Of a stretch of DNA of 64,000 nucleotides, positions 1 to 64,000 are shown one piece after another. A model generated the notes under the pieces. That model had not been told where the DNA came from. It did not search any database and saw only the letters and a program-made list of their open reading frames with translations. The stretch's first letter is position 1. Every line of letters starts with the position of its first letter. Both the position numbers and the translations under genes were made by a program. The stretch covers positions 1 to 64,000 of the forward strand of contig NZ_JAUYSS010000040.1 of the NCBI RefSeq assembly GCF_030695525.1, written 5' to 3'. The stretch comes from Daejeonella sp. GTDB lineage: Bacteria; Bacteroidota; Bacteroidia; Sphingobacteriales; Sphingobacteriaceae.

Positions 1-19
1 TACAAAAAGAACATCCACC

Positions 20-33
20 CGTGTACGTAACCG
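20..33. promoter_or_regulatory. Putative LacI-family operator, site 1
   Basis: The 14-mer CGTGTACGTAACCG lies 51 bp upstream of the first amidohydrolase start. The identical 14-mer occurs in the opposite orientation at 8284-8297, and a relative lies beside the LacI gene (5602-5615). The sequence is a near-palindrome centred on ACGT, as is usual for LacI-type operators. Binding by the local LacI protein is inferred from position and sequence only. Confidence 0.6.
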
Positions 34-84
34 TATAAAAATCTTAACTTGGTTTATTGAATGTAATTTCTGTAAAAATTTTTT

Positions 85-1038
85 ATGTCAGACTATATTA
101 ACCGCAGAAAATTTGTTGCCAGATCAGCATTATCTGCTGCCGGACTCCTGGTATCTGAGCAAATTATGGGCATACCCAGGTCTGCTTGTTCAGAAAATGC
201 AATGAGTGTGGAAAATCCGGCCAAACCGTACAATCTGATGAAGGATGTGATGAACTATCGGAAACTTGATTCGCATGTTCACGCGCACCTCTTTGATGGT
301 GGTCCGGAGGGAAATATTTCTTTTGCCAACCGTTTGGGAATAGACAGGATGTATGTTTCATTACCGGCTTATAGTGGGGAGGGGACGCCCAAAGAATTCA
401 GGTCCTATAATGATTTAATGCTGAATTGCATGAAGCAGTATCCAGACCGTTTGATTGGACAGTTTACTCTGAATGCTATTTATCAGAAAGAGTCACTAGA
501 AGAAATAAAACGCTGTGTGGATATGGGTATGGTTGGATTAAAGGTTTATACTCAGTTAAAAATCAATGATCCATTGTTTTATCCAATCATAGAAAAGATG
601 ATCGATCTAAAGATGATCATCCATATGCACGCCTATGCCCAACTTGGACTTGGAGGTTATAGAATGAAGTATGATACCGGTATCAGGCCGAACACATCGA
701 TACCGGAAGATTTCGTAGAAATAGCTAAAAAGTACCCTGAAGCAATGTTCCAGTATGCGCATATTGGGGGCGGGGGCGACTGGGAATATGCATGTAAAAT
801 GTTTGCAAAATATCCAAATATTTATGTGGATACTTCGGGAAGTAATAATGCAGAAAATATGGTTGATTTTGCGGTAAAGTGCATGGGAGAAGATCGCGTT
901 TTCTTTGGATCGGATAATTGCTATTACCAAAGTGTTGGAAAGATCCTGGCAGCCGATCTTACAGAAGTACAGAAGAAAAAGGTTTTTTTTGATAATTACA
1001 ATGCTATATTAAAAAAATCAGGACGAAATGTTGATTGA
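85..1038 (+). CDS. Amidohydrolase (Amidohydrolase_2 type TIM-barrel hydrolase) with twin-arginine-like signal
   Basis: This is a metal-dependent hydrolase of the amidohydrolase superfamily. It has a Tat-like N-terminus (NRRKFVARSALSAAG, residues 6-20), so it is probably exported folded. The barrel begins with the metal-ligand motif HVHAH (about residues 64-68). HMHAYA (about 180), YAHIGGGG (about 227) and FFGSDN (about 276) follow and fit the later metal-binding strands of Amidohydrolase_2. At 317 aa it is of normal length. The stop overlaps the start of the next gene, a second amidohydrolase, by 11 bp, so they are probably co-translated. A putative LacI operator lies just upstream. The substrate is unknown. 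Confidence 0.85.
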   Translation: MSDYINRRKFVARSALSAAGLLVSEQIMGIPRSACSENAMSVENPAKPYNLMKDVMNYRKLDSHVHAHLFDGGPEGNISFANRLGIDRMYVSLPAYSGEGTPKEFRSYNDLMLNCMKQYPDRLIGQFTLNAIYQKESLEEIKRCVDMGMVGLKVYTQLKINDPLFYPIIEKMIDLKMIIHMHAYAQLGLGGYRMKYDTGIRPNTSIPEDFVEIAKKYPEAMFQYAHIGGGGDWEYACKMFAKYPNIYVDTSGSNNAENMVDFAVKCMGEDRVFFGSDNCYYQSVGKILAADLTEVQKKKVFFDNYNAILKKSGRNVD

Positions 1039-1834
1039 TATTAATGCCTACGTCGGCCATTGGCCATTTATGCAGCTCAAGCATAATACTTGTGATGCCC
1101 TCCATGAACGAATGAATAAATTTGGGGTGGATATTTCGGTAATCAGCAACCTGAATGGGATTTTTTATAAAAATACACAGTCAGCAAACGAAGAATTATT
1201 CGGGGAAATCAAATCCAAAGCTAAATTCCGGGATCGTTTTATTCCATTTGCTGTCATTAACCCTATTTATGCCGGCTGGCGGGATGATCTGGATTTTTGC
1301 ATTAACAAGTTTGGGTTTAAAGGAGTAAGAATTTATCCTAAATACCATGATTTCGAAATTCTGGATCCTGCATGTATTGAACTTGTAAAGCGGGTTCGTG
1401 ATTATGGATTGCCAGTTGCTTTTAATTTCAGGATGGTCGATAGCCGGCAACGTTCCTGGATCGATACAGCTTATGTAAAGGATAATGTGATCAGGGAATG
1501 GAATTTCAAGAATATTCTACCAATAATAAAAGCAGTTCCCGACGCAAAATACATGATTCTGAACTTTGCGAATGCAGCAGCGCTGAATGCTGAGGAAATG
1601 ACACTGGTTAAGAATGCTGATCTCTTATTTGATACTTCAGGCAGGACGATAACTAATATGTCTGATTTTCTGAAAATCTATGGATTCGATAAGTTTGCAT
1701 TCGGTACCCATTCACCGATTCTGGATTATCTGACAGGATTACTGCGAATTGAATCATTAGGTCAGGAAGAAGCGGATGATGCATTGAAAGAAATGTTAAG
1801 GTTTGGAAATGCTAAAAAAATATTATCTATATAA
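1028..1834 (+). CDS. Amidohydrolase family protein (cytoplasmic)
   Basis: This is a 268-aa Amidohydrolase_2-type protein. It starts with INAYVGHWPF (residues 4-13), a Bacteroidota variant of the first-strand motif in which the usual HxH is reduced. It ends with the DTSG and FGTHSP motifs typical of strands 7-8. No signal peptide is present, so unlike its overlapping upstream partner it should act in the cytoplasm. The pair may handle the same type of substrate on two sides of the inner membrane, or form a heteromer; this is inference. The missing metal ligands in strand 1 leave some doubt about activity. Confidence 0.8.
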   Translation: MLIDINAYVGHWPFMQLKHNTCDALHERMNKFGVDISVISNLNGIFYKNTQSANEELFGEIKSKAKFRDRFIPFAVINPIYAGWRDDLDFCINKFGFKGVRIYPKYHDFEILDPACIELVKRVRDYGLPVAFNFRMVDSRQRSWIDTAYVKDNVIREWNFKNILPIIKAVPDAKYMILNFANAAALNAEEMTLVKNADLLFDTSGRTITNMSDFLKIYGFDKFAFGTHSPILDYLTGLLRIESLGQEEADDALKEMLRFGNAKKILSI

Positions 1835-1885
1835 TTGTTTATCAGTAAATTATTTTTATATACCTAAATTAATTATTTATATAAA

Positions 1886-2914
1886 ATGATCTTTAAAAAT
1901 CGAATTAATCCGGGAATTATCTATGTATTAACACTTTTTTTTACTGTTAACTTGATTCCAATTGTCAAAGCGCAGGAAAGGATTGCAGACTGGATTCTGG
2001 AAACTCCAAATGCCGCATGGCAGGCAAGGGATTCACAGGGAGAACTGGTGTATAAAAACCAGCTCTGGATATTTGGAGGCTGGTTTAATTCTCAGGAAGC
2101 ACCGCCACGTGACGTTTGGAGTTCTTCTGATGGTAAAATCTGGAAAATGCATACAGATTCAGCGCCCTGGATCCATAGCGATCTGTCGATGTCTATAACT
2201 TTCAAAAATAAAATGTTTATGATGGGGGGATGGTATAATGGACGTCTGAAAGGCCATTCGGCAAGTAATATGGTATGGTCATCAAAAAATGGATATTACT
2301 GGAAGCTCGAAACCAATCAGGCGGCATGGTCACCGAGAATTGCCTCTGCTATAGTTGAATTCAAAGGGAAACTATGGATAATAGGTGGAACTGAGAATTA
2401 CTATTTTGGAGATCAAACTAGTCTTAAAAATGATGTCTGGTATTCTTCAAACGGCCGGGACTGGAAACTGGCCACTGCAGATGCTGGCTGGTCGCCACGG
2501 GCTTATCATCAGGCCGCTGTTTTAAACGGAAAAATTTATGTGTTTGGAGGTGGGAATTATGTTCCTGAGTATCATGCCAAAAATGATGTTTGGAGCTCTG
2601 AAGATGGTATTCACTGGACAAAACTGAGCAGTGCTGCACCCTGGCATGAGCGTTTATGGTTTTCATCGGTAGTCTATCGCGGTAGGATATGGGTACTAGC
2701 CGGATGGTCCAATAACCCATATAAGAATCATTCTGATGTTTGGAGCAGCAAAGATGGAATTACCTGGGAAGAGTTTAAATCAGAAAATGTCTGGAAAGGC
2801 CGTCATGAGCAATCAGCTTTTGTATTTCAGGATAAAATTTGGGTAGCAGGGGGTATGACACCACCATTGGTTAATGATGTTTGGTCGTTGAAATTACCGG
2901 AAGACTGGAGGTAG
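1886..2914 (+). CDS. Secreted kelch-like six-bladed beta-propeller protein
   Basis: This 342-aa protein has a signal peptide (about residues 1-29, ending KAQ). The rest is six repeats of roughly 50-55 residues. Each repeat contains a glycine pair (for example LWIFGGW, IYVFGGG) and a DVWSSxDGxxW motif followed by AxWxxR. These are kelch-type blades, predicting a six-bladed propeller. Such domains bind proteins or glycans; no catalytic residues are recognisable. It follows the two amidohydrolases on the same strand after 51 bp and is probably in their operon. It is the last gene before a convergent pair. Confidence 0.8.
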   Translation: MIFKNRINPGIIYVLTLFFTVNLIPIVKAQERIADWILETPNAAWQARDSQGELVYKNQLWIFGGWFNSQEAPPRDVWSSSDGKIWKMHTDSAPWIHSDLSMSITFKNKMFMMGGWYNGRLKGHSASNMVWSSKNGYYWKLETNQAAWSPRIASAIVEFKGKLWIIGGTENYYFGDQTSLKNDVWYSSNGRDWKLATADAGWSPRAYHQAAVLNGKIYVFGGGNYVPEYHAKNDVWSSEDGIHWTKLSSAAPWHERLWFSSVVYRGRIWVLAGWSNNPYKNHSDVWSSKDGITWEEFKSENVWKGRHEQSAFVFQDKIWVAGGMTPPLVNDVWSLKLPEDWR

Positions 2915-3035
2915 GAGTTCTTTAAGCTGAAAGCAGAAAGCAAAAAGCAAGTAACTGACCTTAAAGTACCATGATTATCGAATTTTCAATGAACCAATAT
3001 ATTGCTGCAACTGACAACAGATAACCGGCAACTAT

Positions 3036-3944
3036 TTAAGCTTTTCTGGAAAACCCACTAATTATTTCATTTGAAGTAACCGTGTACTGACCATACATTT
3101 CGAAAAATAGTAAGGCTCCATTGGTTTGGAGTAAACCAGCCTGTGTTTCTCTTGATTCCATTCCGGTAGTGCAATCCCGGATTACACTTACCTGATATCC
3201 CCGATAATTCATTTGTAATACACCGTAATCTCTGGTAATCAAACATGCGTTTGTATTAAAGCCGCCAAAAAACAGGAACAGTATACCTTTTTGTTTGCAG
3301 TAACGATGTAATTCTTCTCCATAGGCAACAACTGCCTCCTTATTCACAGGTACAACTTTAGGGTGAAAGGTCAGCGGTGTAAGTGCATTACGCTCGGCAT
3401 CTTTTGGTGTAGAAGGACGTCTGTATGAATTATATGGGCCGCTTAGATTTCGAAATTCTTTGGGTGGCCAGCTATCAGGAACAGGTTTTAACTCGGCCTC
3501 TGTCATTAGATTAACCCAGTTTGGATGTGTTTTTGCGACCTGAGGTGATGGACAATGGATTACTTCCATTCCGTACTCCCTGCAACTCTTTAAAAGTGGG
3601 ACATATTTTTCATTTATAATCTTTTCGGCCCTTTCTTCGGGTTCCTTAAGATAGTGCCGCTGCCAGACATCAAGTAAAACCAGTGCACATTGAGAAACCG
3701 GTATATTCCAGTCGAGAATGGCCTGTTTGGTGTTAAGCTCCAGCCATTCTTCTCCTTCATCCACTATCCAATTATGAAATCTGGGTTTAACATGAAGTTT
3801 TTCATTACTGATTGAATGTTCCGCCGTATTAAGCCTTTCTTCCGCAATAACAGGAATCGTTGTTCCAATTCCTAAAGCGGTTCCAAGTCCACCCAGTGAA
3901 GTTTTTTTAATAAAATCGCGTCTTGATGTATCTTTTGCAGTCAT
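3036..3944 (-). CDS. Isochorismatase-family cysteine hydrolase with twin-arginine-like signal
   Basis: This 302-aa protein has the Tat-like motif TSRRDFIKKTSLGG near the N-terminus. It is followed by an isochorismatase-like hydrolase fold: the strand-1 aspartate in ALVLLDVW and the nucleophile cysteine in GGFNTNACL, just before the helix that in this family carries it. The region between about residues 110 and 180 is longer than in small nicotinamidase-type members. The ATG at 3944 is preferred over the in-frame TTG at 3953. It lies downstream of, and in the same direction as, the alpha/alpha-toroid gene (56-bp gap), probably as one transcript from the LacI-site region. The substrate is unknown. 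Confidence 0.8.
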   Translation of the reverse strand: MTAKDTSRRDFIKKTSLGGLGTALGIGTTIPVIAEERLNTAEHSISNEKLHVKPRFHNWIVDEGEEWLELNTKQAILDWNIPVSQCALVLLDVWQRHYLKEPEERAEKIINEKYVPLLKSCREYGMEVIHCPSPQVAKTHPNWVNLMTEAELKPVPDSWPPKEFRNLSGPYNSYRRPSTPKDAERNALTPLTFHPKVVPVNKEAVVAYGEELHRYCKQKGILFLFFGGFNTNACLITRDYGVLQMNYRGYQVSVIRDCTTGMESRETQAGLLQTNGALLFFEMYGQYTVTSNEIISGFSRKA

Positions 3945-4000
3945 AATTATCAATGATCAATTTGAATTTACTAAATCTTTCTATAAAAGCCAATCCTGTC

Positions 4001-5545
4001 TTATTTAGATGCTGAAGAAATCGCTTTCATTTTGCGTTCCCATCTTAACAACTCTGCTGTAAAAGCAAGATTTTCTTGAGCCCTGTTCAAATAAGTCTTG
4101 CGGATCTCATGATATACTTCCGGATTAAAAGCGGCCAGCTCCAGCCATCCATGAAGTATAGGGAAGTAGGCAGCGTGATCGCCTCCTTTACCATCCACCG
4201 CCCGCCGTATCCCGCTTCTGTCGGGGAGAATCACATTCTTAAGCAGGGTATTTGAAAACCTCATGATATCCTCTTTAGTAAAAACTATCCCCGCACGTTT
4301 AGAAGCAATTACCATCGCAATATCAAGCACTCCATGTGAACTGTCCTCCACATTTGGTGAACCTTTATACACCATAACATTTGAAGAAAGCATATCTTCA
4401 GGTTTCCAACCGGTGGTAGTCATTGGTTCATACCAGTAGGTCCATACATACAGATCTGAATCCTGATTGTACTGTAAGCGGTTTTTCAGCAGGTTTGCCA
4501 TCTTTTCAGAACGCTCGAGATACTCCTTTTTACCAGTTAACCGATATAAGGCAAGTTGAGAACTGGTATGCATACCCAGAAAGTTGATAGGTTGTCCGAC
4601 ATTATCAGCCGGAAATGACTCTCCTCTTTCACAGGTTAAATAATAGCCTTCACCCTGATTCGGGCCATTTCGCCATAAGCGGGCCGATGCATCCCGGTAG
4701 GATTCCTCGGCAGCTTTTATGAAACGACTGGCAGCAGGGAGGAGTTCTTCTAATTCACTTTTTTGTCTTGCGAATTCTGCAAGTCTGAGCAGGGGGTTGT
4801 AAATTATACCCAGGTAGCCTGAATAAGCAAGTGGTATAGGCTCTAAGGTGATACTTTGTTTAACAGGAACTGATGATCCTGTGACTTTAACCCGGATGAG
4901 GTTTGATTTAATATCAACGAAATCTCCGGCACGGGTCGTATAAGGTGATAATGGATCATTCACTATTTTTTCAATGAACCGTTCATCATACGGATTCATG
5001 CTCAGATTCGAAAATGTTTCAGTTCGTTTAAAAAAACTGTTGCTTAATCTTAAATCGAAACGTCTTGACTCTGAATCAGGAATTAATTCGATAATAGTCA
5101 GATTATTGTTGGAGGAAGGGGTGGAGCGTATATTGATTGAAATTTTTCCAAAAACATCCAGTAGTTCTCCTTTTGCAACAACATATTTTAATCCCATGCT
5201 CCACGCCGGTCGGCTTTTTCCCGAACCATCGCTTACTCCACGAATGTCATCACGATGGCTTAGCATACGTTCACCCCGGCGTGCAACTTCCTTCAGATAA
5301 GCAGGATCATCGGTAGCCTCATACATATCCACAAGGGTTTCAAGGGTGGCAGCTTCGCCCCATGCCAAAGCACTACCGTCGGGTCTGGCATCCCATGGGT
5401 CTGCTTTGGGAAGCTTAGAGATCAGAAAATCTGCCCGGTATCTGCTTATTTCCAATGAATCGGTTTTTATAATTGAGTTTATCCTCTTTCCGGAAGCTAT
5501 AAATGGGATAACTAACATTAAAGAAATAAATAATATATTTTTCAT
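4001..5545 (-). CDS. Secreted protein of unknown function, probable alpha/alpha-toroid fold
   Basis: This 514-aa protein has an N-terminal signal peptide (about residues 1-19). It has no motif I can tie to a specific enzyme. Its helical segments resemble six-hairpin glycosidases and C5-epimerase C-terminal domains: the stretch with EAATLETLVDMYEATDDPAYL, then LALYRLTGKKEYLERSEKM, and DSSHGVLDIA near the end. A beta-rich insert (about residues 135-230) interrupts the helices. A role in sugar-acid or glycan chemistry fits the neighbourhood but is inference. It is divergent from the LacI gene, with a putative operator between them. Confidence 0.55.
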   Translation of the reverse strand: MKNILFISLMLVIPFIASGKRINSIIKTDSLEISRYRADFLISKLPKADPWDARPDGSALAWGEAATLETLVDMYEATDDPAYLKEVARRGERMLSHRDDIRGVSDGSGKSRPAWSMGLKYVVAKGELLDVFGKISINIRSTPSSNNNLTIIELIPDSESRRFDLRLSNSFFKRTETFSNLSMNPYDERFIEKIVNDPLSPYTTRAGDFVDIKSNLIRVKVTGSSVPVKQSITLEPIPLAYSGYLGIIYNPLLRLAEFARQKSELEELLPAASRFIKAAEESYRDASARLWRNGPNQGEGYYLTCERGESFPADNVGQPINFLGMHTSSQLALYRLTGKKEYLERSEKMANLLKNRLQYNQDSDLYVWTYWYEPMTTTGWKPEDMLSSNVMVYKGSPNVEDSSHGVLDIAMVIASKRAGIVFTKEDIMRFSNTLLKNVILPDRSGIRRAVDGKGGDHAAYFPILHGWLELAAFNPEVYHEIRKTYLNRAQENLAFTAELLRWERKMKAISSASK

Positions 5546-5601
5546 ATAAGGGATTGCTATTCTACAGCATTTAATAGGCTTTGTTTTTTAAGTTTTAATT
5601 A

Positions 5602-5615
5602 CGGGTACGTTAACG
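5602..5615. promoter_or_regulatory. Putative LacI-family operator, site 3
   Basis: CGGGTACGTTAACG matches the two other copies at 11 of 14 positions, including CGnGTACGT and the outer CG. It sits in the divergent intergenic region, 57 bp from the toroid gene start and 105 bp before lacI. It could serve both genes, including autoregulation. Confidence 0.5.
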
Positions 5616-5679
5616 AATATATAAAAAAAATGAAATGTTTCCTATAATTTGATTTGAAAAGCCATTGATAAAAGTTATT

Positions 5680-5712
5680 ATTGTGTAAGACATACACTAT
5701 AAAATATTTTTG
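5680..5712 (+). promoter_or_regulatory. Bacteroidota-type promoter of the LacI gene
   Basis: TATTTTTG at 5705-5712 is an exact match to the -7 consensus TAnnTTTG. ATTG lies 21 bp upstream (5680-5683) as a -33 element. The start codon at 5720 is only 8 bases past the box, predicting a leaderless or near-leaderless mRNA. Confidence 0.5.
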
Positions 5713-5719
5713 ATATTAT

Positions 5720-6781
5720 ATGAAAAAGCGAGTTACTGAACTTACGGGAGTAAAAGAAATTGCAAGGAGAGCGAATGTTTCAATAGCTACCGTCGATCGC
5801 GTACTTCATAACAGAAAAGGGGTTTCTAAACAGACTAAAGAAAAGATTCTTAGCATAATAGAAGAATTAAATTATGAACCTAACCTGCTTGCTCAAAGAC
5901 TAGCTTCCCGAAAAACACTCCGTTTAGCGACACTGGTACCTGAAATTTCAAAGGAAACCAGTTTTTGGGAGGCCCCATTGAAAGGTATAGAGCAGGCTGA
6001 TAAGGAAATCAAACAATTCGGAATTATAATTGATAAATATTTTTACGATCAGAATAAGATTGAATCGTTTGTAGAGCAAACAAAGATTATTCTTGAAAGT
6101 AAACCCGATGGGATTTTACTGGCACCTTCATTTATTGAGGAGTCTGTCAGTTTTACAGATAAGTGCCGGGAATTAAATATTCCTTATGTTCTGATTGATT
6201 CAGATCTTCCAAATGGTGGCAGCCTGAGTTATATCGGTCCAAATCTATATCATAGCGGCTACCTTGCTGCCCATTTGGTGAGTTATCTGGTAAAAAATGG
6301 TGAAAAAATACTCATAGTAAATATATCCAGGGAGATTGATAATCATCACCATCTATTAAAAAAGGAAGAAGGATTCAGGGCTTATTTTAACAAGCATAAT
6401 ATGCCTGATTCAATAATAAAAATCGATATCAGGGATACTGATCTTAAATCAATTGAAAAGTATCTGAGCAAAATATTTATTGAACATACTGATATAAAGA
6501 TTGTTTTTGTAACTAATTCAAGGGTTTCCAAGGTTGCTCACTTTATTGAAAACTCAAAAAAGGATGTGATTCTGATTGGGTATGATTTTCTGAAAGAGAA
6601 CATCATGTATATGGATAAAGGGATTATTGACTTTTTAGTTTGCCAAAAACCAAAACAACAGGGTTATCGGGGACTCATATCTCTTTATCAGCATCTTGCT
6701 TTTTCTTCCCCGGTAGAGAAGATATACTTTATGCCTATTGATATACTTACAAAAGAGAACAGCGCGTTCTATAGAAATTAG
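5720..6781 (+). CDS. LacI-family transcriptional regulator with periplasmic-binding-like sensor domain
   Basis: This is a 353-aa repressor/activator. The N-terminal helix-turn-helix (about residues 10-60) carries VKEIARRANVSIATVDRVLHN and the LacI hinge-like segment NYEPNLLAQRLASRKT. The rest is a type-1 periplasmic-binding-protein domain (SDLPNGGSLSYIGPN, about 165-180; LIGYDFLKENI, about 285) that should bind a sugar or sugar derivative. Three near-identical palindromes in the first 8.4 kb lie upstream of neighbouring transcription units and are its likely operators. The gene begins at a TAnnTTTG promoter with almost no leader. The effector is unknown. Confidence 0.9.
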   Translation: MKKRVTELTGVKEIARRANVSIATVDRVLHNRKGVSKQTKEKILSIIEELNYEPNLLAQRLASRKTLRLATLVPEISKETSFWEAPLKGIEQADKEIKQFGIIIDKYFYDQNKIESFVEQTKIILESKPDGILLAPSFIEESVSFTDKCRELNIPYVLIDSDLPNGGSLSYIGPNLYHSGYLAAHLVSYLVKNGEKILIVNISREIDNHHHLLKKEEGFRAYFNKHNMPDSIIKIDIRDTDLKSIEKYLSKIFIEHTDIKIVFVTNSRVSKVAHFIENSKKDVILIGYDFLKENIMYMDKGIIDFLVCQKPKQQGYRGLISLYQHLAFSSPVEKIYFMPIDILTKENSAFYRN

Positions 6782-6843
6782 ATTCAGATACTTTTTTGCT
6801 CCAGAAAAACAGGGGAAATGCTTCCCATTATCAGATTATTATC

Positions 6844-8241
6844 ATGAGAATTACCTTAAATTCTATTTATTCTATCCTTTGTTTTAGTATATTTTTAGTA
6901 AGCATTAACATTCAGGCTTTTGCTGCAGATTTCTATCCCCAGGCTGTTCAGGGGCAATTGAAACTGGCAACCTTTGATGTGGATGCAACCCCACCTGTTG
7001 GCAGTAGTTTAACTTATGATCCAATGATTAATAGCTGGGACCTGGGTTTGAGGGCAAAGGGTATAGTGATTTTAGGTGCCGGGGAACCCATTGTAATGTG
7101 CTCGGTTGACTGGATTGGGATTGCAAATGATAGTCAGGATGAGTTTAAGCGTATAATGGCAGAGGCTGCAGGTACGATTCCATCCCGTGTGGTAGTTCAT
7201 GCAATTCATCAGCATGATGCACCGACTTCGGATTTTGGTGCTGAACTTATGCTCAAAACAGCGGGATTGAGTCCTCTGGCTTTTGAAGGAGGCTACGCCA
7301 GAGACCTGGTCCAGCGCCTGGGACAGGCTATACGTAAATCCATAGCCAGCGCTGTTCCATTTACACATATCGGTACCGGACAGGCTGAAGTTTATAAAGT
7401 GGCTTCAAACCGCCGGATACTTGGTTCGAATGGAAAAGTTAAGTATACCCGAACTTCCGCTGCAAAAGATTCAGTTATTCGTGCAGCCCCCGAAGGACTG
7501 ATTGATCCAATGGTTTCTCTGATCAGTTTCTGGAATAATGATAAACCCATAGCTGTACTTAGTTATTACGCATCTCATCCCCAAAGTTATTACCGCACTG
7601 GGATTTCTAATCCGGATTTTCCGGGTATTGCACGTTTTATGCGTCAGCTTGCGGTTCCTGATGCATTGCATATTCATTTTAATGGAGCAGGAGGCAATCT
7701 TACGGCTGGAAAATATAATGATGGTGCTAAAGAAAACAGACTGATTCTTGCAGAGCGGCTGGCTGATGGAATGAAACGCGCATGGAATAATACCAAACTT
7801 GATCCGGTAAGTCCGGCTGCCGTGAACTGGACTATTGAACCGGTCGCCTTTAAGCCTGCAGCAGGTATAGAGAATCTTGAAACAGCAATGAAAACACAGA
7901 CTTCAGTTTTTTTATCAAACAATTTATCTAAATTGGTTTGGTTAAAGCGTTTAGAAGCAGGTAAAAAGATTGACATTTCATTGCTTAGTATCGGAAGGGC
8001 ACGAATCCTGCATCTTCCCGGTGAGCCTTTCGTAGAGTATCAGTTAGCTGCTAAGGCCGAGCGTCCGGATCTGTTCGTGGCTGTAGCCGGATATGGTGAT
8101 TATGCTGTTGGTTACATTGGAAATGCAATTGCCTATTCGCAGGGAGGTTATGAAACCGGACAGGCATCGGGCGTTACTGCCGAGGCAGAAGGAATCTTAA
8201 TGAAAGCCATTCACAAACTGTTGACAGGACAATCCAAATAA
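6844..8241 (+). CDS. Neutral/alkaline ceramidase-like secreted protein
   Basis: This 465-aa protein starts with a signal peptide ending AFAAD. The ATG at 6844 is chosen because an in-frame TTG 48 bases upstream would bury the signal. The body resembles the N-terminal catalytic domain of neutral/alkaline non-lysosomal ceramidases: TFDVDATPPVG near the start, VHAIHQHDAP (histidine ligands), YASHPQSYYR, FNGAGGNLT and a C-terminal GYGDYAVGYI. Bacteroidota and Planctomycetes have many such proteins in carbohydrate loci, so ceramide need not be the substrate. It follows lacI by 62 bp and may share its transcript. Confidence 0.75.
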   Translation: MRITLNSIYSILCFSIFLVSINIQAFAADFYPQAVQGQLKLATFDVDATPPVGSSLTYDPMINSWDLGLRAKGIVILGAGEPIVMCSVDWIGIANDSQDEFKRIMAEAAGTIPSRVVVHAIHQHDAPTSDFGAELMLKTAGLSPLAFEGGYARDLVQRLGQAIRKSIASAVPFTHIGTGQAEVYKVASNRRILGSNGKVKYTRTSAAKDSVIRAAPEGLIDPMVSLISFWNNDKPIAVLSYYASHPQSYYRTGISNPDFPGIARFMRQLAVPDALHIHFNGAGGNLTAGKYNDGAKENRLILAERLADGMKRAWNNTKLDPVSPAAVNWTIEPVAFKPAAGIENLETAMKTQTSVFLSNNLSKLVWLKRLEAGKKIDISLLSIGRARILHLPGEPFVEYQLAAKAERPDLFVAVAGYGDYAVGYIGNAIAYSQGGYETGQASGVTAEAEGILMKAIHKLLTGQSK

Positions 8242-8283
8242 GTACTGATCGCATTAAATTGTGATCCGATTTTTAAATAAATT

Positions 8284-8297
8284 CGGTTACGTACACG
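8284..8297. promoter_or_regulatory. Putative LacI-family operator, site 2
   Basis: CGGTTACGTACACG is the exact reverse complement of the site at 20-33. It lies in the 161-bp gap before the DegT-type gene, about 105 bp ahead of its ATG. It would place the DegT and Gfo/Idh genes under the same regulator. Confidence 0.6.
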
Positions 8298-8402
8298 CAT
8301 ATCTTTATATTAGGATATATTTTTTAACTCAGCAGCAATTTTGGCTTGAATCAGGGTTTCGAACAAAAATTCATCCCAGAATATCTGGATAAACATAATC
8401 TT

Positions 8403-9755
8403 ATGAAATTCAACGACTTAAGCAGAAGGAATTTTATTACTGCGGTTACTGCCACTACTTTAGCAACTGCTTTTTCAAACGTGATTCCTGCATATGGTAA
8501 TACCAGGAAGAAATCCGGAAAACTTGCAATTTTTGGAGGAACTCCGGTAAGAGTAAAGGTTTGGCCTAAATGGCCTGCTATGATTGCAGACGAGAACTTA
8601 ATTGAATCGGTTTTGAAAACCACTAAAAGTGGTATCTGGAGCCGTATTCAATCGCCCACAGGAACCGTAGCAACTTTCGAGAAGGAGTATGCCCGTTTGA
8701 TGGGAACCCAGCTTTGTATTGGCACAGGATCTGGTACTCAGGCATTGGCAACATCAGTTGAGGCTATGGATTTTGGGCCCGGAGATGAGATCATCACTTC
8801 ACCATACAGTGATTTCGGAACCGTTTCTGCTATTTTAACCAGCCGTGCATTACCTGTTCTGGTTGATTTAGACAGAGATTCATTTCAGCTCGATCCGGAA
8901 GAGATAGAAAAGAAGATTAATAAGAATACCAAAGCCATTATTCCGGTTCACATCATGGGTATGCCCTGCAATATGGAGCGTATTATGGCTATTGCGGTGA
9001 AACATAACTTGAAAGTAATTGAAGACGCATGTCAGGCGAACTTTGCAAAATATCAGGCTAAGCAACTAGGTACTATTGGTGATTTGGGTTGCTTCAGTTT
9101 TCAGGCCAGCAAACAAATCTCATGTGGAGAGGGTGGTGCCATTATCGGGAATGATGAAGTTTTGATGGACAGGTGTTTTACTGTTCAAAACCATGGGACT
9201 AACCGAAAGGGTTCGAATGTGACAATCGGACCAAAATACCGTATGAACGAATTTGAAGGAGCAGTACTGATGGGGCAGATTGCCGGTGCCAGAGCACGTT
9301 TTGAAAAACGAAATGCAAATGCCGCTTATCTTGACGCTAAACTTAAGGGATTTCCCGGGCTTGTTCCTCAAAAAAAATATCCGGGAACCGAAAGTTCCGG
9401 TTATTATAAGTATGCGATGAGTTACAGAAAGGAGCATTTTAATAATGCCGACCGCAGTAAATTTTTAAAAGCCCTTTCTGCAGAGGGTATTAACCTGAGC
9501 CCATACATAGCGAGAGGTTTTCATGGAGAACCATGGGTGGATGAAATTTTAGGATTAAGAGAGTACAAGGCATTGTATTCAGCAGCCCGTCTTAAAAGCT
9601 ACAAGGAAGAAATGAAAATGCCAGTTTGTGATTTGGTTTGTAATGAAGAAATGGTTGTTCTTGAGGGTGTAGCATCATTACTGGGTAGCACTCAGGATAT
9701 GGATGATGTGATCAATGCGATCATGAAAGTGTATGATAACAGGGACAAACTATAA
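8403..9755 (+). CDS. DegT/DnrJ/EryC1/StrS-family PLP-dependent enzyme with twin-arginine-like signal
   Basis: This 450-aa fold-type I PLP enzyme has the usual family elements. LAIFGGTPVR opens the domain, GSGTQAL binds phosphate, EDACQANFAK contains the PLP-contacting Asp, and FQASKQISCGEGG holds the Schiff-base lysine (about K237). The N-terminus (LSRRNFITAVTATTLATAF) looks like a Tat or Sec signal, which is unusual for this normally cytoplasmic family and suggests export with bound cofactor. The ATG at 8403 is chosen; a TTG 57 bases upstream is in frame. The Gfo/Idh gene follows. Together they suggest oxidation/transamination of a sugar outside the cytoplasm, which is inference. Confidence 0.85.
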   Translation: MKFNDLSRRNFITAVTATTLATAFSNVIPAYGNTRKKSGKLAIFGGTPVRVKVWPKWPAMIADENLIESVLKTTKSGIWSRIQSPTGTVATFEKEYARLMGTQLCIGTGSGTQALATSVEAMDFGPGDEIITSPYSDFGTVSAILTSRALPVLVDLDRDSFQLDPEEIEKKINKNTKAIIPVHIMGMPCNMERIMAIAVKHNLKVIEDACQANFAKYQAKQLGTIGDLGCFSFQASKQISCGEGGAIIGNDEVLMDRCFTVQNHGTNRKGSNVTIGPKYRMNEFEGAVLMGQIAGARARFEKRNANAAYLDAKLKGFPGLVPQKKYPGTESSGYYKYAMSYRKEHFNNADRSKFLKALSAEGINLSPYIARGFHGEPWVDEILGLREYKALYSAARLKSYKEEMKMPVCDLVCNEEMVVLEGVASLLGSTQDMDDVINAIMKVYDNRDKL

Positions 9756-9811
9756 TTTGCCGTATCTTTATTGAAGCCATAATTAGACAAACAAGCTAAA
9801 TATAGATTTTA

Positions 9812-10843
9812 ATGCGTAATTACAATCGGAGAAATTTTATAAAAATGTCGACTCTGGCTGGCACCGGGTTAAGTATTTATGGAAATATAAGTTCACTTTA
9901 TGGTAAATCTGCCCTTCTAACAGGGAAAAGAGTCGGTATTATTGGTTTAGATACCTCGCATTCAGTAGCATTTACTAAAACATTAAATGCCAGGGATGCT
10001 GCTGCCGTTTATAGAGGCTATAAAATTGTTGCGGCTTACCCAAAAGGGAGTAATGACATAATTACCAGTGTTGAAAGAATTCCCGGATATACCGAAGAAG
10101 TGAAAAAGATGGGGGTAGAAATAGTTGGGTCTATTGCTGATCTGTTAAAGAAAGTAGATGTAGTTTTATTGGAAACCAACGACGGACGTTTACATCTTGA
10201 CCAGGCGATGCAGGTATTAATAGCACGTAAACCGGTATTTATTGATAAACCAATTGCGGCATCACTGCTGGATGCAAAGGCAATATTTGCTGCAGCAAAA
10301 CAATACAACACACCTGTGTTTTCTTCTTCGTCTTTAAGATTTATTACAGGTATTTCTGATATTAAGTTAGGGAAAATTGGCAAAGTGTTAGGTGCCGAAA
10401 CCTTTAGTCCGGCAATTATAGAAAAGACGCATCCTGATTTATTTTGGTATGGTATACATGGAGTCGAGCTATTATTTGCGCTTATGGGTACAGGCTGTAA
10501 AAAGGTGACCAGAATACATAGCAAAGAGACTGATGTTGTAGTGGGTGTTTGGGATGATGGAAGGCTAGGAAGTTTTAGGGGTACGCGTAATGGCAATTAT
10601 AATTATGGGGGGAAAATCGCTGCAAGCGATTTTGGAGGAACCGTTTTTGGCGAAAAGGCAAATCTTACTTTGGGTGAATTTAAGGGTTACGATCCTTTGC
10701 TTGAACAAATTATCCTGTTTTTTGAAACAGGAAGAGCACCAGTGAATCCTGAAGAAACATTAGAAATAATCGCTTTTATGGAAGCTGCTGATGAAAGCAA
10801 GGACAAAGGAGGGACTCCGGTAAGTATAAAAGTTTCCAATTAA
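9812..10843 (+). CDS. Gfo/Idh/MocA-family oxidoreductase with twin-arginine-like signal
   Basis: This 343-aa protein begins with NRRNFIKMSTLAGTGLSI, a Tat-like signal. A Rossmann nucleotide-binding segment follows (RVGIIGLDTSHSVAF, about residues 40-54), then the conserved dinucleotide-domain motif KPVFIDKPIAAS (about 140-151), whose EKP-like lysine is the usual catalytic Lys of this family. The C-terminal domain contains the histidine-bearing WYGIHGVELLFALMG. The stop codon overlaps the next start by one base (TAATG). NAD(P)-linked sugar oxidation is the family role; the substrate is unknown. Confidence 0.85.
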   Translation: MRNYNRRNFIKMSTLAGTGLSIYGNISSLYGKSALLTGKRVGIIGLDTSHSVAFTKTLNARDAAAVYRGYKIVAAYPKGSNDIITSVERIPGYTEEVKKMGVEIVGSIADLLKKVDVVLLETNDGRLHLDQAMQVLIARKPVFIDKPIAASLLDAKAIFAAAKQYNTPVFSSSSLRFITGISDIKLGKIGKVLGAETFSPAIIEKTHPDLFWYGIHGVELLFALMGTGCKKVTRIHSKETDVVVGVWDDGRLGSFRGTRNGNYNYGGKIAASDFGGTVFGEKANLTLGEFKGYDPLLEQIILFFETGRAPVNPEETLEIIAFMEAADESKDKGGTPVSIKVSN

Positions 10844-11856
10844 TGGACTCGATCACTCATATAGCACTTGGTGCATGCATGGGTGAAGCCTTTGCAGGTA
10901 AACAGTTAGGGAGGAAAGCAATGCTTTGGGGTGCCCTGGCTCAGAGTATACCGGATATTGATTTCCTGGCATCCTTCTGGATGGATACCTCATCCAATTT
11001 ACTGGCACACCGCGGATTTACACATTCATTTCTTTTCTGTTTAATATCTGGAATAATTCTAGCCTTACTGGCTGAGCGCTGGCACCGTCCCCATAATATT
11101 AGATTTTCAAAGTGGTTCCTATTCTTTACTTCACTGGTGTTTATTCACGTCTTTATCGATGCATTCAATAATTATGGTGTTGGCTGGTTTGAGCCATTTA
11201 GCCATAAAAGAATATCATTTAATGCGATTTATGTCGCTGATCCTTTCTTTTCAATCTGGCCTGGTATTGCTCTTTTAGCACTTTTATACATAAAGGGTGA
11301 GAAAAATCAGCAAAAGAAAATTTGGTGGAGATTTGGGCTGGGGCTCTCCTCAGTATATCTTGTTTATTGTTTGATTAATAAAATGGTGATAAATAATGAT
11401 GTCAGGAGGATATTGGATGAAAAGAAAATTTCATATACCCGGTATTTTACAACACCAGCTCCATTACAGAACTGGCTCTGGTACGTAGTGGCTGGTGATA
11501 ACAAGGGATATCATGTGGGGTTCCGGTCTTTGTTTGACAGCAGCAGATCGATGGAATTTCAGTATTTTCCGAGGAATGACTCACTTTTAAATCCAATACT
11601 TGATCATTCGGATCTTCAAAAACTAATACGGTTTTCCCAGGAATTCTACACCGTGGAACAACAAGGGGATAGTCTGGTTTTTAACGATTTACGTTTTGGA
11701 CAGATCGTTGGCTGGTATAACCCTAAAGGAAAGTTTGTTTTCCATTATTATTTACAGCATCCTGAAGATAATGAACTGGTAGTTCAGCGAGGGAGGTTTG
11801 ATGGCTGGAATGTGCGAACTGCAAGAGCGCTTGTTCAAAGAGTAAGGGGAGATTAA
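10843..11856 (+). CDS. Membrane-bound metal-dependent hydrolase, DUF457/YdjM family
   Basis: This 337-aa protein is of the YdjM/YbcI (DUF457) type. The N-terminus MDSITHIALGACMGEA contains the family histidine. IPDIDF and HRGFTHSFLF add the acidic and histidine metal ligands, and the second half of the membrane domain has VFIHVFIDAFNNYG. About four to five transmembrane helices occupy residues 1-185; the C-terminal 150 residues are soluble. It is translationally coupled to the Gfo/Idh gene by a one-base overlap, but homologs are found in many contexts, so its link to the pathway is uncertain. Confidence 0.8.
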   Translation: MDSITHIALGACMGEAFAGKQLGRKAMLWGALAQSIPDIDFLASFWMDTSSNLLAHRGFTHSFLFCLISGIILALLAERWHRPHNIRFSKWFLFFTSLVFIHVFIDAFNNYGVGWFEPFSHKRISFNAIYVADPFFSIWPGIALLALLYIKGEKNQQKKIWWRFGLGLSSVYLVYCLINKMVINNDVRRILDEKKISYTRYFTTPAPLQNWLWYVVAGDNKGYHVGFRSLFDSSRSMEFQYFPRNDSLLNPILDHSDLQKLIRFSQEFYTVEQQGDSLVFNDLRFGQIVGWYNPKGKFVFHYYLQHPEDNELVVQRGRFDGWNVRTARALVQRVRGD

Positions 11857-11964
11857 GGTCAAATACCAGCCTTGATATATTATTTTATAAAGCATAGCCA
11901 GGAAATATGAGTTTTGTCAGTTTTTTTATTGACATCTGTCAGGCTGATCATTCACAGAATCAAT

Positions 11965-11972
11965 TAGTTTTG
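11965..11972 (+). promoter_or_regulatory. Candidate -7 promoter element for the mla operon
   Basis: TAGTTTTG is an exact TAnnTTTG match 32 bases before the mlaE start. I found no good TTTG element at the expected -33 distance, so support is moderate. Confidence 0.35.
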
Positions 11973-12004
11973 TAAAAATCAGGTATTTTGAATCTATAAA
12001 TAGC

Positions 12005-12772
12005 ATGTCATTAAAGTCAGATTTAAGATCATTTTTAACACTGAATGGCGAATTATTCAGATTTACCTTTCGGTTTTTCAGTCATGGCTTAAATCCACCT
12101 TATGAGTTTGCTGAGTTTTTAAAGCAATGTTATGTAATCGGCTATAAATCGCTGCCACTAATAGGTATGACCGCTTTTATTATGGGGCTGGTTTTAACCA
12201 TGCAGCTTCGGCCTTCAATGGCAGATTATGGTGTGGAGGCCCAGTTGCCCGCTATTGTCGCGATTGCGGTTATACGGGAAGTAGGTCCTGTAATTACAGC
12301 CCTGATCTTTGCAGGTAAGATTGGGAGCAGTATTGGTGCTGAATTGGGATCGATGAAAGTTACAGAACAGATTGATGCAATGGAAGTGAGTGGTACCAAC
12401 CCTTTCAGATACCTTGTTGCAACCAGGGTTTTGGCCTGTACCTTAATGCTTCCTATACTGGTTATGCTGGGTGATGCTGTATCATTATATGGGGCATATC
12501 TTGGGGTAAATATTCATACCAATACCAGCTTTACCTTGTATTGGACACAGGTTTTTGATAATCTCACCTTCGGGGATGTTTTGCCTGCATTTATAAAAAG
12601 TTACTTTTTCGGTTTTGCTGTCGGAATCATAGGATGCTATAAAGGATATAACAGCAGTAAGGGTACGGAGGGGGTAGGCAGGTCAGCCAACTCGGCTGTT
12701 GTTGTTTCCTCCGTAATCATTTTTGTAATTGATCTGCTTGCTGTTCAGGTTACTGATATTCTGAATTATTAA
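12005..12772 (+). CDS. mlaE: MlaE-family ABC transporter permease
   Basis: This is a 255-aa integral membrane permease of the MlaE/TrnaI family, the membrane part of an MCE-type phospholipid transporter. About five to six membrane helices are visible. Family motifs include MTAFIMGLVLTMQ, VIREVGPVITALIFAGKIGSSIGAELGSMKVTEQIDAMEV (the cytoplasmic coupling region that contacts the ATPase) and a C-terminal GFAVGIIGCYKGY. It is followed after 5 bp by the ATPase and then by the MCE protein, the standard mlaEFD order. The role is lipid trafficking between inner and outer membrane. Confidence 0.92.
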   Translation: MSLKSDLRSFLTLNGELFRFTFRFFSHGLNPPYEFAEFLKQCYVIGYKSLPLIGMTAFIMGLVLTMQLRPSMADYGVEAQLPAIVAIAVIREVGPVITALIFAGKIGSSIGAELGSMKVTEQIDAMEVSGTNPFRYLVATRVLACTLMLPILVMLGDAVSLYGAYLGVNIHTNTSFTLYWTQVFDNLTFGDVLPAFIKSYFFGFAVGIIGCYKGYNSSKGTEGVGRSANSAVVVSSVIIFVIDLLAVQVTDILNY

Positions 12773-12777
12773 ATGGT

Positions 12778-13536
12778 ATGCAATCTGAATTAAAACTAGA
12801 TACAGAATCTAATAAAGTTTTGATAATCAAAGAATTGTGTAAGTCTTTTGGTGATAATCATGTTTTAAAGGATTTTAATCTTGAACTCGTTAAGGGAGAA
12901 AGTGTGGTTGTTTTGGGAAAATCAGGTTCAGGCAAATCAGTACTTATTAAATGTATTATTGGATTAATAAAACCTGATAAGGGTAGTATTCACATTTTTG
13001 GTCATAATATTCCTGATCTGGATCATGACAAATTGGATCAGATCAGAGCTAAAGTGGGTTTTCTGTTCCAGAGTAATGCCTTATATGATTCAATGACGGT
13101 AAGGGAAAATCTGGAATTTCCATTGCGAAGGCACTGGCTGGAAGTTAGCCAGAAGGAGGTTGATAATATGGTTATCAGTGCCCTTGAAGATGTGGGGCTT
13201 GCACATACCATTGATATGATGCCTGTAGAATTATCAGGAGGTATGAGGAAAAGGGTCGCCTTAGCCAGAACATTGATTTTAAAACCTGAAATTATTCTTT
13301 ACGATGAACCTACAACTGGTTTGGATACTATTACCAGCAAAGAAATAATTGAATTGATGGTAGAAATACAACAAAAATATAAAACAACTTCACTCATTAT
13401 TTCTCATGATATGAATTGTGTCCGTATGGCAAGCAACCGTGTTGTGATGCTTATAGAGGGAAAGTGTTATGCTAGTGGTACTTTTAATGAAATAACACAA
13501 TCAGCTGATCCAAAGGTGAAGCAGTTTTTTGAATAG
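12778..13536 (+). CDS. mlaF: MlaF-family ABC transporter ATP-binding protein
   Basis: This 252-aa ABC ATPase has a complete set of motifs: Walker A GKSGSGKS (about residues 44-51), Q-loop FLFQSNALYDSMTV, signature LSGGMRKRVALART, Walker B ILYDEPTTGLD and the H-loop histidine in LIISHDM. The LSGGM variant and the FQSNALYDSMTV segment are typical of MlaF. It powers lipid movement through MlaE. It overlaps the extended frame of the MCE gene. Confidence 0.93.
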   Translation: MQSELKLDTESNKVLIIKELCKSFGDNHVLKDFNLELVKGESVVVLGKSGSGKSVLIKCIIGLIKPDKGSIHIFGHNIPDLDHDKLDQIRAKVGFLFQSNALYDSMTVRENLEFPLRRHWLEVSQKEVDNMVISALEDVGLAHTIDMMPVELSGGMRKRVALARTLILKPEIILYDEPTTGLDTITSKEIIELMVEIQQKYKTTSLIISHDMNCVRMASNRVVMLIEGKCYASGTFNEITQSADPKVKQFFE

Positions 13537-13543
13537 AAATTTT

Positions 13544-14536
13544 ATGGCGAAGAAAATTGTAAACAGTGTGAGACTGGGGATATTTGTCCTTAGTGGTCTG
13601 GCATTTCTTATCCTGCTGCTCTTTATGATAGGGAGAAATAAAAGCCTCTTCGGTTCTACCTACGTGTTGAAAGCAAAATTTGAAAATGTACAGGGTTTAA
13701 TTCCGGGAAATAATGTTCGTTATTCTGGTATCCAGTCGGGTACAGTAAGGAATATAAAAATTGTTAATGATACCATCATAGAGGTATCCATGATGATTGA
13801 TACAGAAATGCAGGATATTATCCGTAAAGATGCAATTGCCTCGATCGGAACAGATGGGATTGTTGGTAACAAGGTGGTTAACATCGTTCCCGGGAAGGGG
13901 CATGCAGAACTTGCTCGGGAAGGGGATGTCATTTTCTCAAAAAAACCGATTGATACCGACGCAATTCTCCAAAAATTATCAAATACTAATAATGATATTT
14001 CAGAAATTGTTTCCGGTTTAAAGATAACAGTGGAGAGGGTCAATAGCAGTACTGCATTATGGGAATTACTTAATGATGAGACGATCCCTAAGGAAATTCG
14101 TCAATCGGCTGTAAATCTTCGTTTAACTACATCCAGAGCCGGTATGATGGCCGATGATCTGCATACCATTATTGCTGATATGAAGGCAGGTAAAGGCTCA
14201 GTAGGGGTGCTTTTAAAAGACACTGCATTTGCATATAACCTTAATGAAGCTGTTCTTAAAATGAATAAAGTTGGTAGCCAGGCAGATCGCTTAACCAATG
14301 ATATTGGAACTATTGTAAAAGGTATTCAGCAGGATGTAAATTCTGGTAAAGGGCCTGCAAATGCATTCCTAAAAGACTCTGTAATGGTAAAAAATCTTAA
14401 CTCAAGCATTGATAATCTCCGGAAAGGGACTGATGGTTTCAATCAAAATATGGAAGCACTTAAAAGAAATTTTCTGTTAAGAGGCTATTTTAAAAGGCAG
14501 GAAAGGCAGAAACAGGCAGAAAAGCCTAATCCATAA
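13544..14536 (+). CDS. mlaD: MlaD/MCE-domain lipid-binding protein
   Basis: This 330-aa protein is anchored by one N-terminal transmembrane helix (about residues 12-33). An MCE domain follows (YVLKAKFENVQGLIPGNNVRYSGIQSGTV and GTDGIVGNKVV, about 42-125), then a long helical C-terminus with GKGSVGVLLKD and SGKGPANAFLKD repeats. This matches Bacteroidota MCE proteins that form periplasmic lipid channels. The ATG at 13544 is preferred to an in-frame TTG at 13529 that lies inside mlaF. It is the last gene of the mla operon and converges on the sensor kinase gene. Confidence 0.9.
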   Translation: MAKKIVNSVRLGIFVLSGLAFLILLLFMIGRNKSLFGSTYVLKAKFENVQGLIPGNNVRYSGIQSGTVRNIKIVNDTIIEVSMMIDTEMQDIIRKDAIASIGTDGIVGNKVVNIVPGKGHAELAREGDVIFSKKPIDTDAILQKLSNTNNDISEIVSGLKITVERVNSSTALWELLNDETIPKEIRQSAVNLRLTTSRAGMMADDLHTIIADMKAGKGSVGVLLKDTAFAYNLNEAVLKMNKVGSQADRLTNDIGTIVKGIQQDVNSGKGPANAFLKDSVMVKNLNSSIDNLRKGTDGFNQNMEALKRNFLLRGYFKRQERQKQAEKPNP

Positions 14537-14563
14537 TGAGATTAAACTGCAAACGGATACTCA

Positions 14564-16378
14564 CTATGCTGAAACCTTTCGAAATTTATTTTTATGGATT
14601 TCCTGAAACTGCTGAATAAGTCGTTTTATGTCAATTGGTTTTGTCAGGAAATCATTCATTCCCGCATTTAAACAGGCCTCCTTGTCCTCAGTTGTTGAGT
14701 TTGCAGTTAAGGCAATAATTGCTGGTGTCTTTCCATATAAACTCCTGATCATTCGTGCCCCTTCCAAACCATCTAAATTTGGCATCTGAATATCCATCAA
14801 TATTAAGTCATAATGTTTTAGTTTCATCAGCTTTAAGGCCTCAAGTCCGTCATTCGCCAGATCCGGAGCATAACCAAGATTTTTTAAAACCCTGAGGATA
14901 ACTCTCTGATTCATTTGATTATCCTCAGCTACAAGAATATTAAAAGGATGCTCAATTGCAAAACTTGGTTTTATTAGGCTTTCGCTTTTATTTATTACTC
15001 TTTCTCCTGAAGAAACTGACAATTGATTTTCTATGTTTTCTACTACTTTGTACCTTAAGGAAAAGTATACCTGTGTTCCTGAACCTTTACTACTTTCAAT
15101 TTTGATTGTACCACCCATCATATTGATGAGTCGCTGACATATAACCAATCCGAGTCCGGTACCACCATATTGCCTTGTAACAGACGAATCGAGTTGATGA
15201 AAAGCCTTAAATAAATTTGAATGTTGGTCTTCAGGTATACCAATACCGGTATCACTTACTAAAAATCCAAGCTGCCTGGTATTTTCAGTATCAGATTTGA
15301 TTTCCCGAACCTGAACTACTATTTCTCCGGATTCAGTAAACTTGACAGCATTTCCCACAAGATTAATTAAGATTTGACGAAGGCGTAAACTATCTCCGAT
15401 AATTTCTCCAGGAATATTATTATCTATCTCGTATCGCATAACAACCTTTCCCTTTTTAATAGCTGGTTGAAATAAGTGAAACACGTCTTTAATATATTTT
15501 TCCAGATTAAAATAATGTTCCTGCAGTTCAAAATATCCAGATTCAATTTTTGAAAAATCAAGAACGTCATTGATGATATTCAATAATGATTCTCCGCTTT
15601 GCTTTATCGCATTTATGTATTCAAGCTGCTCTTGACTAAGTCTGGTTTCAGAAAGCAGGGTAGCCATACCAAGTACTCCGTTCATCGGAGTCCTTATTTC
15701 ATGACTCATGTTTGCTAAAAATGTGGTTTTAGCGCGGTTAGCCCGCTCAGCTTCCTTTTTCATTTCCTCCGCCAGCAGACGTGCCTTATATTCCTCGTTC
15801 TTTTGTTGGAGTAAGATTTCCGTTTGCTTCTTTAGTTCCTCATTTAGATTCTCCAGGTCAGTAGTTTGTTTAAGAATCTGCGAAGTTCTTTCATTCACCA
15901 GAATTTCAAGTTCGGCCTTCTGCCTTTGAACTGTGCGCATTTTGAATCTGAAGAACAGGTATATTACACTTATCAGTGCAACAATAAGTACGAATCTGAA
16001 CCACCATGTCATCCAAAAGTGAGTTGTAATATTTGTATTTAAACTTGTGCCTTCAAGATTCCAGGAATCATTAGTTGTGGCCGCAATTACACTGAAGACA
16101 AATGTTCCGGTATACAGATTCGGATCGGTCGCTTTTGATCCATTTCCAGAATAGTTCAAGACCTTTATTAAAGCCCGACCATCGTATAAACTCATATTAT
16201 CAGGAGTACTGAAACATTGGAAATTGAATTTACCCTTGTAAATATTCAGAATAGTGTTTTGCGAAATATCATAGGTATTAAGAATCCTGCTCAATTTGAA
16301 CTTCGGATTTTGTGAAAAAGCCGCAGTCGCTAAAAAGACAATTAAAAAACAGAATATAAAGTGTTTCTTCTTTCGCAT
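14564..16378 (-). CDS. Hybrid sensor histidine kinase/response regulator with internally deleted propeller sensor
   Basis: This 604-aa protein has a signal peptide (1-22), then one recognisable two-component-propeller blade (about 27-75: LNTYDISQNTILNIYKGK, then TPDNMSLYDG). It passes directly into the end of a Y_Y_Y domain (about 88-120, with SWNLEGTSLNTNI and FWMTWWF). A membrane helix (126-144), coiled coil, HisKA with H226 (NMSHEIRTP), HATPase with N-box NAVKF and GTGLGL, and a receiver with D529 and K580 follow. Full-length relatives have about 14 blades, some 600-700 residues more, so the sensor looks deleted while the kinase core is intact. No C-terminal AraC domain is present. It converges on mlaD. 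Confidence 0.88.
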   Translation of the reverse strand: MRKKKHFIFCFLIVFLATAAFSQNPKFKLSRILNTYDISQNTILNIYKGKFNFQCFSTPDNMSLYDGRALIKVLNYSGNGSKATDPNLYTGTFVFSVIAATTNDSWNLEGTSLNTNITTHFWMTWWFRFVLIVALISVIYLFFRFKMRTVQRQKAELEILVNERTSQILKQTTDLENLNEELKKQTEILLQQKNEEYKARLLAEEMKKEAERANRAKTTFLANMSHEIRTPMNGVLGMATLLSETRLSQEQLEYINAIKQSGESLLNIINDVLDFSKIESGYFELQEHYFNLEKYIKDVFHLFQPAIKKGKVVMRYEIDNNIPGEIIGDSLRLRQILINLVGNAVKFTESGEIVVQVREIKSDTENTRQLGFLVSDTGIGIPEDQHSNLFKAFHQLDSSVTRQYGGTGLGLVICQRLINMMGGTIKIESSKGSGTQVYFSLRYKVVENIENQLSVSSGERVINKSESLIKPSFAIEHPFNILVAEDNQMNQRVILRVLKNLGYAPDLANDGLEALKLMKLKHYDLILMDIQMPNLDGLEGARMIRSLYGKTPAIIALTANSTTEDKEACLNAGMNDFLTKPIDIKRLIQQFQEIHKNKFRKVSA

Positions 16379-16727
16379 TGGGTTTATAAACTCAATATCT
16401 ATGCCTTAGATTACTGATAATTAGCTCATTTGAAATACAATCGCGTTTTAACCCCTGTTTAATTATATTTCATATTTCAATGTTTAATTTTAATTTAAAG
16501 TGTTTAATCTTAATCCATATAAGCCTGTAAAAAAAGAATAATTGAGTACTTTTTTCCCCGATTTGAGTAATCTAATCCCCTTCAGATGAGACACCAGGGA
16601 TAATTATTACAAATTTCCCTGATGAATCGCCATACCGCTCAATCTGCTTTATAATCTGAACTGTTTCAAGTATTAAAGCAGGATTGATTAACTTTCGGAA
16701 ATTATTATATTAATCAGAAACATTTAA
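16379..16727. other. Divergent intergenic region, no feature recognised
   Basis: This AT-rich 349-bp gap separates the divergent sensor kinase and CoA-transferase genes, so promoters for both must lie here. I found no exact TAnnTTTG match, hairpin or open frame that I would defend. Confidence 0.4.
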
Positions 16728-18008
16728 ATGGTAGTTGATTATAGCACAGCCGAAAATGCGGTCAAAGTAATTAAAAATGGACAGCGGGTTTTTGTCCATG
16801 GGAGCGCCTCAACCCCAATGAACTTATTAAGGGCACTTTTTAACAGAAGCCGGGAATTAAAGAATGTGGAGTTAGTGAGCATAACTACCCTGGGTGAGGA
16901 TCTGTTTAATGTCCGGGATTTTGGTGAGAGTTTTTTCATGAATTCCCTATTTGTTTCTCAAAATGTCAGGGAGATTGTCAACGGATCTCATGGTGATTAT
17001 ATTCCTGTATTTCTAAGTGAGATTCCCATTTTATTCGATAAGGGTATTATCTCTTTGGATGTTGCGCTCATTCATGTCTCAGAACCTGATAAACATGGCT
17101 TCTGTTCTCTTGGAACTTCGGTAGATATTGCCCGATCAGCGGTTAAGAATGCAAAGCATATCATAGCTCAGGTAAATAAGCAAATGCCCAGAACTCATGG
17201 AGATGGGATTATTCATATGAGTGAAATTCATACTCTGGTTCGTGTTGATGAAGCTTTACCTGAAGTGAATTACGGGAACAGGGAGGATGAGACAGCAATG
17301 ATTATTGGTAGATATTGTGCAGAACTTATTGAAGACAGGTCAACCCTTCAAATGGGTATAGGTGCAATACCTGATGCAGTTCTTTCATGCCTTAAAGATC
17401 ATAAGGATCTTGGAATTCATACTGAAATGTTTTCAGATGGTGTTATTCCCCTTGTGGAACGTGGTGTTATAAACAATAAATTCAAGAAAAAACACCGTGG
17501 CAAGATCGTAACCGGCTTCGCTATTGGGACCCGAAAATTATATGATTTTGTGGATGATAATCCGCAGGTTGTGTTTCTTGAGATTGATTATGTGAATGAT
17601 ACCAAGGTGATTCGTGCAAATCCCAGGGCGGTTTCAATTAATTCCGCATTAGAGATAGATCTGACCGGTCAGGTATGTGCCGATTCAATTGGAACTTATC
17701 AGTATTCAGGAGTTGGTGGTCAAATAGATTTTATGAGAGGGGCTGCATTATCAGATGGTGGAAAACCTATCATTGCAATGGCATCTACAACAAAAAACGG
17801 TGAATCCAAGATTGTTCCTTTTCTTAAGGAAGGCGCAGGAGTGGTAACCACAAGGGCACATGTACATTTTGTTGTGACAGAATATGGGGTGGCCTATTTA
17901 TTTGGAAAGAATTTGAGACAGCGGGCGATGGCGCTGATCGCTATTTCACATCCTTTGCACAGGGAATGGCTTGAGAAAGAGGTAATCAAAAGATTTGGTA
18001 AGTATTGA
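16728..18008 (+). CDS. Acetyl-CoA hydrolase/transferase family protein (CoA-transferase)
   Basis: This 426-aa cytoplasmic enzyme is of the acetyl-CoA hydrolase/4-hydroxybutyrate CoA-transferase family. The N-terminal domain carries VFVHGSASTP (about residues 22-31). The C-terminal domain has LQMGIGAIPDAVL and IHTEMFSDG, whose glutamate is the expected thioester-forming residue. Near the end are GVGGQIDFMRGA and VVTEYGVAYLFG, family signatures. It transfers CoA between short-chain acids, or hydrolyses it. It is a stand-alone gene with no partner visible, so the acid is unknown. Confidence 0.9.
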   Translation: MVVDYSTAENAVKVIKNGQRVFVHGSASTPMNLLRALFNRSRELKNVELVSITTLGEDLFNVRDFGESFFMNSLFVSQNVREIVNGSHGDYIPVFLSEIPILFDKGIISLDVALIHVSEPDKHGFCSLGTSVDIARSAVKNAKHIIAQVNKQMPRTHGDGIIHMSEIHTLVRVDEALPEVNYGNREDETAMIIGRYCAELIEDRSTLQMGIGAIPDAVLSCLKDHKDLGIHTEMFSDGVIPLVERGVINNKFKKKHRGKIVTGFAIGTRKLYDFVDDNPQVVFLEIDYVNDTKVIRANPRAVSINSALEIDLTGQVCADSIGTYQYSGVGGQIDFMRGAALSDGGKPIIAMASTTKNGESKIVPFLKEGAGVVTTRAHVHFVVTEYGVAYLFGKNLRQRAMALIAISHPLHREWLEKEVIKRFGKY

Positions 18009-18175
18009 GCTAAGAGAAGTTAATTGTGTCAAAAAGCTGGGTAAGGCTTCTGATTTCTTAGGTATAAGAATTATTTATAAATGCAGACTAATTAAATATC
18101 ATTTGAATCTGATTTTAATTGATATATTTAATAAACCATTCAAATTCTATTTACCCAATTCAAAAAAAGAAAATT

Positions 18176-18349
18176 ATGAAATCACCTTCGGCTCCTAAGC
18201 AAATCACCTGGGTTATTGGTTTATTATTCGGGATTTTAGGAATAATTGGTCATTATGCTAATGTTCCGTTCCTGACTGAGAATAATTATATTTTATTGTT
18301 AATTGGTTTTATTGCTTTGGCAGCAGGAACGACCTTTAAGGATATTTAA
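18176..18349 (+). CDS. Small two-helix membrane protein
   Basis: This 57-aa product has two hydrophobic segments (about residues 11-28 and 37-53) joined by a short loop, and a basic N-terminus. The ATG at 18176 is chosen over a TTG 57 bases upstream, because the upstream extension is a low-quality sequence. Similar tiny proteins of unknown role are common in Bacteroidota. It lies 167 bp after the CoA-transferase gene. Confidence 0.6.
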   Translation: MKSPSAPKQITWVIGLLFGILGIIGHYANVPFLTENNYILLLIGFIALAAGTTFKDI

Positions 18350-18729
18350 TTTCTTATTGCTTAAAATGTACTTTTGATCATCTGATGATGGTCTATCTAG
18401 ATAGGTATGTCCTGAAAATTAAAATTTCAAGAATAATGTTATGTTCTGCTGAACAATTTGGTTTTAACCCTATGGTATGGCTAAATCAATAACCCGAAAT
18501 ACCCGTTAACATTCATTATAAAACTATAATATTTCTACCGGGAATTATTACACGCTGCTTTTAAGGACAATCATTATTGCACTTTATTATTTACTCCTCA
18601 ATCTCCGATTCTTACCTAATTAAGGCTTATTCTGTTCCTTGTTAATGGTTAAAAAAATCAGCGGACTAATCATCTGGTATGCTTATATTAGATAAAAAAT
18701 TTAGTTAATAAACGGGAAATTGGAAATTT
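18350..18729. other. Intergenic region before the planctomycete-type operon
   Basis: This is a 380-bp AT-rich non-coding stretch. No operator repeat, riboswitch-like structure or strong hairpin was recognised. It should contain the promoter of the operon that follows. Confidence 0.4.
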
Positions 18730-21048
18730 ATGAATAAAAGAATTTCACTTTTAGTTCTTATTATCACCATAATTCTCTACAGTATTCAGGCATGTAATAC
18801 GGTTTCAGATAAGACAGAAGTGCATGTTCCAGATAAAATCAGCTATAATTTTGATATCAGGCCAATTTTATCAGATAAATGCTTTAGCTGCCATGGCCCG
18901 GATGGAAATAAGCGGGAAGCTGGCTTAAGGCTGGATAATGAAGAAAGTGCCTATCAGGCATTAAAAGAAAATCCCGGATCCCATGCCCTGGTTCCCGGTA
19001 AGCCGAAACTGTCGGAAGTATTTCAGCGGATTTCTTCAAAGGATACGATGCTGCTGATGCCCCCACCATCATCCAACCTGAAATTATCCTCCCATGAAAT
19101 TAAGCTGATTGAAAAATGGATTGAACAGGGAGCAAAATATGAAACGCATTGGTCCTTTATCCAGCCAAAGAAAAGCCCTCTCCCTGAACCTGAAGATCCG
19201 GATTGGGTTAAAAATGAAATCGACTACTTCATATCCAGCAAGCTCGGTCAAAGGGGCTTGAGTCCAAATCCGGAGGCTGAAAAGGAATATTTATTAAAAC
19301 GAGTAAGCCTGGATCTGACCGGTTTGCCACCCGGCCTGGATTTGATGGATGCATTTCTTGCGGATAATAGCCCCTCAGCTTACGAAAAGGTGGTAGATCA
19401 TTTGCTGAAAAGTGAGGCATACGGAGAAAAAATGGCCCTCCATTGGCTGGATGTTGCCCGTTATGCAGATTCACATGGTTTTCAGGATGATAGTTATCGT
19501 TCCCAATGGCCCTGGAGGGATTGGGTAATTTATTCGTTTAACAGGAATATTCCATATGATAAATTCATAACCTATCAGCTTGCCGGCGACCTGATTCCAA
19601 ATGCAACAAAAGAGCAAATTCTGGCAACCGGTTTTAACCGGAATCACAAAATTACCGAAGAGGGTGGCGTTGTTGATGAGGAATATCGTGTTTCCTATGT
19701 CATCGACCGGACTAACACATTTTCAAAGGCCCTGATTGGCGTAACCATGGAATGTGCTCAATGCCACGACCATAAATACGATCCATTCTCCCAGAAGAAC
19801 TATTATCAACTCTATTCTTTTTTCAATAATGTGAAAGAAGTAGGTATAGAGTCAACTGTTGGAGGGCCGGAGACCTATGCCAAAAAACCGATGATTGAGA
19901 TCAGTAATGAGGAGGTCAATAAGATCCTGAAATTTATCAATAAACAGGATACCAGTAAGCTGATTGTATCGGTTATGGGCGATAGGGATACCCTAAGAAA
20001 AACCTTTATCCTTGAGCGCGGTGCATATGATGCCCTGGGTGCAGAAGTAAAAGCAGGTACTCCTGAATCTATCTTGTCATTTGATCCAAAATACCCTAAA
20101 AACAGGCTTGGACTTGCGCAATGGTTATTTGATAAACGTAATCCGCTTACATCCAGGGTTTTTGTAAACCAGATCTGGCAGGAGGTTTTCGGACGCGGAA
20201 TTGTAAAAACATCCGGTGATTTTGGTATGCAGGGTGAATTGCCCACACATCCTGAACTGCTGGATTGGCTGGCAGTTGATTTTATGAACAATGGCTGGAA
20301 TATTAAACGCCTTGTTAAACAGATGCTTATGTCGGCAACTTACAGGCAATCGGCAGTGATATCGCCAGATAAATTAAAAGCAGATCCCGAAAATGTATTT
20401 CTTTCCAGGGCACCACGGTATAGGATCAAAGCTGAACTGGTTCGGGATCTGGTTCTTTCAAGCAGCGGTTTATTGGTTAAAACGATTGGAGGGCCAAGTG
20501 TGAAGCCATATCAGCCGGAAGGTCTATGGGAAAATGCGACTTCAGGACGCGGGATCCTGAGAAACTACAAGCAGGATCATGGTGCTGATCTTTACCGGAG
20601 AGGGATGTATACATTTATCAAAAGGACTGTTCCACCACCTGTTATGGGAGTATTTGATGCAAGTAACCGGGATCAATGTGAAGTGACCCGTTTAAAAACC
20701 AATACGCCACTTCAGGCACTGATCATGATGAATGATCCGACCGTACTTGAAGCATCGCGGGTACTGGCCGCCAAACTCGATCGGGAACCAATAAAGGTGA
20801 GAGACAAGGTAATCAGGGCTTTCCGTTTAATAGTGTGCAGAAGACCCGGTGAAAAGGAAATTGATGTACTGTCTGCTTATTATTCCGATCAGCTCAATAT
20901 ATTTAAGAAGCAAAAAAGTCGTGCTGAAAGCCTGCTTTCCATCGGAGAGTACCCCTTAGCCCCAAACCTGGATAAAAGTTCTGTGGCTGCATGGATGCAG
21001 GTTATATCAGCCTTATACAATCTTGAAGAAACCATTACAAAAACTTAA
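18730..21048 (+). CDS. PSD1/planctomycete cytochrome C domain lipoprotein (PSCyt1-DUF1549-DUF1553)
   Basis: This 772-aa protein begins with a lipoprotein signal (lipobox IQAC, about residue 22). A planctomycete-type cytochrome domain follows with one heme motif CFSCH (from about residue 51) and distal MPPPSS methionine region. DUF1549 (about 150-360, with HWLDVARYADSHG and the motif CAQCHDHKYDPF) and DUF1553 (about 450-730, with NPLTSRVFVNQIW and TPLQALIMMNDPTV) complete the usual order. At 772 aa it is shorter than typical 900-1100-aa members because the linker between DUF1549 and DUF1553 is short. It heads an operon in which its usual DUF1501 partner is next. Confidence 0.9.
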   Translation: MNKRISLLVLIITIILYSIQACNTVSDKTEVHVPDKISYNFDIRPILSDKCFSCHGPDGNKREAGLRLDNEESAYQALKENPGSHALVPGKPKLSEVFQRISSKDTMLLMPPPSSNLKLSSHEIKLIEKWIEQGAKYETHWSFIQPKKSPLPEPEDPDWVKNEIDYFISSKLGQRGLSPNPEAEKEYLLKRVSLDLTGLPPGLDLMDAFLADNSPSAYEKVVDHLLKSEAYGEKMALHWLDVARYADSHGFQDDSYRSQWPWRDWVIYSFNRNIPYDKFITYQLAGDLIPNATKEQILATGFNRNHKITEEGGVVDEEYRVSYVIDRTNTFSKALIGVTMECAQCHDHKYDPFSQKNYYQLYSFFNNVKEVGIESTVGGPETYAKKPMIEISNEEVNKILKFINKQDTSKLIVSVMGDRDTLRKTFILERGAYDALGAEVKAGTPESILSFDPKYPKNRLGLAQWLFDKRNPLTSRVFVNQIWQEVFGRGIVKTSGDFGMQGELPTHPELLDWLAVDFMNNGWNIKRLVKQMLMSATYRQSAVISPDKLKADPENVFLSRAPRYRIKAELVRDLVLSSSGLLVKTIGGPSVKPYQPEGLWENATSGRGILRNYKQDHGADLYRRGMYTFIKRTVPPPVMGVFDASNRDQCEVTRLKTNTPLQALIMMNDPTVLEASRVLAAKLDREPIKVRDKVIRAFRLIVCRRPGEKEIDVLSAYYSDQLNIFKKQKSRAESLLSIGEYPLAPNLDKSSVAAWMQVISALYNLEETITKT

Positions 21049-21050
21049 TC

Positions 21051-22502
21051 ATGCAAAAAGATTTTCTGGAACATGGATTAAACTTTAACCGCCGTCGGTT
21101 CCTGTCGCGACTCAGTCTCGGTCTTGGAAGCGTGGCCTTAGGTTCCCTGCTGGTACCGGATCTGTTTACCGGTGATTCTGCTGATTCAGGATTTGTACCC
21201 GGTCTTCCTCATTTCGCTCCTAAAGCCAAGCGGGTGATCTATTTGTTTCAGAATGGAGCACCTTCACAGCTTGAATTGTTTGATTATAAACCTAAACTAA
21301 GGGATTTGATAGGGCAGGAGCTTCCATCTTCAGTGAGAGGCGGACAAAGGCTGACAGGAATGACGGCCAATCAGAAAGCCTTCCCGATGGTTGGTTCTTT
21401 TACAAATTTTAAGCAATATGGCGAATCGCGAAATTGGATAAGTGACATGCTTCCTTATACTGCAAAAGTTGTAGATGATATTTGTATCATTAGATCGATG
21501 CATACAGAGGCCATCAATCATGATCCGGCATTAACCTTTTTTCAAACTGGTGCACAGCAGGGGAATCGCCCAAGTATGGGTTCCTGGTTAAGCTACGGAT
21601 TGGGAAGTGAGAATAAAAATCTCCCTTCCTTTACAGTATTACTTTCAAGAGGTAAAGGTAATAGTCAGGGTGTTTATTCTAAATTATGGGCTAGTGGTTT
21701 TCTAGACTCAATACATCAGGGAGTTCAATTCAGTAGTGGAGATGATCCGGTACTTTATTTAAATGATCCTGATGGGATGAATAAGTTTGAGCGGAGGAAG
21801 TTTCTGGATCAGATCTCTAAAATAAACCAGATTTCTTACGAAGAATTTGGTGACCCGGAGATCAGTACCAAAATTCAGCAATATGAAATGGCTTACCGGA
21901 TGCAAACAGCTGTTCCCGAAATTATGGATCTTTCAAAGGAGCCGGATGAAATAATCAAACTATACGGTACTGATTCAATGACTCCCGGAACCTTTGCTGC
22001 CAATTGTTTACTGGCACGTAAATTATCGGAAAATGGTGTACGTTTTGTTCAACTATATCATCAGGGATGGGATCATCATGGTAATCTACCTACAGAGATA
22101 GCCTCACAAGCCAAAGATGTAGATCAGGCTTCTGCGGCATTAATTACCGATCTGAAGCAAAGAGGATTATTGGATGAAACTCTGGTAATCTGGGGTGGTG
22201 AATTTGGACGTACAAATTATAGTCAGGGAAACTGGACGGCTGAAAATTATGGCCGTGATCATCATCCCAGATGTTTTAGTATCTGGATGGCCGGAGGTGG
22301 AATAAAACCGGGTATTTCTTATGGTGAAACCGATGATCTGGGTTATAACATTGTGAAAGATCCGGTTCATGTACATGATTTCCAGGCTACTATCCTGAAT
22401 CAACTGGGCCTGAACCATGAGAAACTGATTTTTAAACACCTTGGAAGAAGATATCGTCTGACCGATGTTTCAGGAAAGGTTATTAATGATATTTTAGCTT
22501 AA
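21051..22502 (+). CDS. DUF1501 protein (sulfatase-like fold) with twin-arginine-like signal
   Basis: This 483-aa DUF1501 protein follows its PSCyt/DUF1553 partner by 2 bp. The N-terminus NRRRFLSRLSLGLGSVALG is a Tat signal. Family motifs include IYLFQNGAPSQLELFDYKP, SMHTEAINHDPALTFFQTG, LGSWLSYGLGS-like GSWLSYGLG, QLYHQGWDHHG, VIWGGEFGRT and GRDHHPRCFSIWMAGGG. DUF1501 is related to alkaline phosphatase/sulfatase folds, but its activity is not established. DUF1553-DUF1501 pairs are a planctomycete hallmark that also occurs in Bacteroidota. Confidence 0.92.
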   Translation: MQKDFLEHGLNFNRRRFLSRLSLGLGSVALGSLLVPDLFTGDSADSGFVPGLPHFAPKAKRVIYLFQNGAPSQLELFDYKPKLRDLIGQELPSSVRGGQRLTGMTANQKAFPMVGSFTNFKQYGESRNWISDMLPYTAKVVDDICIIRSMHTEAINHDPALTFFQTGAQQGNRPSMGSWLSYGLGSENKNLPSFTVLLSRGKGNSQGVYSKLWASGFLDSIHQGVQFSSGDDPVLYLNDPDGMNKFERRKFLDQISKINQISYEEFGDPEISTKIQQYEMAYRMQTAVPEIMDLSKEPDEIIKLYGTDSMTPGTFAANCLLARKLSENGVRFVQLYHQGWDHHGNLPTEIASQAKDVDQASAALITDLKQRGLLDETLVIWGGEFGRTNYSQGNWTAENYGRDHHPRCFSIWMAGGGIKPGISYGETDDLGYNIVKDPVHVHDFQATILNQLGLNHEKLIFKHLGRRYRLTDVSGKVINDILA

Positions 22503-22519
22503 GGAATTAAATTCAATCT

Positions 22520-23548
22520 ATGAATAGAAGGAAATTCGTGCAGAATTCTGCAGGGCTTACCGCAAGTCTTATAATTACTAAAGATTTATTTGCGAAGGAA
22601 AAAGGACCTGTTTATGGTCACAATGGTATGCGTTATACCCTTGATACCCAATGGGGGCAATTGGATTCTTCAATGTATCCGGTGAATGATTGTCATGAGA
22701 TGGTTCAGGATAAGAAGGGCAGAATCATCCTGCTAACCAATGAAACCAAAAACAATATATTGATTTACAATAAATCGGGTAAACTTCTGGAGTCATGGGG
22801 TAATGAATTTCCGGGAGGGCATGGGCTTACTTTGGCTGATGAAAATGGCACTCAGTTTCTTTATATTACGGATACTGAAAAACATCAGGTCTACAAAACC
22901 ACAATGAGTGGTAAAATATTGATGACCATTGATGTTCCTATGGAAGCAGGAATATACAAGAGTGCAAAGGAATTTGTCCCAACTGAAGTAGCTGTTGATA
23001 GTAATGGGGATTTCTTTGTTGCTGATGGGTATGGAGCCCAATATATCTTACATTACGATGCTAATGGTAAGTTAAAGAATTATTTTGGTGGAAGGGGAGT
23101 GGGCGATGAATTCCTGGATAATGCTCATGGAATAGTAATTGACCGCCGTTATACCCAGCCCAGCCTATTGGTCACCGACCGGACCCGTAATTGTTTTAAA
23201 CGATTTACTATGGATGGTAAACTGCAGGAGATCATCAATTTACCAGGTGCTTGTGTTTGCAGGGCAGTTATAAAAAAGGATCATCTGTATGCTGCTGTAT
23301 TACGTTCCCCAAGTTTGGCTAATGCCGGATCAGGTTTTGTGACTATTCTCAATAAGGAGAACAAAGTTGTTTCAAATATCGGCGGTACCGAACCAATATA
23401 TAATAAGGATGCCAGCTTGCAAACCATGATACAGGCCGAGAAAATTTTTGTACATCCTCATGATGTTTGTGTGGATGATGATGAAAATCTATATGTCGCA
23501 CAATGGGCTTCCGGCAAAGTATATCCCTATAAATTTAAACGAGTCTAA
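22520..23548 (+). CDS. NHL-type six-bladed beta-propeller protein with twin-arginine-like signal
   Basis: This 342-aa protein has an RR motif and short signal at residues 2-24 (NRRKFVQNSAGLTASLI). Repeats typical of NHL/6-bladed propellers follow: DSNGDFFVADGYGAQYILHYDANGK, GEFL-like GDEFLDNAHGI and HDVCVDDDENLYVAQW. Such propellers bind ligands or act as lyases. It is in the same operon, 17 bp after DUF1501. The end of the coding region is followed by the DUF2231 protein after 19 bp. Confidence 0.82.
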   Translation: MNRRKFVQNSAGLTASLIITKDLFAKEKGPVYGHNGMRYTLDTQWGQLDSSMYPVNDCHEMVQDKKGRIILLTNETKNNILIYNKSGKLLESWGNEFPGGHGLTLADENGTQFLYITDTEKHQVYKTTMSGKILMTIDVPMEAGIYKSAKEFVPTEVAVDSNGDFFVADGYGAQYILHYDANGKLKNYFGGRGVGDEFLDNAHGIVIDRRYTQPSLLVTDRTRNCFKRFTMDGKLQEIINLPGACVCRAVIKKDHLYAAVLRSPSLANAGSGFVTILNKENKVVSNIGGTEPIYNKDASLQTMIQAEKIFVHPHDVCVDDDENLYVAQWASGKVYPYKFKRV

Positions 23549-23567
23549 CAATTTACCCTTTTTTTAC

Positions 23568-25724
23568 ATGAAGATCAATTTGAAAGCTTATTCGGGTAAT
23601 ATTTTATTATTTCTTAATACCCTGATCATCTTTTTATTGATTTTCGAAAATAAACTGATCATCCCCGAATGGCTGCAGCCTCTGGGTAGAATGCATCCTA
23701 TGTTGCTGCATTTTCCTATTGTATTGCTCTTGGTTTCCTTAATAATGGAGTTTTTCCAGTTTAAAATTATTGAAGAAAGCAGAAAGTTCTACCGTGATAT
23801 TACAAGCAGGATTATGTTCTCTGGAATTGTAATGGCTGCAATCACGGTAATCATGGGCATTTTCCTGTCACTCGAAGATTCTTATGAGCCTGGGGATGTA
23901 TTAAATTGGCATAAATGGGCAGGTGTAAGCATTGTATTTTTAGCCTCATTGATTTTTATATTAAGAAGCTCCAATTGGTATAAAAATGCCGTGGCTAAAG
24001 CCGGCGCGATTATTCTCAGCCTTACCATTGTGCTTGCCGGACATTTTGGAGCGGTCCTGACGCATGGTGAAAATTTCGTTTTGCAGCCTGTTACCAAAAT
24101 TCCGATTGTGCCAATTGAACAGGCATTGGTTTATGACCACGTCATTAAACCTATTTTCCAGGAGAAATGTGTAAGCTGTCACAGTGATGAAAAGTTAAAA
24201 GGCAAATTAAAGCTGACTGATTCAGCTTCTATTATGATGGGCGGAAAGACGGGCAAGCTTTTTGTTCCGGGAGATCCCCGGGTAAGTTTGTTATTGGAAA
24301 GAATACACCTGCCATTGAGCGACAAAAAGCATATGCCTCCATCCGGAAAGCCGCAGCTTAACCCTGAGGAGGTGCTAATTCTTTTCCAATGGATCAAAGG
24401 TCATCAGGATTTTAGTAAAAAGGTAATGGATCTGCCTGCAGATGATTCTTTGCGGATTCTGGCAAGCTCCCGCCTCAAGCCTGCTGTCAAAGTTCCGGAT
24501 GAGTATGATTTTGCTGCAGCAGATGAAGAGACAATTGAAGACCTGAATACTTTCTACCGGATGGTTAGTCCCATTTCCAGGGAATCACCAGCTTTGGCTG
24601 TTAGTTATTTCAGCAAGAACGCATATAATTCAAAATCCCTCGAAGAATTATCAGAGATTAAAAAACAGATTGTATCGCTCAGGTTGAGTAGGATGCCGGT
24701 GAAAGATGAAGATCTGAAGTTTATTTCGAAACTGAAGGAATTGCAAAAACTGGATCTGAATTTTACAGATATCAATGGCAGCGGACTTCAGGACTTGAGC
24801 GCTTTGAAAAAACTGCAGACATTATCATTATCGGGCACCAAGGTAAAGATTCAGCAGCTTCTGCCGCTCCTTAACAATAGAAACCTTCGTGAAATATCCG
24901 TATGGAATACTGCACTGACGGAAAAGGATATAGTCCAATTAAAAAAAGCCAACAGTTCACTGAATATAATTACGGGATTTAAAGATGATGGGACAACATT
25001 AATCCAGTTATCCAAACCATCCCTTAAAAACAATTCAAGGGTATTCATGAGCCAGACAAATGTGCAGCTCAACCATCCGAGAAAGGATGTGATTATCCGC
25101 TACACCCTTGATGGAAAGGACCCGGACAGTGTGGCTTCCCCTGTTTTTAAAAAGGAGATCAGGATTACTGAAAATGTGATGATCAAAGCAAAAGCCTATA
25201 AAGCCGGTTGGAAAAGCAGTGAGGTAAGCAGTTTTGCTTTTTACAAATCAGCATTTAAACCAGACCATATCAATTTGTTAAGTATTGCTGATATCAATTT
25301 TAAAGGTAATGGATCCAAAACCTTAATTGACGGACAATTGGCTGATTCTGATGTTAATAACACGAATTGGCAGGGTTTTAAGGATAAGGATATGCTGGTG
25401 ATTCTGAATTTTAATAAAGCTGTTGAGATTAGTTCAGTGGTACTAAATTCATTAGTCAATATTAATTCTTCTGTATTTCCACCAATCCGAATTGAAGTTT
25501 ATGGTGGACCAGATCCGGATAACCTAAAATTGCTGAATTCTATTAATCCCAAAATGCCTGTCCTAAAAGATCCTCCGCAAATAAGCAAATACGAGATCAA
25601 ATTTAAAACTACAACAGTATCTTACCTCAAAATTATTGCAAAACCTTTAAATAAAATGCCTTCATGGCATCCCGGAAAGGGGAAGGCGGCATTGATTCTT
25701 TTTGACGAGATCCTGATTAATTAG
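23568..25724 (+). CDS. Multidomain membrane cytochrome: DUF2231, PSCyt1 heme domain, leucine-rich repeats, chitobiase C-terminal-type domain
   Basis: The 718-aa product starts at the ATG at 23568; upstream in-frame starts lie inside the preceding gene. Residues 1-160 contain about four to five membrane helices with the DUF2231 motif GRMHPMLLHFPI. A single-heme motif CVSCHS (about 201-206) with PGDPRVSLLLERI and HMPPSGKP forms a planctomycete cytochrome domain. Leucine-rich repeats follow (about 370-480). Next comes a chitobiase/hexosaminidase C-terminal-like domain (IIRYTLDGKDPDS, about 510-580) and a discoidin-like tail. It probably tethers electron transfer to the membrane for the operon's oxidising enzymes. 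Confidence 0.8.
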   Translation: MKINLKAYSGNILLFLNTLIIFLLIFENKLIIPEWLQPLGRMHPMLLHFPIVLLLVSLIMEFFQFKIIEESRKFYRDITSRIMFSGIVMAAITVIMGIFLSLEDSYEPGDVLNWHKWAGVSIVFLASLIFILRSSNWYKNAVAKAGAIILSLTIVLAGHFGAVLTHGENFVLQPVTKIPIVPIEQALVYDHVIKPIFQEKCVSCHSDEKLKGKLKLTDSASIMMGGKTGKLFVPGDPRVSLLLERIHLPLSDKKHMPPSGKPQLNPEEVLILFQWIKGHQDFSKKVMDLPADDSLRILASSRLKPAVKVPDEYDFAAADEETIEDLNTFYRMVSPISRESPALAVSYFSKNAYNSKSLEELSEIKKQIVSLRLSRMPVKDEDLKFISKLKELQKLDLNFTDINGSGLQDLSALKKLQTLSLSGTKVKIQQLLPLLNNRNLREISVWNTALTEKDIVQLKKANSSLNIITGFKDDGTTLIQLSKPSLKNNSRVFMSQTNVQLNHPRKDVIIRYTLDGKDPDSVASPVFKKEIRITENVMIKAKAYKAGWKSSEVSSFAFYKSAFKPDHINLLSIADINFKGNGSKTLIDGQLADSDVNNTNWQGFKDKDMLVILNFNKAVEISSVVLNSLVNINSSVFPPIRIEVYGGPDPDNLKLLNSINPKMPVLKDPPQISKYEIKFKTTTVSYLKIIAKPLNKMPSWHPGKGKAALILFDEILIN

Positions 25725-25752
25725 ATAAATACCTGCTTCTTTATTTAGAATA

Positions 25753-27258
25753 ATGGGAACTCAAATATTGAATATTAATTTACTTTTAAATAAAAGATCA
25801 TTATCCATGCATCAAAGATCATTTTCCATTTTTTATATCCTTCTGCTTTGTATTATAGTCTGCTTGCAGCCTTCCAAAGGGTATACTGTTAATGTAAGGG
25901 ATTTTGGAGCAAAAGGGGATGGTATATCAGATGATACCAGGGCTATCAATGCTGCAATTTCAGGTGCTTTCGACGGGCTGGTTGAATTCCCTAGGGGCAG
26001 CTATCGGATCACAAAAACTATAGAAATTGATCTTTCCCGCTATGGGGCCATTGGTCTTTCAGGACGTGGAGCAAGCGCCAGCGTTATTATGGCAGCTGAA
26101 GGTGCAGCTTTTAGTTTTATTGGTTCACATGCTAAGGGATCAGCGCTTCCTTCATCGGTAAAACAGGTGACCTGGGATAAAGAAAGGATGCCTTTGATCG
26201 ATGCATTGGAGATCGTTGGAGATCATATTAATGCCGACGGTATAGAACTCAGAAATACGCTAATGCCCACACTGCGTGCATTGCTGATCCGAAATGTGCG
26301 GAATGGGATACATTTGACATCCCGAAACCGGAATATTCTGATTGATGCCTGCCATATTTACAATAACAGCGGTATAGGTATTTTTTTAGACCAGGTTAAT
26401 ATTCACCAGTTTATCATCAGTGACAGCCATATTAGTTACTGTAAAAAAGGTGGTATCAAGGTCTTTAGCAGCGAAATTCGCAATTTTCAGATAACTGGTA
26501 ATGATATAGAATACAATTGTGACCCTGAAGGACCTGTGTCAGCAGATATTTTGGTGGATTGCTCTCGGGGTGGTAGTGTACGTGAAGGCACAATATCGGG
26601 CAATACCATTCAGGCAATACCCAGTACGGGAGGAGCAAATATCAGGTTTTTGGGATTGGAAGGCAATCCGGATAAGATTGGTTTATGGAGCATTACCGGC
26701 AACCATATCAGCAATCAGGAGTTAAATATTCATCTTGAAAATACCCGGGGGATTAGTATCACAGGAAATACCTTCATTCGTGGATATAATCGTCATCTGC
26801 TGATCAATAATGGCCGAAATCTGATCATAAACGGAAATGTTTTTGATCATAATGAGGATTATTTCCCTTCCCAGCCATCTGCATACGGTGGTATTTTACT
26901 CAGTCGCGGGGAGAACGTAATCATGAGTGATAACATAATTGATGGATCAGGAAATGGAAATAAGGAAGATGGAGGGGCTATTGTCGTAACTGACAGCCGG
27001 GAAATTAGTATAACTGACTGTCACATAAAAAATCCCATTTTCAACGGAATTCTGATTGAACGGAGCATAAATTTACAGCTTAGGAATTGTATTATCAGTG
27101 AGGGTATTAAGAATAATGGAATGCTGACAGGGATATTATTGAAAGGATTGTGTACCGGTACTCTGGTAAAAGATAATAGTATAGGAAATGGAAAAATTTC
27201 TCAGATAAAAAATATGGCTACCGGTGTAATTCTGAAAGAAAATACTTCAATTGATTAG
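25753..27258 (+). CDS. Pectate lyase superfamily-type parallel beta-helix protein
   Basis: This protein of 501 aa (or 483 aa if it starts at the ATG at 25807, which gives a cleaner signal peptide) opens with VNVRDFGAKGDGISDDTRAINAAI, the classic Pectate_lyase_3 entry motif. About ten parallel beta-helix coils follow (ITGNDIEYN, ISGNTIQ, ITGNHISN, ITGNTFIRG, INGNVFDHN, MSDNIIDGSGNGN, ITDCHI). It is secreted. The fold suggests lyase or hydrolase action on an acidic or complex polysaccharide; active-site residues cannot be assigned from sequence alone. It is the only obvious polysaccharide-active candidate in the operon. Confidence 0.82.
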   Translation: MGTQILNINLLLNKRSLSMHQRSFSIFYILLLCIIVCLQPSKGYTVNVRDFGAKGDGISDDTRAINAAISGAFDGLVEFPRGSYRITKTIEIDLSRYGAIGLSGRGASASVIMAAEGAAFSFIGSHAKGSALPSSVKQVTWDKERMPLIDALEIVGDHINADGIELRNTLMPTLRALLIRNVRNGIHLTSRNRNILIDACHIYNNSGIGIFLDQVNIHQFIISDSHISYCKKGGIKVFSSEIRNFQITGNDIEYNCDPEGPVSADILVDCSRGGSVREGTISGNTIQAIPSTGGANIRFLGLEGNPDKIGLWSITGNHISNQELNIHLENTRGISITGNTFIRGYNRHLLINNGRNLIINGNVFDHNEDYFPSQPSAYGGILLSRGENVIMSDNIIDGSGNGNKEDGGAIVVTDSREISITDCHIKNPIFNGILIERSINLQLRNCIISEGIKNNGMLTGILLKGLCTGTLVKDNSIGNGKISQIKNMATGVILKENTSID

Positions 27259-27283
27259 TTAAACTTTTTAACGTAAATTTTGG

Positions 27284-30200
27284 ATGAAAGACAAAATTAA
27301 GTTGTTTTATATTATGGTAAGCTTGTTTATCGGGCTTCAGGCATGTAATACCGATCAACAAAGCAAAGTACCGGAAATAAATGATATCGCTGCAAATGAA
27401 GACGTTGCACGCTATATGGAAGCTTTCAAAGGACTAGGGGCATTAACTGACTCAACCCAGCCAACCCAGCCTCAAAAGGCACTGAGCGATTTTCGCTATC
27501 CTGATGATCTAATCATGGATCTGGTCTTATCAGAACCCGAGATAGTTCAGCCTGTTGAACTCAGCTTTGATCATCGGGGCCGGCTTTGGGTGGTGCAATA
27601 TCATCAATATCCATATCCTCTTGGGCTAAAAGTGACCAGTGTCGACAATTTTTTGAGGGTTCATTTTGACAAGGTACCAGTTGCTCCACCCGGCGGACTT
27701 AAAGGCGCCGATAAGATCAGCATTTTTGAGGATACAGATGGAGATGGAACCTATGATAAATCCACTGATGCGATTAAAGGACTTAATATTGCAACCAGTG
27801 TACTAACCGGAAGAGGAAAAATCTGGGTTTTGAATCCACCTTATCTGCTTTCTTACGATGATCCGGATGCCGATGGGATACCTAATGGAGAAGCAAAAGT
27901 TCATTTAAGTGGTTTTGGACTTGAAGATACCCATGCGGTTGCCAATAGTCTGAGATGGGGCCCCGACGGTTGGTTATATGGTGCACAGGGAAGTACTACC
28001 ACAGCCAATATCAGTTCTGATGTATCAAAAAATATTGCTTTTTCGGGGCAGGTGATCTGGAGATATAATGTAGATACTAAAGTTTTTGAAGTATTTGCCG
28101 AAGGCGGAGGTAATACCTTTAATGTTGAGTTTGACAGCAAGGGAAGGCTTTATTCAGGGAATAATGGTTCCGACCGGGGTCCTTATTATAAACAGGGTGG
28201 ATATTATCCCAGAAGTCTGGGCAAACATGGTCCATACACAAACCCTTATACCTTTGGGAATCTGGATAATATGGAACTGATTGGTGAAAAAATCCGTTTT
28301 ACACATTCCCTTATCAGGTATGAAGGAGGCAGTTTACCTGAAGCTTATGAAGGTAAGATGATTGCTGTTAATCCATTATTGAATTATGTGCAACTAAGCC
28401 GATTTGAACCGAATGGCTCCAGTTTTAGAAATGTGGATGAAAAAAAAATTGTTGAAACTGAGGATCATTGGTTCAGGCCGGTGAATATTAAATCCGGACC
28501 AGATGGTGCGGTATATATTGCTGACTGGTATGATAGCCGGCTGTCACATGTGGATCCCCGTGATACCTGGCATAAGAGTTCAGGCAGGATTTACCGGCTT
28601 CGTGCCAAAGGTTCTAAGACTGCTTATCCGAATTTTGATCTGAGTAAATTTACGAATGCTCAATTGATCAAGCTGCTTGATCATAAAAATAAATGGTTTC
28701 GCCAGCAAGCAATACTGCAGTTTGCAAATAGGAGAGATAAATCCATTGTTCCAAGATTGGCAGATATTTTAATATCAGGTAAGCCTGATCAGGCATTAGA
28801 AGCATTATGGGCTATTAATGTGAGCGGTGGTTTAAATGATGAACTTGCTGGCAAAGCCCTTGATCATCAGGATCAGTATGTACGCGAGTGGGCCGTACGA
28901 TTACTTGGGGATAGAAAAAAAGTTTCTGTTGCTATAGCTTCCAGGCTGGCAGTACTGGCAGCAAATGAAACCAGCGTGCTGGTAAGAAGTCAGCTAGCCG
29001 CCACAGCAAAGAGGTTAGACGGAATTGTTGCTATCCCAATACTGAAAAATCTAATCAACAATCATGATGATTCAAATGATCCGGATATTCCATTATTGAT
29101 CTGGTGGGCTATGGAGGCCAAATCAGAGTCTGACAGGGATGTTTTGATCGCCATTTTTGAAGATAAGGGAATATGGCAGAAAAAGCTGGTTCGTGATGTA
29201 TTGTTGAAGCGTTTAATGCAGCGCTATATCATGTCGGCTGGAGATGCCAATTATAGTGCAGCTTCAAAATTGATCCGTCTTGCACCTTCGAAAGTTTATG
29301 CTAAAATAGGAATGAGCGGACTCCGTGAAGGGCTTCGGGGCAAGGATGCAATTGGATTATCAACCGAGCTGACTAAAGCGATTCAGCCCTATCAATCGGA
29401 GCTTTTTGGTGCTCCTTTGGCTCTGTCTATACGGCAGGGAAATAGGACAGCTGTGAAAAAAGCATTAAGTGTTATTGCCGATGAAAATGCTGATTTTACC
29501 CATCGTTTATCCTATATCGTAATTTTTGGTCAGACCAATCAGCCGGAATCTGTTCCTGTTTTACTGGGAATTGTAGAAAGTAGCAAGTCTACCGGTGCAA
29601 TGAAAGAGGCTGCCCTTCAAGCATTACAACGCTATAATATTGATGAAATTGGTTTAAGGGTGGTTAAGGCCTATCCTCAGTTCAGGGGAGATAACGGTGT
29701 GAGGAATGCTGCATTGGATTTATTTGCCAGTAGGGTCAATTGGGCAAATCAATTATTTACGGCAATCGCAGAGACTAAAAGAATAAGTAAGGACGATGTT
29801 TCTGATCAGATAGCCCGCAGGTTAAAACTTTTAAATGATACCAAAATCAGTGCTCAGGCCGATAGCTACTGGCCTAATGTGAAACTATCCGGATCTTCAG
29901 AAAAGAACAATGCCCTGGCCAAATATTCCAAATTGTTAAAAACAGGTTCCGGAGATATCAAAAATGGCAGAATTCTATACCTGGCCAATTGTGGCTACTG
30001 TCACAGGCTGTTTAATGAAGGCGGAACTATTGGCCCTGATCTTACCGGCTATGAACGCAGTAATTTGAACTACTTTTTACTGAATGTAATCGATCCCAAT
30101 GCCGATATCAGGGAAGGATACGGACTTCACCGGATTATTACAAGCGATGGACGGACGATTGAAGGTAAGATTGCTGCCAGTAATGGAGATACTCATACTA

Positions 30201-30355
30201 TCCAAACACAGGCTGGTAAAGAGATCATACTTTCTGTAGAACAAATTAAAGAGATGAAAGCATTGCCGGTATCCATTATGCCCGAACGTATTCTGGATCG
30301 TTTAGATGATCAGGAGATCAGGGATATATTTGCCTATATTATGAAGAAGAATTGA
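27284..30355 (+). CDS. PVC-type heme-binding membrane-bound dehydrogenase with HEAT repeats and C-terminal cytochrome c
   Basis: This 1023-aa lipoprotein (lipobox LQAC, about residue 21) has a beta-propeller dehydrogenase domain (about 65-440: DHRGRLWVVQYHQYPYP, FEDTDGDGTYDKST, LRWGPDGWLYGAQGST, GPDGAVYIADWYD). HEAT-like helical repeats span about 455-880. A C-terminal cytochrome c/PVC heme domain follows with CGYCHR (from about residue 903) and a GPDLTGYERSNLNYFLLNVIDPNADIREGY-type region. This architecture is the family called PVC-type heme-binding CxxCH protein and is thought to oxidise sugars. It is the last gene of the operon. Confidence 0.9.
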   Translation: MKDKIKLFYIMVSLFIGLQACNTDQQSKVPEINDIAANEDVARYMEAFKGLGALTDSTQPTQPQKALSDFRYPDDLIMDLVLSEPEIVQPVELSFDHRGRLWVVQYHQYPYPLGLKVTSVDNFLRVHFDKVPVAPPGGLKGADKISIFEDTDGDGTYDKSTDAIKGLNIATSVLTGRGKIWVLNPPYLLSYDDPDADGIPNGEAKVHLSGFGLEDTHAVANSLRWGPDGWLYGAQGSTTTANISSDVSKNIAFSGQVIWRYNVDTKVFEVFAEGGGNTFNVEFDSKGRLYSGNNGSDRGPYYKQGGYYPRSLGKHGPYTNPYTFGNLDNMELIGEKIRFTHSLIRYEGGSLPEAYEGKMIAVNPLLNYVQLSRFEPNGSSFRNVDEKKIVETEDHWFRPVNIKSGPDGAVYIADWYDSRLSHVDPRDTWHKSSGRIYRLRAKGSKTAYPNFDLSKFTNAQLIKLLDHKNKWFRQQAILQFANRRDKSIVPRLADILISGKPDQALEALWAINVSGGLNDELAGKALDHQDQYVREWAVRLLGDRKKVSVAIASRLAVLAANETSVLVRSQLAATAKRLDGIVAIPILKNLINNHDDSNDPDIPLLIWWAMEAKSESDRDVLIAIFEDKGIWQKKLVRDVLLKRLMQRYIMSAGDANYSAASKLIRLAPSKVYAKIGMSGLREGLRGKDAIGLSTELTKAIQPYQSELFGAPLALSIRQGNRTAVKKALSVIADENADFTHRLSYIVIFGQTNQPESVPVLLGIVESSKSTGAMKEAALQALQRYNIDEIGLRVVKAYPQFRGDNGVRNAALDLFASRVNWANQLFTAIAETKRISKDDVSDQIARRLKLLNDTKISAQADSYWPNVKLSGSSEKNNALAKYSKLLKTGSGDIKNGRILYLANCGYCHRLFNEGGTIGPDLTGYERSNLNYFLLNVIDPNADIREGYGLHRIITSDGRTIEGKIAASNGDTHTIQTQAGKEIILSVEQIKEMKALPVSIMPERILDRLDDQEIRDIFAYIMKKN

Positions 30356-30465
30356 TTTTTTCTTCATAATCTTATTCAACCTTCAAGGAAGCGAGGAATC
30401 TACATGGTTTACTGACACAGGTATTTCATTTGGCTGAAATCCTTGTGTTAAGTGTGACTGTATAA

Positions 30466-31311
30466 TTACTTTAGATTAAGCACTGGTACAGAAGCATTAT
30501 TTATAATGAACCTGTTCTTACTTTGTTTGCCAAAGATTGGAAGATTGCTTTTGACATGGCCGGATATTACAATCAGGTCTGATTCTGATTCAACTGCTTT
30601 TTTAAGGATTGATTTAGCTGTTCCGGATGTCTTTTCCAGCTCTGTTTTAATATTCCTGGTAGTAATAGAAATGAGTTTATGGACGGAGCGCATCAATCTA
30701 TTCACCGTATCCAATTCCTTTATGTCATTTGGCGATTTAACCATTCCAAACAAAATAACTTTTGACGCATTTTTTTCTATGATTGGTAATGTCAGTTCAA
30801 GCTTAGGAAGATTAGGTTTCTTTAGCCAAAAGGGGAATAATATCATTTTGAAATTATCATGAGGGCAATTTTCAGGAACAACTAAAACCGGACAGGATGT
30901 GGTTTTTATAATCGTGGAAACGTCCCTGTTATTGAAGAAACTGAAATGGCTTGAGCCCGACTTTTTTTCTAATACAATCAGCTCACAATCATAAATAGTA
31001 GCGACTTTGTCCACTGTAGTGGAGAAGCTACCCTCTTCGATATGGTAATAGCATTTTATTTGATGGGTTTCTTCCAAATCCTTTGCATACTTCTCCAATG
31101 ATTTCATTTCAGCCATCATGGTTTCTAGTCTGAACCCAATTAGTAATGCCTTCTTTCCGATAGGGTAAGGGAAATCATTTACCTTATTAACCTTCAATAA
31201 ATGTAAAGAAGCATTATGCCTTTTACACATAGCTAAACCGATTTTGACTGCATTTTCTGTTGAATTAGAGAAATTTATCGCTACCAGAATGTTTTTTATT
31301 TCCTTTTTCAT
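30466..31311 (-). CDS. Universal stress protein UspA family, tandem-domain type
   Basis: This 281-aa protein starts KKEIKNILVAINFSNSTENAVKIG, the UspA strand-1/helix-1 pattern. It has a second half of similar size ending VPVLNLK. The first domain ends in TTSCPVLVVPE, but the glycine-rich ATP loop is degenerate (GSSHFSFFNNRDV), so nucleotide binding is uncertain. The ATG at 31311 is chosen: a longer frame extends upstream into the mechanosensitive channel gene, which ends 19 bp before. The two genes are probably co-transcribed. Confidence 0.82.
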   Translation of the reverse strand: MKKEIKNILVAINFSNSTENAVKIGLAMCKRHNASLHLLKVNKVNDFPYPIGKKALLIGFRLETMMAEMKSLEKYAKDLEETHQIKCYYHIEEGSFSTTVDKVATIYDCELIVLEKKSGSSHFSFFNNRDVSTIIKTTSCPVLVVPENCPHDNFKMILFPFWLKKPNLPKLELTLPIIEKNASKVILFGMVKSPNDIKELDTVNRLMRSVHKLISITTRNIKTELEKTSGTAKSILKKAVESESDLIVISGHVKSNLPIFGKQSKNRFIINNASVPVLNLK

Positions 31312-31330
31312 AGATGCTATTTTAAGATTA

Positions 31331-32431
31331 TCAGGTTTGATTAATTGTCTCCATTTTTTTATTGTTAATTTCTTGAACATTGGGACTTGAAACCGTAAAA
31401 AGAGTTTGAGTTGGATAGGCAAATTCAATTCGCTCTGCCTCAAACCGGCAGAGTATCCCAAAATATATTTCCTCTTGTTTATCCATAAATACGCTATAGT
31501 CAGAACTCAAAATGTAATAAACAAATTCAAAATCAAGGCTGAAATCACCAAATCCGGCAAAGTGTCCACGGTCAAGGCGCACATTCTTACTGGATTTAAT
31601 AATTTCTTTAACCATCGCAGGAATTGCCTTCACCTGTTCGGATGAGGTCTGATAAGTTACACCAAGTTTGAAGACGATCCGCCGCTCTTCCATCCGCTTA
31701 AAATTATGAATCCGGGAGTTTGTCAGATAGGTATTGGAGCAAATCAACTGCTCACCGCTAAGCGTTCGTATTCGGGTGGTCTTTATGCCAATGTATTCTA
31801 TCGAACCCATATTGTTTTCAACTATTATGAAGTCGCCGATTTCAAATGGCCTGTCAAAAAAGATTACAAAATAACTAAAAAGATCACCCAGAATAGTTTG
31901 GGCGGCAAGAGCTATCGCGATTCCACCTATTCCCAATCCGGTGATCAGGGTAGTTACATTATAACCCAAATTATCTATAATGAAAACAATCCCCAGTATC
32001 CAGATTATGATATTAATAACCAGCAAAAGCCCCTTCGCCTGTTTTTTCTCAGAATCCCTGTTCTCACTCGTTTTTATGAAAGAGAAAATAAATTTTTTCA
32101 CAACAGAGGTAATAATCCGAAGAATGAAAAATGTAATATACAGCAGGGTAGCTACATGCAGGACAGAAGCTATTTTTGGCCCGATTTCTAACATGTTTAT
32201 TGCTAAACGGAATATCGCCAGATAAGAGAGGGGAACAACTGATTTTTCGAAATTTGCGATAAGGAAATCATCGAATGTAGTTTCGCTCCTGAAAGCCCAT
32301 AGTTTGAGGCGCTTTAATACTACCCGTTTAAAAATTGCGATCAGTAAAATTCCTCCCACAAAAATGGAGAGTGATATTAACCAATCCTGTAATGAATTGC
32401 CAAAATAGAATCTGGACAAAAATTGAGTCAT
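31331..32431 (-). CDS. MscS-family mechanosensitive ion channel
   Basis: This 366-aa membrane protein has about four to five helices. The pore-lining region TLITGLGIGGIAIALAAQTILGDLFSYFVIFFD is typical of MscS TM3. The beta domain IGDFIIVENNMGSIEYIGIKTTRIRT follows, then a cytoplasmic C-terminal domain. The function is gated ion release on osmotic downshock. It sits directly upstream of the UspA gene on the same strand. Confidence 0.92.
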   Translation of the reverse strand: MTQFLSRFYFGNSLQDWLISLSIFVGGILLIAIFKRVVLKRLKLWAFRSETTFDDFLIANFEKSVVPLSYLAIFRLAINMLEIGPKIASVLHVATLLYITFFILRIITSVVKKFIFSFIKTSENRDSEKKQAKGLLLVINIIIWILGIVFIIDNLGYNVTTLITGLGIGGIAIALAAQTILGDLFSYFVIFFDRPFEIGDFIIVENNMGSIEYIGIKTTRIRTLSGEQLICSNTYLTNSRIHNFKRMEERRIVFKLGVTYQTSSEQVKAIPAMVKEIIKSSKNVRLDRGHFAGFGDFSLDFEFVYYILSSDYSVFMDKQEEIYFGILCRFEAERIEFAYPTQTLFTVSSPNVQEINNKKMETINQT

Positions 32432-33021
32432 AGCCAGAGGTTTTATTCTCCAAAGGAGATTGAACGGATGAACAATCCAGGAAGCCGAATATAATTGCCG
32501 TAAAAAAAGCTGTTGGCAGGCTACCTGCTTGTAATTATGAGAACAATAAGCTACCCGGGACGAATTAGAAAATTCTGGTTAAGGGATTATTGTTCAGGAA
32601 GTACAAAGATACAAAAAATATTTTTGGACCTCAGAAATGGGGACTATGCCTGTATGGAAACATATTTATGAAGTTTCGGGCTTCTGGTAAAGCCAATGAT
32701 TGTACAAGCCCCCGGAATGGATTCCTGCTTTTTTCTAATGCACTGAGGAATGATCCCCAAAGGCTGAAATAGCTTTTACCTAAACTTGTCTTCCTTGGGT
32801 TCCCGAAAGTTGAGAAGGTTGATCATGAACTGGCAGTTCCCCGGTTCCCCCGTATAATCAGTGGCCCTGATACCTTTTTGAACAGAAGCCTATACCCGAA
32901 TTTTTCAATTATGGTTATTCTATTTGTTCTAACTAGAAAACATTGATTATTTTAACAGGAATTAGGAGGAAATAAAGGAATCTCATCCAGAACCTTTTTT
33001 GTTCCATTATTTTTTAAAACC
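32432..33021. other. Intergenic region, no gene recognised
   Basis: This is a 590-bp gap between divergent mscS and phospholipase genes. A 60-codon frame at 32590-32772 starts with TTG and shows no signal, motif or composition that supports it. Near the end lies AGGAGG (about 32966), but it is more than 40 bases before the phospholipase start. Confidence 0.4.
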
Positions 33022-35148
33022 ATGAGCAAACTGAACAGACGAAAGTTTATAAGCATGAGCACCGGAGCGGGTATTGCGACCGCATTATGGGGGCCTTTAT
33101 TGGAACGGGCACTAGCTGTCCAGGCACACAATGCGAGCCGCTCAATTAAAGATGTAGAACATATTGTTATTCTGATGCAGGAGAACCGTTCGTTTGACCA
33201 TTATTTTGGTACGATGAAAGGGGTAAGGGGTTTTGGTGACCGCTTTCCGGTTCCCCTGAAAAGTGGTCAGCGTGCCTTTCACCAATCTGATGGCAAACAG
33301 ATTGTTCCTCCTTACAGGGCACATGGTAAAACCTCAAATGCAGCATTGGTTACTGGTACGCCACATAATTTTTCGGATTCACAGGCTGCCTGGAATCAAG
33401 GTAAATATGGTTTTTGGCCTCTATTCAAAACACCATTCTCAATGGCATATTATACGAGGGAAGAGCTGCCTTTTCAATATGCAATGGCTGAATCATTCAC
33501 GATATGCGACGCATATCATTGCTCTATAGCCACAGGTACAGATCCCAATAGGATTATATTCTTTTCCGGCTCCAATTTCGATCCGTATAAACGGGAAGCA
33601 GGGATTAACTGCACAGATGAAAATTCGGAGCCTGTAAATCTACGCTGCTGGATAAAGGGTGCTTTACCTGAGCCAGGATATACCTACCAGGGAAGTTCCT
33701 TTAATTGGCCAACTATTCCGGATGTCCTGAATAAAGAAGGTATAAGCTGGCGTATTTATCAGGATCCTAATGATAACTGGACTGGAGCGATGCATGGCTG
33801 TCTGGCTTTTAAAAGTTTCCGTGAAGCCAAACCTGGATCTTCTATATATGAGAATGGTATGCGGCAATGGACTCTTGAAAATTTAAGAAATGATGTAATG
33901 AATGGCTCCTTACCTCAGGTAAGTTGGATATTACCATCCCAAAAGAATTCGGAACATCCAGGCGCACCATCCAGTCCTTATCGTGGCGCAGACTTTACCC
34001 ATGATGTACTGGAGGCTATCACGTCCAATCCTGAAACATGGAGTAAAACCGTTTTCTTTTTGACATTTGATGAGAATGATGGGTTTTTTGATCATTTGCC
34101 TTCTCCTGCAGTCCCATCGTATAATTCAGATAATACACTTGCCGGTAAATCTACAGTTGATCTGAAAGGGATGTATTTTGATAATGAAAATAGTCAGACC
34201 AATTACATAGATAAACGGGATGTAGTATCAGGGAATATCCGCCCATGGGGGATGGGACCACGTGTCCCTATGTATATTTTATCTCCATGGAGTAAAGGAG
34301 GTTGGGTAAATTCCGAAGTTGCCGATCACACTTCCGTTGCTCAGTTTATTGAAAAACGATTTGGACTAATAATTCCTGCAATTAGTCCCTGGCATCGTGC
34401 TGTAAGCAGCGATCTTTGTTCCGCATTTGATTTTGAGAGTCCCAATGATCCTGTTTTTCCGGATTTACCGGATACTTCAGATCATGAGATTCGTGACGAA
34501 GCATCAAAGCGTTTACCAATATCAAGAGCTCCTGAAACCCCATCTTCACTATATCAGGAGAGAGGAACAAGATTTTCACGTGCATTACCTTATCGTTTGC
34601 ATTGTCATTTTAGGGCTTTGAAAATGGATAATAAGATTAAGCTAATCTTTGAAAACAAGGGTTTTTCAGGAGCTGTTTACCATGTTTATGATCTTAATCA
34701 TTTGGATGAAATCCCCAAACGGTATACAGTTGAATCCGGAAAATCACTTGATGATGAATGGAAAGCAACAAATGAAGGTAAATATGAGCTGGAAGTTTAT
34801 GGCCCCAATGGGTATTTTCAAAAAATTTTAGGAAATATTTCAGAGAATGAGCCCAAAACAACAATATCATATGATCATAGAATTGGCGGATTAACAGTCA
34901 GTATGCAGAATGCCGGAAACAAACCTATGCGCTTAAAAATATCTTCTAATGCTTATGATTACACAGAGCAGGGCTTTTTTGACATTGCTCCCGGAAAGTT
35001 GATGAAAAAAAGCTGGGAATTACAAAAAAGTGCAAACTGGTATGATTTCTCAGTTCAATCAGAAGATGGTTATTTGCATCGTTTTGCTGGAAGGGTTGAA
35101 ACCTCAAGGCATGGTGTGAGCGATCCTGCAATGGCTGCTGAGATTTAA
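33022..35148 (+). CDS. Phosphocholine-specific phospholipase C (acid phosphatase/phosphoesterase superfamily)
   Basis: This 708-aa protein has a Tat signal (NRRKFISMSTGAGIATALWG). The phosphoesterase domain includes the catalytic-region motif QENRSFDHYFGTMKGVRGFGD (about residues 52-72), SWILPSQKNSEHPGAPS, FLTFDENDGFFDH and WGMGPRVPMYILSPWSKGG. Two C-terminal DUF756 beta domains follow (about 515-700). This is the standard architecture of PlcN/PlcH-type enzymes that hydrolyse phosphatidylcholine or sphingomyelin outside the cytoplasm. It is a stand-alone gene. Confidence 0.92.
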   Translation: MSKLNRRKFISMSTGAGIATALWGPLLERALAVQAHNASRSIKDVEHIVILMQENRSFDHYFGTMKGVRGFGDRFPVPLKSGQRAFHQSDGKQIVPPYRAHGKTSNAALVTGTPHNFSDSQAAWNQGKYGFWPLFKTPFSMAYYTREELPFQYAMAESFTICDAYHCSIATGTDPNRIIFFSGSNFDPYKREAGINCTDENSEPVNLRCWIKGALPEPGYTYQGSSFNWPTIPDVLNKEGISWRIYQDPNDNWTGAMHGCLAFKSFREAKPGSSIYENGMRQWTLENLRNDVMNGSLPQVSWILPSQKNSEHPGAPSSPYRGADFTHDVLEAITSNPETWSKTVFFLTFDENDGFFDHLPSPAVPSYNSDNTLAGKSTVDLKGMYFDNENSQTNYIDKRDVVSGNIRPWGMGPRVPMYILSPWSKGGWVNSEVADHTSVAQFIEKRFGLIIPAISPWHRAVSSDLCSAFDFESPNDPVFPDLPDTSDHEIRDEASKRLPISRAPETPSSLYQERGTRFSRALPYRLHCHFRALKMDNKIKLIFENKGFSGAVYHVYDLNHLDEIPKRYTVESGKSLDDEWKATNEGKYELEVYGPNGYFQKILGNISENEPKTTISYDHRIGGLTVSMQNAGNKPMRLKISSNAYDYTEQGFFDIAPGKLMKKSWELQKSANWYDFSVQSEDGYLHRFAGRVETSRHGVSDPAMAAEI

Positions 35149-35681
35149 ATCTATCAGCTGAATATTGCTTTATGTCTTCCGCTCAGAGTCATAATATAAT
35201 AATCCTCCTTTTGAACTTGTATCTGTTAATTAAAAAGGCTAAAATTTATTTTTTTAAGCTTGAACGTTGTCTTATCAAGACTGAATTGAGGATTGGTATT
35301 TAATAAGAAAAATGGAGTTTGTTCTTGGTCAGACGATTTAAACAGTAACAAGGATAAAGGATTATATATAAATCACCTGCAGCTTTAAACTTTCTCTTTA
35401 AAATTAAAAAAATATAAACCTTAAATACCTTACAGGACCAATGCGAAAAACTGTAATTAATAAGATCTGACAGTTCTCTTTAAATTACTGGACTCAAAGC
35501 CCTTGGCTTAATAAAATTTTTGAAGAAGCACCAAACTCTACAATAATCAATATCCCGGTTATTCTTTTTTGATATCTGAAAGTATTCTTAAGTTCTGTAC
35601 TATAGCGGCCAATTGAATATATAAAACGTTTATTATGCTATGGAATTCTTTGTTTTTTTATTGTTTTAACAAAAATTTGAT
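35149..35681. other. AT-rich intergenic region, no gene recognised
   Basis: More than 500 bp separates the phospholipase from the small CWxC protein. The sequence is AT-rich with no extended open frame or convincing hairpin. Confidence 0.4.
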
Positions 35682-35689
35682 TAATTTTG
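35660..35689 (+). promoter_or_regulatory. Bacteroidota-type promoter of the metal-uptake-like operon
   Basis: TAATTTTG (35682-35689) is an exact -7 consensus match. ATTG lies 18 bp upstream. The start codon follows only 9 bases after the box, so the transcript would have almost no leader. Confidence 0.4.
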
Positions 35690-35698
35690 AATAATTGG

Positions 35699-36046
35699 AT
35701 GATGAAAAAATCGAGAAAATCATATAGCGTTTATTTGTCAGTATTTTTACTGATAGCTTTATCTGCTGTTTTTTTGCCGCTCGATGTTTTTCATAATCAT
35801 GAACCATTTGCTGTTAATAAAACTATCAAGCAGATAAATTCCAGTAGTAAGGAAGATTTAAATGCTAAAAATAGTGCCGATTATTGCTGGGTTTGTGCTG
35901 TTCATATCGATAAAACGTTTACCAAAGCAAATTTTGTCGAAAAATTAAGGCTTTCGCCTGCCATGTCTGTATTTCTTAATAATGAAATTACAGGTTATGT
36001 TGTTGAATTACTTCTTACCAGTTTAAGAGGCCCCCCTTCTGAATAA
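35699..36046 (+). CDS. Small membrane/secreted protein with His motif and CWxC pair
   Basis: This product of about 115 aa has one hydrophobic N-terminal helix (about residues 8-30). HNHE follows directly, then NSADYCWVCAVHI (about residues 60-72). The histidines and the CWVC pair suggest metal or redox chemistry. Similar short proteins precede TonB-dependent receptors in other Bacteroidota. I know no named family. The ATG at 35699 is used (another is at 35702); a TTG 12 bases earlier is unlikely. It is probably related functionally to the receptor 154 bp downstream. Confidence 0.65.
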   Translation: MMKKSRKSYSVYLSVFLLIALSAVFLPLDVFHNHEPFAVNKTIKQINSSSKEDLNAKNSADYCWVCAVHIDKTFTKANFVEKLRLSPAMSVFLNNEITGYVVELLLTSLRGPPSE

Positions 36047-36066
36047 TTCCTTATTTCTTTTTTGAT

Positions 36067-36084
36067 ACACTCTTTTCTGAGTGT
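36067..36084. terminator. Weak hairpin between the CWxC gene and the TonB receptor
   Basis: ACACTC and GAGTGT form a 6-bp stem with a TTTTCT loop, 20 bases after the stop. The stem is short and the T-run weak, so it may only attenuate transcription. Confidence 0.25.
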
Positions 36085-36200
36085 TTGTCATTTCTAATTA
36101 AATTTTAATTCAAGTATTTCTTTTTTTTAAAATCATCTATACTGATGTTTTATAATTAAGTTTTCTTAACAATTATAATTTAAATAATTACTTAACCCAT

Positions 36201-38516
36201 ATGAAAAAGCGATTATTTGCTATAAAAATCAGCATTTTCTGTTTGATTACCTTAAACATTTTTGTAGTTGAGGCAATCGCGCAGGAATGCCATTTTCGAT
36301 TAAGCGGTATTATTTATGATGGTACAAACAAACAAATTTTGTCTGGTGCCACTGTTTCACTTGTGGGTAGTGATAAAATTGCGGTAACGAATAAATCTGG
36401 GGTATATCGCTTTAACAAACTATGTTCAGGAACTTATCGCATAAAAATAACTCATGTAGGCTGCATCCCTATAGAAGCTAGTTTAGTTGTAGATTCTGAC
36501 TTAGTGAATCAGAATTTTTATCTTTTACATACTTCCGAGCAACTCAGTGAAGTGGTGGTAAGTTCTAGTTATGATACTGATGTTAATTCAATTAAATCCA
36601 GCTTATCTGTTGAGGAAATGCAAAAACTTAAAGGCAGCACTTTAGGTGAAATGTTAAAGCAGTTGAGTGGGGTTTCAGTTTTACAAACGGGCAGTACTGT
36701 TTTTAAACCTGTTATACATGGATTGCACAGCCAGAGGGTATTAATTCTAAACAATGGTGTCAGACAAGAAGGGCAGCAGTGGGGTGCAGAACATGCTCCG
36801 GAAATAGATCCCTTAGTAGCTTCTCGCTTAACAGTAATTAAGGGTGCCGGCGCGCTTAGGTATGGTTCGGATGCTATTGGCGGTGCTGTTTTGGTTGAAC
36901 CACGTAGTTTAGATATAGACACGGGCCTTCGTGTTGAAGTCAATACAATTTATTCTTCAAATAATAGAATGGGTCTGCTTAATTCTATTGTGGAACAAGG
37001 TATTAAATCAGAAAAAAGTTCCTGGGCATGGCGATCACATCTAACTTATAAGCGGGGAGGAAATGCTCGTACACCCGATTATTGGTTGCATAATACCGGT
37101 ATTCAGGAGTTAAATTATTCATTTCATGGAGGTTATCAGCGGGAAAAAACAAAAGCTGATATCTATTTTAGTGCATTTAACACTAAAATAGGCATTTTTT
37201 GGGGCGCACACATTGGAAATTTGACAGATTTAGAGAATGCAATTAATAATAAAACTCCTTTATTCAATATTAATGAATTCGATTACCAGATTGGCAGACC
37301 AAGTCAGGAAGTATCTCATTATTTAATAAAGGCGAAACTAACTCAGGAATTAAGCAAAGACCGGAGAATTAACTTTGTATTGTCGCATCAGGAAAATTTC
37401 AGAAAGGAATTTGATCGCTCACTCATTGATAATAATCCCGAATTAGATCTCAATTTAGGGACCACCACCGCCGACTTAAATTTTGAGACCGATAGATTTG
37501 CTAATACAAATCAACAGTTTGGTTTTACCGTTCAAAGACAGGCCAATATCTGGAGTGGTAGCAGATTTTTTCTACCAAATTATACAAATCTATTATTAGG
37601 CTTATACGGGATTAGAAAATGGGAAAAGAATGATTTACAATTTGAAGCGGGTTTAAGATATGATTATCGCAGTCTTGAGGTATTTAGGAATCAAAATGGC
37701 CAAAATTTCCAGGTAGACAGACAATTTAATAACCTTTCTTCTTCATTTGCGATCAATTATGTTCCCAATAATAATATGAGTTGGGTAAACAATTTTTCTT
37801 TGGCCTGGAGGCCACCTCATGTTAATGAATTATATGTGAATGGCTTGCATCATGGTACAGCCAATTTTGAAATTGGGGATCCAAATTTAAATAGTGAAAC
37901 CAGTTTGAAATATACAAGTCAGTTTAATTACCAGTGGAATAAAAATACAAAGATTGACTTAACGCTTTATGCTAATTACATTCAGAACTTTATTAATCTG
38001 GTGCCAGTTTTACCGGCAACTTTAACATTGCGTGGTGCATTCCCAACCTTTCAGTTTAAACAAGCTGATGCTTTGTTAAGTGGGTCAGATCTAACGTTTA
38101 ATACTGCTTTAAACCCATCATGGACTTATAGATTTAAAGCTAGTGTTTTAATTCCACGTAATTTAGAATCCCGTACCTGGTTACAGCAAATGCCTGCACC
38201 ACAAATTGATCAGGAAATTTCATGGTATTTTTCACCTGATAAAAAAAGCAATTATATATCAACCAATGCTTTGTGGGTGGCCAGGCAGCGTTTTATCCCT
38301 GATAATTTTATAGATTATCTGGCTCCACCAAGTGAATATTTACTTTTCAATCTCAATTTCGCGACAGAAATACGGCTTATGAAAACCCCGGTTAGCCTTG
38401 GTGCTAGTGTTTTTAATTTATTTAATGTTCGCTATCGTGATTACATGAACCGTTTCAGGTATTTTTCTGATGAGGTAGGAACCAATGTTGTATTAAGACT
38501 TAAAATCAATGTATAA
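36201..38516 (+). CDS. TonB-dependent receptor, probably for a metal ion or complex
   Basis: This 771-aa outer-membrane receptor has a signal peptide (1-27), then a carboxypeptidase-regulatory-like domain (about 32-112: LSGIIYDGTNKQILSGATVSLVG). The plug (about 117-235) contains VIHGLHSQRVLILNNGVRQEGQQWGAEHAPEIDP and VIKGAGALRYGSDAIGGAVLVEP, and a 22-strand-type barrel follows. The QQWGxEHxPEIDP form of the plug resembles ZnuD-type and related metal receptors rather than SusC. There is no SusD partner. It is followed by a lipoprotein (2-bp gap) and a small barrel. The ligand is inferred, not shown. Confidence 0.88.
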   Translation: MKKRLFAIKISIFCLITLNIFVVEAIAQECHFRLSGIIYDGTNKQILSGATVSLVGSDKIAVTNKSGVYRFNKLCSGTYRIKITHVGCIPIEASLVVDSDLVNQNFYLLHTSEQLSEVVVSSSYDTDVNSIKSSLSVEEMQKLKGSTLGEMLKQLSGVSVLQTGSTVFKPVIHGLHSQRVLILNNGVRQEGQQWGAEHAPEIDPLVASRLTVIKGAGALRYGSDAIGGAVLVEPRSLDIDTGLRVEVNTIYSSNNRMGLLNSIVEQGIKSEKSSWAWRSHLTYKRGGNARTPDYWLHNTGIQELNYSFHGGYQREKTKADIYFSAFNTKIGIFWGAHIGNLTDLENAINNKTPLFNINEFDYQIGRPSQEVSHYLIKAKLTQELSKDRRINFVLSHQENFRKEFDRSLIDNNPELDLNLGTTTADLNFETDRFANTNQQFGFTVQRQANIWSGSRFFLPNYTNLLLGLYGIRKWEKNDLQFEAGLRYDYRSLEVFRNQNGQNFQVDRQFNNLSSSFAINYVPNNNMSWVNNFSLAWRPPHVNELYVNGLHHGTANFEIGDPNLNSETSLKYTSQFNYQWNKNTKIDLTLYANYIQNFINLVPVLPATLTLRGAFPTFQFKQADALLSGSDLTFNTALNPSWTYRFKASVLIPRNLESRTWLQQMPAPQIDQEISWYFSPDKKSNYISTNALWVARQRFIPDNFIDYLAPPSEYLLFNLNFATEIRLMKTPVSLGASVFNLFNVRYRDYMNRFRYFSDEVGTNVVLRLKINV

Positions 38517-38518
38517 TT

Positions 38519-39070
38519 ATGCTTAAAAAATATGTAATAGGAGTATTGAGTATTGCTCTATCAGTTAGTGCGATATCCTGTAAAAAGGCCAGTATGGCTA
38601 ATAATGAATCGGAGCATCAAGCTATAAATAGGATAGAGATGCTCTTTAAACAGAGCGGCACTACCGTATCCACAATAGTTGCCGAAGATCCGGATGGTGA
38701 TGGAGGTAATCCACCATCCAGGATCGATAATATTAGTTTAGATATTAATAAAACCTATGATGTTGAGGTGAAATTCTTCAATATCAGTAATGGAGTTACT
38801 AAAGATATAAGCCCCACTATTCTCCAGCAGGCCAAGCAGCATGAGGTTTATTTTATCCTATCAGGTTTGAGTTTATCCATTGAAAAGAAAGATAAGGATG
38901 ATAATGGATTTCCCATAGGCTTAATATCACAATGGAAGACAGGAAATACAGGTGGACAGGGCTCAGTATTATTAAAATTGATGCATAAACCCCTTATAAA
39001 GGGACCGAATGATGATCCCTCTAAGGGACATTCAGATATAGCCATCAGCTTTAACTTAAACGTAAAATAA
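38519..39070 (+). CDS. Lipoprotein with acidic DPDGDGG loop, unknown function
   Basis: This 183-aa protein has a lipoprotein signal (SAISCKK; lipid on about C21). A beta-rich domain follows. DPDGDGGNPPS (about residues 58-68) resembles a calcium-binding loop, and a second acidic stretch KKDKDDNG occurs at about 122-129. Similar lipoproteins accompany TonB receptors in Flavobacteriia and Sphingobacteriia. It starts 2 bp after the receptor stop, so it is co-transcribed and probably surface- or periplasm-exposed with the receptor. Confidence 0.7.
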   Translation: MLKKYVIGVLSIALSVSAISCKKASMANNESEHQAINRIEMLFKQSGTTVSTIVAEDPDGDGGNPPSRIDNISLDINKTYDVEVKFFNISNGVTKDISPTILQQAKQHEVYFILSGLSLSIEKKDKDDNGFPIGLISQWKTGNTGGQGSVLLKLMHKPLIKGPNDDPSKGHSDIAISFNLNVK

Positions 39071-39104
39071 CAATTAATAAATAAATCAAATCTTAAAAAC
39101 AATT

Positions 39105-39707
39105 ATGAAAAAATTAACAATTATTGCCCTTTTGCTTATACCTGCAAGCATTACTTTTGCTCAAGCCCCAAAATTTGGATTTAAAGCAGGTTTGAATTTT
39201 AATAGTGTGAGTACCAATGATGATGATTTAAAGGACGAATTAGGTGGGCGTACCAGCCTTCACTTTGGTGTGATTACTGATTTTTCAATGAGTAAATCAT
39301 TATCCTTTCAGCCACAATTACTATTTAGTGGCCGTGGTGCAAAAATTGACCATGGCGATCATGCAGATGTTTATGCTTTTAACTCATTAGAGTTACCCCT
39401 CAACTTTACTTACAGAAAGGATCCTGCTAAGGGTATTTTTCTGGGTGTAGGTCCATCATTGGGTTACAACCTTAATGGTAATATTAAATCAGAAGAGCAT
39501 GGAAATGAAGAAGTTGAATTTGGATCAGGGAATGGCGAAATTAAGCGTGTTGATCTTGGTTTAAATGCCCTTCTTGGATATCAGTTTTCGAACAGGTATT
39601 TCGTTTCAACCAATTATTCTGCAGGTTTAAGCAATTGGAGTAACAATAGTAACTCTTCATGGAGAAATAATATAATAGGAATTTCTTTAGGTGTCTTTCT
39701 TAAATAA
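39105..39707 (+). CDS. PorT-family outer-membrane beta-barrel protein
   Basis: This 200-aa product has a signal peptide (1-20, ending TFAQA) and the outer-membrane beta-barrel pattern of the PorT/OMP_b-brl_2 family: FGFKAGLNFNSVS at the start, LSFQPQLLFSGRGAKI, LELPLNFTYRKD, FLGVGPSLGYNLNG and a terminal GISLGVFLK strand. It closes the receptor-lipoprotein operon and is followed by a strong hairpin terminator. Confidence 0.85.
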   Translation: MKKLTIIALLLIPASITFAQAPKFGFKAGLNFNSVSTNDDDLKDELGGRTSLHFGVITDFSMSKSLSFQPQLLFSGRGAKIDHGDHADVYAFNSLELPLNFTYRKDPAKGIFLGVGPSLGYNLNGNIKSEEHGNEEVEFGSGNGEIKRVDLGLNALLGYQFSNRYFVSTNYSAGLSNWSNNSNSSWRNNIIGISLGVFLK

Positions 39708-39725
39708 GAAGACTCTTTAATTTAT

Positions 39726-39762
39726 AAAAATCCCCAAATCTGTTATAAGTTTGGGGATTTTT
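39726..39762 (+). terminator. Rho-independent terminator after the TonB-receptor operon
   Basis: AAAAATCCCCAAA and its perfect complement TTTGGGGATTTTT form a 13-bp stem with an 11-base loop. A T-rich tail follows, 19 bases after the barrel protein stop. The A/T symmetry lets it work in both directions. Confidence 0.85.
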
Positions 39763-39779
39763 GTTTATTAATTATTAAT

Positions 39780-40137
39780 GGAAGGATGTTATTTTTTATA
39801 CCTTTTCAGGTATCTATTTTCTGTTGATACTCTTACCATTGAAGCCGTCCCGAATGGAGCGGCAATCTACCCCAGCCGAGACTTTCAAAAAAGAGATTAA
39901 GGAAAAGGAGATGAAACTTTTTTTTCTATTAGCCAAAAACCGCGTTGAACTTGAAACTAACAATTACATGCAATGATGTTAAATAATTTTCTATCAGATT
40001 GACTTTTGAAGCAAAACTACCGGTTTATCAACTTGCCAATTACTGGTATTATTTCGCCATTAACCGGGATCAATAAATGGTACAGAAACTGCAGGCGTGA
40101 CGACATTGAGGCTTGTATCAATGTCAAAATAGAATAA
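39780..40137. other. Intergenic region with possible decayed coding fragments
   Basis: Short frames without starts end at several stops on the plus strand. One reads through SVDTLTIEAVPNGAAIYPSR, another through NKWYRNCRRDDIEACINVKIE and stops at about 40136. They read like coding sequence broken by frameshifts, but I recognise no family. Confidence 0.3.
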
Positions 40138-40267
40138 TTAAATAAACCTGAGTTCTACTAATAAAATCACACATGGGATGCTTTATTATCCTTAAACAGT
40201 CTGTTAAATTAATATCCGCCATTACAGAAAATAATTGGATTTAATAAACGAACTCAGGTTTCTATTT
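40138..40267. repeat. Short element with 12-bp perfect terminal inverted repeats (MITE-like)
   Basis: AAACCTGAGTTC (40144-40155) and its perfect inverse GAACTCAGGTTT (40250-40261) bound a 118-bp AT-rich segment. The inverted identity extends outward to TAAATA on both sides with a small indel. There is no open frame inside. This could be a miniature transposable element or the remnant of one. Confidence 0.4.
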
Positions 40268-40291
40268 AGGTATTTTAAATAAAAGATCAGC

Positions 40292-40318
40292 CTTATTGAA
40301 CCTGTCTGGTTCAATAAG
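40292..40318 (-). terminator. Hairpin downstream of the eRF1-like gene
   Basis: CTTATTGAACC and GGTTCAATAAG form a perfect 11-bp stem with loop TGTCT, 33 bases past the stop of the minus-strand gene. A T-rich run follows on that strand after a few bases. Confidence 0.6.
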
Positions 40319-40351
40319 ACGCCAATTATGCTAATGTTTATTTTTAGAAAC

Positions 40352-40726
40352 TCATTTGAATTTTGCTGATATATATTCAATTAAGCCTTCATCACTCATT
40401 TTATTAGATGTGCTTTCTTTAGCCAGCACATTTTTGTACTGTGGGGTTTCTTTTAAGTATTTAATAAATTGTTCCTGTGCAGTACCGGTTCCGGTTACAT
40501 GTACTTCGTCAACGTTTTGCATATGGGAAGTTATGCCTTTAAATAATTTTTGAAGCGAATCCCTTTCGGCATTGTTCGCCGCATTTTCGCTCGAATTTCC
40601 ATGCTGACTATCTGCCTTTTCATGGGCTAATACTACAAAATTTCCGGAGTCTACATTTTCTTTACCTACAACAGTTGCATGTTGCGAATCCATCCAAATA
40701 CCAAATTGTTTTTTATTTCCTGACAT
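40352..40726 (-). CDS. Small stress protein with eRF1-domain-like (baeRF-type) fold
   Basis: This 124-aa protein has the pattern FGIWMDSQHATVVG at the N-terminus and VDEVHVTGTGTAQEQFIKYLKETPQYKN in the second half. Both are typical of short bacterial proteins related to eRF1 domain 3. Such proteins occur in Bacteroidota stress clusters beside Usp genes, as here, and might interact with ribosomes; the activity is not known. The ATG at 40726 is used; another in-frame ATG lies 9 bases upstream. Confidence 0.65.
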   Translation of the reverse strand: MSGNKKQFGIWMDSQHATVVGKENVDSGNFVVLAHEKADSQHGNSSENAANNAERDSLQKLFKGITSHMQNVDEVHVTGTGTAQEQFIKYLKETPQYKNVLAKESTSNKMSDEGLIEYISAKFK

Positions 40727-40893
40727 TTTATACATTTTTTATATTCAATTAATTACGCAATAAGCATGCCATTTAGGTTTTAATGAATTGCTTAAAATTC
40801 GCTTAAAACAGATGCTGGTATACCTATGTTCATTCTTCCCTAAGACTTTAAAACATAGGATGGCTAAACAATAGGGGAGTAGCTCTTATATTT

Positions 40894-42360
40894 TCATAAG
40901 TACCCCCAAATAAAAGCGCTAAGGCTCAATAGCAAAAAGAAAAACAACACAGGTTTCCATAATGTCTGCAAAATTTTCCTTTCCATACCTGATTCATTCA
41001 GTACAGCTTGAACCATTGCGATGTTTTGAACAGACAAGGCGTTTCCTAAAGCGGATCCGGCTAACTGGCAAGCCAAAAGCAGAGAAGTATTGAGTCCGGC
41101 ATTGACCCCTAAGTTATACCACTCTGCACCAAACATCAGATTCGACATTGTGGCGCTTCCGGCAATGAAACTACCCAAAAAACCAGTAGCGATGGCCAGT
41201 GAGGGAGCAAAGGCAGCCGGGATGAACCCAGTGGCAAACAACTCTTCCATTTGCAGATTCGACGCGAGTAAACTGGCTATGATGGCAAGACAAGCAATAC
41301 AAGCAAACGTTGTAGGTAAACGTTGTATTGAAGCCTTAAATGCAGGTCTGATACTGGCACCTTGTTTACTATTAGACAGATAGATGCATAAGAGTCCTAT
41401 AAAAAAGACTAATCCCGGTTGAAAAACATTGATGCTCTTATTTAACCCAATTGAGGGCCATAGGATCGAAAATTTAGTACTACCCAGTAATGTTTTTCCA
41501 AGAATAAGCAACAAAGCTATTAGCAAATATGGCTTAAAAGTTTTAAAAAGTTGTTTGATTAAGGTGCTATTTACCCTTGGCATTGACCCACCAATATTCT
41601 TCAGCACCTGTAACCACGCAAGCAGCCCTATAATTGCGGCCATTATAGACGGTAATTCTACACTGTATAGAGAAATTACAATAAAGGGCACAACAAATGC
41701 AATACCTGCCAGTAAACTTACAAAATTGAGCTTTCCGGTTTCCGGGTAGATAGTAATCATCCCCCCGAGCTTCAAAAGACGCTTTAAGGCAAATGGCATC
41801 AAAATAGTAGGTAGCAACAATAGTAAGGTGGTATATTGAGGCACCTGGGTTATAGGGAGGTCGTCAAACCCAATTTTGATTGGTGTTCCCACAGCACCGA
41901 AAACAACCGGTATCGTATTAGCCAGCAATGATAACGAAGCAGCCAGATAGGGCGGAAAACGTAGTCCGAGTAGTATAGGAGCCACGATCATGGCAGGCGT
42001 TCCAAAGCCTGAGATGCCTTCAATAAACCCACCGAAATAGAAGGCTAGTAATATCACAACCATCAGCTTGTTTGTTGAGAATGTCTTTAGCGAGGTCTCC
42101 AAATTCTGAATAAAACCGGCTGATTTGAGGTAGTTGAAAAATGTCAATGCCCCGAGAACTAATAAACTAATTTCTAATGCTACGATGGTCCCATGTATAC
42201 CGGCTCTCAAAATGCGAAAGGAACTAAATCCTTCGCTGATTATGATTCCCATTATCACAGTCGCCAAACTAACGAAAGCAGCGATCAATAGACTCTTGTT
42301 CAACACAAGGGTAAACAAAAGTAAAATTACAAATGCAACAAAGAGCAGGATTATATCCAT
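40894..42360 (-). CDS. lctP: L-lactate permease (LctP family)
   Basis: This 488-aa integral membrane protein has about 12-13 helices. Family motifs include FYFGGFIEGISGFGTPAMIVAPILLGLRFPP (about residues 105-135), VVFGAVGTPI and, near the C-terminus, GSFIAGSATMSNLMFGAEW. The role is proton-coupled uptake of lactate or glycolate. The start is the ATG at 42360; a TTG three codons upstream is in frame. It lies in a minus-strand cluster with a truncated D-lactate dehydrogenase gene, so the cluster once had, or still has, a role in lactate metabolism. Confidence 0.92.
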   Translation of the reverse strand: MDIILLFVAFVILLLFTLVLNKSLLIAAFVSLATVIMGIIISEGFSSFRILRAGIHGTIVALEISLLVLGALTFFNYLKSAGFIQNLETSLKTFSTNKLMVVILLAFYFGGFIEGISGFGTPAMIVAPILLGLRFPPYLAASLSLLANTIPVVFGAVGTPIKIGFDDLPITQVPQYTTLLLLLPTILMPFALKRLLKLGGMITIYPETGKLNFVSLLAGIAFVVPFIVISLYSVELPSIMAAIIGLLAWLQVLKNIGGSMPRVNSTLIKQLFKTFKPYLLIALLLILGKTLLGSTKFSILWPSIGLNKSINVFQPGLVFFIGLLCIYLSNSKQGASIRPAFKASIQRLPTTFACIACLAIIASLLASNLQMEELFATGFIPAAFAPSLAIATGFLGSFIAGSATMSNLMFGAEWYNLGVNAGLNTSLLLACQLAGSALGNALSVQNIAMVQAVLNESGMERKILQTLWKPVLFFFLLLSLSAFIWGYL

Positions 42361-42635
42361 ACCAGACAATCATTTAATAGTAGTTTCGATAAAAAGAACA
42401 CAATTGGCAGCTAACGCAAGAGAAATAGTTGTTAGCATTAAGCGGATTGGTTCTTCACACCAGAGGTAGCCCATTGCAAAAATGATTACTTAGATAACCA
42501 AATGCCAGTGAGGTCGGCAATTTTGTTACCATAGAACAAAAGTTTGGTCCCACAAAATATTACAGTAGCGCGAGCGATAAAACCAGATATATTTTATATG
42601 GATTATCCACTTTATTCTCAGTTAACCACCGTATG

Positions 42636-43022
42636 TCAGCTACTAAGTGCAATTATCAACCTATCGATTATTTTACTTTCGCTGTTATTTTTCCCGCGAT
42701 AGGCATTCGCTATGGTCTCGGCTGTTTGTAATATATTACCGACAAGTGTTGGAGTAAAGCGGGATTTATTCTCATCGTAAAACTCCAGGAATGAGTCAAG
42801 TCCGTTTCGTTCAGTGCTTTCTGCTTCTTCATATTCAAATGCGAAATCTATTAAATTTGCCTGGTCAGTTCCATACCTATCAATGGACCCTTCTAATGGT
42901 TTCCAGGTATTTTGGATTAGTTTCTGCAAGGATTCTCGTTCAGTTGAATGTACTTTACCATCTATGACAGCAATGGAATAAAAAAGTCTCCCTAATTCAA
43001 TGTATAATTGTTCGTAAAACAT
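42636..43022 (-). CDS. TerB-like protein
   Basis: This 128-aa all-helical protein starts YEQLYIELGRLFYSIAVIDGKVHSTERESLQKLI, the TerB/DjlA-type acidic motif (D-G-x-V-x-x-x-E) seen in tellurite-resistance and stress proteins that may bind divalent metals. It lacks any other domain. It is in a run of stress and energy genes on the minus strand, 62 bp after PfkB. The role is inferred only at family level. Confidence 0.7.
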   Translation of the reverse strand: MFYEQLYIELGRLFYSIAVIDGKVHSTERESLQKLIQNTWKPLEGSIDRYGTDQANLIDFAFEYEEAESTERNGLDSFLEFYDENKSRFTPTLVGNILQTAETIANAYRGKNNSESKIIDRLIIALSS

Positions 43023-43084
43023 AAAATGGTTTATTTATTGTTAAATAATTTAATTATTAGTTTAATAATATTTATCTTCTAGAG

Positions 43085-44011
43085 CTATGTTGACATTAGT
43101 TTAAATAAATAGTCTGCGTCTTCCTTTCTGCATAATTCAGTACCCGGGTTCATGGTCGCGGCTGTACCGCAGGCTACACCAAACTGCGCAGCTTCTTCAA
43201 TGCTTTTATTTAGTGCAAGGCTCAGCACTATCCCGGCCACCATACTGTCACCAGCGCCTACAGTACTTTTTACTTTAACAGCCGGGGGCATGATGTGCAT
43301 CGCTGTATTTCCACTTACCAGCATGGCACCCGCCGCACCCATTGACACAACTACCACTTCACATTTCCATTTGTTTATTACTTCCCTGGCAGCTTCATCC
43401 ACCCGTTCAATATTCAGATCTTCTTTACCCACCAATGAACTCAGTTCAGCCAGGTTGGGTTTAATTAAATAAAGACCTGCCTGCACGGCCTCCCTTAAAG
43501 CTTCACCGGATGTATCAACAATAAGTTTTGCATTTATTCTTCCTGCTATAGATGCAATTTCTGAATATACAGAAACGGGTATACCCGGTGGTAAAGCGCC
43601 GCTTACTACAATGAAGTCAGCATCATTTATGTTTTCAATAAGTGCCAGGCATTGTTGCCACTCCTGTTCAAGGATGGACGGGCCCGGCATTCCAAAACGG
43701 TATTGCTGATTCGTTGAGGTTTCAAGCACAATAAGGTTTTCTCTTGTATTCTCTTTTATTTCAGCAAGTATTGAATCTATGCCTTCCTTGTTAAGCAATT
43801 CCGTAAATGCTTTGCCGGTATAGCCCCCGGCCATATAAATGGCAGTTGGCTTTCCCCCCAGTTTTTTTATAGCTCTTGCCACATTGATTCCTCCACCGCC
43901 AGGCTCATAAACCGGGTTAGTGCACCTTAATTTCTTTTCAGGCATCAGGGCTGCTACTGTGGTGCTCTTATCAATGGCGGGGTTGAATGTAATTGTTATG
44001 ATTTTTGACAT
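43085..44011 (-). CDS. 1-phosphofructokinase-type PfkB-family hexose kinase
   Basis: This 308-aa kinase has the PfkB N-terminal pattern ITITFNPAIDKSTTV and GGGGINVARAIKKLGG (sugar binding). VVSGALPPGIP lies mid-protein, and the catalytic GAGDSMVAGI (anion hole plus catalytic Asp) is near about residue 255. The family phosphorylates fructose-1-phosphate, fructose-6-phosphate or tagatose-6-phosphate. With PEP synthase in the same cluster it may act in a glycolysis/gluconeogenesis switch under stress. Cytoplasmic. Confidence 0.88.
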   Translation of the reverse strand: MSKIITITFNPAIDKSTTVAALMPEKKLRCTNPVYEPGGGGINVARAIKKLGGKPTAIYMAGGYTGKAFTELLNKEGIDSILAEIKENTRENLIVLETSTNQQYRFGMPGPSILEQEWQQCLALIENINDADFIVVSGALPPGIPVSVYSEIASIAGRINAKLIVDTSGEALREAVQAGLYLIKPNLAELSSLVGKEDLNIERVDEAAREVINKWKCEVVVVSMGAAGAMLVSGNTAMHIMPPAVKVKSTVGAGDSMVAGIVLSLALNKSIEEAAQFGVACGTAATMNPGTELCRKEDADYLFKLMST

Positions 44012-44057
44012 GCTGCAAATACTGATGTGATTAAAATATTTACTATATTTTTTCGAT

Positions 44058-44447
44058 TCAATCTAACCATGTCGTGGGTACATACCTATGCACGGTCCCT
44101 TTCCCTGTAAGCTCATTTTCTGTAGGATTATCTTGCGCCCAGCAGTCTATATTGTAAAAAGTATTGTCAGCAATGTTCGACAATGCTTCCTTTGTCGCAT
44201 ATGCCTGATGAGGGGTTACAATAACATTGGGAAAGCTGATCAGTTTTTCCAGCATTTCATCCTGTATTGGGTTCTTAGAGTGATCGTAAAAGGATATGCC
44301 TTTTTCTTTTTCATACACATCGGTACCGAGGTATCCTATTTTGCCCCTTTTCAATGTTTCAATTACGTGTTGCATATTCATTACGGCGCCTCTTTCTGTG
44401 TTAATGAGCAATACATCCTGCTTCAAATTATTGTTTTCATCTGTCAT
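44058..44447 (-). pseudogene. 5'-truncated D-lactate dehydrogenase (2-hydroxyacid dehydrogenase) remnant
   Basis: Only 129 codons remain. They carry the C-terminal half of an LdhA-type enzyme: VLLINTERGAVMNMQHVIETLK, GYLGTDVYEKEKGISFYD and the catalytic-histidine segment VTPHQAYATKEAL. Intact relatives have about 330 residues, so roughly 200 N-terminal residues are missing, including most of the substrate domain and the nucleotide-binding loop. A chance ATG (MTDENNN) precedes the homologous part. It lies beside another truncated gene. Probably non-functional. Confidence 0.75.
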
Positions 44448-44469
44448 GTTTTAATTGCCCAGATCATTT

Positions 44470-44667
44470 TTACTTAAGCGGCATTACGCCAGCCATTTCT
44501 CCAATTACATTTACAATCTCTGATCCCGCCGGCACTACAATTTTTGCATTTGATTTAAGTGAAGTTTCAACAGTTTCAAGTTTCTTTAATAATTGAGTAT
44601 TTCCTTTAAAGTGTTGATTTGCATTGATGTGTCCATTTTTTCCTCCACTTTTAATGTTTTTAAATAC
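44470..44667 (-). pseudogene. 5'-truncated SPFH/band-7 family protein remnant
   Basis: Directly after the PEP synthase stop, an open frame with no start reads VFKNIKSGGKNGHINANQHF and then about 40 residues ending in the string KIVVPAGSEIVNVIGEMAGV followed by MPLK and stop. This matches the C-terminal tail of bacterial SPFH/slipin-type proteins as I know them. The upstream part of the gene is gone. The remnant ends 22 bases before the lactate dehydrogenase remnant, so a deletion seems to have removed both 5' ends. Confidence 0.5.
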
Positions 44668-44669
44668 AA

Positions 44670-47060
44670 TTATTTTGCTGCCTTCATCATCAATTCAGCT
44701 TTTGATATATTCTCAATTCCTTTGGCCAAAGCATCGGGGGTAAAAGAAATTGAGTCGATGCCCTGGTCGACCAGGAATTGTGAAAATTCCGGAAAATCAC
44801 TCGGTGCCTGACCGCATAAGCCTATTTTGATTCTTGCCTTCTTTGCTGCTGCAATTGCCTGTGCGATTAATATTTTTACTGCTTCATCATTCTCGTCGAA
44901 CAAATGGCTTACAATATCAGAATCTCTGTCAAGTCCAAGTGTCAATTGAGTAAGGTCATTTGAACCAATTGAAAAGCCATCGAACAGCCCTGCAAACTTG
45001 TCAGCCAGTATAACATTACTTGGTATCTCTATCATTACATAGATTTCCAGCCCATTCTCACCACGCTTCAGGCCAAATGTGTCCATGGTATGCAATACTT
45101 TTTCTGCTTCTTGTATAGTACGGCAAAACGGGATCATCACTTTAACATTGCTGAGCCCCATGTCATTTCTTACACGCAATACCGCTTCGCACTCCAGGCC
45201 GAACCCGGGTAGGTATCGGGGGTCGTAGTATCGCGACGCGCCCCTGAAACCCAGCATTGGGTTTTCTTCTTCCGGTTCATAATATTCACCCCCGATCAGT
45301 GATTTATATTCATTGGACTTAAAATCACTCATCCTCAGTATCACCTGATTGGGATAGAAGGCTGCAGCAACTTTTGCTATAGATTCTGCAAGCTTATGTA
45401 CGAAATATTCTGTTTTGTTTTTATAATCCGCAGTTATCTGAGCAATGGTATTCTTTACCGGACTTTTCGGTAAGGTTTCAAATTGCACTAATGCCATGGG
45501 ATGAATTAGAATGCTATTGTTGATTATAAATTCCATGCGTAATAGACCTACACCCTCAGCAGGGTAATGCGATAGTTCAAAAGCCCTGTCAGGGTCTGCC
45601 AGTATAAACATGGGGGTAGTCTTTACCTGGGGCAACTTTGAAAAATCAGTTGTGAATTTTTCGTAAGCAACTGTACCTTCAAGTACGTTTCCCTCATCAC
45701 CTTCAATATTTGCTACTGTTATTATTTGTCCGTCGTGGATCACCTGCGTTGCATTGCCAGTACCTACTACCGCAGCGATACCTAACTCACGCGCTACAAT
45801 AGAGGCATGGCTGGTGCGACCGCCTTTGTTGGTAACGATACTGACAGCTTTTCGCAGCAGCGAATTCCAGTCGGGATTGGTGATATCAGCTACCAGAATA
45901 TCACCATCCTGTAGTTTATGTGCTTCAGATAAAGAATGAATAATGCAGGCACGTCCGCTTATGATCATTTTACCTACCGACTTACCGGTACATAATATTT
46001 TCCCTTTCTCTTTCAGTTTGTAGGTATACACCTTTCCATGTTCTTTCTGCGAATGGACCGTTTCGGGCCTTGCCTGAAGAATATATATTTCATTTGTACT
46101 TCCATCTTTTCCCCATTCTATATCCATTGACATGCCATAGTGCTGCTCAATAGTATGGCTCCATCGGGCTAGCTGCAACACCTCATCGTCAGTTAATATC
46201 CAGGCGGATCGTTTATGCAAGAGGGTCTCTATGTTCTTCACTGGTCTTTCAGCACCAGGCGAATCATCATAAACCATGGTATGCTCTTTAGCTCCCTTCT
46301 GTCTGCTAATAATGGCATTTTTTTCTTGCTGCAAAGTAGGCTTGAACACCCAAAACTCATCTGGTGTTACCGCACCTTGCACAACATTCTCTCCGAGCCC
46401 CCAAGCACCTGTAATGTAAATGGCGTTTTTGAACCCGCTCTCAGGGTCAATAGTAAAGATTACTCCTGCACACCCGAGGTCAGACCTTACCATGTATTGT
46501 ACCCCCACAGATAAACCTACCTGCATGTGATCGAACCCATTGTCAATTCTGTATTTGATTGCGCGATTATTAAAAAGAGATACATAACACTTATGAACTG
46601 CTTCAAGGAGGGCATCCTCACCCCTTATATTGAGAAACGAATCGTGCTGACCAGCAAAACTGGCAGTGGGTAAGTCTTCTGCAGTGGCGCTGCTTCGTAC
46701 AGCCACAGCTACATTGCTATCCTGAGCAGATAAATTGCGGTAAGAATTCAGAATTTCTTCCTTCAAATTCTTGGGCAAGGTGGCATTTGCCATCAAACTC
46801 CTGCACTCCTTTGCGATTTCAGGAAGATTTTCAAGCGTTTCATGGTGTATCGAATCCAATAATTGTTTAAGCCGATCGGTAAGATTATTATCAGATAGAA
46901 AAAGCTGGTAGCCTTTCACGGTAACTGCAAAGCCATCCGGCACCTTGACACCAAGCGGCAGCAGTTTATTGAACATTTCGCCTAATGAAGCATTTTTACC
47001 ACCGACTTCAGGTATTTGCCCGATGTCTAATTTATTAAAGGGAAGGACTAGTGAATTCAT
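44670..47060 (-). CDS. ppsA: Phosphoenolpyruvate synthase
   Basis: This 796-aa enzyme converts pyruvate and ATP to PEP, AMP and phosphate. The N-terminal ATP-grasp-like domain (about 1-340) includes GGKNASLGEM and AVRSSATAEDLPTASFAGQHDSFLN. The swivelling phosphohistidine domain has GGRTSHASIVARELGIAAVVG with the catalytic His. The C-terminal PEP/pyruvate-binding barrel carries GLLRMEF, DFKSNEY, MLGFRGASRYY, IGSNDLTQLTLGLDRDS and GLCGQAPSD. It is complete and of usual length. It is the first gene of a minus-strand series with PfkB and the remnants. Confidence 0.94.
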   Translation of the reverse strand: MNSLVLPFNKLDIGQIPEVGGKNASLGEMFNKLLPLGVKVPDGFAVTVKGYQLFLSDNNLTDRLKQLLDSIHHETLENLPEIAKECRSLMANATLPKNLKEEILNSYRNLSAQDSNVAVAVRSSATAEDLPTASFAGQHDSFLNIRGEDALLEAVHKCYVSLFNNRAIKYRIDNGFDHMQVGLSVGVQYMVRSDLGCAGVIFTIDPESGFKNAIYITGAWGLGENVVQGAVTPDEFWVFKPTLQQEKNAIISRQKGAKEHTMVYDDSPGAERPVKNIETLLHKRSAWILTDDEVLQLARWSHTIEQHYGMSMDIEWGKDGSTNEIYILQARPETVHSQKEHGKVYTYKLKEKGKILCTGKSVGKMIISGRACIIHSLSEAHKLQDGDILVADITNPDWNSLLRKAVSIVTNKGGRTSHASIVARELGIAAVVGTGNATQVIHDGQIITVANIEGDEGNVLEGTVAYEKFTTDFSKLPQVKTTPMFILADPDRAFELSHYPAEGVGLLRMEFIINNSILIHPMALVQFETLPKSPVKNTIAQITADYKNKTEYFVHKLAESIAKVAAAFYPNQVILRMSDFKSNEYKSLIGGEYYEPEEENPMLGFRGASRYYDPRYLPGFGLECEAVLRVRNDMGLSNVKVMIPFCRTIQEAEKVLHTMDTFGLKRGENGLEIYVMIEIPSNVILADKFAGLFDGFSIGSNDLTQLTLGLDRDSDIVSHLFDENDEAVKILIAQAIAAAKKARIKIGLCGQAPSDFPEFSQFLVDQGIDSISFTPDALAKGIENISKAELMMKAAK

Positions 47061-47329
47061 AATTAATGTTTAATAGAAATTATACACTATTGCTACTCAT
47101 AATCAATGACTAAGTCAAAGTTTGAGAGAGATACCAAATTCGAAGATATCGTTACCATTGGTTACAAAAAATGATTCAGGTCAATATAGGGGATGACTTC
47201 TATCAATGCTTAAAGACCGTGAAATGCAAGTTTGGGAAGCTTTTGTATACTGAGTTTTTGCCAAATCCCAAGGTCGGCTAATAATATTGTTCTATAAATT
47301 GAGGTCGCCTTAGCAAACTCGCTCCAGAT

Positions 47330-48181
47330 TTAATAGGCATGCCCTTCAAGCAACTGGTTCAAAATTAGTACAGGCACATCCGAATACATTACCATCTCTT
47401 TTTCTACGCTTTTGTAAAAGAGCTTATGCAAAAAGCTATGCTCTTTATGGATGACAATAATCAGGCCTGCGTGGTGTTCATTGCAAAATTCTCTTATACC
47501 CTTACCTATATTGCGATGATTCGTATAATAATAATCTATGAGATTTCCATCCAACAGCCTGTGTAATTTTCCTATACCCATGATTTGATCAATATCACTG
47601 CTTTCCTCTCCATTAGTGTCAACATTCAAGACCAATAACCTGCATCGGTAATCATTGATGAATTGATTTATCAACATGCGAGGCATTTTTTCCACCTCCA
47701 GGAGATCTGTAGCTAATACCGCGCTATATACCGGTTCAAAAATATAGGCAGTGGGAATAATTAGCACTGGTAAGTGCACGTTTTTAATAAGATCAAATAT
47801 TTGACTTCCAATTAGAAGCATACCTAATGCAGAGCGATTTTTGCTTCCTGCTATTATAAAGTCGACATGATGGTCCCTGGATATGTCTGATACTGCAGTA
47901 ATTAATGGCCTCTCATCAGTGAGCGTTTCTATACGAGTATTAGCATTTCTAAAGGGTTCAAGTGATAACTGTAGATCTTCCATCCGTTGGTTACTCTCCG
48001 CCTTTAAGGAATCGGATTCTACAGTAATGAAGGCAATTTCGCCTGAAGAACCAAGCAGATCGTAATAAGAATTGTATAGGATTATTTTGCTGCTCTCAAA
48101 GGTGCCAGCAAAAGTCAGTGCGTAGCGAGCCGCGTTAAAAGAGCTGTAAGAATGGTCGGTGAGTAGGAGGATTGTTTTCAT
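47330..48181 (-). CDS. Universal stress protein UspA family, tandem-domain type
   Basis: This 283-aa protein starts KTILLLTDHSYSSFNAARYALTFAG (UspA domain 1). DFIIAGSKNRSALGMLLIGSQ resembles the glycine-rich nucleotide loop, and VHLPVLIIPTAY closes the domain. A second, more divergent domain ends DVPVLILNQL. It lies 269 bp upstream of ppsA on the same strand, in a typical Bacteroidota stress/energy cluster. Confidence 0.85.
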   Translation of the reverse strand: MKTILLLTDHSYSSFNAARYALTFAGTFESSKIILYNSYYDLLGSSGEIAFITVESDSLKAESNQRMEDLQLSLEPFRNANTRIETLTDERPLITAVSDISRDHHVDFIIAGSKNRSALGMLLIGSQIFDLIKNVHLPVLIIPTAYIFEPVYSAVLATDLLEVEKMPRMLINQFINDYRCRLLVLNVDTNGEESSDIDQIMGIGKLHRLLDGNLIDYYYTNHRNIGKGIREFCNEHHAGLIIVIHKEHSFLHKLFYKSVEKEMVMYSDVPVLILNQLLEGHAY

Positions 48182-48369
48182 AGTCTAAATAGTTTTAACC
48201 AAAATCGTAACTACATTTGAGTTATTTAATGTCCATAATCATTTTGACCGATGATCTTCATCACATGATGATAATCAGATACTTAGGTGATTTCTCTCAT
48301 AGACGCTAAGACGCAAATGGATACAGGTTATAAAAATCATTCCTTTTAGATGGATATTTCGCGTCTGCA

Positions 48370-48388
48370 ATAAATTAAAAGCTATGGC
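48370..48388. repeat. 19-nt direct repeat, left copy, flanking the hipBST module
   Basis: ATAAATTAAAAGCTATGGC occurs here and again exactly at 50362-50380. The two copies bracket the three hip genes. The right copy is part of a terminator hairpin; the left lacks the matching arm, as if copied by insertion or recombination. Confidence 0.55.
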
Positions 48389-48398
48389 TGGTGAGATG

Positions 48399-48414
48399 GT
48401 GCATTATAATGCAC
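48399..48414. promoter_or_regulatory. HipB operator 1 (palindrome)
   Basis: GTGCATTATAATGCAC is a perfect 16-bp palindrome upstream of hipB. It is the first of three related sites; the centres are 61 bp apart. Confidence 0.7.
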
Positions 48415-48459
48415 CTTAATGCTGAAACATTTATCAGGAACTATGAGATAGTGCAAAAA

Positions 48460-48475
48460 GTGCAGTATAATGCTC
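48460..48475. promoter_or_regulatory. HipB operator 2 (palindrome)
   Basis: GTGCAGTATAATGCTC matches operator 1 at 14 of 16 positions and lies just upstream of the promoter -33 element. Its centre is exactly 61 bp from those of operators 1 and 3. Confidence 0.7.
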
Positions 48476-48481
48476 TTTTTA

Positions 48482-48512
48482 TTTGTTTTATTAAGTATTA
48501 CCACTATATTTG
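48482..48512 (+). promoter_or_regulatory. Promoter of the hipBST operon
   Basis: TTTG (48482-48485), a 19-bp spacer and TATATTTG (48505-48512) match the Bacteroidota consensus TTTG-N19-21-TAnnTTTG exactly. It lies between operators 2 and 3, so repressor binding would flank RNA polymerase. The predicted leader is about 14 bases. Confidence 0.75.
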
Positions 48513-48520
48513 AGTAAATA

Positions 48521-48536
48521 GAGCATTATAATGCAC
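48521..48536. promoter_or_regulatory. HipB operator 3, overlapping the hipB start codon
   Basis: GAGCATTATAATGCAC differs from the perfect palindrome at one position. The ATG at 48531 of hipB lies inside it. Confidence 0.7.
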
Positions 48537-48749
48537 CAAACAGAACTTGTAACAGTCCTTAAAGAAAGGAGAGAGGCCTTGGGCATAACGCAGGCGCATC
48601 TGGCTGAGCTTGCCGATGTAAGCCTGCGGACATTGAAATCCCTGGAGGTTGGAAAAGGCAACCCCACGTTGGAAACCTTAGCTAAACTGATCGAAGTTTT
48701 GGGCATGGAGCTCAAGTTGGAAATAAAAGCACCACAGCACGATAAATAA
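48531..48749 (+). CDS. hipB: HipB-like antitoxin/repressor (XRE helix-turn-helix)
   Basis: This 72-aa protein is mostly one HTH_3/XRE domain (residues 4-60: LKERREALGITQAHLAELADVSLRTLKSLEVGKGNPTLETL). HipB proteins bind palindromic operators as dimers and repress their own operon. Here three palindromes surround the promoter, the third spanning the start codon. The stop overlaps the next start by one base (TAATG). The C-terminal tail is short (APQHDK). Confidence 0.9.
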   Translation: MHQTELVTVLKERREALGITQAHLAELADVSLRTLKSLEVGKGNPTLETLAKLIEVLGMELKLEIKAPQHDK

Positions 48750-49078
48750 TGAGAAAAGCCAATGTTTACCGGAATGGAGAACTGGTCGGCAGTCTTACGG
48801 AAGAAACCGTGGGTCATTATATCTTTGAATATGATGATGAATGGTACCGCGACGACTCAAAGCCCGCTGTAAGCCTCACACTGCCAAAATCTCAGAAAAG
48901 GTATGAAAGCAAGTACCTGTTCCCTTTTTTCTATAATATGCTGAGCGAGGGCGTGAACAAAAAACTTCAGTGCACCCAGTTAAAAATTGATGAGAAAGAC
49001 AGCTTCGGCCTGCTGATGGCTACCAGCCAGCATGATACAATCGGCGCTATCACCGTCAAACCCGCTGACCTAGCATGA
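48749..49078 (+). CDS. hipS: HipS-like small protein (HipA N-terminal domain)
   Basis: This 109-aa protein matches the HipA N-terminal (couple_hipA) domain as a separate gene: RKANVYRNGELVGSLTEE, then FEYDDEWYRDDSKPAVSLTLP and YLFPFFYNMLSEG. In canonical HipA this domain is fused to the kinase. In the HipBST systems it is a separate protein, HipS, which acts as the antitoxin. It overlaps hipB by one base and the kinase gene by four (ATGA), indicating coupled translation. Confidence 0.85.
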   Translation: MRKANVYRNGELVGSLTEETVGHYIFEYDDEWYRDDSKPAVSLTLPKSQKRYESKYLFPFFYNMLSEGVNKKLQCTQLKIDEKDSFGLLMATSQHDTIGAITVKPADLA

Positions 49079-50073
49079 ACTTAAAAGAAATAAAATTTTG
49101 TCCGGGAACTCTTGCAGAAGGATTTGACACGTATAGTCCGCTCTGTCTAAAGAACATGTTCAATAAAAAGAAGGTGAGCCATATCTTGCCTTATGAGGCT
49201 GCGCGCAATGAGGAAGTAGAAGAACAGTTCATTGAAAACCGGAAGCGTATTTCTTTATCGGGTGTTCATGAAAAGCTGAGCATGGTTTTAGAGAAAAACC
49301 AGCTCCGTTTAACCCATCCGGGAGAACAGGGAACTTATATATTAAAGCCAATACCCCGGGATTTGAAAAAAGTTGATCAGGTACCTGCTAATGAACACCT
49401 CACCATGCAGATCGCCAGACAGGTTTACGGTATAAAAACAGCAGAGAACGCGCTGATCTTTTTTCAGGATGGTACTCCCGCTTACCTGACCAAACGCTTT
49501 GATGTGAAAGAGGACGGCACAAAATGGGGAAAAGAAGATTTTGCTTCGCTTGCTCGTCAGTCAACTGATAGTGCCGGACCCAATTTCAAGTATGATTATA
49601 ACTATGAGGCCTTGGGGCTGCTTTTCCAGAAATTCGTCCCAGCCTGGAGGATAGAAATAGAGAAATACTTCGTTATGGTACTATTTAACTATCTTTTTTC
49701 TAATGGTGATGCGCATCTCAAAAACTTCGCGCTACTTGAAAGTGCATCCGGCGACTATTTATTAAGTCCGGCATATGATCTGATCGATACCCGGCTGCAT
49801 GTAGATGATACTGATTTTGCGCTGACAGCGCTTTTTGCAGATAAATTCCAGTCCCGGGCCTGGAAGAACAAAGGTCATGCCTCGGCAGAAGATTTCAGAG
49901 AGTTAGGCAAACGGATCGGTGTGCAGTCCAAAAGGATAGATAAATTATTACCGCCTTTTCTTTCCAAACAAGAACAGGTAGAAAGCCTGATCTCACGCTC
50001 ATTCCTGAACGATCCGGCCAAACGAGCTTACCTGATGCATTATCAAACCAAAAGGAATTACCTGAACGGCTAG
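49075..50073 (+). CDS. hipT: HipT-like serine/threonine kinase toxin
   Basis: This 332-aa HipA C-terminal-type kinase lacks the N-terminal domain, which is encoded separately. Visible features are the serine loop RISLSGVHEK (S60, S62), an SxS arrangement as in HipT rather than the VAGAQEK of HipA, the ATP-contact lysine in YILKPIP (K91), the catalytic loop SNGDAHLKNF (D212, N217) and the metal-binding SPAYDLIDT (D235). Known HipT phosphorylates tryptophanyl-tRNA synthetase and HipA phosphorylates glutamyl-tRNA synthetase; the target here is unknown. Confidence 0.88.
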   Translation: MNLKEIKFCPGTLAEGFDTYSPLCLKNMFNKKKVSHILPYEAARNEEVEEQFIENRKRISLSGVHEKLSMVLEKNQLRLTHPGEQGTYILKPIPRDLKKVDQVPANEHLTMQIARQVYGIKTAENALIFFQDGTPAYLTKRFDVKEDGTKWGKEDFASLARQSTDSAGPNFKYDYNYEALGLLFQKFVPAWRIEIEKYFVMVLFNYLFSNGDAHLKNFALLESASGDYLLSPAYDLIDTRLHVDDTDFALTALFADKFQSRAWKNKGHASAEDFRELGKRIGVQSKRIDKLLPPFLSKQEQVESLISRSFLNDPAKRAYLMHYQTKRNYLNG

Positions 50074-50355
50074 ATCAGCTAATGATATTCAACAACAAAG
50101 CTAACCTGCGAAGAAAAACCGCCCGCTTGTATAGCCTTTATGCCCGACCGGCGGGGCTAAATTTGCGGAGGTGCTGAAATGGATAATTGGCCTTTAAGAA
50201 ATGTTATCTTGGAGCCTGTTACCAATGCGAAATGGTTTAACTATTGTTAATAGCTAGGTGTTAAAGCAAGATCAAGTGTAACCCTAGCCTTAGGCTTATC
50301 GCATCGCCCGATGAAACCCGGCCGATCATCACTAAAAAAAAATGATTCAAAAAAA
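50074..50355. other. Intergenic region after hipT, nothing recognised
   Basis: About 280 bp without a credible open frame or RNA structure, ending in an A-rich run that serves as the T-tract of the minus-strand terminator beyond it. Confidence 0.4.
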
Positions 50356-50383
50356 CCCGCCATAAATTAAAAGCTATGGCGGG
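50356..50383 (-). terminator. Rho-independent terminator (minus strand)
   Basis: CCCGCCATA and TATGGCGGG form a 9-bp stem with a 10-base loop. On the minus strand it is followed by a T-run (A-run at 50351-50355 and beyond on the plus strand). It contains the right copy of the 19-nt repeat (50362-50380). Confidence 0.65.
50362..50380. repeat. 19-nt direct repeat, right copy, flanking the hipBST module
   Basis: This is the exact copy of ATAAATTAAAAGCTATGGC at 48370-48388. Similarity beyond the repeat is partial (GGCTGGTGA versus GGCGGGCGA). Confidence 0.55.
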
Positions 50384-50392
50384 CGAAGTCGG

Positions 50393-50624
50393 GTGGCAGG
50401 ATTAGCTGCGCTGATCCTGAATAGGGGGGCTTACAAACACAAGCCTTACGCTTCTCGTACCTCGAAGCTGGCTTTGTTGTTTTACTTCGTCCCTCAAGGG
50501 CACCGTGATGTTGGGTGTGGCAGGGTTAGCTGCGCTGATCCTGAATAGGGGGGGCTTTACAAACTCAAGCCTTACGCTTCTCGTACCTCGAAGCTGGCTT
50601 TGTTGTTTTACTTCGTCCCTCAAG
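50393..50624. repeat. Tandem duplication of about 125 bp beside tRNA-Pro
   Basis: Two copies (50393-50498 and 50517-50624) share nearly all of about 106 bp, with a few substitutions and a 2-base indel. Each begins with GTGGCAGG(A/G)TTAGCTGCG. GGGTGGCAGGATT of the first copy matches the 3' end of the adjacent tRNA-Pro. A 73-codon frame on the minus strand encodes a repeated peptide, but it probably only reflects the DNA repeat. Confidence 0.75.
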
Positions 50625-50655
50625 CCTTGCAGGCTTGGTGACTTTGTAAAACAAC

Positions 50656-50687
50656 AAAGCCCTTTCTGCTGAAGCAGAAAAGGCTTT
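50656..50687 (-). terminator. Terminator hairpin of tRNA-Pro
   Basis: AAAGCCCTTTCTGCT pairs with AGCAGAAAAGGCTTT (15 bp, one mismatch) eight bases past the tRNA 3' end. On the minus strand it is followed by TTGTTGTTTT. Confidence 0.65.
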
Positions 50688-50694
50688 TCGTTTG

Positions 50695-50768
50695 TCGGGG
50701 TGGCAGGATTCGAACCTACGACCTCCTGGTCCCAAACCAGGCGCGATACCGGGCTACGCTACACCCCG
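50695..50768 (-). tRNA. tRNA-Pro (anticodon TGG)
   Basis: This 74-nt cloverleaf on the minus strand has acceptor arms CGGGGTG/CACCCCG, anticodon stem CCTGG/CCAGG enclosing TTTGGGA (anticodon TGG), and T-arm GTAGG-TTCGAAT-CCTGC. The 3' CCA is not encoded. A terminator hairpin follows. Confidence 0.95.
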
Positions 50769-50954
50769 AACATTTAACAAGAATTGCAGAAGCCTTTCAA
50801 TTGTTAAGGGATTGCAAAGATAGACTTTTCGGCATTTGTGACAAATATTTTTTAAAATAATTTGAACATATTTTACAGGTTTTCCATAACCGGCTGAGAG
50901 ATAGGCTAAAGAATTTATTGGTTTTAGATTATGATCATTTTATTTAATAAAAAT

Positions 50955-50976
50955 AGCCCCGGAATGTTCCGGGGCT
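50955..50976 (-). terminator. Terminator of the OmpA-like gene
   Basis: AGCCCCGGAA and TTCCGGGGCT form a perfect 10-bp stem around TG, 78 bases past the OmpA-like stop. On the minus strand ATTTTTATTAAA follows as the T-tract. Confidence 0.8.
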
Positions 50977-51053
50977 TACAGGTTTATCAGGTTAATCTAT
51001 TCTTAAATGTTCGTGTTAAGGTACCTTCTCATATCTCACATCTCACATCTCAA

Positions 51054-51686
51054 TCAATTCACATGTCCCAGATTAATACCATTAAAAACAATATTAAACT
51101 CTGTTTTTCTGTTTAATTGTTGTACAGCTAAGGAGCAAGAAGGATCATCATTGCATGGGTTTCCCATATTTGGTCTGCCATATTTTTCTATCTGTAAACG
51201 ATCTGCCGAAATTCCTTGGGATATCAGATAATTAATGGCTGATTGAGCTCTGTTTGCGGCAAGTTTTTCATTGTATTTTGACATTCGGCTGTCAGAATAA
51301 GCTGTGGTTGCTACATTGATTCCAGGATTTTCTTTCATCAAAATCACAAGATTATTTAAAACAGGAAGGGCATCAGGACGAATAGAGGCATCGTCTAAAT
51401 CGAAATAGATATCGGCTATTGCAAAGGCTTTTTTCAATGAACTCAGATTGTCAAAAACAAACTGTTCAGATACCATATACATTGCTTTTCTGTACAGTAC
51501 AGCATCAACTTCATTTGCCGTTCTAGTTGAAATTGTATTCCCTGGCTCTAATAAACTGTCATGCGAAACTAAGGTAGAATTATTAACTGCCATGTAGTTT
51601 GCAGATCCGGAAACTTGTGCAAAAACATTATTTATTATAATACTGGTTGAGAGAGTTAATACTGCGATAAATAATTTAGTTTTCAT
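51054..51686 (-). CDS. OmpA-family protein with C-terminal peptidoglycan-binding domain
   Basis: This 210-aa secreted protein has a signal peptide (1-24, ending VFAQ). The C-terminal OmpA domain (about 90-205) includes IYFDLDDASIRPDALPVLNNL and SDSRMSKYNEKLAANRAQSAINYLISQGI, the pattern that binds diaminopimelate in peptidoglycan. The N-terminal part (25-85) is short and has no barrel, so it is a periplasmic or lipoprotein-like OmpA variant. A cysteine pair CNDDPSC lies near the C-terminus. It lies between tRNA-Pro and the eCIS region. Confidence 0.85.
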   Translation of the reverse strand: MKTKLFIAVLTLSTSIIINNVFAQVSGSANYMAVNNSTLVSHDSLLEPGNTISTRTANEVDAVLYRKAMYMVSEQFVFDNLSSLKKAFAIADIYFDLDDASIRPDALPVLNNLVILMKENPGINVATTAYSDSRMSKYNEKLAANRAQSAINYLISQGISADRLQIEKYGRPNMGNPCNDDPSCSLAVQQLNRKTEFNIVFNGINLGHVN

Positions 51687-51912
51687 ATCACTTGTTTTTG
51701 TATTTACTGACTCTTACGGTCATATCATACCAAATGTTTCACAATTATTTGTTTTTTCTCACAATTAATAATGAAAATATCATAAATATACTTTGTGTAT
51801 ATTGAACACTTAATAATTATTGTATATAAGTATTTGATATGTAATGAATTACGATACAATTATGAATATTGCAGAAGCAAAATCAAAAACAAATTGTTGA
51901 CAATCTCATGAC

Positions 51913-53979
51913 TTATGGTTTTTCATCATGCTGAATTGCAGGAAAGATAAGCAGTCGCATGATTAATGAACCAAACACTATCCCCGCAAAAATGACCATC
52001 AATAATACCAGAAAAGGCATGCTGATACAATTTTCACCGGCCCCAAACCAGGGAAATCTATTGTCAATATAGAGCCACATAAAAATGGTAATAATAAAGA
52101 GATTGATGGAAACAATAAGGATTTTGATCAGAAGCTTTTTCCAGCGCCACTTTTCCCCCTTGTCCTTAATCTGATAGATCAGAATAATGATGATTATAAG
52201 TGAGAAGAGTCCGAGAATAATATTGACAATGGTTAACAGAAGTTCATCCGGATGATCATATTGTTCATCACAGGGAAATTGTAATGCATTGTAATATGCT
52301 ACTGAATTAGATTTAATATATCCCCAGATCGATTGATCATTAGCATGCCGCGGTTTAAGAGGAACCAATTCCTTTGAAATAGTGTCTATGCTAATAAATT
52401 TACTGGCTAAGACATCCCATAATTCACCATATCCTTCATCTGCACCTAAATCCCTGATCGCTACCCCTCCAAGTCCGTTTTGAATAATAAATTCGTATTT
52501 CTGTTCCAGAGAGCTTTCATTATCATAATAAATATGTCCGGTTAGGATTCCTTCATCGTCCCGGGTTTCTATTGAAGCATAGGCCTGATCTTTATTATAG
52601 CTTACCGGCGCATATTGATGGTTTAATCGGATTTCCTTGTACGGAATATAATTTTTAAACCTTTCTATTCCGGTTCGGGCATTACGCTCAAATACAGCAC
52701 CATAATAGCTTAGTCCTAAGATGAATTTATAAGGAGGAATTCCAATATTAAGATATCTGGAAACGCTCGACTGAATACTATAATCACTGTCATCGCTAAG
52801 AGGAGCAATCGGACCAGGAAAATTGGTCGGCTTATTACTGAAATCAATAATAAACCGGTCTGTCAGGGTATCCAGAGCAGGGATATCATAGGCATTACTC
52901 TCATCATATACCGGTAAGGTAATGATGACCTGATATTGTTTGGTTTTTAAACGGTAAGCTTTTGATAAATCACTGACAAAATCCACAAAATATGGACGAA
53001 GCGTTTTATTAAGTCCTGTAAATGCGATATTAATTCCTTCGGCATCGCGCTGCTCCAGAAGATCTAAGGTATTATTGATCAGGTTTTTTCTGGCTGTTTC
53101 GTTGGTTAGAAATTTTGCAGTTTCAAGTGAGTTTTTATTGCCTACTGTTAAAATGACCTTTGCACCGGCTTCTTTTACATTATTAATAATTGATGCATCC
53201 CTCCAGCGGTTAAAATTTTTGGATAAACCGGTAGCCGGGTCTATTTCATAATAATCATACAGCAATGAGCTAAGTGTACTTAAATTGTACTTTCCAGGGC
53301 TGTTCCTTATATCAAAAGGATAAATTCCTAATACTTCAGCTCTATGACCTAGTTTTAACCGGTATCTGATTACCGTACTGTCATTGATAGTATCGAGAAA
53401 TGCACTTTTGCTTGCATAAACATCACGCATTAATTTTAATTGTTCCTGCCTGTCTTTTTTCTTTTCCTGTTCTTCCTTATTATCAGTTAATATTGGGATC
53501 AGGCGGTCTACAAGATCATTGATGTATTTATCATTGGGATCAGGTTCCTTTATTAATTTGAAAGGTTTATTTCCGCTTGGGATTGATTCAGGCTGTTCTG
53601 AGACTGTGGGATTTTCAGGAATTTTGAGCTGTTTTATCAGATCCAATAAAGTTTGAAATTGTTCTTTATTAGCTTCAGCGAGTTCCAGTTTGAAATCTTC
53701 CAGGTGCTTTACTGTTACAAGTGAGGTATCTGTTTTTATTATTTTTTCAATAAGGACCATTACCCGCTGCTGCTCCTTAGTAATGGCATTTTTTTTGAAT
53801 TTCAGGGCATCCAGAAGTAATTTGAGCGGGTTTGATTTTGGTTTTTCGGCTTTGGCAGTATCCTGAAATGTGCTATATTCTTTATGAGAAAGACTGTTTC
53901 TATCGTTTTTCGCCCTTGAGTACGAGGAGGTTAACGATAAAGTTATAAGGAATATAAGGCAAACCAGGGATCTAAGCAT
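51913..53979 (-). CDS. Membrane-anchored GH18-like protein, probably catalytically inactive
   Basis: This 688-aa protein has a signal peptide (1-22), a charged helical linker (about 50-200) and a GH18 chitinase-like barrel (about 205-560). Supporting segments are AGAKVILTVGNKNS, YQVIITLPVYDES and YKFILGLSYYGAVFERN, plus the chitinase-insertion-like region. The barrel ends GLGGVAIRDLGADEGYGELW. Three transmembrane helices follow (about 585-680). The catalytic DGxDxDxE motif reads EGINIAFT (314-321): the acid/base Glu is Thr and the third Asp is Ala. It may bind glycan without cutting it. It is divergent from the eCIS operon, 181 bp away. Confidence 0.75.
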   Translation of the reverse strand: MLRSLVCLIFLITLSLTSSYSRAKNDRNSLSHKEYSTFQDTAKAEKPKSNPLKLLLDALKFKKNAITKEQQRVMVLIEKIIKTDTSLVTVKHLEDFKLELAEANKEQFQTLLDLIKQLKIPENPTVSEQPESIPSGNKPFKLIKEPDPNDKYINDLVDRLIPILTDNKEEQEKKKDRQEQLKLMRDVYASKSAFLDTINDSTVIRYRLKLGHRAEVLGIYPFDIRNSPGKYNLSTLSSLLYDYYEIDPATGLSKNFNRWRDASIINNVKEAGAKVILTVGNKNSLETAKFLTNETARKNLINNTLDLLEQRDAEGINIAFTGLNKTLRPYFVDFVSDLSKAYRLKTKQYQVIITLPVYDESNAYDIPALDTLTDRFIIDFSNKPTNFPGPIAPLSDDSDYSIQSSVSRYLNIGIPPYKFILGLSYYGAVFERNARTGIERFKNYIPYKEIRLNHQYAPVSYNKDQAYASIETRDDEGILTGHIYYDNESSLEQKYEFIIQNGLGGVAIRDLGADEGYGELWDVLASKFISIDTISKELVPLKPRHANDQSIWGYIKSNSVAYYNALQFPCDEQYDHPDELLLTIVNIILGLFSLIIIIILIYQIKDKGEKWRWKKLLIKILIVSINLFIITIFMWLYIDNRFPWFGAGENCISMPFLVLLMVIFAGIVFGSLIMRLLIFPAIQHDEKP

Positions 53980-54160
53980 TTTTGTTCTTCAAAGGATACA
54001 GGTAAAGATGAATAAAAAAAATATTTTTTTTAAAATTCAATTTATTTTCTTAATGTTACAATAAATATCTCTTTACGTGTGAATATAAAATGAATAATTT
54101 TATTGAAGCATTGTAAATTGTTTGGAATTAATCTGGTGTTGGTTTAGGATATTTAACAAA

Positions 54161-54739
54161 ATGATTTACGAGGCATTGTCATGTCTGGTTGATGAAATTA
54201 ATGAACATTTCAGAATCAGGCTAAAAGTTTCAGAAGATAAGGTCAGCTTATCAGCCATTGTAAATCAGGATGGTACCATTGCCATCCAAGGCGAAAATAA
54301 AATCCTCCTGACCCTTATTAATATCGAAAAAGAAACTGTAGGAATGAATAATTCCGCATTTTCAGGTTCTTCGCTCGGTATTAATAAGTCACCTGTATTA
54401 ACCATTAACCTTTATGTACTTTTTTCGGCTTATTTCAGCAATGGAAATTATCCGGAATCATTAAGGTTTATCTCTTTTATTATCGCTTTTTTTCAACAGA
54501 AAAGCGCTTTTACCAGGGTCAATACTCCCCGTTTAGACCCGGAGATAGAGAAGTTAGTATTTGAAATGGCAAGCATAAGTCCCGAGCAATTAAACAATGT
54601 CTGGGGAAGTCTGGGAGCCAAATATATGCCGTCAGTAATTTATAAGGTGAGAATGCTGACTTACAATAATAACATTATAAGGGAGATCAGACCAGTAGTG
54701 TCGGGTGTGGAGAGCGATAACAATATTGCTAATTCATAA
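54161..54739 (+). CDS. eCIS cap/terminator protein (Pvc16-type, DUF4255)
   Basis: This 192-aa protein matches DUF4255 (Pvc16_N): MIYEALSCLVDEINEHFRIRL at the start, ILLTLINIEKETVGMNN, LTINLYVLFSAYF and a C-terminal KYMPSVIYKVRML. Pvc16/Afp16-type proteins cap the distal end of the contractile sheath and control tail length. The ATG at 54161 is chosen over a TTG 39 bases upstream. It is the first gene of the eCIS operon and is 2 bp from the next gene. Confidence 0.85.
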   Translation: MIYEALSCLVDEINEHFRIRLKVSEDKVSLSAIVNQDGTIAIQGENKILLTLINIEKETVGMNNSAFSGSSLGINKSPVLTINLYVLFSAYFSNGNYPESLRFISFIIAFFQQKSAFTRVNTPRLDPEIEKLVFEMASISPEQLNNVWGSLGAKYMPSVIYKVRMLTYNNNIIREIRPVVSGVESDNNIANS

Positions 54740-54741
54740 CA

Positions 54742-55578
54742 ATGAGATATGCCTACGAGGTATTGGTAAACGTTTCGTTTAACCATACTTATTTTTCAAG
54801 CAAGGTATTTGCGGGACTGGCTTTTACGCCATCTTCATCAACACAGCTATTATTTTTAAATAACGGCTTGCTGTTTAAACCTTATCCGGGTGGTTTTCGC
54901 ATTGTATTTGATACCAACTTCAATAACAGCAGCAGGAGCAGGGAAGATCTGATTTCTGATTTGCCGGATTGCAGATTCACAGCCACGCTGAGTGATACAA
55001 ATTTTTATAATTATACTTCAATTGAAGGTTCAGACATTGGCAAAAAAATATTTCATTTTTCCAATGCTGAAGCAAATGAATCATTGCTGAAAACCTCAAT
55101 ACATTCGGGTGATTTTGTTTCAGAAAGCGACCTTAAGGCGCTAACTGAAATTGATGAACCATTTTTTGTTAAGCCTTTCGCCATTCTTGATCTCAGGATT
55201 GCTCAGGGTCTTCCTGAGAGTTATTCCCTGAATTTTAAAGCCAAAGAAACAATCTGGAGATATGTTCTGATGAGTGAAGATTTGCAATCCCTCAATAATC
55301 CTGCAATAATTGATAATAACGGTACTGAACCATTTGATGGCCCCGAATTATTGAAATTCAGCGGGATAGAAGGTCTGGCTTTCAAATCTAAACAAGCCAT
55401 CAGTTTTTCAGAAAGAAGTAGTCAAAATTTTCAACTGGTTGAGAATTATGATGCCGAAACAGGAAGATATAAAGTGGTAATGCGTGCATTGCCAAAAGCA
55501 AACCCAGAAATGATCAGTTTGATTAAGAGCGACAATCCAATAGAAAACAACAATTATTCAGAAATATTTATTAACTAA
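54742..55578 (+). CDS. eCIS-associated protein of unknown function
   Basis: This 278-aa protein has no signal peptide or membrane segment. It begins MRYAYEVLVNVSFNHTYFSS and is predicted to be mainly beta-strand. Between the cap and sheath genes it sits where Bacteroidota eCIS operons often carry an uncharacterised gene. I recognise no motif. Position suggests a structural or assembly role, such as a cap adaptor. Translation is tightly coupled (2-bp gap before, 13 bp after). Confidence 0.7.
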   Translation: MRYAYEVLVNVSFNHTYFSSKVFAGLAFTPSSSTQLLFLNNGLLFKPYPGGFRIVFDTNFNNSSRSREDLISDLPDCRFTATLSDTNFYNYTSIEGSDIGKKIFHFSNAEANESLLKTSIHSGDFVSESDLKALTEIDEPFFVKPFAILDLRIAQGLPESYSLNFKAKETIWRYVLMSEDLQSLNNPAIIDNNGTEPFDGPELLKFSGIEGLAFKSKQAISFSERSSQNFQLVENYDAETGRYKVVMRALPKANPEMISLIKSDNPIENNNYSEIFIN

Positions 55579-55591
55579 ACTAAATTAAAAA

Positions 55592-57079
55592 ATGGCATCA
55601 ACATTAATGACACCAGGAGTCTACCTGGAAGAAAAGAACGCCTTCCCAAGTTCGGCAGTTGCTGTGGAAACAGCTGTGCCTGCTTTCATTGGCTACACAT
55701 CAATGGCAGAGCGGAACGGGAAATCGTTGGTAGGAAAACCTACCCGGATTACTTCATTTGCCGAGTACATCGAATGTTTCGGCGAAGGGTTCAAATCTAA
55801 GTTCACGATTGTGGATTCACAAATTGGGGATGATGAATCATTTATGCTCGAAAGGGCTCCTAAAAAGGTTGCATTTAAGGATGGAAACATCGCTTATATG
55901 TTCAACAGTATTCGTTTGTTTTATGCAAACGGTGGTGGCCCTTGCTATATCCTTTCTGTAGGTATTTACGGCGGAGCAGAATCCCTGGAGATTAAACCCG
56001 GTGATTTTGAAGTTCTGGACATTTTGGAAAAGGAATTTGAGCCAACCCTGGTCGTAATCCCTGATGCCATTGCTCTGGGTGCTGAATGCTATGGAATTTA
56101 CCAAAAGGTACTGGCACATTGTGCTAAAATGCAAAGCCGTTTTGCAATTTTTGATGTAGTGAAACAAGAGCCTACAGATGAAACAGCAGTTGTGATCAAT
56201 GATTTCCGTGAAGCTATTGGTATCAACTTCCTGAATTATGGTGCAGCTTATTACCCTTGGCTGAATACCTCTATCGTTCAGAACGATGAAATAGATTTTG
56301 AAAATGTTGATGGTGATCTTTCTGCCTTACTGCCTGAAGCCGATGCAAAAAACATCTATGCGAAATATAATGAAGATAGTGCTAAGTTAGAGGCAGGTTC
56401 AGCTGATTTGCTTACTGCCAAGAAACACCTGCATCAGGGTTTAAAAGCTGTTAGTCCTACCTATACTAACATTCTTACTGAAATTCGTACCAAGCTGAAT
56501 CAGCTTCCTCCAAGCGGAGCGATGGCAGGTATATATACCCAGGTTGATAACAGCAGGGGAGTATGGAAAGCACCGGCCAATGTTTCTGTGAGCATGGTTA
56601 ATGCGCCGGCAGTGAACATTTCAAGTGAAGGTCAGCAAAGTCTTAATGTAGATGTAATGGCCGGAAAATCAATTAACGTTATCCGTTCTTTCCCTGGAAT
56701 TGGTTGTCTTGTTTGGGGCGGTCGTACATTGGATGGAAACAGTCAGGATTGGAGATATATCAATGTGAGAAGGACTTTGATCATGATTGAGCAATCAATT
56801 AAATTAGCTGCCAGGGCTTATGTATTTGAGCCTAATGATTCAAATACCTGGGTAACTGTCAAAAGTATGATTGATAACTTCCTGATTAATCTCTGGAAAC
56901 AAGGAGCTCTTGCAGGTGCAGCACCTGAAGTAGCTTTTGATGTACAGATAGGTCTGGGATCTACAATGACACCAACTGATATACTTGATGGAAAAATGTT
57001 GATTACAGTAAAAGTTGCATTGGTTCGCCCTGCTGAATTTATCGTAATTACGTTCCAGCAACAAATGCAACAATCATAA
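55592..57079 (+). CDS. eCIS contractile sheath protein (Pvc2-like)
   Basis: This 495-aa protein has the tail-sheath N-terminal motif MTPGVYLEEKNAFPSSAVAVETAVPAFIGYT (about residues 6-36). The C-terminal phage_sheath_1C domain includes NVIRSFPGIGCLVWGGRTLDG, WRYINVRRTLIMIEQSIKLAARAYVFEPND and a terminal strand segment VKVALVRPAEFIVITFQQQM. It polymerises around the tube and contracts on firing. It is the only sheath gene seen; Pvc and Afp have three, but many Bacteroidota and AlgoCIS loci have fewer. Confidence 0.93.
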   Translation: MASTLMTPGVYLEEKNAFPSSAVAVETAVPAFIGYTSMAERNGKSLVGKPTRITSFAEYIECFGEGFKSKFTIVDSQIGDDESFMLERAPKKVAFKDGNIAYMFNSIRLFYANGGGPCYILSVGIYGGAESLEIKPGDFEVLDILEKEFEPTLVVIPDAIALGAECYGIYQKVLAHCAKMQSRFAIFDVVKQEPTDETAVVINDFREAIGINFLNYGAAYYPWLNTSIVQNDEIDFENVDGDLSALLPEADAKNIYAKYNEDSAKLEAGSADLLTAKKHLHQGLKAVSPTYTNILTEIRTKLNQLPPSGAMAGIYTQVDNSRGVWKAPANVSVSMVNAPAVNISSEGQQSLNVDVMAGKSINVIRSFPGIGCLVWGGRTLDGNSQDWRYINVRRTLIMIEQSIKLAARAYVFEPNDSNTWVTVKSMIDNFLINLWKQGALAGAAPEVAFDVQIGLGSTMTPTDILDGKMLITVKVALVRPAEFIVITFQQQMQQS

Positions 57080-57121
57080 TCAATTAATTAAACTTATTAT
57101 TTACATTTAAATATTACAATT

Positions 57122-57574
57122 ATGGCAGAAGATGGTTTAGCACAATCAACGGCAACCTGGCCGTTAGTTAAGTTCTCATTTCAAGTGAAATGGGACGATG
57201 CAGAGCTTATATTTCAGGAAGTAACCGGTTTATCTTCAGAAACTCAGGTTATTGAGTATCGCGGAGGAAACAGTAAAGTATATTCAACTGTTAAAATGCC
57301 CGGCATTAAGAAGTTTGGTAATATTACTCTCAAAAAGGGTATATTTAAGGGTGATAAAGCACTTTGGGATAAGTATAACCTGATCAAGATGAACACGATC
57401 AAGCGTTCAACTATTCTTATCAGTTTACTTGATGAAGGTAATGAGGTTGCAATGAGCTGGACATTATTAAACGCATTTCCATGTAAAATGACCGTTTCGG
57501 ATATGAAATCCGATGCGAATGAAATCGCGGTAGAGACAATGGAACTGGCTCACGAAGGCCTATCAATAAAATAA
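57122..57574 (+). CDS. eCIS inner tube protein 1 (gp19-like)
   Basis: This 150-aa protein matches the phage_T4_gp19/Pvc1-type tube: WPLVKFSFQVKWDDAELIFQEVTGLSSETQVIEYRGG at the N-terminus, MPGIKKFGNITLKKGIFKGDKALW and a C-terminal EIAVETMELAHEGLSIK. It stacks as hexamers to form the inner tube. A 42-bp gap separates it from the sheath gene, the largest early gap in the operon. The second, divergent tube paralogue follows after 9 bp. Confidence 0.92.
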   Translation: MAEDGLAQSTATWPLVKFSFQVKWDDAELIFQEVTGLSSETQVIEYRGGNSKVYSTVKMPGIKKFGNITLKKGIFKGDKALWDKYNLIKMNTIKRSTILISLLDEGNEVAMSWTLLNAFPCKMTVSDMKSDANEIAVETMELAHEGLSIK

Positions 57575-57583
57575 TAATAATTA

Positions 57584-58033
57584 ATGGGAACTACTGATCA
57601 ATATTACCCACCTGTCGGATTTAGTTTTAAAGTAAATGTTGAAGGGATAACGGGAGTAAATGAAGGTAGTTTTCAGGAAGTTAGCGGGCTAAGTGTAAAA
57701 ATAGCTCCAAAAAATGTGGAAGAGGGTGGGGAAAATCGGTTTGTGCACCGTTTCCCCACCCCTCCTAATTATGAGAACCTCATTCTCAAAAGAGGTATGC
57801 TCATTGGCTCCCCGCTCATAACATGGGCAAGAAATAGCTTCGAATTATTTACTTTTACGCCTAAAATTGTTAATCTTAACCTTCTCGATCAGACGGGTGC
57901 ACCAATTTCCACCTGGAGGTTCGTTAATGCATATCCTGTAGCAATGAAAATTTCAGATTTTAAAGCTCAGGAAAACACATTGGTTGTTGAAACCATGGAG
58001 TTATGTTTTGATTATTTTACAAAAGTAAATTAA
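57584..58033 (+). CDS. eCIS inner tube protein 2 (gp19-like, baseplate-proximal type)
   Basis: This 149-aa paralogue of tube 1 carries YYPPVGFSFKVNVEGITGVNEGSFQEVSGLSVKI, NRFVHRFPTPPNYENLILKRGML and TLVVETMELCFDYF. Its position after the main tube matches Pvc5/Afp5-type initiator tubes that contact the LysM/spike end. It differs strongly from tube 1 except in the core motifs, so the two are probably not interchangeable. Next comes the small DUF5908 gene after 1 bp. Confidence 0.9.
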   Translation: MGTTDQYYPPVGFSFKVNVEGITGVNEGSFQEVSGLSVKIAPKNVEEGGENRFVHRFPTPPNYENLILKRGMLIGSPLITWARNSFELFTFTPKIVNLNLLDQTGAPISTWRFVNAYPVAMKISDFKAQENTLVVETMELCFDYFTKVN

Positions 58034-58034
58034 G

Positions 58035-58202
58035 ATGCCTATAGAAATCAGAGAATTAGTAATTAAAGTATCAGTCGACCAGAATAACAAAAGGTCCAAT
58101 TCCGGAATTGATCCCAGGGAATTAGCGGCCCTTAAAAGCAAGATCGTAAAAGAGTGTATGGAAACCATTCGCCTTCGAATGAAAAATACATCCGAGCGCT
58201 GA
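58035..58202 (+). CDS. Small eCIS protein, DUF5908 family
   Basis: This 55-aa protein starts MPIEIRELVIKVSVD, the diagnostic N-terminus of DUF5908. The C-terminal half is a charged helix (ELAALKSKIVKECMETIRLRM). DUF5908 proteins occur in Bacteroidota eCIS and tailocin-like operons between tube and LysM genes. The function is unknown; they may be an assembly chaperone or a baseplate fitting. It is tightly packed: one base after the second tube stop, and its stop is one base before the LysM gene. Confidence 0.8.
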   Translation: MPIEIRELVIKVSVDQNNKRSNSGIDPRELAALKSKIVKECMETIRLRMKNTSER

Positions 58203-58203
58203 T

Positions 58204-58872
58204 ATGCAGAATCTGGTTAAATTAAAAATACTTGGATTTAAAGATCCTTCCTGTAAAGGAGTGGAGTCGGACTCTATTGTGGCATTCATAAACCCCTCTG
58301 CTTATGAACGCTCTTTAACGGTTGATTATACCCAGGATCAGACCATTGGTTCAAGTGCAAGCACCCAGAGCTTTAAAAGCATGGGACAGAGTGATTTGAA
58401 ATTAACATTTTTTGTGGATGGAACAGGTGTGGTCAAACTACCTGCCGGATTCAGAGATGTAGACCAATACATCAAAAAGTTTACCGACCTGGTCACCAAA
58501 TATCAGGGAGAAATACACCGCCCTTATTACTTGCTTATCCTATGGGGTACATTGAAATTCACGGGTGTATGTTCAAAGATTGATATTAAATACAGCCTAT
58601 TTAGTCCCGATGGAAAGGCATTAAGGGCAAGCATAGACATTACAATTACCCAGAGTAAAGATTATAAAACTAAAACTCAGGAAGGGGCTAATTCTTCACC
58701 TGATTTGACTCATTTAAGAACTGTCAATGCCGGGGATACACTTCCCCTGATGGCTTATCGCATTTATGGCGATAGTTCTTATTACGTCGAGGTTGCCAGA
58801 GCCAATGGTCTGAATAGTTTTCAGGATATTAAACCCGGTGATCAGATATATTTTCCACCAATAAAAAAATAA
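58204..58872 (+). CDS. eCIS tube/baseplate adaptor with LysM domain (Pvc7-like)
   Basis: This 222-aa protein has a tube-protein-like N-terminal domain (about 1-160: LVKLKILGFKDPSCKGV, FINPSAYERSLTVDYTQDQTIGSS, DLKLTFFVDGTGVV, YYLLILWGTLKFTGVC). The C-terminal LysM motif (about 168-222) is VNAGDTLPLMAYRIYGDSSYYVEVARANGLNSFQDIKPGDQIYFPP. In PVC/Afp the equivalent protein (Pvc7) links the tube to the spike and baseplate. The stop is followed directly by the spike gene. Confidence 0.9.
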   Translation: MQNLVKLKILGFKDPSCKGVESDSIVAFINPSAYERSLTVDYTQDQTIGSSASTQSFKSMGQSDLKLTFFVDGTGVVKLPAGFRDVDQYIKKFTDLVTKYQGEIHRPYYLLILWGTLKFTGVCSKIDIKYSLFSPDGKALRASIDITITQSKDYKTKTQEGANSSPDLTHLRTVNAGDTLPLMAYRIYGDSSYYVEVARANGLNSFQDIKPGDQIYFPPIKK

Positions 58873-58874
58873 CT

Positions 58875-60662
58875 ATGGCAATCCCTTCACCGGAAAAAAC
58901 AGCTGGTCAGACCCTTACCTGCAGCATTACTGTGAACGGTACTGCATTGAATGATACCTATCCGATAGTATCGATCAGTACAATTTATGAGATAAATAAG
59001 ATTCCATGCGCCGAAGTGGTACTGATTGACGGTGCGGTTGAAAAAGGAGATTTTGCAATTTCGGAAACATCCACCCTTATTCCAGGCAGTGAAATTTCGA
59101 TAAGTGCGGGCTACGATTCAGTGAATGAACTGATCTTTAAAGGGGTTATTGTCAGGCATGCGATCAAAATCAGCAGTGACAGCAGTAGTAACCTGATTAT
59201 TACCTGTAAACACAAGGCCGTGCAAATGACCTATAACCGGAATGATTCTATCTTTTCTAAAATGAAAGATTCAGATATTATCACTTCAATAATTAATACC
59301 TATAGTTTAACAGCAACTGTTGATGCATCAACAGTTGTGAATGATGTGATTTATCAGAAATCGGCTACCGACTGGGATTTTATTCTTTCCAGGGCAGAGT
59401 TTTGTGGTTTTATATTAAGTTATGATTTGGAGACGGTTAAAATAGGAAAACCTGTTTTGGATTCCACTCCTGTACTTTTATTGACTTTCGGTCAATCCAT
59501 TATTTCGCTTGATGCAGAACTGGATGCCGAAAAACAAGCCGAAAGTATTGAAGCCGTAGGCTGGAGTCTTACAAATCATACAACAACGGTTTCTGCTGCA
59601 TCAGAGCCAAGTATGAATGATCAAGGCAATATATCCGCCAAAAAATTATCGGGTGTTTTAAGCCAGAAAAAACTAACCTTAAATTCAGGTACACCCCTGG
59701 ATGCTGCTAACCTCAAGGTTTGGGCAGATTCAAAGCTTTTACGAATGCGTCTGTCTGCCCTGAAGGGTTCCACTACATTTCAGGGAAGTGCAAAAGCAGT
59801 ACCCGGAAAGATGATTCAGCTTGCAGGCCTTGGTGACCGTTTTAACGGAGATGCATTTATTTCTGCTGTTGAACATACCATTGATGATGGTTCATGGATT
59901 ACCAGGGTGGAGTTTGGTCTTGATTCTAAACCTGTCTCAGAACTTCCTCAATTTTCGTATGCACCTTCTTTAGGGCAGTTTCCGGCAATTCATGGAATTC
60001 AGATTGGAATGGTTAAGAAATTAGACCAGGATCCACAGAGCCAGTTTCGCATAATGGTTACTATTCCGGGATTGGCAGACACCGAGGCGCTTTGGGCAAG
60101 AATGGCTCATCTTTACGCTAGCAATACCTCAGGTTTTTATTTTCTTCCGGAAATCGGAGATGAGGTAATTCTTGGTTTTATTGATGGAGATCCATCTCAT
60201 CCGGTGATTCTGGGATCACTCTACAGCAGCAAAATTCCGGCAGCTTTTGCCATTGAGGCAAAGAATAATACCAAAGCCATTACCACCAGAACTAAGATGG
60301 AAATTAATTTTGATGAGGAGAAAAAGATCATTAAGATTTTTACTCCCGGCGGAAATAGTATTACATTAGATGATCAGGGTAAAGGAATTACGGTAAAAGA
60401 CCAGAATAATAATACACTAAAGTTGAACTCATCGGGTATTGAAATGGAGAGTCCTAAAAATATAGTAATTAAAGCTAGCGGTAATATTACGCTGGATGCC
60501 ACCGGAAAATTAGCCCTGAACTCAAAAGGGGATGTGGCCGTAGAAGGGTTAAATATAACTAATACTGCTCAGGTTGGCTTTACTGCCAAAGGTAATGCCT
60601 CTGCCGAGATATCTGCAGCAGGTCAGACAGTTGTAAAAGGTGCAATGGTTATGATAAATTAA
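58875..60662 (+). CDS. eCIS spike protein, VgrG-like (Pvc8-like)
   Basis: This 595-aa protein has a gp27-like N-terminal part (about 1-360: YPIVSISTIYEINKIPCAEVVLIDGAVEKGDF, FKGVIVRHAIKI). A gp5 OB-fold (about 370-460) is IGMVKKLDQDPQSQFRIMVTIPG and FYFLPEIGDEVILGFIDGDPSHPVILGSLYSS. The C-terminal beta-helical spike (about 475-595) has ITLDDQGKGITVKDQNNN and DATGKLALNSKGDVAVEG. It forms the puncturing trimer tipped by the PAAR protein encoded next. No extra C-terminal effector domain is visible. Confidence 0.93.
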   Translation: MAIPSPEKTAGQTLTCSITVNGTALNDTYPIVSISTIYEINKIPCAEVVLIDGAVEKGDFAISETSTLIPGSEISISAGYDSVNELIFKGVIVRHAIKISSDSSSNLIITCKHKAVQMTYNRNDSIFSKMKDSDIITSIINTYSLTATVDASTVVNDVIYQKSATDWDFILSRAEFCGFILSYDLETVKIGKPVLDSTPVLLLTFGQSIISLDAELDAEKQAESIEAVGWSLTNHTTTVSAASEPSMNDQGNISAKKLSGVLSQKKLTLNSGTPLDAANLKVWADSKLLRMRLSALKGSTTFQGSAKAVPGKMIQLAGLGDRFNGDAFISAVEHTIDDGSWITRVEFGLDSKPVSELPQFSYAPSLGQFPAIHGIQIGMVKKLDQDPQSQFRIMVTIPGLADTEALWARMAHLYASNTSGFYFLPEIGDEVILGFIDGDPSHPVILGSLYSSKIPAAFAIEAKNNTKAITTRTKMEINFDEEKKIIKIFTPGGNSITLDDQGKGITVKDQNNNTLKLNSSGIEMESPKNIVIKASGNITLDATGKLALNSKGDVAVEGLNITNTAQVGFTAKGNASAEISAAGQTVVKGAMVMIN

Positions 60663-60663
60663 T

Positions 60664-60963
60664 ATGCCTCCAGCAGCAAGATTAACAGATATGCATACCT
60701 GTCCGATGCTTACGCCCGGATTACCTCCAATTCCTCATGTTGGAGGACCTGTTATAGGGCCGGGTGTCCCGACAGTATTGATCGGTAAGATGCCGGCAGC
60801 CGTAATGGGAGATAATTGTGTTTGTGTTGGACCACCGGATGCTATAGTAAAAGGCTCTGCAACAGTAATGATCGGAAAAAAGCCTGCCGCCAGAATGGGT
60901 GATACCACCGCCCATGGGGGTACAATTGTTTTGGGTTGTCCAACAGTAATGATTGGGGGATAA
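60664..60963 (+). CDS. eCIS PAAR-domain spike tip (Pvc10-like)
   Basis: This 99-aa protein is almost entirely one PAAR domain: PPAARLTDMHTCPMLTPGLP, HVGGPV, GPGVPTVLIGKMPAAVMGD and RMGDTTAHGGTIVLGCPTVMIGG. The conserved histidines and a cysteine typically bind zinc at the tip. It sits on the VgrG-like spike (1-bp gap). No fused toxin is present, so cargo would be carried in the tube or encoded elsewhere. Confidence 0.93.
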   Translation: MPPAARLTDMHTCPMLTPGLPPIPHVGGPVIGPGVPTVLIGKMPAAVMGDNCVCVGPPDAIVKGSATVMIGKKPAARMGDTTAHGGTIVLGCPTVMIGG

Positions 60964-60965
60964 AT

Positions 60966-61385
60966 ATGGAAGATGTAAAATCATTTTTAGGAACAGGCTG
61001 GAGTTTTCCTCCTGTATTTAATAAAACGGATCATTCGGTTTCAATGGTTTCCGATATCACTGATATTGAAGAAAGTATCAGGATTATCTTAAGTACAACA
61101 CCCGGCGAAAGGACTATGCAACCTGAATTTGGTTGTGACCTCAAGCGGCTGGTATTCGAAAAGATTGATTCAACATTGATTGCCAGTCTGGACCACCTTA
61201 TTTATCATGCTCTGCTGAATTATGAACCTAGAATTACTTTCCTTAGTACTGAGGTTTTAGAACAGAATGACCAGAATGGGCTTTTGCATATTAACATTCA
61301 TTTCAAGGTAATTATCACTAATTCCAGGCATAATATTGTGTTCCCTTACTATTTAATTGAAGGAACAAATGTTTCATCTGTATAG
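60966..61385 (+). CDS. eCIS baseplate wedge protein gp25/GPW family (Pvc9-like)
   Basis: This 139-aa protein carries MEDVKSFLGTGWSFPPVF, IEESIRIILSTTPGERTMQPEFGCDLKRLVFE and HYAL-like LIYHALLNYEPRI, the pattern of gp25-like baseplate wedge proteins that start sheath assembly. The ATG at 60966 is 2 bp after the PAAR stop; an alternative in-frame start 30 bases upstream lies in the PAAR gene. It precedes the large baseplate protein. Confidence 0.92.
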   Translation: MEDVKSFLGTGWSFPPVFNKTDHSVSMVSDITDIEESIRIILSTTPGERTMQPEFGCDLKRLVFEKIDSTLIASLDHLIYHALLNYEPRITFLSTEVLEQNDQNGLLHINIHFKVIITNSRHNIVFPYYLIEGTNVSSV

Positions 61386-61399
61386 GCTCTGTATAACAA

Positions 61400-64000
61400 A
61401 TGGCTAATGATCAGTTACTTGATTTAATAGACGGAATGACTCAGGACGAAAGGCGTATTAAGGCGCTTGATCCGGGTTATGTAAAAATTGATGATCGTAA
61501 AATTTCTGATTTTTTAAAATTTATGTCTGATTTTGCCGGACAGGTTAATTTTTATAATGAAAAGGATAAGATTGACAGCGACTGGCAGGATTTTTTTACA
61601 TCAGATAAGAGTATTCTAATCCTCCTGATTACCAAATTTGATCTGACAAGCCATCTGATTCAATTTGAGAAACTCGAAGCACAAATCCATATTGCATCTG
61701 GTGACAAAGAAGCCCTGGAAGCTCTCAGAAATTTATTTGCATTTCTGCATAAGATTATAGAAGTGTTTAATTCAACCTGTAAAAGGCTCGAATATGGAAA
61801 CAATTTTGATAAAGTCAGCCTTGAGCTTGGCGGAATAATAAAAGGATTAAGTAAGGAAATATCTGAGATTATTGCATATAACAAACAGGCAGAAAGACAT
61901 TTTGGTGAACCATTTGCCTTTCTCCATCCTGAAGAGCTGATCGACCTGAGTATTTCTGTGCCGGAGATCTTTTCTGAAGCCGAAGATATAAAACTCAGAA
62001 TATTGCCTGCCTTGAGTTTTATCAAAGAAACTTTTACCAATCTCAGGTCAAAATACCATAATTTCCTTGCCGTAACTGCCTTTTATTATAAGGATTATGA
62101 CATTTTAAAAAATGAATACCCACCGCATATTTCATTATGCATTACTTTTCTTAAGTTATTTGAACATCTTATTAATCAGATTAATAAGCTCAGTTCAGAA
62201 CACCTTGATTTTTATTTTAAAAAAGTTCTGGAACTTCAGTTAAATACTGCCAGGCCAGATTCGGTTCATATAGTTTTTGATTCTTCATCACTCGACCGTG
62301 TTGTGCTTGAGAGAGGTGAACAATTACAGGCTGAAGTTGACTCAAATTTGCTCTTTTATGCCATAGATGAAGATATGGTGGTTACAAAGGCAAAAATCCC
62401 GGAAATAAGGACTTTAATTCTGGATGAGCATACCCAGGTAATTTCGCCAAATCCTGATGACCAGGATGTTAAAGAGATTGAGATTTATAAATCATCATAT
62501 AAAAATATCCCGGCTGACCGGTTTTTTGAACAGCAATCAGGGATCAAACCCTGGCCTGTACTTGGGGAAAGCCAGTTTGAATTATCTGATGATGACCGAA
62601 CGATGGAAGATACGGAAATTGGTATTTTACTCGCTTCACCGGTTCTTTACCAACCCGAGGGACATCGGTCTGTTTTATTGACTATCTACTTTGAACAGAC
62701 ATCTTTTACACAACTGATTCAATATTTTAAGAATTATGCCAATGTAACCGGGAAGCTGTTACAGACGGTTAGTTATGAACTTCTCTCTGATGCATTTGTA
62801 ATCAGTTTTACTTCTTCTACCGCCTGGGTAGAGGTAAAAAGGTATACCGTAAAAATCAATTTGCAAGAGCGCAACTTTGAGATAAAGTTTGAGCTTTCAC
62901 CTGTAGATAAAGGAATTGATATTTATAGAGCAGAAATTCATGGTGAAAACTATGAGGCTGAATGGCCGATAGTAAAACTGATTCTTAATAATTATTCGAC
63001 TCATAATCCTTTCTCATTTTTCAGAAAACTATTGATTCACCGTGTTACAATTACCGCAAACGTAAGTGGTAGCAGAGCTGTAAAACTTCAAAATAATATC
63101 GGTAATCTAAGTGCAGATAATCCCTTTCATCCATTTGGTCCTCAGCCTGTTATAGGCTCTTATCTTGACATTAAGAATACCAATATTTTTAACAGGTATA
63201 CCAGGGACTTTTGTATTAAAATGGAGTGGATAGACCTGCCAAGGGTTTCAGGTGGGTGGGCTACTTATTTAAAAGAATACCACGCAAATATTACTAATGA
63301 TTCATTCAAGGTCAAACTGAGTGGATTATCCCAGGGTAAATTCAAACCTCCTTTATCAAAAAGGCAGGAATTTAATTTGTTTACCATGGATAGGGGGGAT
63401 TTCGGTTCAGAAATATTATCTGAGGTTTCACAAATAAGGGATGTAGATTTAAAAAGGCTTGAATTACCCAATCGCCCGCTACTAAATAAAGAGGGTCTGG
63501 TTCCGGACGCCAATTTTACTGAAGGTGCTGTCAGACTTGAGTTTTCTGCTCCGGAAGAAGCATTTGGCTCAAAGCTCTATCCTCAGATCTTTCCGGAGAC
63601 TGTATTGCATAACTCAAAACGCTTTTCTAAAAAGCGTCCATTGCCAAATCCGCCTAATATTCCTGTTGTAAGATCAATAACTGTTGATTATACCCTGGAA
63701 CATTCAGAGGTGCTCATAAAAACAGCAAAAAATGAAGACTCAGGTATAAAGATTATCCATCAATACCCATTTGGTTATGAAAATGTCTATCCCGAAAGTG
63801 ATAAACAACCCTATAATTTTATTCCTGATTTTGAATTTGAAAATAATCTGTACATCGGAATAGAAGATCTTTATCCAAAACAGGAACTAAGTCTCTTGTT
63901 CCAGCTTCAGGAAACGAATTTTTCTGATCATGCCAGCGAACCAGAACCAATTGTCTGGAGTTATTTATACGACAACTCATGGATAATTCTGAATAAGGGG
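61400..64000 (+). CDS. eCIS large baseplate protein (Pvc11/gp6-like), partial at window edge
   Basis: An uninterrupted frame runs from the ATG at 61400 to the last base, more than 860 codons with no stop. It begins MANDQLLDLIDGMTQDERRI and includes YVKIDDRKISDFLKFMSDFAGQVNFYNEKD, then DSSSLDRVVLERGEQLQAEV and DEHTQ. The beginning and the motif with a tough-fibre-like beta region are typical of the big baseplate wedge component (Pvc11/Afp11-type, baseplate J-like) that follows gp25. The stop and the downstream genes lie beyond the window. Homology is by position and general pattern rather than by a motif I can prove. Confidence 0.8.
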   Translation, partial: MANDQLLDLIDGMTQDERRIKALDPGYVKIDDRKISDFLKFMSDFAGQVNFYNEKDKIDSDWQDFFTSDKSILILLITKFDLTSHLIQFEKLEAQIHIASGDKEALEALRNLFAFLHKIIEVFNSTCKRLEYGNNFDKVSLELGGIIKGLSKEISEIIAYNKQAERHFGEPFAFLHPEELIDLSISVPEIFSEAEDIKLRILPALSFIKETFTNLRSKYHNFLAVTAFYYKDYDILKNEYPPHISLCITFLKLFEHLINQINKLSSEHLDFYFKKVLELQLNTARPDSVHIVFDSSSLDRVVLERGEQLQAEVDSNLLFYAIDEDMVVTKAKIPEIRTLILDEHTQVISPNPDDQDVKEIEIYKSSYKNIPADRFFEQQSGIKPWPVLGESQFELSDDDRTMEDTEIGILLASPVLYQPEGHRSVLLTIYFEQTSFTQLIQYFKNYANVTGKLLQTVSYELLSDAFVISFTSSTAWVEVKRYTVKINLQERNFEIKFELSPVDKGIDIYRAEIHGENYEAEWPIVKLILNNYSTHNPFSFFRKLLIHRVTITANVSGSRAVKLQNNIGNLSADNPFHPFGPQPVIGSYLDIKNTNIFNRYTRDFCIKMEWIDLPRVSGGWATYLKEYHANITNDSFKVKLSGLSQGKFKPPLSKRQEFNLFTMDRGDFGSEILSEVSQIRDVDLKRLELPNRPLLNKEGLVPDANFTEGAVRLEFSAPEEAFGSKLYPQIFPETVLHNSKRFSKKRPLPNPPNIPVVRSITVDYTLEHSEVLIKTAKNEDSGIKIIHQYPFGYENVYPESDKQPYNFIPDFEFENNLYIGIEDLYPKQELSLLFQLQETNFSDHASEPEPIVWSYLYDNSWIILNKG

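Follow-up and report, generated by a model that had tools for sequence, protein, structure and literature searches.

A single-sheath contractile injection system locus in Daejeonella with a modular tape measure and a GH18-like membrane protein as its neighbour

The DNA analyzed here (the window) is a stretch of 64,000 nucleotides from Daejeonella sp. (Sphingobacteriaceae), contig NZ_JAUYSS010000040.1. From position 54161 onwards it holds the collinear genes of a contractile injection system (CIS), with intergenic gaps of about 1-42 bp. The operon runs past the window to position 74565 of the 79,713 bp contig, and cargo-like genes beyond it reach the contig end at 79713. The locus also extends leftward, to a gene for a GH18-like membrane protein on the opposite strand. 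In Table 1, coordinates beyond 64000 are contig positions; contig and window share one numbering.

Table 1. Genes of the locus, with the matches on which each assignment is based.
Feature	Position	Strand	Evidence
GH18-like membrane protein, 688 aa	51913-53979	-	Glyco_hydro_18 1.3e-26; divergent neighbour of operon
Cap (Pvc16_N/DUF4255; Alg16A type)	54161-54739	+	Pfam 1e-31; ATG at 54161
Putative cap adaptor (Alg16B type), 278 aa	54742-55578	+	PDB SalCis16b E 0.0015; AlgoCIS-like position and size
Single sheath protein	55592-57079	+	Phage_sheath_1C 5.6e-16; PDB 9r9h_T 2.5e-139; AlgoCIS chain 7adz_2A 8.3e-110
Inner tube (gp19)	57122-57574	+	Pfam 3.4e-40
Second gp19 protein, probably tube initiator (Alg5 type, from order)	57584-58033	+	Pfam 1.5e-33
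DUF5908, probably spike plug (Alg6/Cis6 type, from order and size)	58035-58202	+	Pfam 3.8e-16
CIS_tube with C-terminal LysM-like region (Alg7 type)	58204-58872	+	Pfam 5.3e-48
VgrG-like spike (Alg8 type)	58875-60662	+	Phage_base_V 2.8e-21
PAAR tip	60664-60963	+	Pfam 8.7e-25
gp25 wedge (Alg9 type)	60966-61385	+	Pfam 3.9e-21; ATG at 60966
Large baseplate protein (Alg11 type), 1265 aa	61400-64000, on to contig 65197	+	PDB 7aeb_G 7.5e-93
Cis13-type short fibre, 257 aa	65202-65975	+	Profile match to Cis13/All3316 1.4e-5
Alg12-like baseplate protein	65993-68857	+	PDB matches to AlgoCIS Alg12 and Cis12 All3315
Tape measure (CIS_TMP), 1248 aa	68871-72617	+	Pfam 2.1e-134
AAA ATPase	72608-73960	+	Pfam 3.1e-29
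Methyltransferase	73963-74565	+	
255-aa protein	74580-75347	-	
eCIS_core (DUF4157) protein	75359-77029	-	
Chaperone-like protein	77035-77550	-	
eCIS_core (DUF4157) protein, cut by contig end	77581-79713	-	

A single operon thus holds sheath, tube, spike, PAAR, gp25 and two large baseplate proteins, together with an AAA ATPase of the Pvc15 type and a DUF4255 cap, and it has one sheath gene and, by a weak sequence match, a cap adaptor besides the cap; this is the gene content by which we recognize systems of the AlgoCIS-tCIS kind. By analogy with AlgoCIS, the second gp19 protein is probably the tube initiator and the DUF5908 protein probably the spike plug. Several family matches are faint: Phage_sheath_1 reaches only 3.4e-5 on the sheath protein and LysM on the CIS_tube protein also falls under the Pfam cut-off, while Pfam has no match at all on the large Alg11-type protein. 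The gp25 gene has a longer open reading frame variant with a TTG start at 60936. For the unknown genes, nothing of use came from PHROGs, NCBIfam or PADLOC; the weak DndD and mad2 matches were put down to chance or to a generic methyltransferase signal. Both eCIS_core proteins at the contig end (Pfam 1.4e-9 and 8e-11) are cargo-like, and the genome encodes two more elsewhere. Whether a chaperone-like gene accompanies every orphan eCIS_core protein was also considered; this found no support, there being none beside the C27 and C50 genes.

A sequence-only reading of this DNA had placed the start of a contractile injection system within 54161-64000, and the Pfam families and the PDB baseplate match confirm it. 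Its gene set and its gaps of 1-42 bp stand; its count of ten consecutive genes does not, since eleven are listed. The second gene, which it called an unknown protein, resembles a cap adaptor, to judge from the SalCis16b match and from its place and size. The resemblance to AlgoCIS that it proposed holds as well, with cap and cap adaptor first and one sheath. The ATPase, tape measure, Pvc12, fibre and cargo that it expected downstream are all on the rest of the contig, the Pvc12 counterpart being the Alg12-like protein, and fibre and cargo being the Cis13-type fibre and the two eCIS_core proteins. Two features had escaped it: the modular build of the tape measure, and the GH18-like membrane protein.

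Tail-type folds are common to contractile injection systems, prophages and type VI secretion systems (T6SS), and so the locus could in principle be a remnant of one of the latter. Gene content speaks strongly against this. As the sequence-only reading had argued against a prophage, no capsid, portal or terminase Pfam family is found among the 25 proteins scanned from 51.9 kb to the contig end, and lysis families are likewise absent among the genes examined. For a T6SS, TssM/IcmF (PF06761), the one membrane-complex protein searched for, has no match genome-wide, and the E. coli control does match. The eCIS_core proteins and the AAA ATPase point away from a remnant of either kind. We dropped both readings on these grounds, and regard them as extremely improbable.

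The CIS_TMP gene directly precedes the ATPase gene, as expected of a tape measure of the Afp14/Cis14 type. Its product has three clear tandem modules of ~208 aa (HHalign probabilities of 99.9 for M1-M2, 96.5 for M1-M3 and 95.8 for M2-M3); a fourth, at 0.8-13.4, finds no support. Across 81 tape measures, module number follows length (r 0.88, 217 aa per module). A single module is detected in all 21 tape measures of at most 700 aa, and among the 60 that are longer, 51 have at least two and 46 at least three, with nine showing a single detected module. The number varies widely among close systems. Moorena represents a separate expansion, with three modules in 999-1003 aa, where other cyanobacteria have one (507 and 555 aa). 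The predicted structure of residues 1-760 of a relative's tape measure is all-alpha, with the modules as folded helical domains. In PDB searches, the C-terminal profile had no match and the N-terminal profile chance-level matches only (best 0.0036).

We propose that the number of modules would help set tube length, in which case the particle encoded in the window is expected to be clearly longer than one with a one-module ruler. Afp14 regulates the length of Afp (Rybakova 2015, as cited in the available portions of PMC10066040 and PMC12237407), and the wide variation in module number among close systems also argues for a ruler. It may be instead that this large CIS_TMP protein is no ruler, its modules being a scaffold or a cargo-handling part, and that length is set otherwise. 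The available portion of PMC11329794 describes a coiled-coil rod for one tape measure; because the modules here are predicted as folded domains and not as such a rod, how they would act as a ruler is not obvious. Systems that lack a tape-measure gene have a fixed length, and a Streptomyces CIS without one attains 268 nm (PMC12237407, available portion). What ties CIS_TMP to Afp14 is the name, the size class and a gene placed ahead of the ATPase. We lean against this alternative, while giving it appreciable weight. For the ruler idea, the repeat number that differs between relatives offers a natural series. If it is true, members of the clade should come in stepwise lengths, and the window's particle should be about twice as long as the 22-ring AlgoCIS and tCIS or more, if those have one-module rulers.

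In a tree rooted on three short-ruler systems, the long-ruler systems form a clade with support 0.958; in the midpoint-rooted tree they are not one clade. We had considered the crown gene and long rulers as mutually exclusive, but the crown-type locus L190 has an 852-aa ruler, so this is a tendency only.

The GH18-like gene travels with this clade. A whole-genome search of 50 named genomes found it as the immediate neighbour of a CIS gene in 36 of 41 long-ruler relatives, a sample chosen as the loci closest to the window's baseplate protein and therefore biased to its subclade and not independent, and in none of 9 controls with a CIS outside the clade. It lies beside the cap gene in 33 of the 41 and directly after the tape measure in 3; in the rest, it is on the CIS contig within ~3 and 7 kb (2 genomes), elsewhere (2) or missing (1). 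Within the genus, all 6 long-ruler genomes have it (63-100% identity) and none of 14 others. In a phylum sample, it is linked in only four of the nine genomes whose ruler exceeds 1000 aa, and it is absent from the stretches read for nine members of one long-ruler subclade (G052, G077, G121, G130, G313, G345, G425, G452, G456). Linked genes either precede the cap, divergently or on its strand, or follow the tape measure, which makes three arrangements, in records of Sphingobacteriales, Chitinophagales, Flavobacteriales, Cytophagales and Bacteroidales. With these wider results, we dropped the notion of a genus-level accident.

By hydropathy, the protein has an N-terminal hydrophobic segment, the GH18 domain and three C-terminal hydrophobic segments. 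We took the DxxDxDxE motif with its catalytic glutamate as the mark of an active GH18 enzyme; the window's protein has EGINIAFT there, without that residue. In the alignment, 18 of 47 homologues keep the glutamate and 29, including the window's, lack it, whereas all 8 GH18 proteins without a CIS next to them keep it. At least two C-terminal hydrophobic segments are found in 47/47 CIS-linked proteins vs. 0/8 unlinked ones. Among solved structures, the family profile matches the spore-cortex glycosylase YdhD best (1.8e-33); YaaH and a cortical-lytic enzyme also rank high, and chitinases come next, so peptidoglycan is only one candidate substrate. A literature search found no description of a GH18-like CIS neighbour, part of that search having returned chitinase papers only and so being of little weight.

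What might this protein do? Our reading is that it would be anchored in the cytoplasmic membrane, its sugar-binding fold facing the periplasm, and that it would be a partner of the particle, in docking, firing or release, and not an injected effector. Alternatively, the system could be an ordinary extracellular CIS in which the GH18-like protein would serve lysis or release, cutting peptidoglycan to free the particles. AlgoCIS particles do occur in the supernatant, the cortex enzymes are the best solved matches, a lytic protein might carry such membrane segments, and a minority of homologues keep the catalytic glutamate. Its loss in the majority, when every unlinked GH18 protein retains it, and the closeness of the chitinases make this release role rather unlikely. 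Still less probable is a co-inherited neighbour with no role in the CIS: synteny by descent in related genomes, the subclade that lacks the gene and the catalytic decay in many members would agree with it, but the gene stays with the locus through three arrangements and across the five orders, and the membrane architecture is retained.

Our best reading places the locus in an AlgoCIS-like clade whose ruler would be modular and whose particle would have a membrane partner of its own. With good confidence, we see in it a complete single-sheath CIS of the AlgoCIS/tCIS kind, from a long-ruler clade with tandem all-alpha modules and a GH18-like protein with C-terminal membrane segments usually next to the cap gene. 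In such a machine, the ATPase would load the eCIS_core proteins into the tube, and the particle would fire through sheath contraction. The conserved membrane partner may hint that the machines of this clade dock to their own cell's membrane, and it leaves room for a membrane-associated mode as well as for an extracellular one. A bolder and distinctly speculative version has the clade not, or not only, extracellular: a GH18-fold receptor, often without catalysis, would dock the particle to the producer's cytoplasmic membrane, read periplasmic peptidoglycan, and signal, by way of its three membrane helices, to the fibre, which is short and unusually conserved, for firing or release, with length set by the number of 208-aa beads. 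On recruitment of a CIS to the membrane, release and firing, the 2025 CisA work covers Streptomyces only. Here a large CIS clade of the Bacteroidota is accompanied by a GH18-like protein whose membrane part persists as catalysis is lost, and the clade has cultured hosts in Chitinophaga, Mucilaginibacter, Pedobacter and Flavobacterium.

Among known systems, AlgoCIS of Algoriphagus machipongonensis (available portions of PMC8894135) shares cap and cap adaptor, one sheath, plug, LysM adaptor, long Alg11, Alg12 and DUF4157 cargo, and matches in sheath and Alg11 (Table 1) and in Alg12 (3.5e-72). Its fibre is Alg19, where this locus has a short Cis13-type fibre; its main text has no 'tape measure', and the portions covered mention no GH18. 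The thylakoid-anchored tCIS of Anabaena (PMC8894136, likewise in part) has the same two-protein cap and matches in Cis12 (All3315, 1e-82) and sheath (All3325, 2.5e-100). As a family profile, the fibre's N-terminus matches its Cis13 (All3316), and more weakly 9qgo_A (0.39) and AfpX13 (0.98); likeness in this baseplate-anchor region is what we took as the mark of a Cis13-type fibre. As described there, tCIS has a crown (Cis19), whereas here the tape measure follows the Alg12-like gene with no crown gene in between; and tCIS anchors through a transmembrane helix of Cis13, whereas here a predicted beta domain closes the fibre and the membrane protein has a gene of its own. SalCIS, which we know from PDB records alone (9r9h, 9r9n, 9rce), provides the closest solved sheath, the cap protein match and a baseplate match of 1.1e-78. 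Finally, the Streptomyces CIS encodes a membrane protein, CisA, needed for firing; in the available portion of PMC12237407, it combines a disordered cytoplasmic N-terminus with a single membrane segment and a periplasmic-binding-like domain, and has no GH18. The likeness is a functional analogy only, by which the GH18-like protein, from its architecture and linkage, would at most be a candidate membrane adaptor of the CisA type.

The sequence-only reading had placed the start of a contractile injection system (CIS) at 54161..64000, and the CIS genes are indeed there, on the same strand and near-contiguous, with Pfam matches to CIS families far above chance. Its count of ten genes is wrong, as its own list has eleven. 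The window is bases 1-64000 of a 79,713-bp contig (C26) of the genome G000, and the table follows the genes to the contig end. We observe one sheath match and no TssM match in the whole of G000. The second gene of the operon weakly matches SalCis16b in the PDB (E 0.0015), by which it would be cap-adaptor-like; the AlgoCIS cap adaptor, Alg16B, is reported at 284 aa (PMC8894135). The machine itself belongs to the AlgoCIS/tCIS kind, tCIS being the thylakoid-anchored system of Anabaena. Among named records, the nearest are MAGs of Sphingobacteriaceae type that carry the labels Sphingobacterium thalpophilum and Pedobacter schmidteae.

Features of the CIS region and further eCIS_core genes (C26 numbering unless another contig is named; L002 is a stretch of C26)
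Feature	Position	Strand	Remarks
HipA N-terminal (Couple_hipA) and HipA_C genes	48749-50073	+	adjacent
OmpA-domain gene	51054-51686	-	adjoins GH18-like gene
GH18-like gene	51913-53979	-	divergent from operon; GH18 domain 1.3e-26
Alg11-like gene	61400-65197	+	
Fibre protein	65202-65975	+	257 aa
Alg12-like protein	65993-68857	+	
CIS_TMP tape measure	68871-72617	+	1248 aa; Pfam 2.1e-134
AAA ATPase	72608-73960	+	
SAM methyltransferase	73963-74565 (L002:13963-14565)	+	final operon gene
Protein without assigned identity		-	255 aa
eCIS_core protein		-	556 aa
171-aa protein	77035-77550 (L002:17035-17550)	-	weak T3SS-type/YbjN chaperone similarity (0.0026, below cut-off)
eCIS_core protein		-	at least 710 aa; cut by contig end inside 48-base tandem repeat
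48-base tandem repeat	79454-79713		within eCIS_core gene; encodes LQGKFDT-type repeats
eCIS_core gene	C27:48357-48554		frame 1315 aa
eCIS_core gene	C50:75877-76074		frame 496 aa

In the tape measure, or ruler, PWW motifs at residues 130, 336 and 546 mark three tandem segments, which are mutually homologous at HHalign probabilities of 95.8-99.9. A fourth module is unsupported (0.8-13.4). When the module profile is run on 81 complete tape measures, some near-identical, all 21 of those up to 700 aa have exactly one module, and among the 60 longer ones 51 have at least two, 46 at least three, and 9 only one. Tape-measure length correlates with module number at 217 aa per module (r 0.88), and the median spacing of strong neighbouring modules is 208 aa (67 pairs). 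A model of residues 1-760 from a relative, 63% identical to our tape measure across that range, is all helix; its linkers are weak, and its modules have a pLDDT of about 75-90 (overall mean 72.3, pTM 0.33). By analogy with Afp14, which is reported to regulate Afp length (Rybakova 2015, as cited in PMC10066040 and PMC12237407), CIS_TMP would measure length. AlgoCIS and tCIS tubes are both described with 22 rings (PMC8894135, PMC8894136), and any length estimate for the Daejeonella particle would depend on the sizes of their tape measures. A literature search for length or repeats of CIS tape measures, which leaves out most subscription papers, listed nothing on module-built eCIS rulers.

CIS_TMP is found in 9 of 20 genomes of the genus. 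Six have the long form (that of G002 cut by a contig end) and three a short one (open frames of 485-490 aa), the latter in another gene arrangement, where a crown-type gene of 930-1210 aa separates the Alg12-like gene from the tape measure. When a tree of Alg11- plus Alg12-like proteins from 83 systems is rooted on three of those with short rulers, the Bacteroidota long rulers form one clade (support 0.958); with midpoint rooting of 75 systems, the clade as such is not recovered. Tape measures of this clade in the tree go from 780 to 1964 aa, and locus L170 has an open-ended frame of 2942 aa. Close systems diverge, as in sister Chitinophagaceae with 812 vs 1250 aa (L161, L128). Cyanobacteria have one module in L182 and L197 vs three in Moorena (L187, L189, L201), which is a separate expansion.

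A second long-ruler subclade (L244-L259, G052, G077, G121) has two to three extra genes between the tape measure and the ATPase, of about 634-833, 270-296 and 300-323 aa; its two large baseplate genes mostly have no fibre gene between them. Methyltransferase orthologues (77-85% identity) are confined within the genus to the long-ruler genomes G002, G003, G007, G008 and G011, and homologues also occur in Mucilaginibacter CIS loci (L127, L131, L138, L149). Short- and long-ruler CIS coexist within G313 (C25, C32) and likewise G425 (C54), a natural setting in which to compare the lengths of the particles.

Within the genus, each of the six long-ruler genomes has an orthologue of the GH18-like gene (63-82% identity) and none of the 14 others does; G018 has a weak GH18 match only. 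The OmpA-domain gene adjoins it in G007 too. From 80 loci, we searched 50 named genomes: 41 belong to the long-ruler clade, and the other 9 do not (their rulers measure 480-625 aa in eight cases and 852 aa in one). The 30 loci left out are mainly truncated, near-duplicate or distant. The gene adjoins a cap gene in 33 of the 41 (divergent in 25, same-strand in 8), counting L164, a weak match, and L128, L136 and L144, where the two genes are on a contig other than that of the baseplate genes, so that either the operon is split or there is a second system. It directly follows the tape measure in 3, shares the CIS contig at distances of about 3 and 7 kb in 2, lies elsewhere in the genome in 2, and was not found in the L158 genome. 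The CIS contigs of the 9 controls have none (Fisher 8e-7 for 36/41 vs 0/9, a value that ignores common descent). The gene is also CIS-linked in G418, G234 and G230. Counting against the association, it is linked in only 4 of the 9 phylum-sample genomes with rulers >1000 aa, and the stretches read of G052, G077, G121, G130, G313, G345, G425, G452 and G456 have none. These nine long-ruler systems group together with support 0.696, or 0.981 when G130 is left out; two GH18 genes of G130 lie on other contigs. G208, G297 and G317 (rulers of 825-907 aa; absent from the tree) have no GH18-like match at 1e-10.

Active GH18 enzymes have the consensus DGxDxDxE, and the window protein has EGINIAFT at this position, together with three C-terminal hydrophobic segments. 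By a simple hydropathy threshold and profile alignment, all 47 CIS-type proteins have at least two such segments (exactly three in 42), and 18 of them retain the catalytic glutamate while 29 have lost it; among 8 GH18 proteins encoded away from a CIS, none has any such segment and all retain the glutamate. Among solved structures, the family profile best matches YdhD, a spore-cortex glycosylase (1.8e-33); chitinases come next, followed by YaaH and a cortical-lytic enzyme, so that peptidoglycan is a likely, if unproven, ligand. The literature searched on CIS with GH18, chitinase or glycosyl hydrolase, again mostly without subscription papers, gives no account of this protein.

Both eCIS_core proteins of C26 contain HEAWH, an instance of the HExxH pattern described for DUF4157 (PMC8213781). 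The contig ends in the tandem repeat, so that the assembly breaks there and the start of that eCIS_core gene is hidden. The 171-aa gene sits between the two eCIS_core genes, and in G003 its homologue adjoins the eCIS_core gene; it is possibly a cargo chaperone. The eCIS_core genes of C27 and C50 are orphans, remote from the CIS operon, and their products may be extra cargo.

Most likely, the particle would assemble on its baseplate in the cytoplasm, with eCIS_core proteins loaded into the tube by the ATPase; tube length would be set by the modular tape measure, and cap and adaptor would terminate the tube. These assembly steps rest on known homologues. We place the GH18-like protein, by inference, in the inner membrane with a role in docking, firing or release. 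Its GH18 domain would be periplasmic, to judge from the positively charged loop that follows the first C-terminal segment. Most members have lost catalysis, which favours binding over cutting.

The 257-aa protein is the fibre. A profile of 43 homologues matches, in the PDB, the Bdellovibrio trimer protein bd2133 (1.2e-8) and the N-terminus of Cis13/All3316 of tCIS (1.4e-5), and in a model of the named homologue nearest to it, at 88% identity, the C-terminal half is beta-rich (mean pLDDT of the model 84.7). In tCIS, the fibre is described as Cis13, and the particle as anchored through a transmembrane helix of this protein (PMC8894136). Typical receptor-binding fibres are reported to evolve rapidly (PMC12923769), whereas the Daejeonella fibre is conserved along its full length, at 28-88% identity to its 43 homologues.
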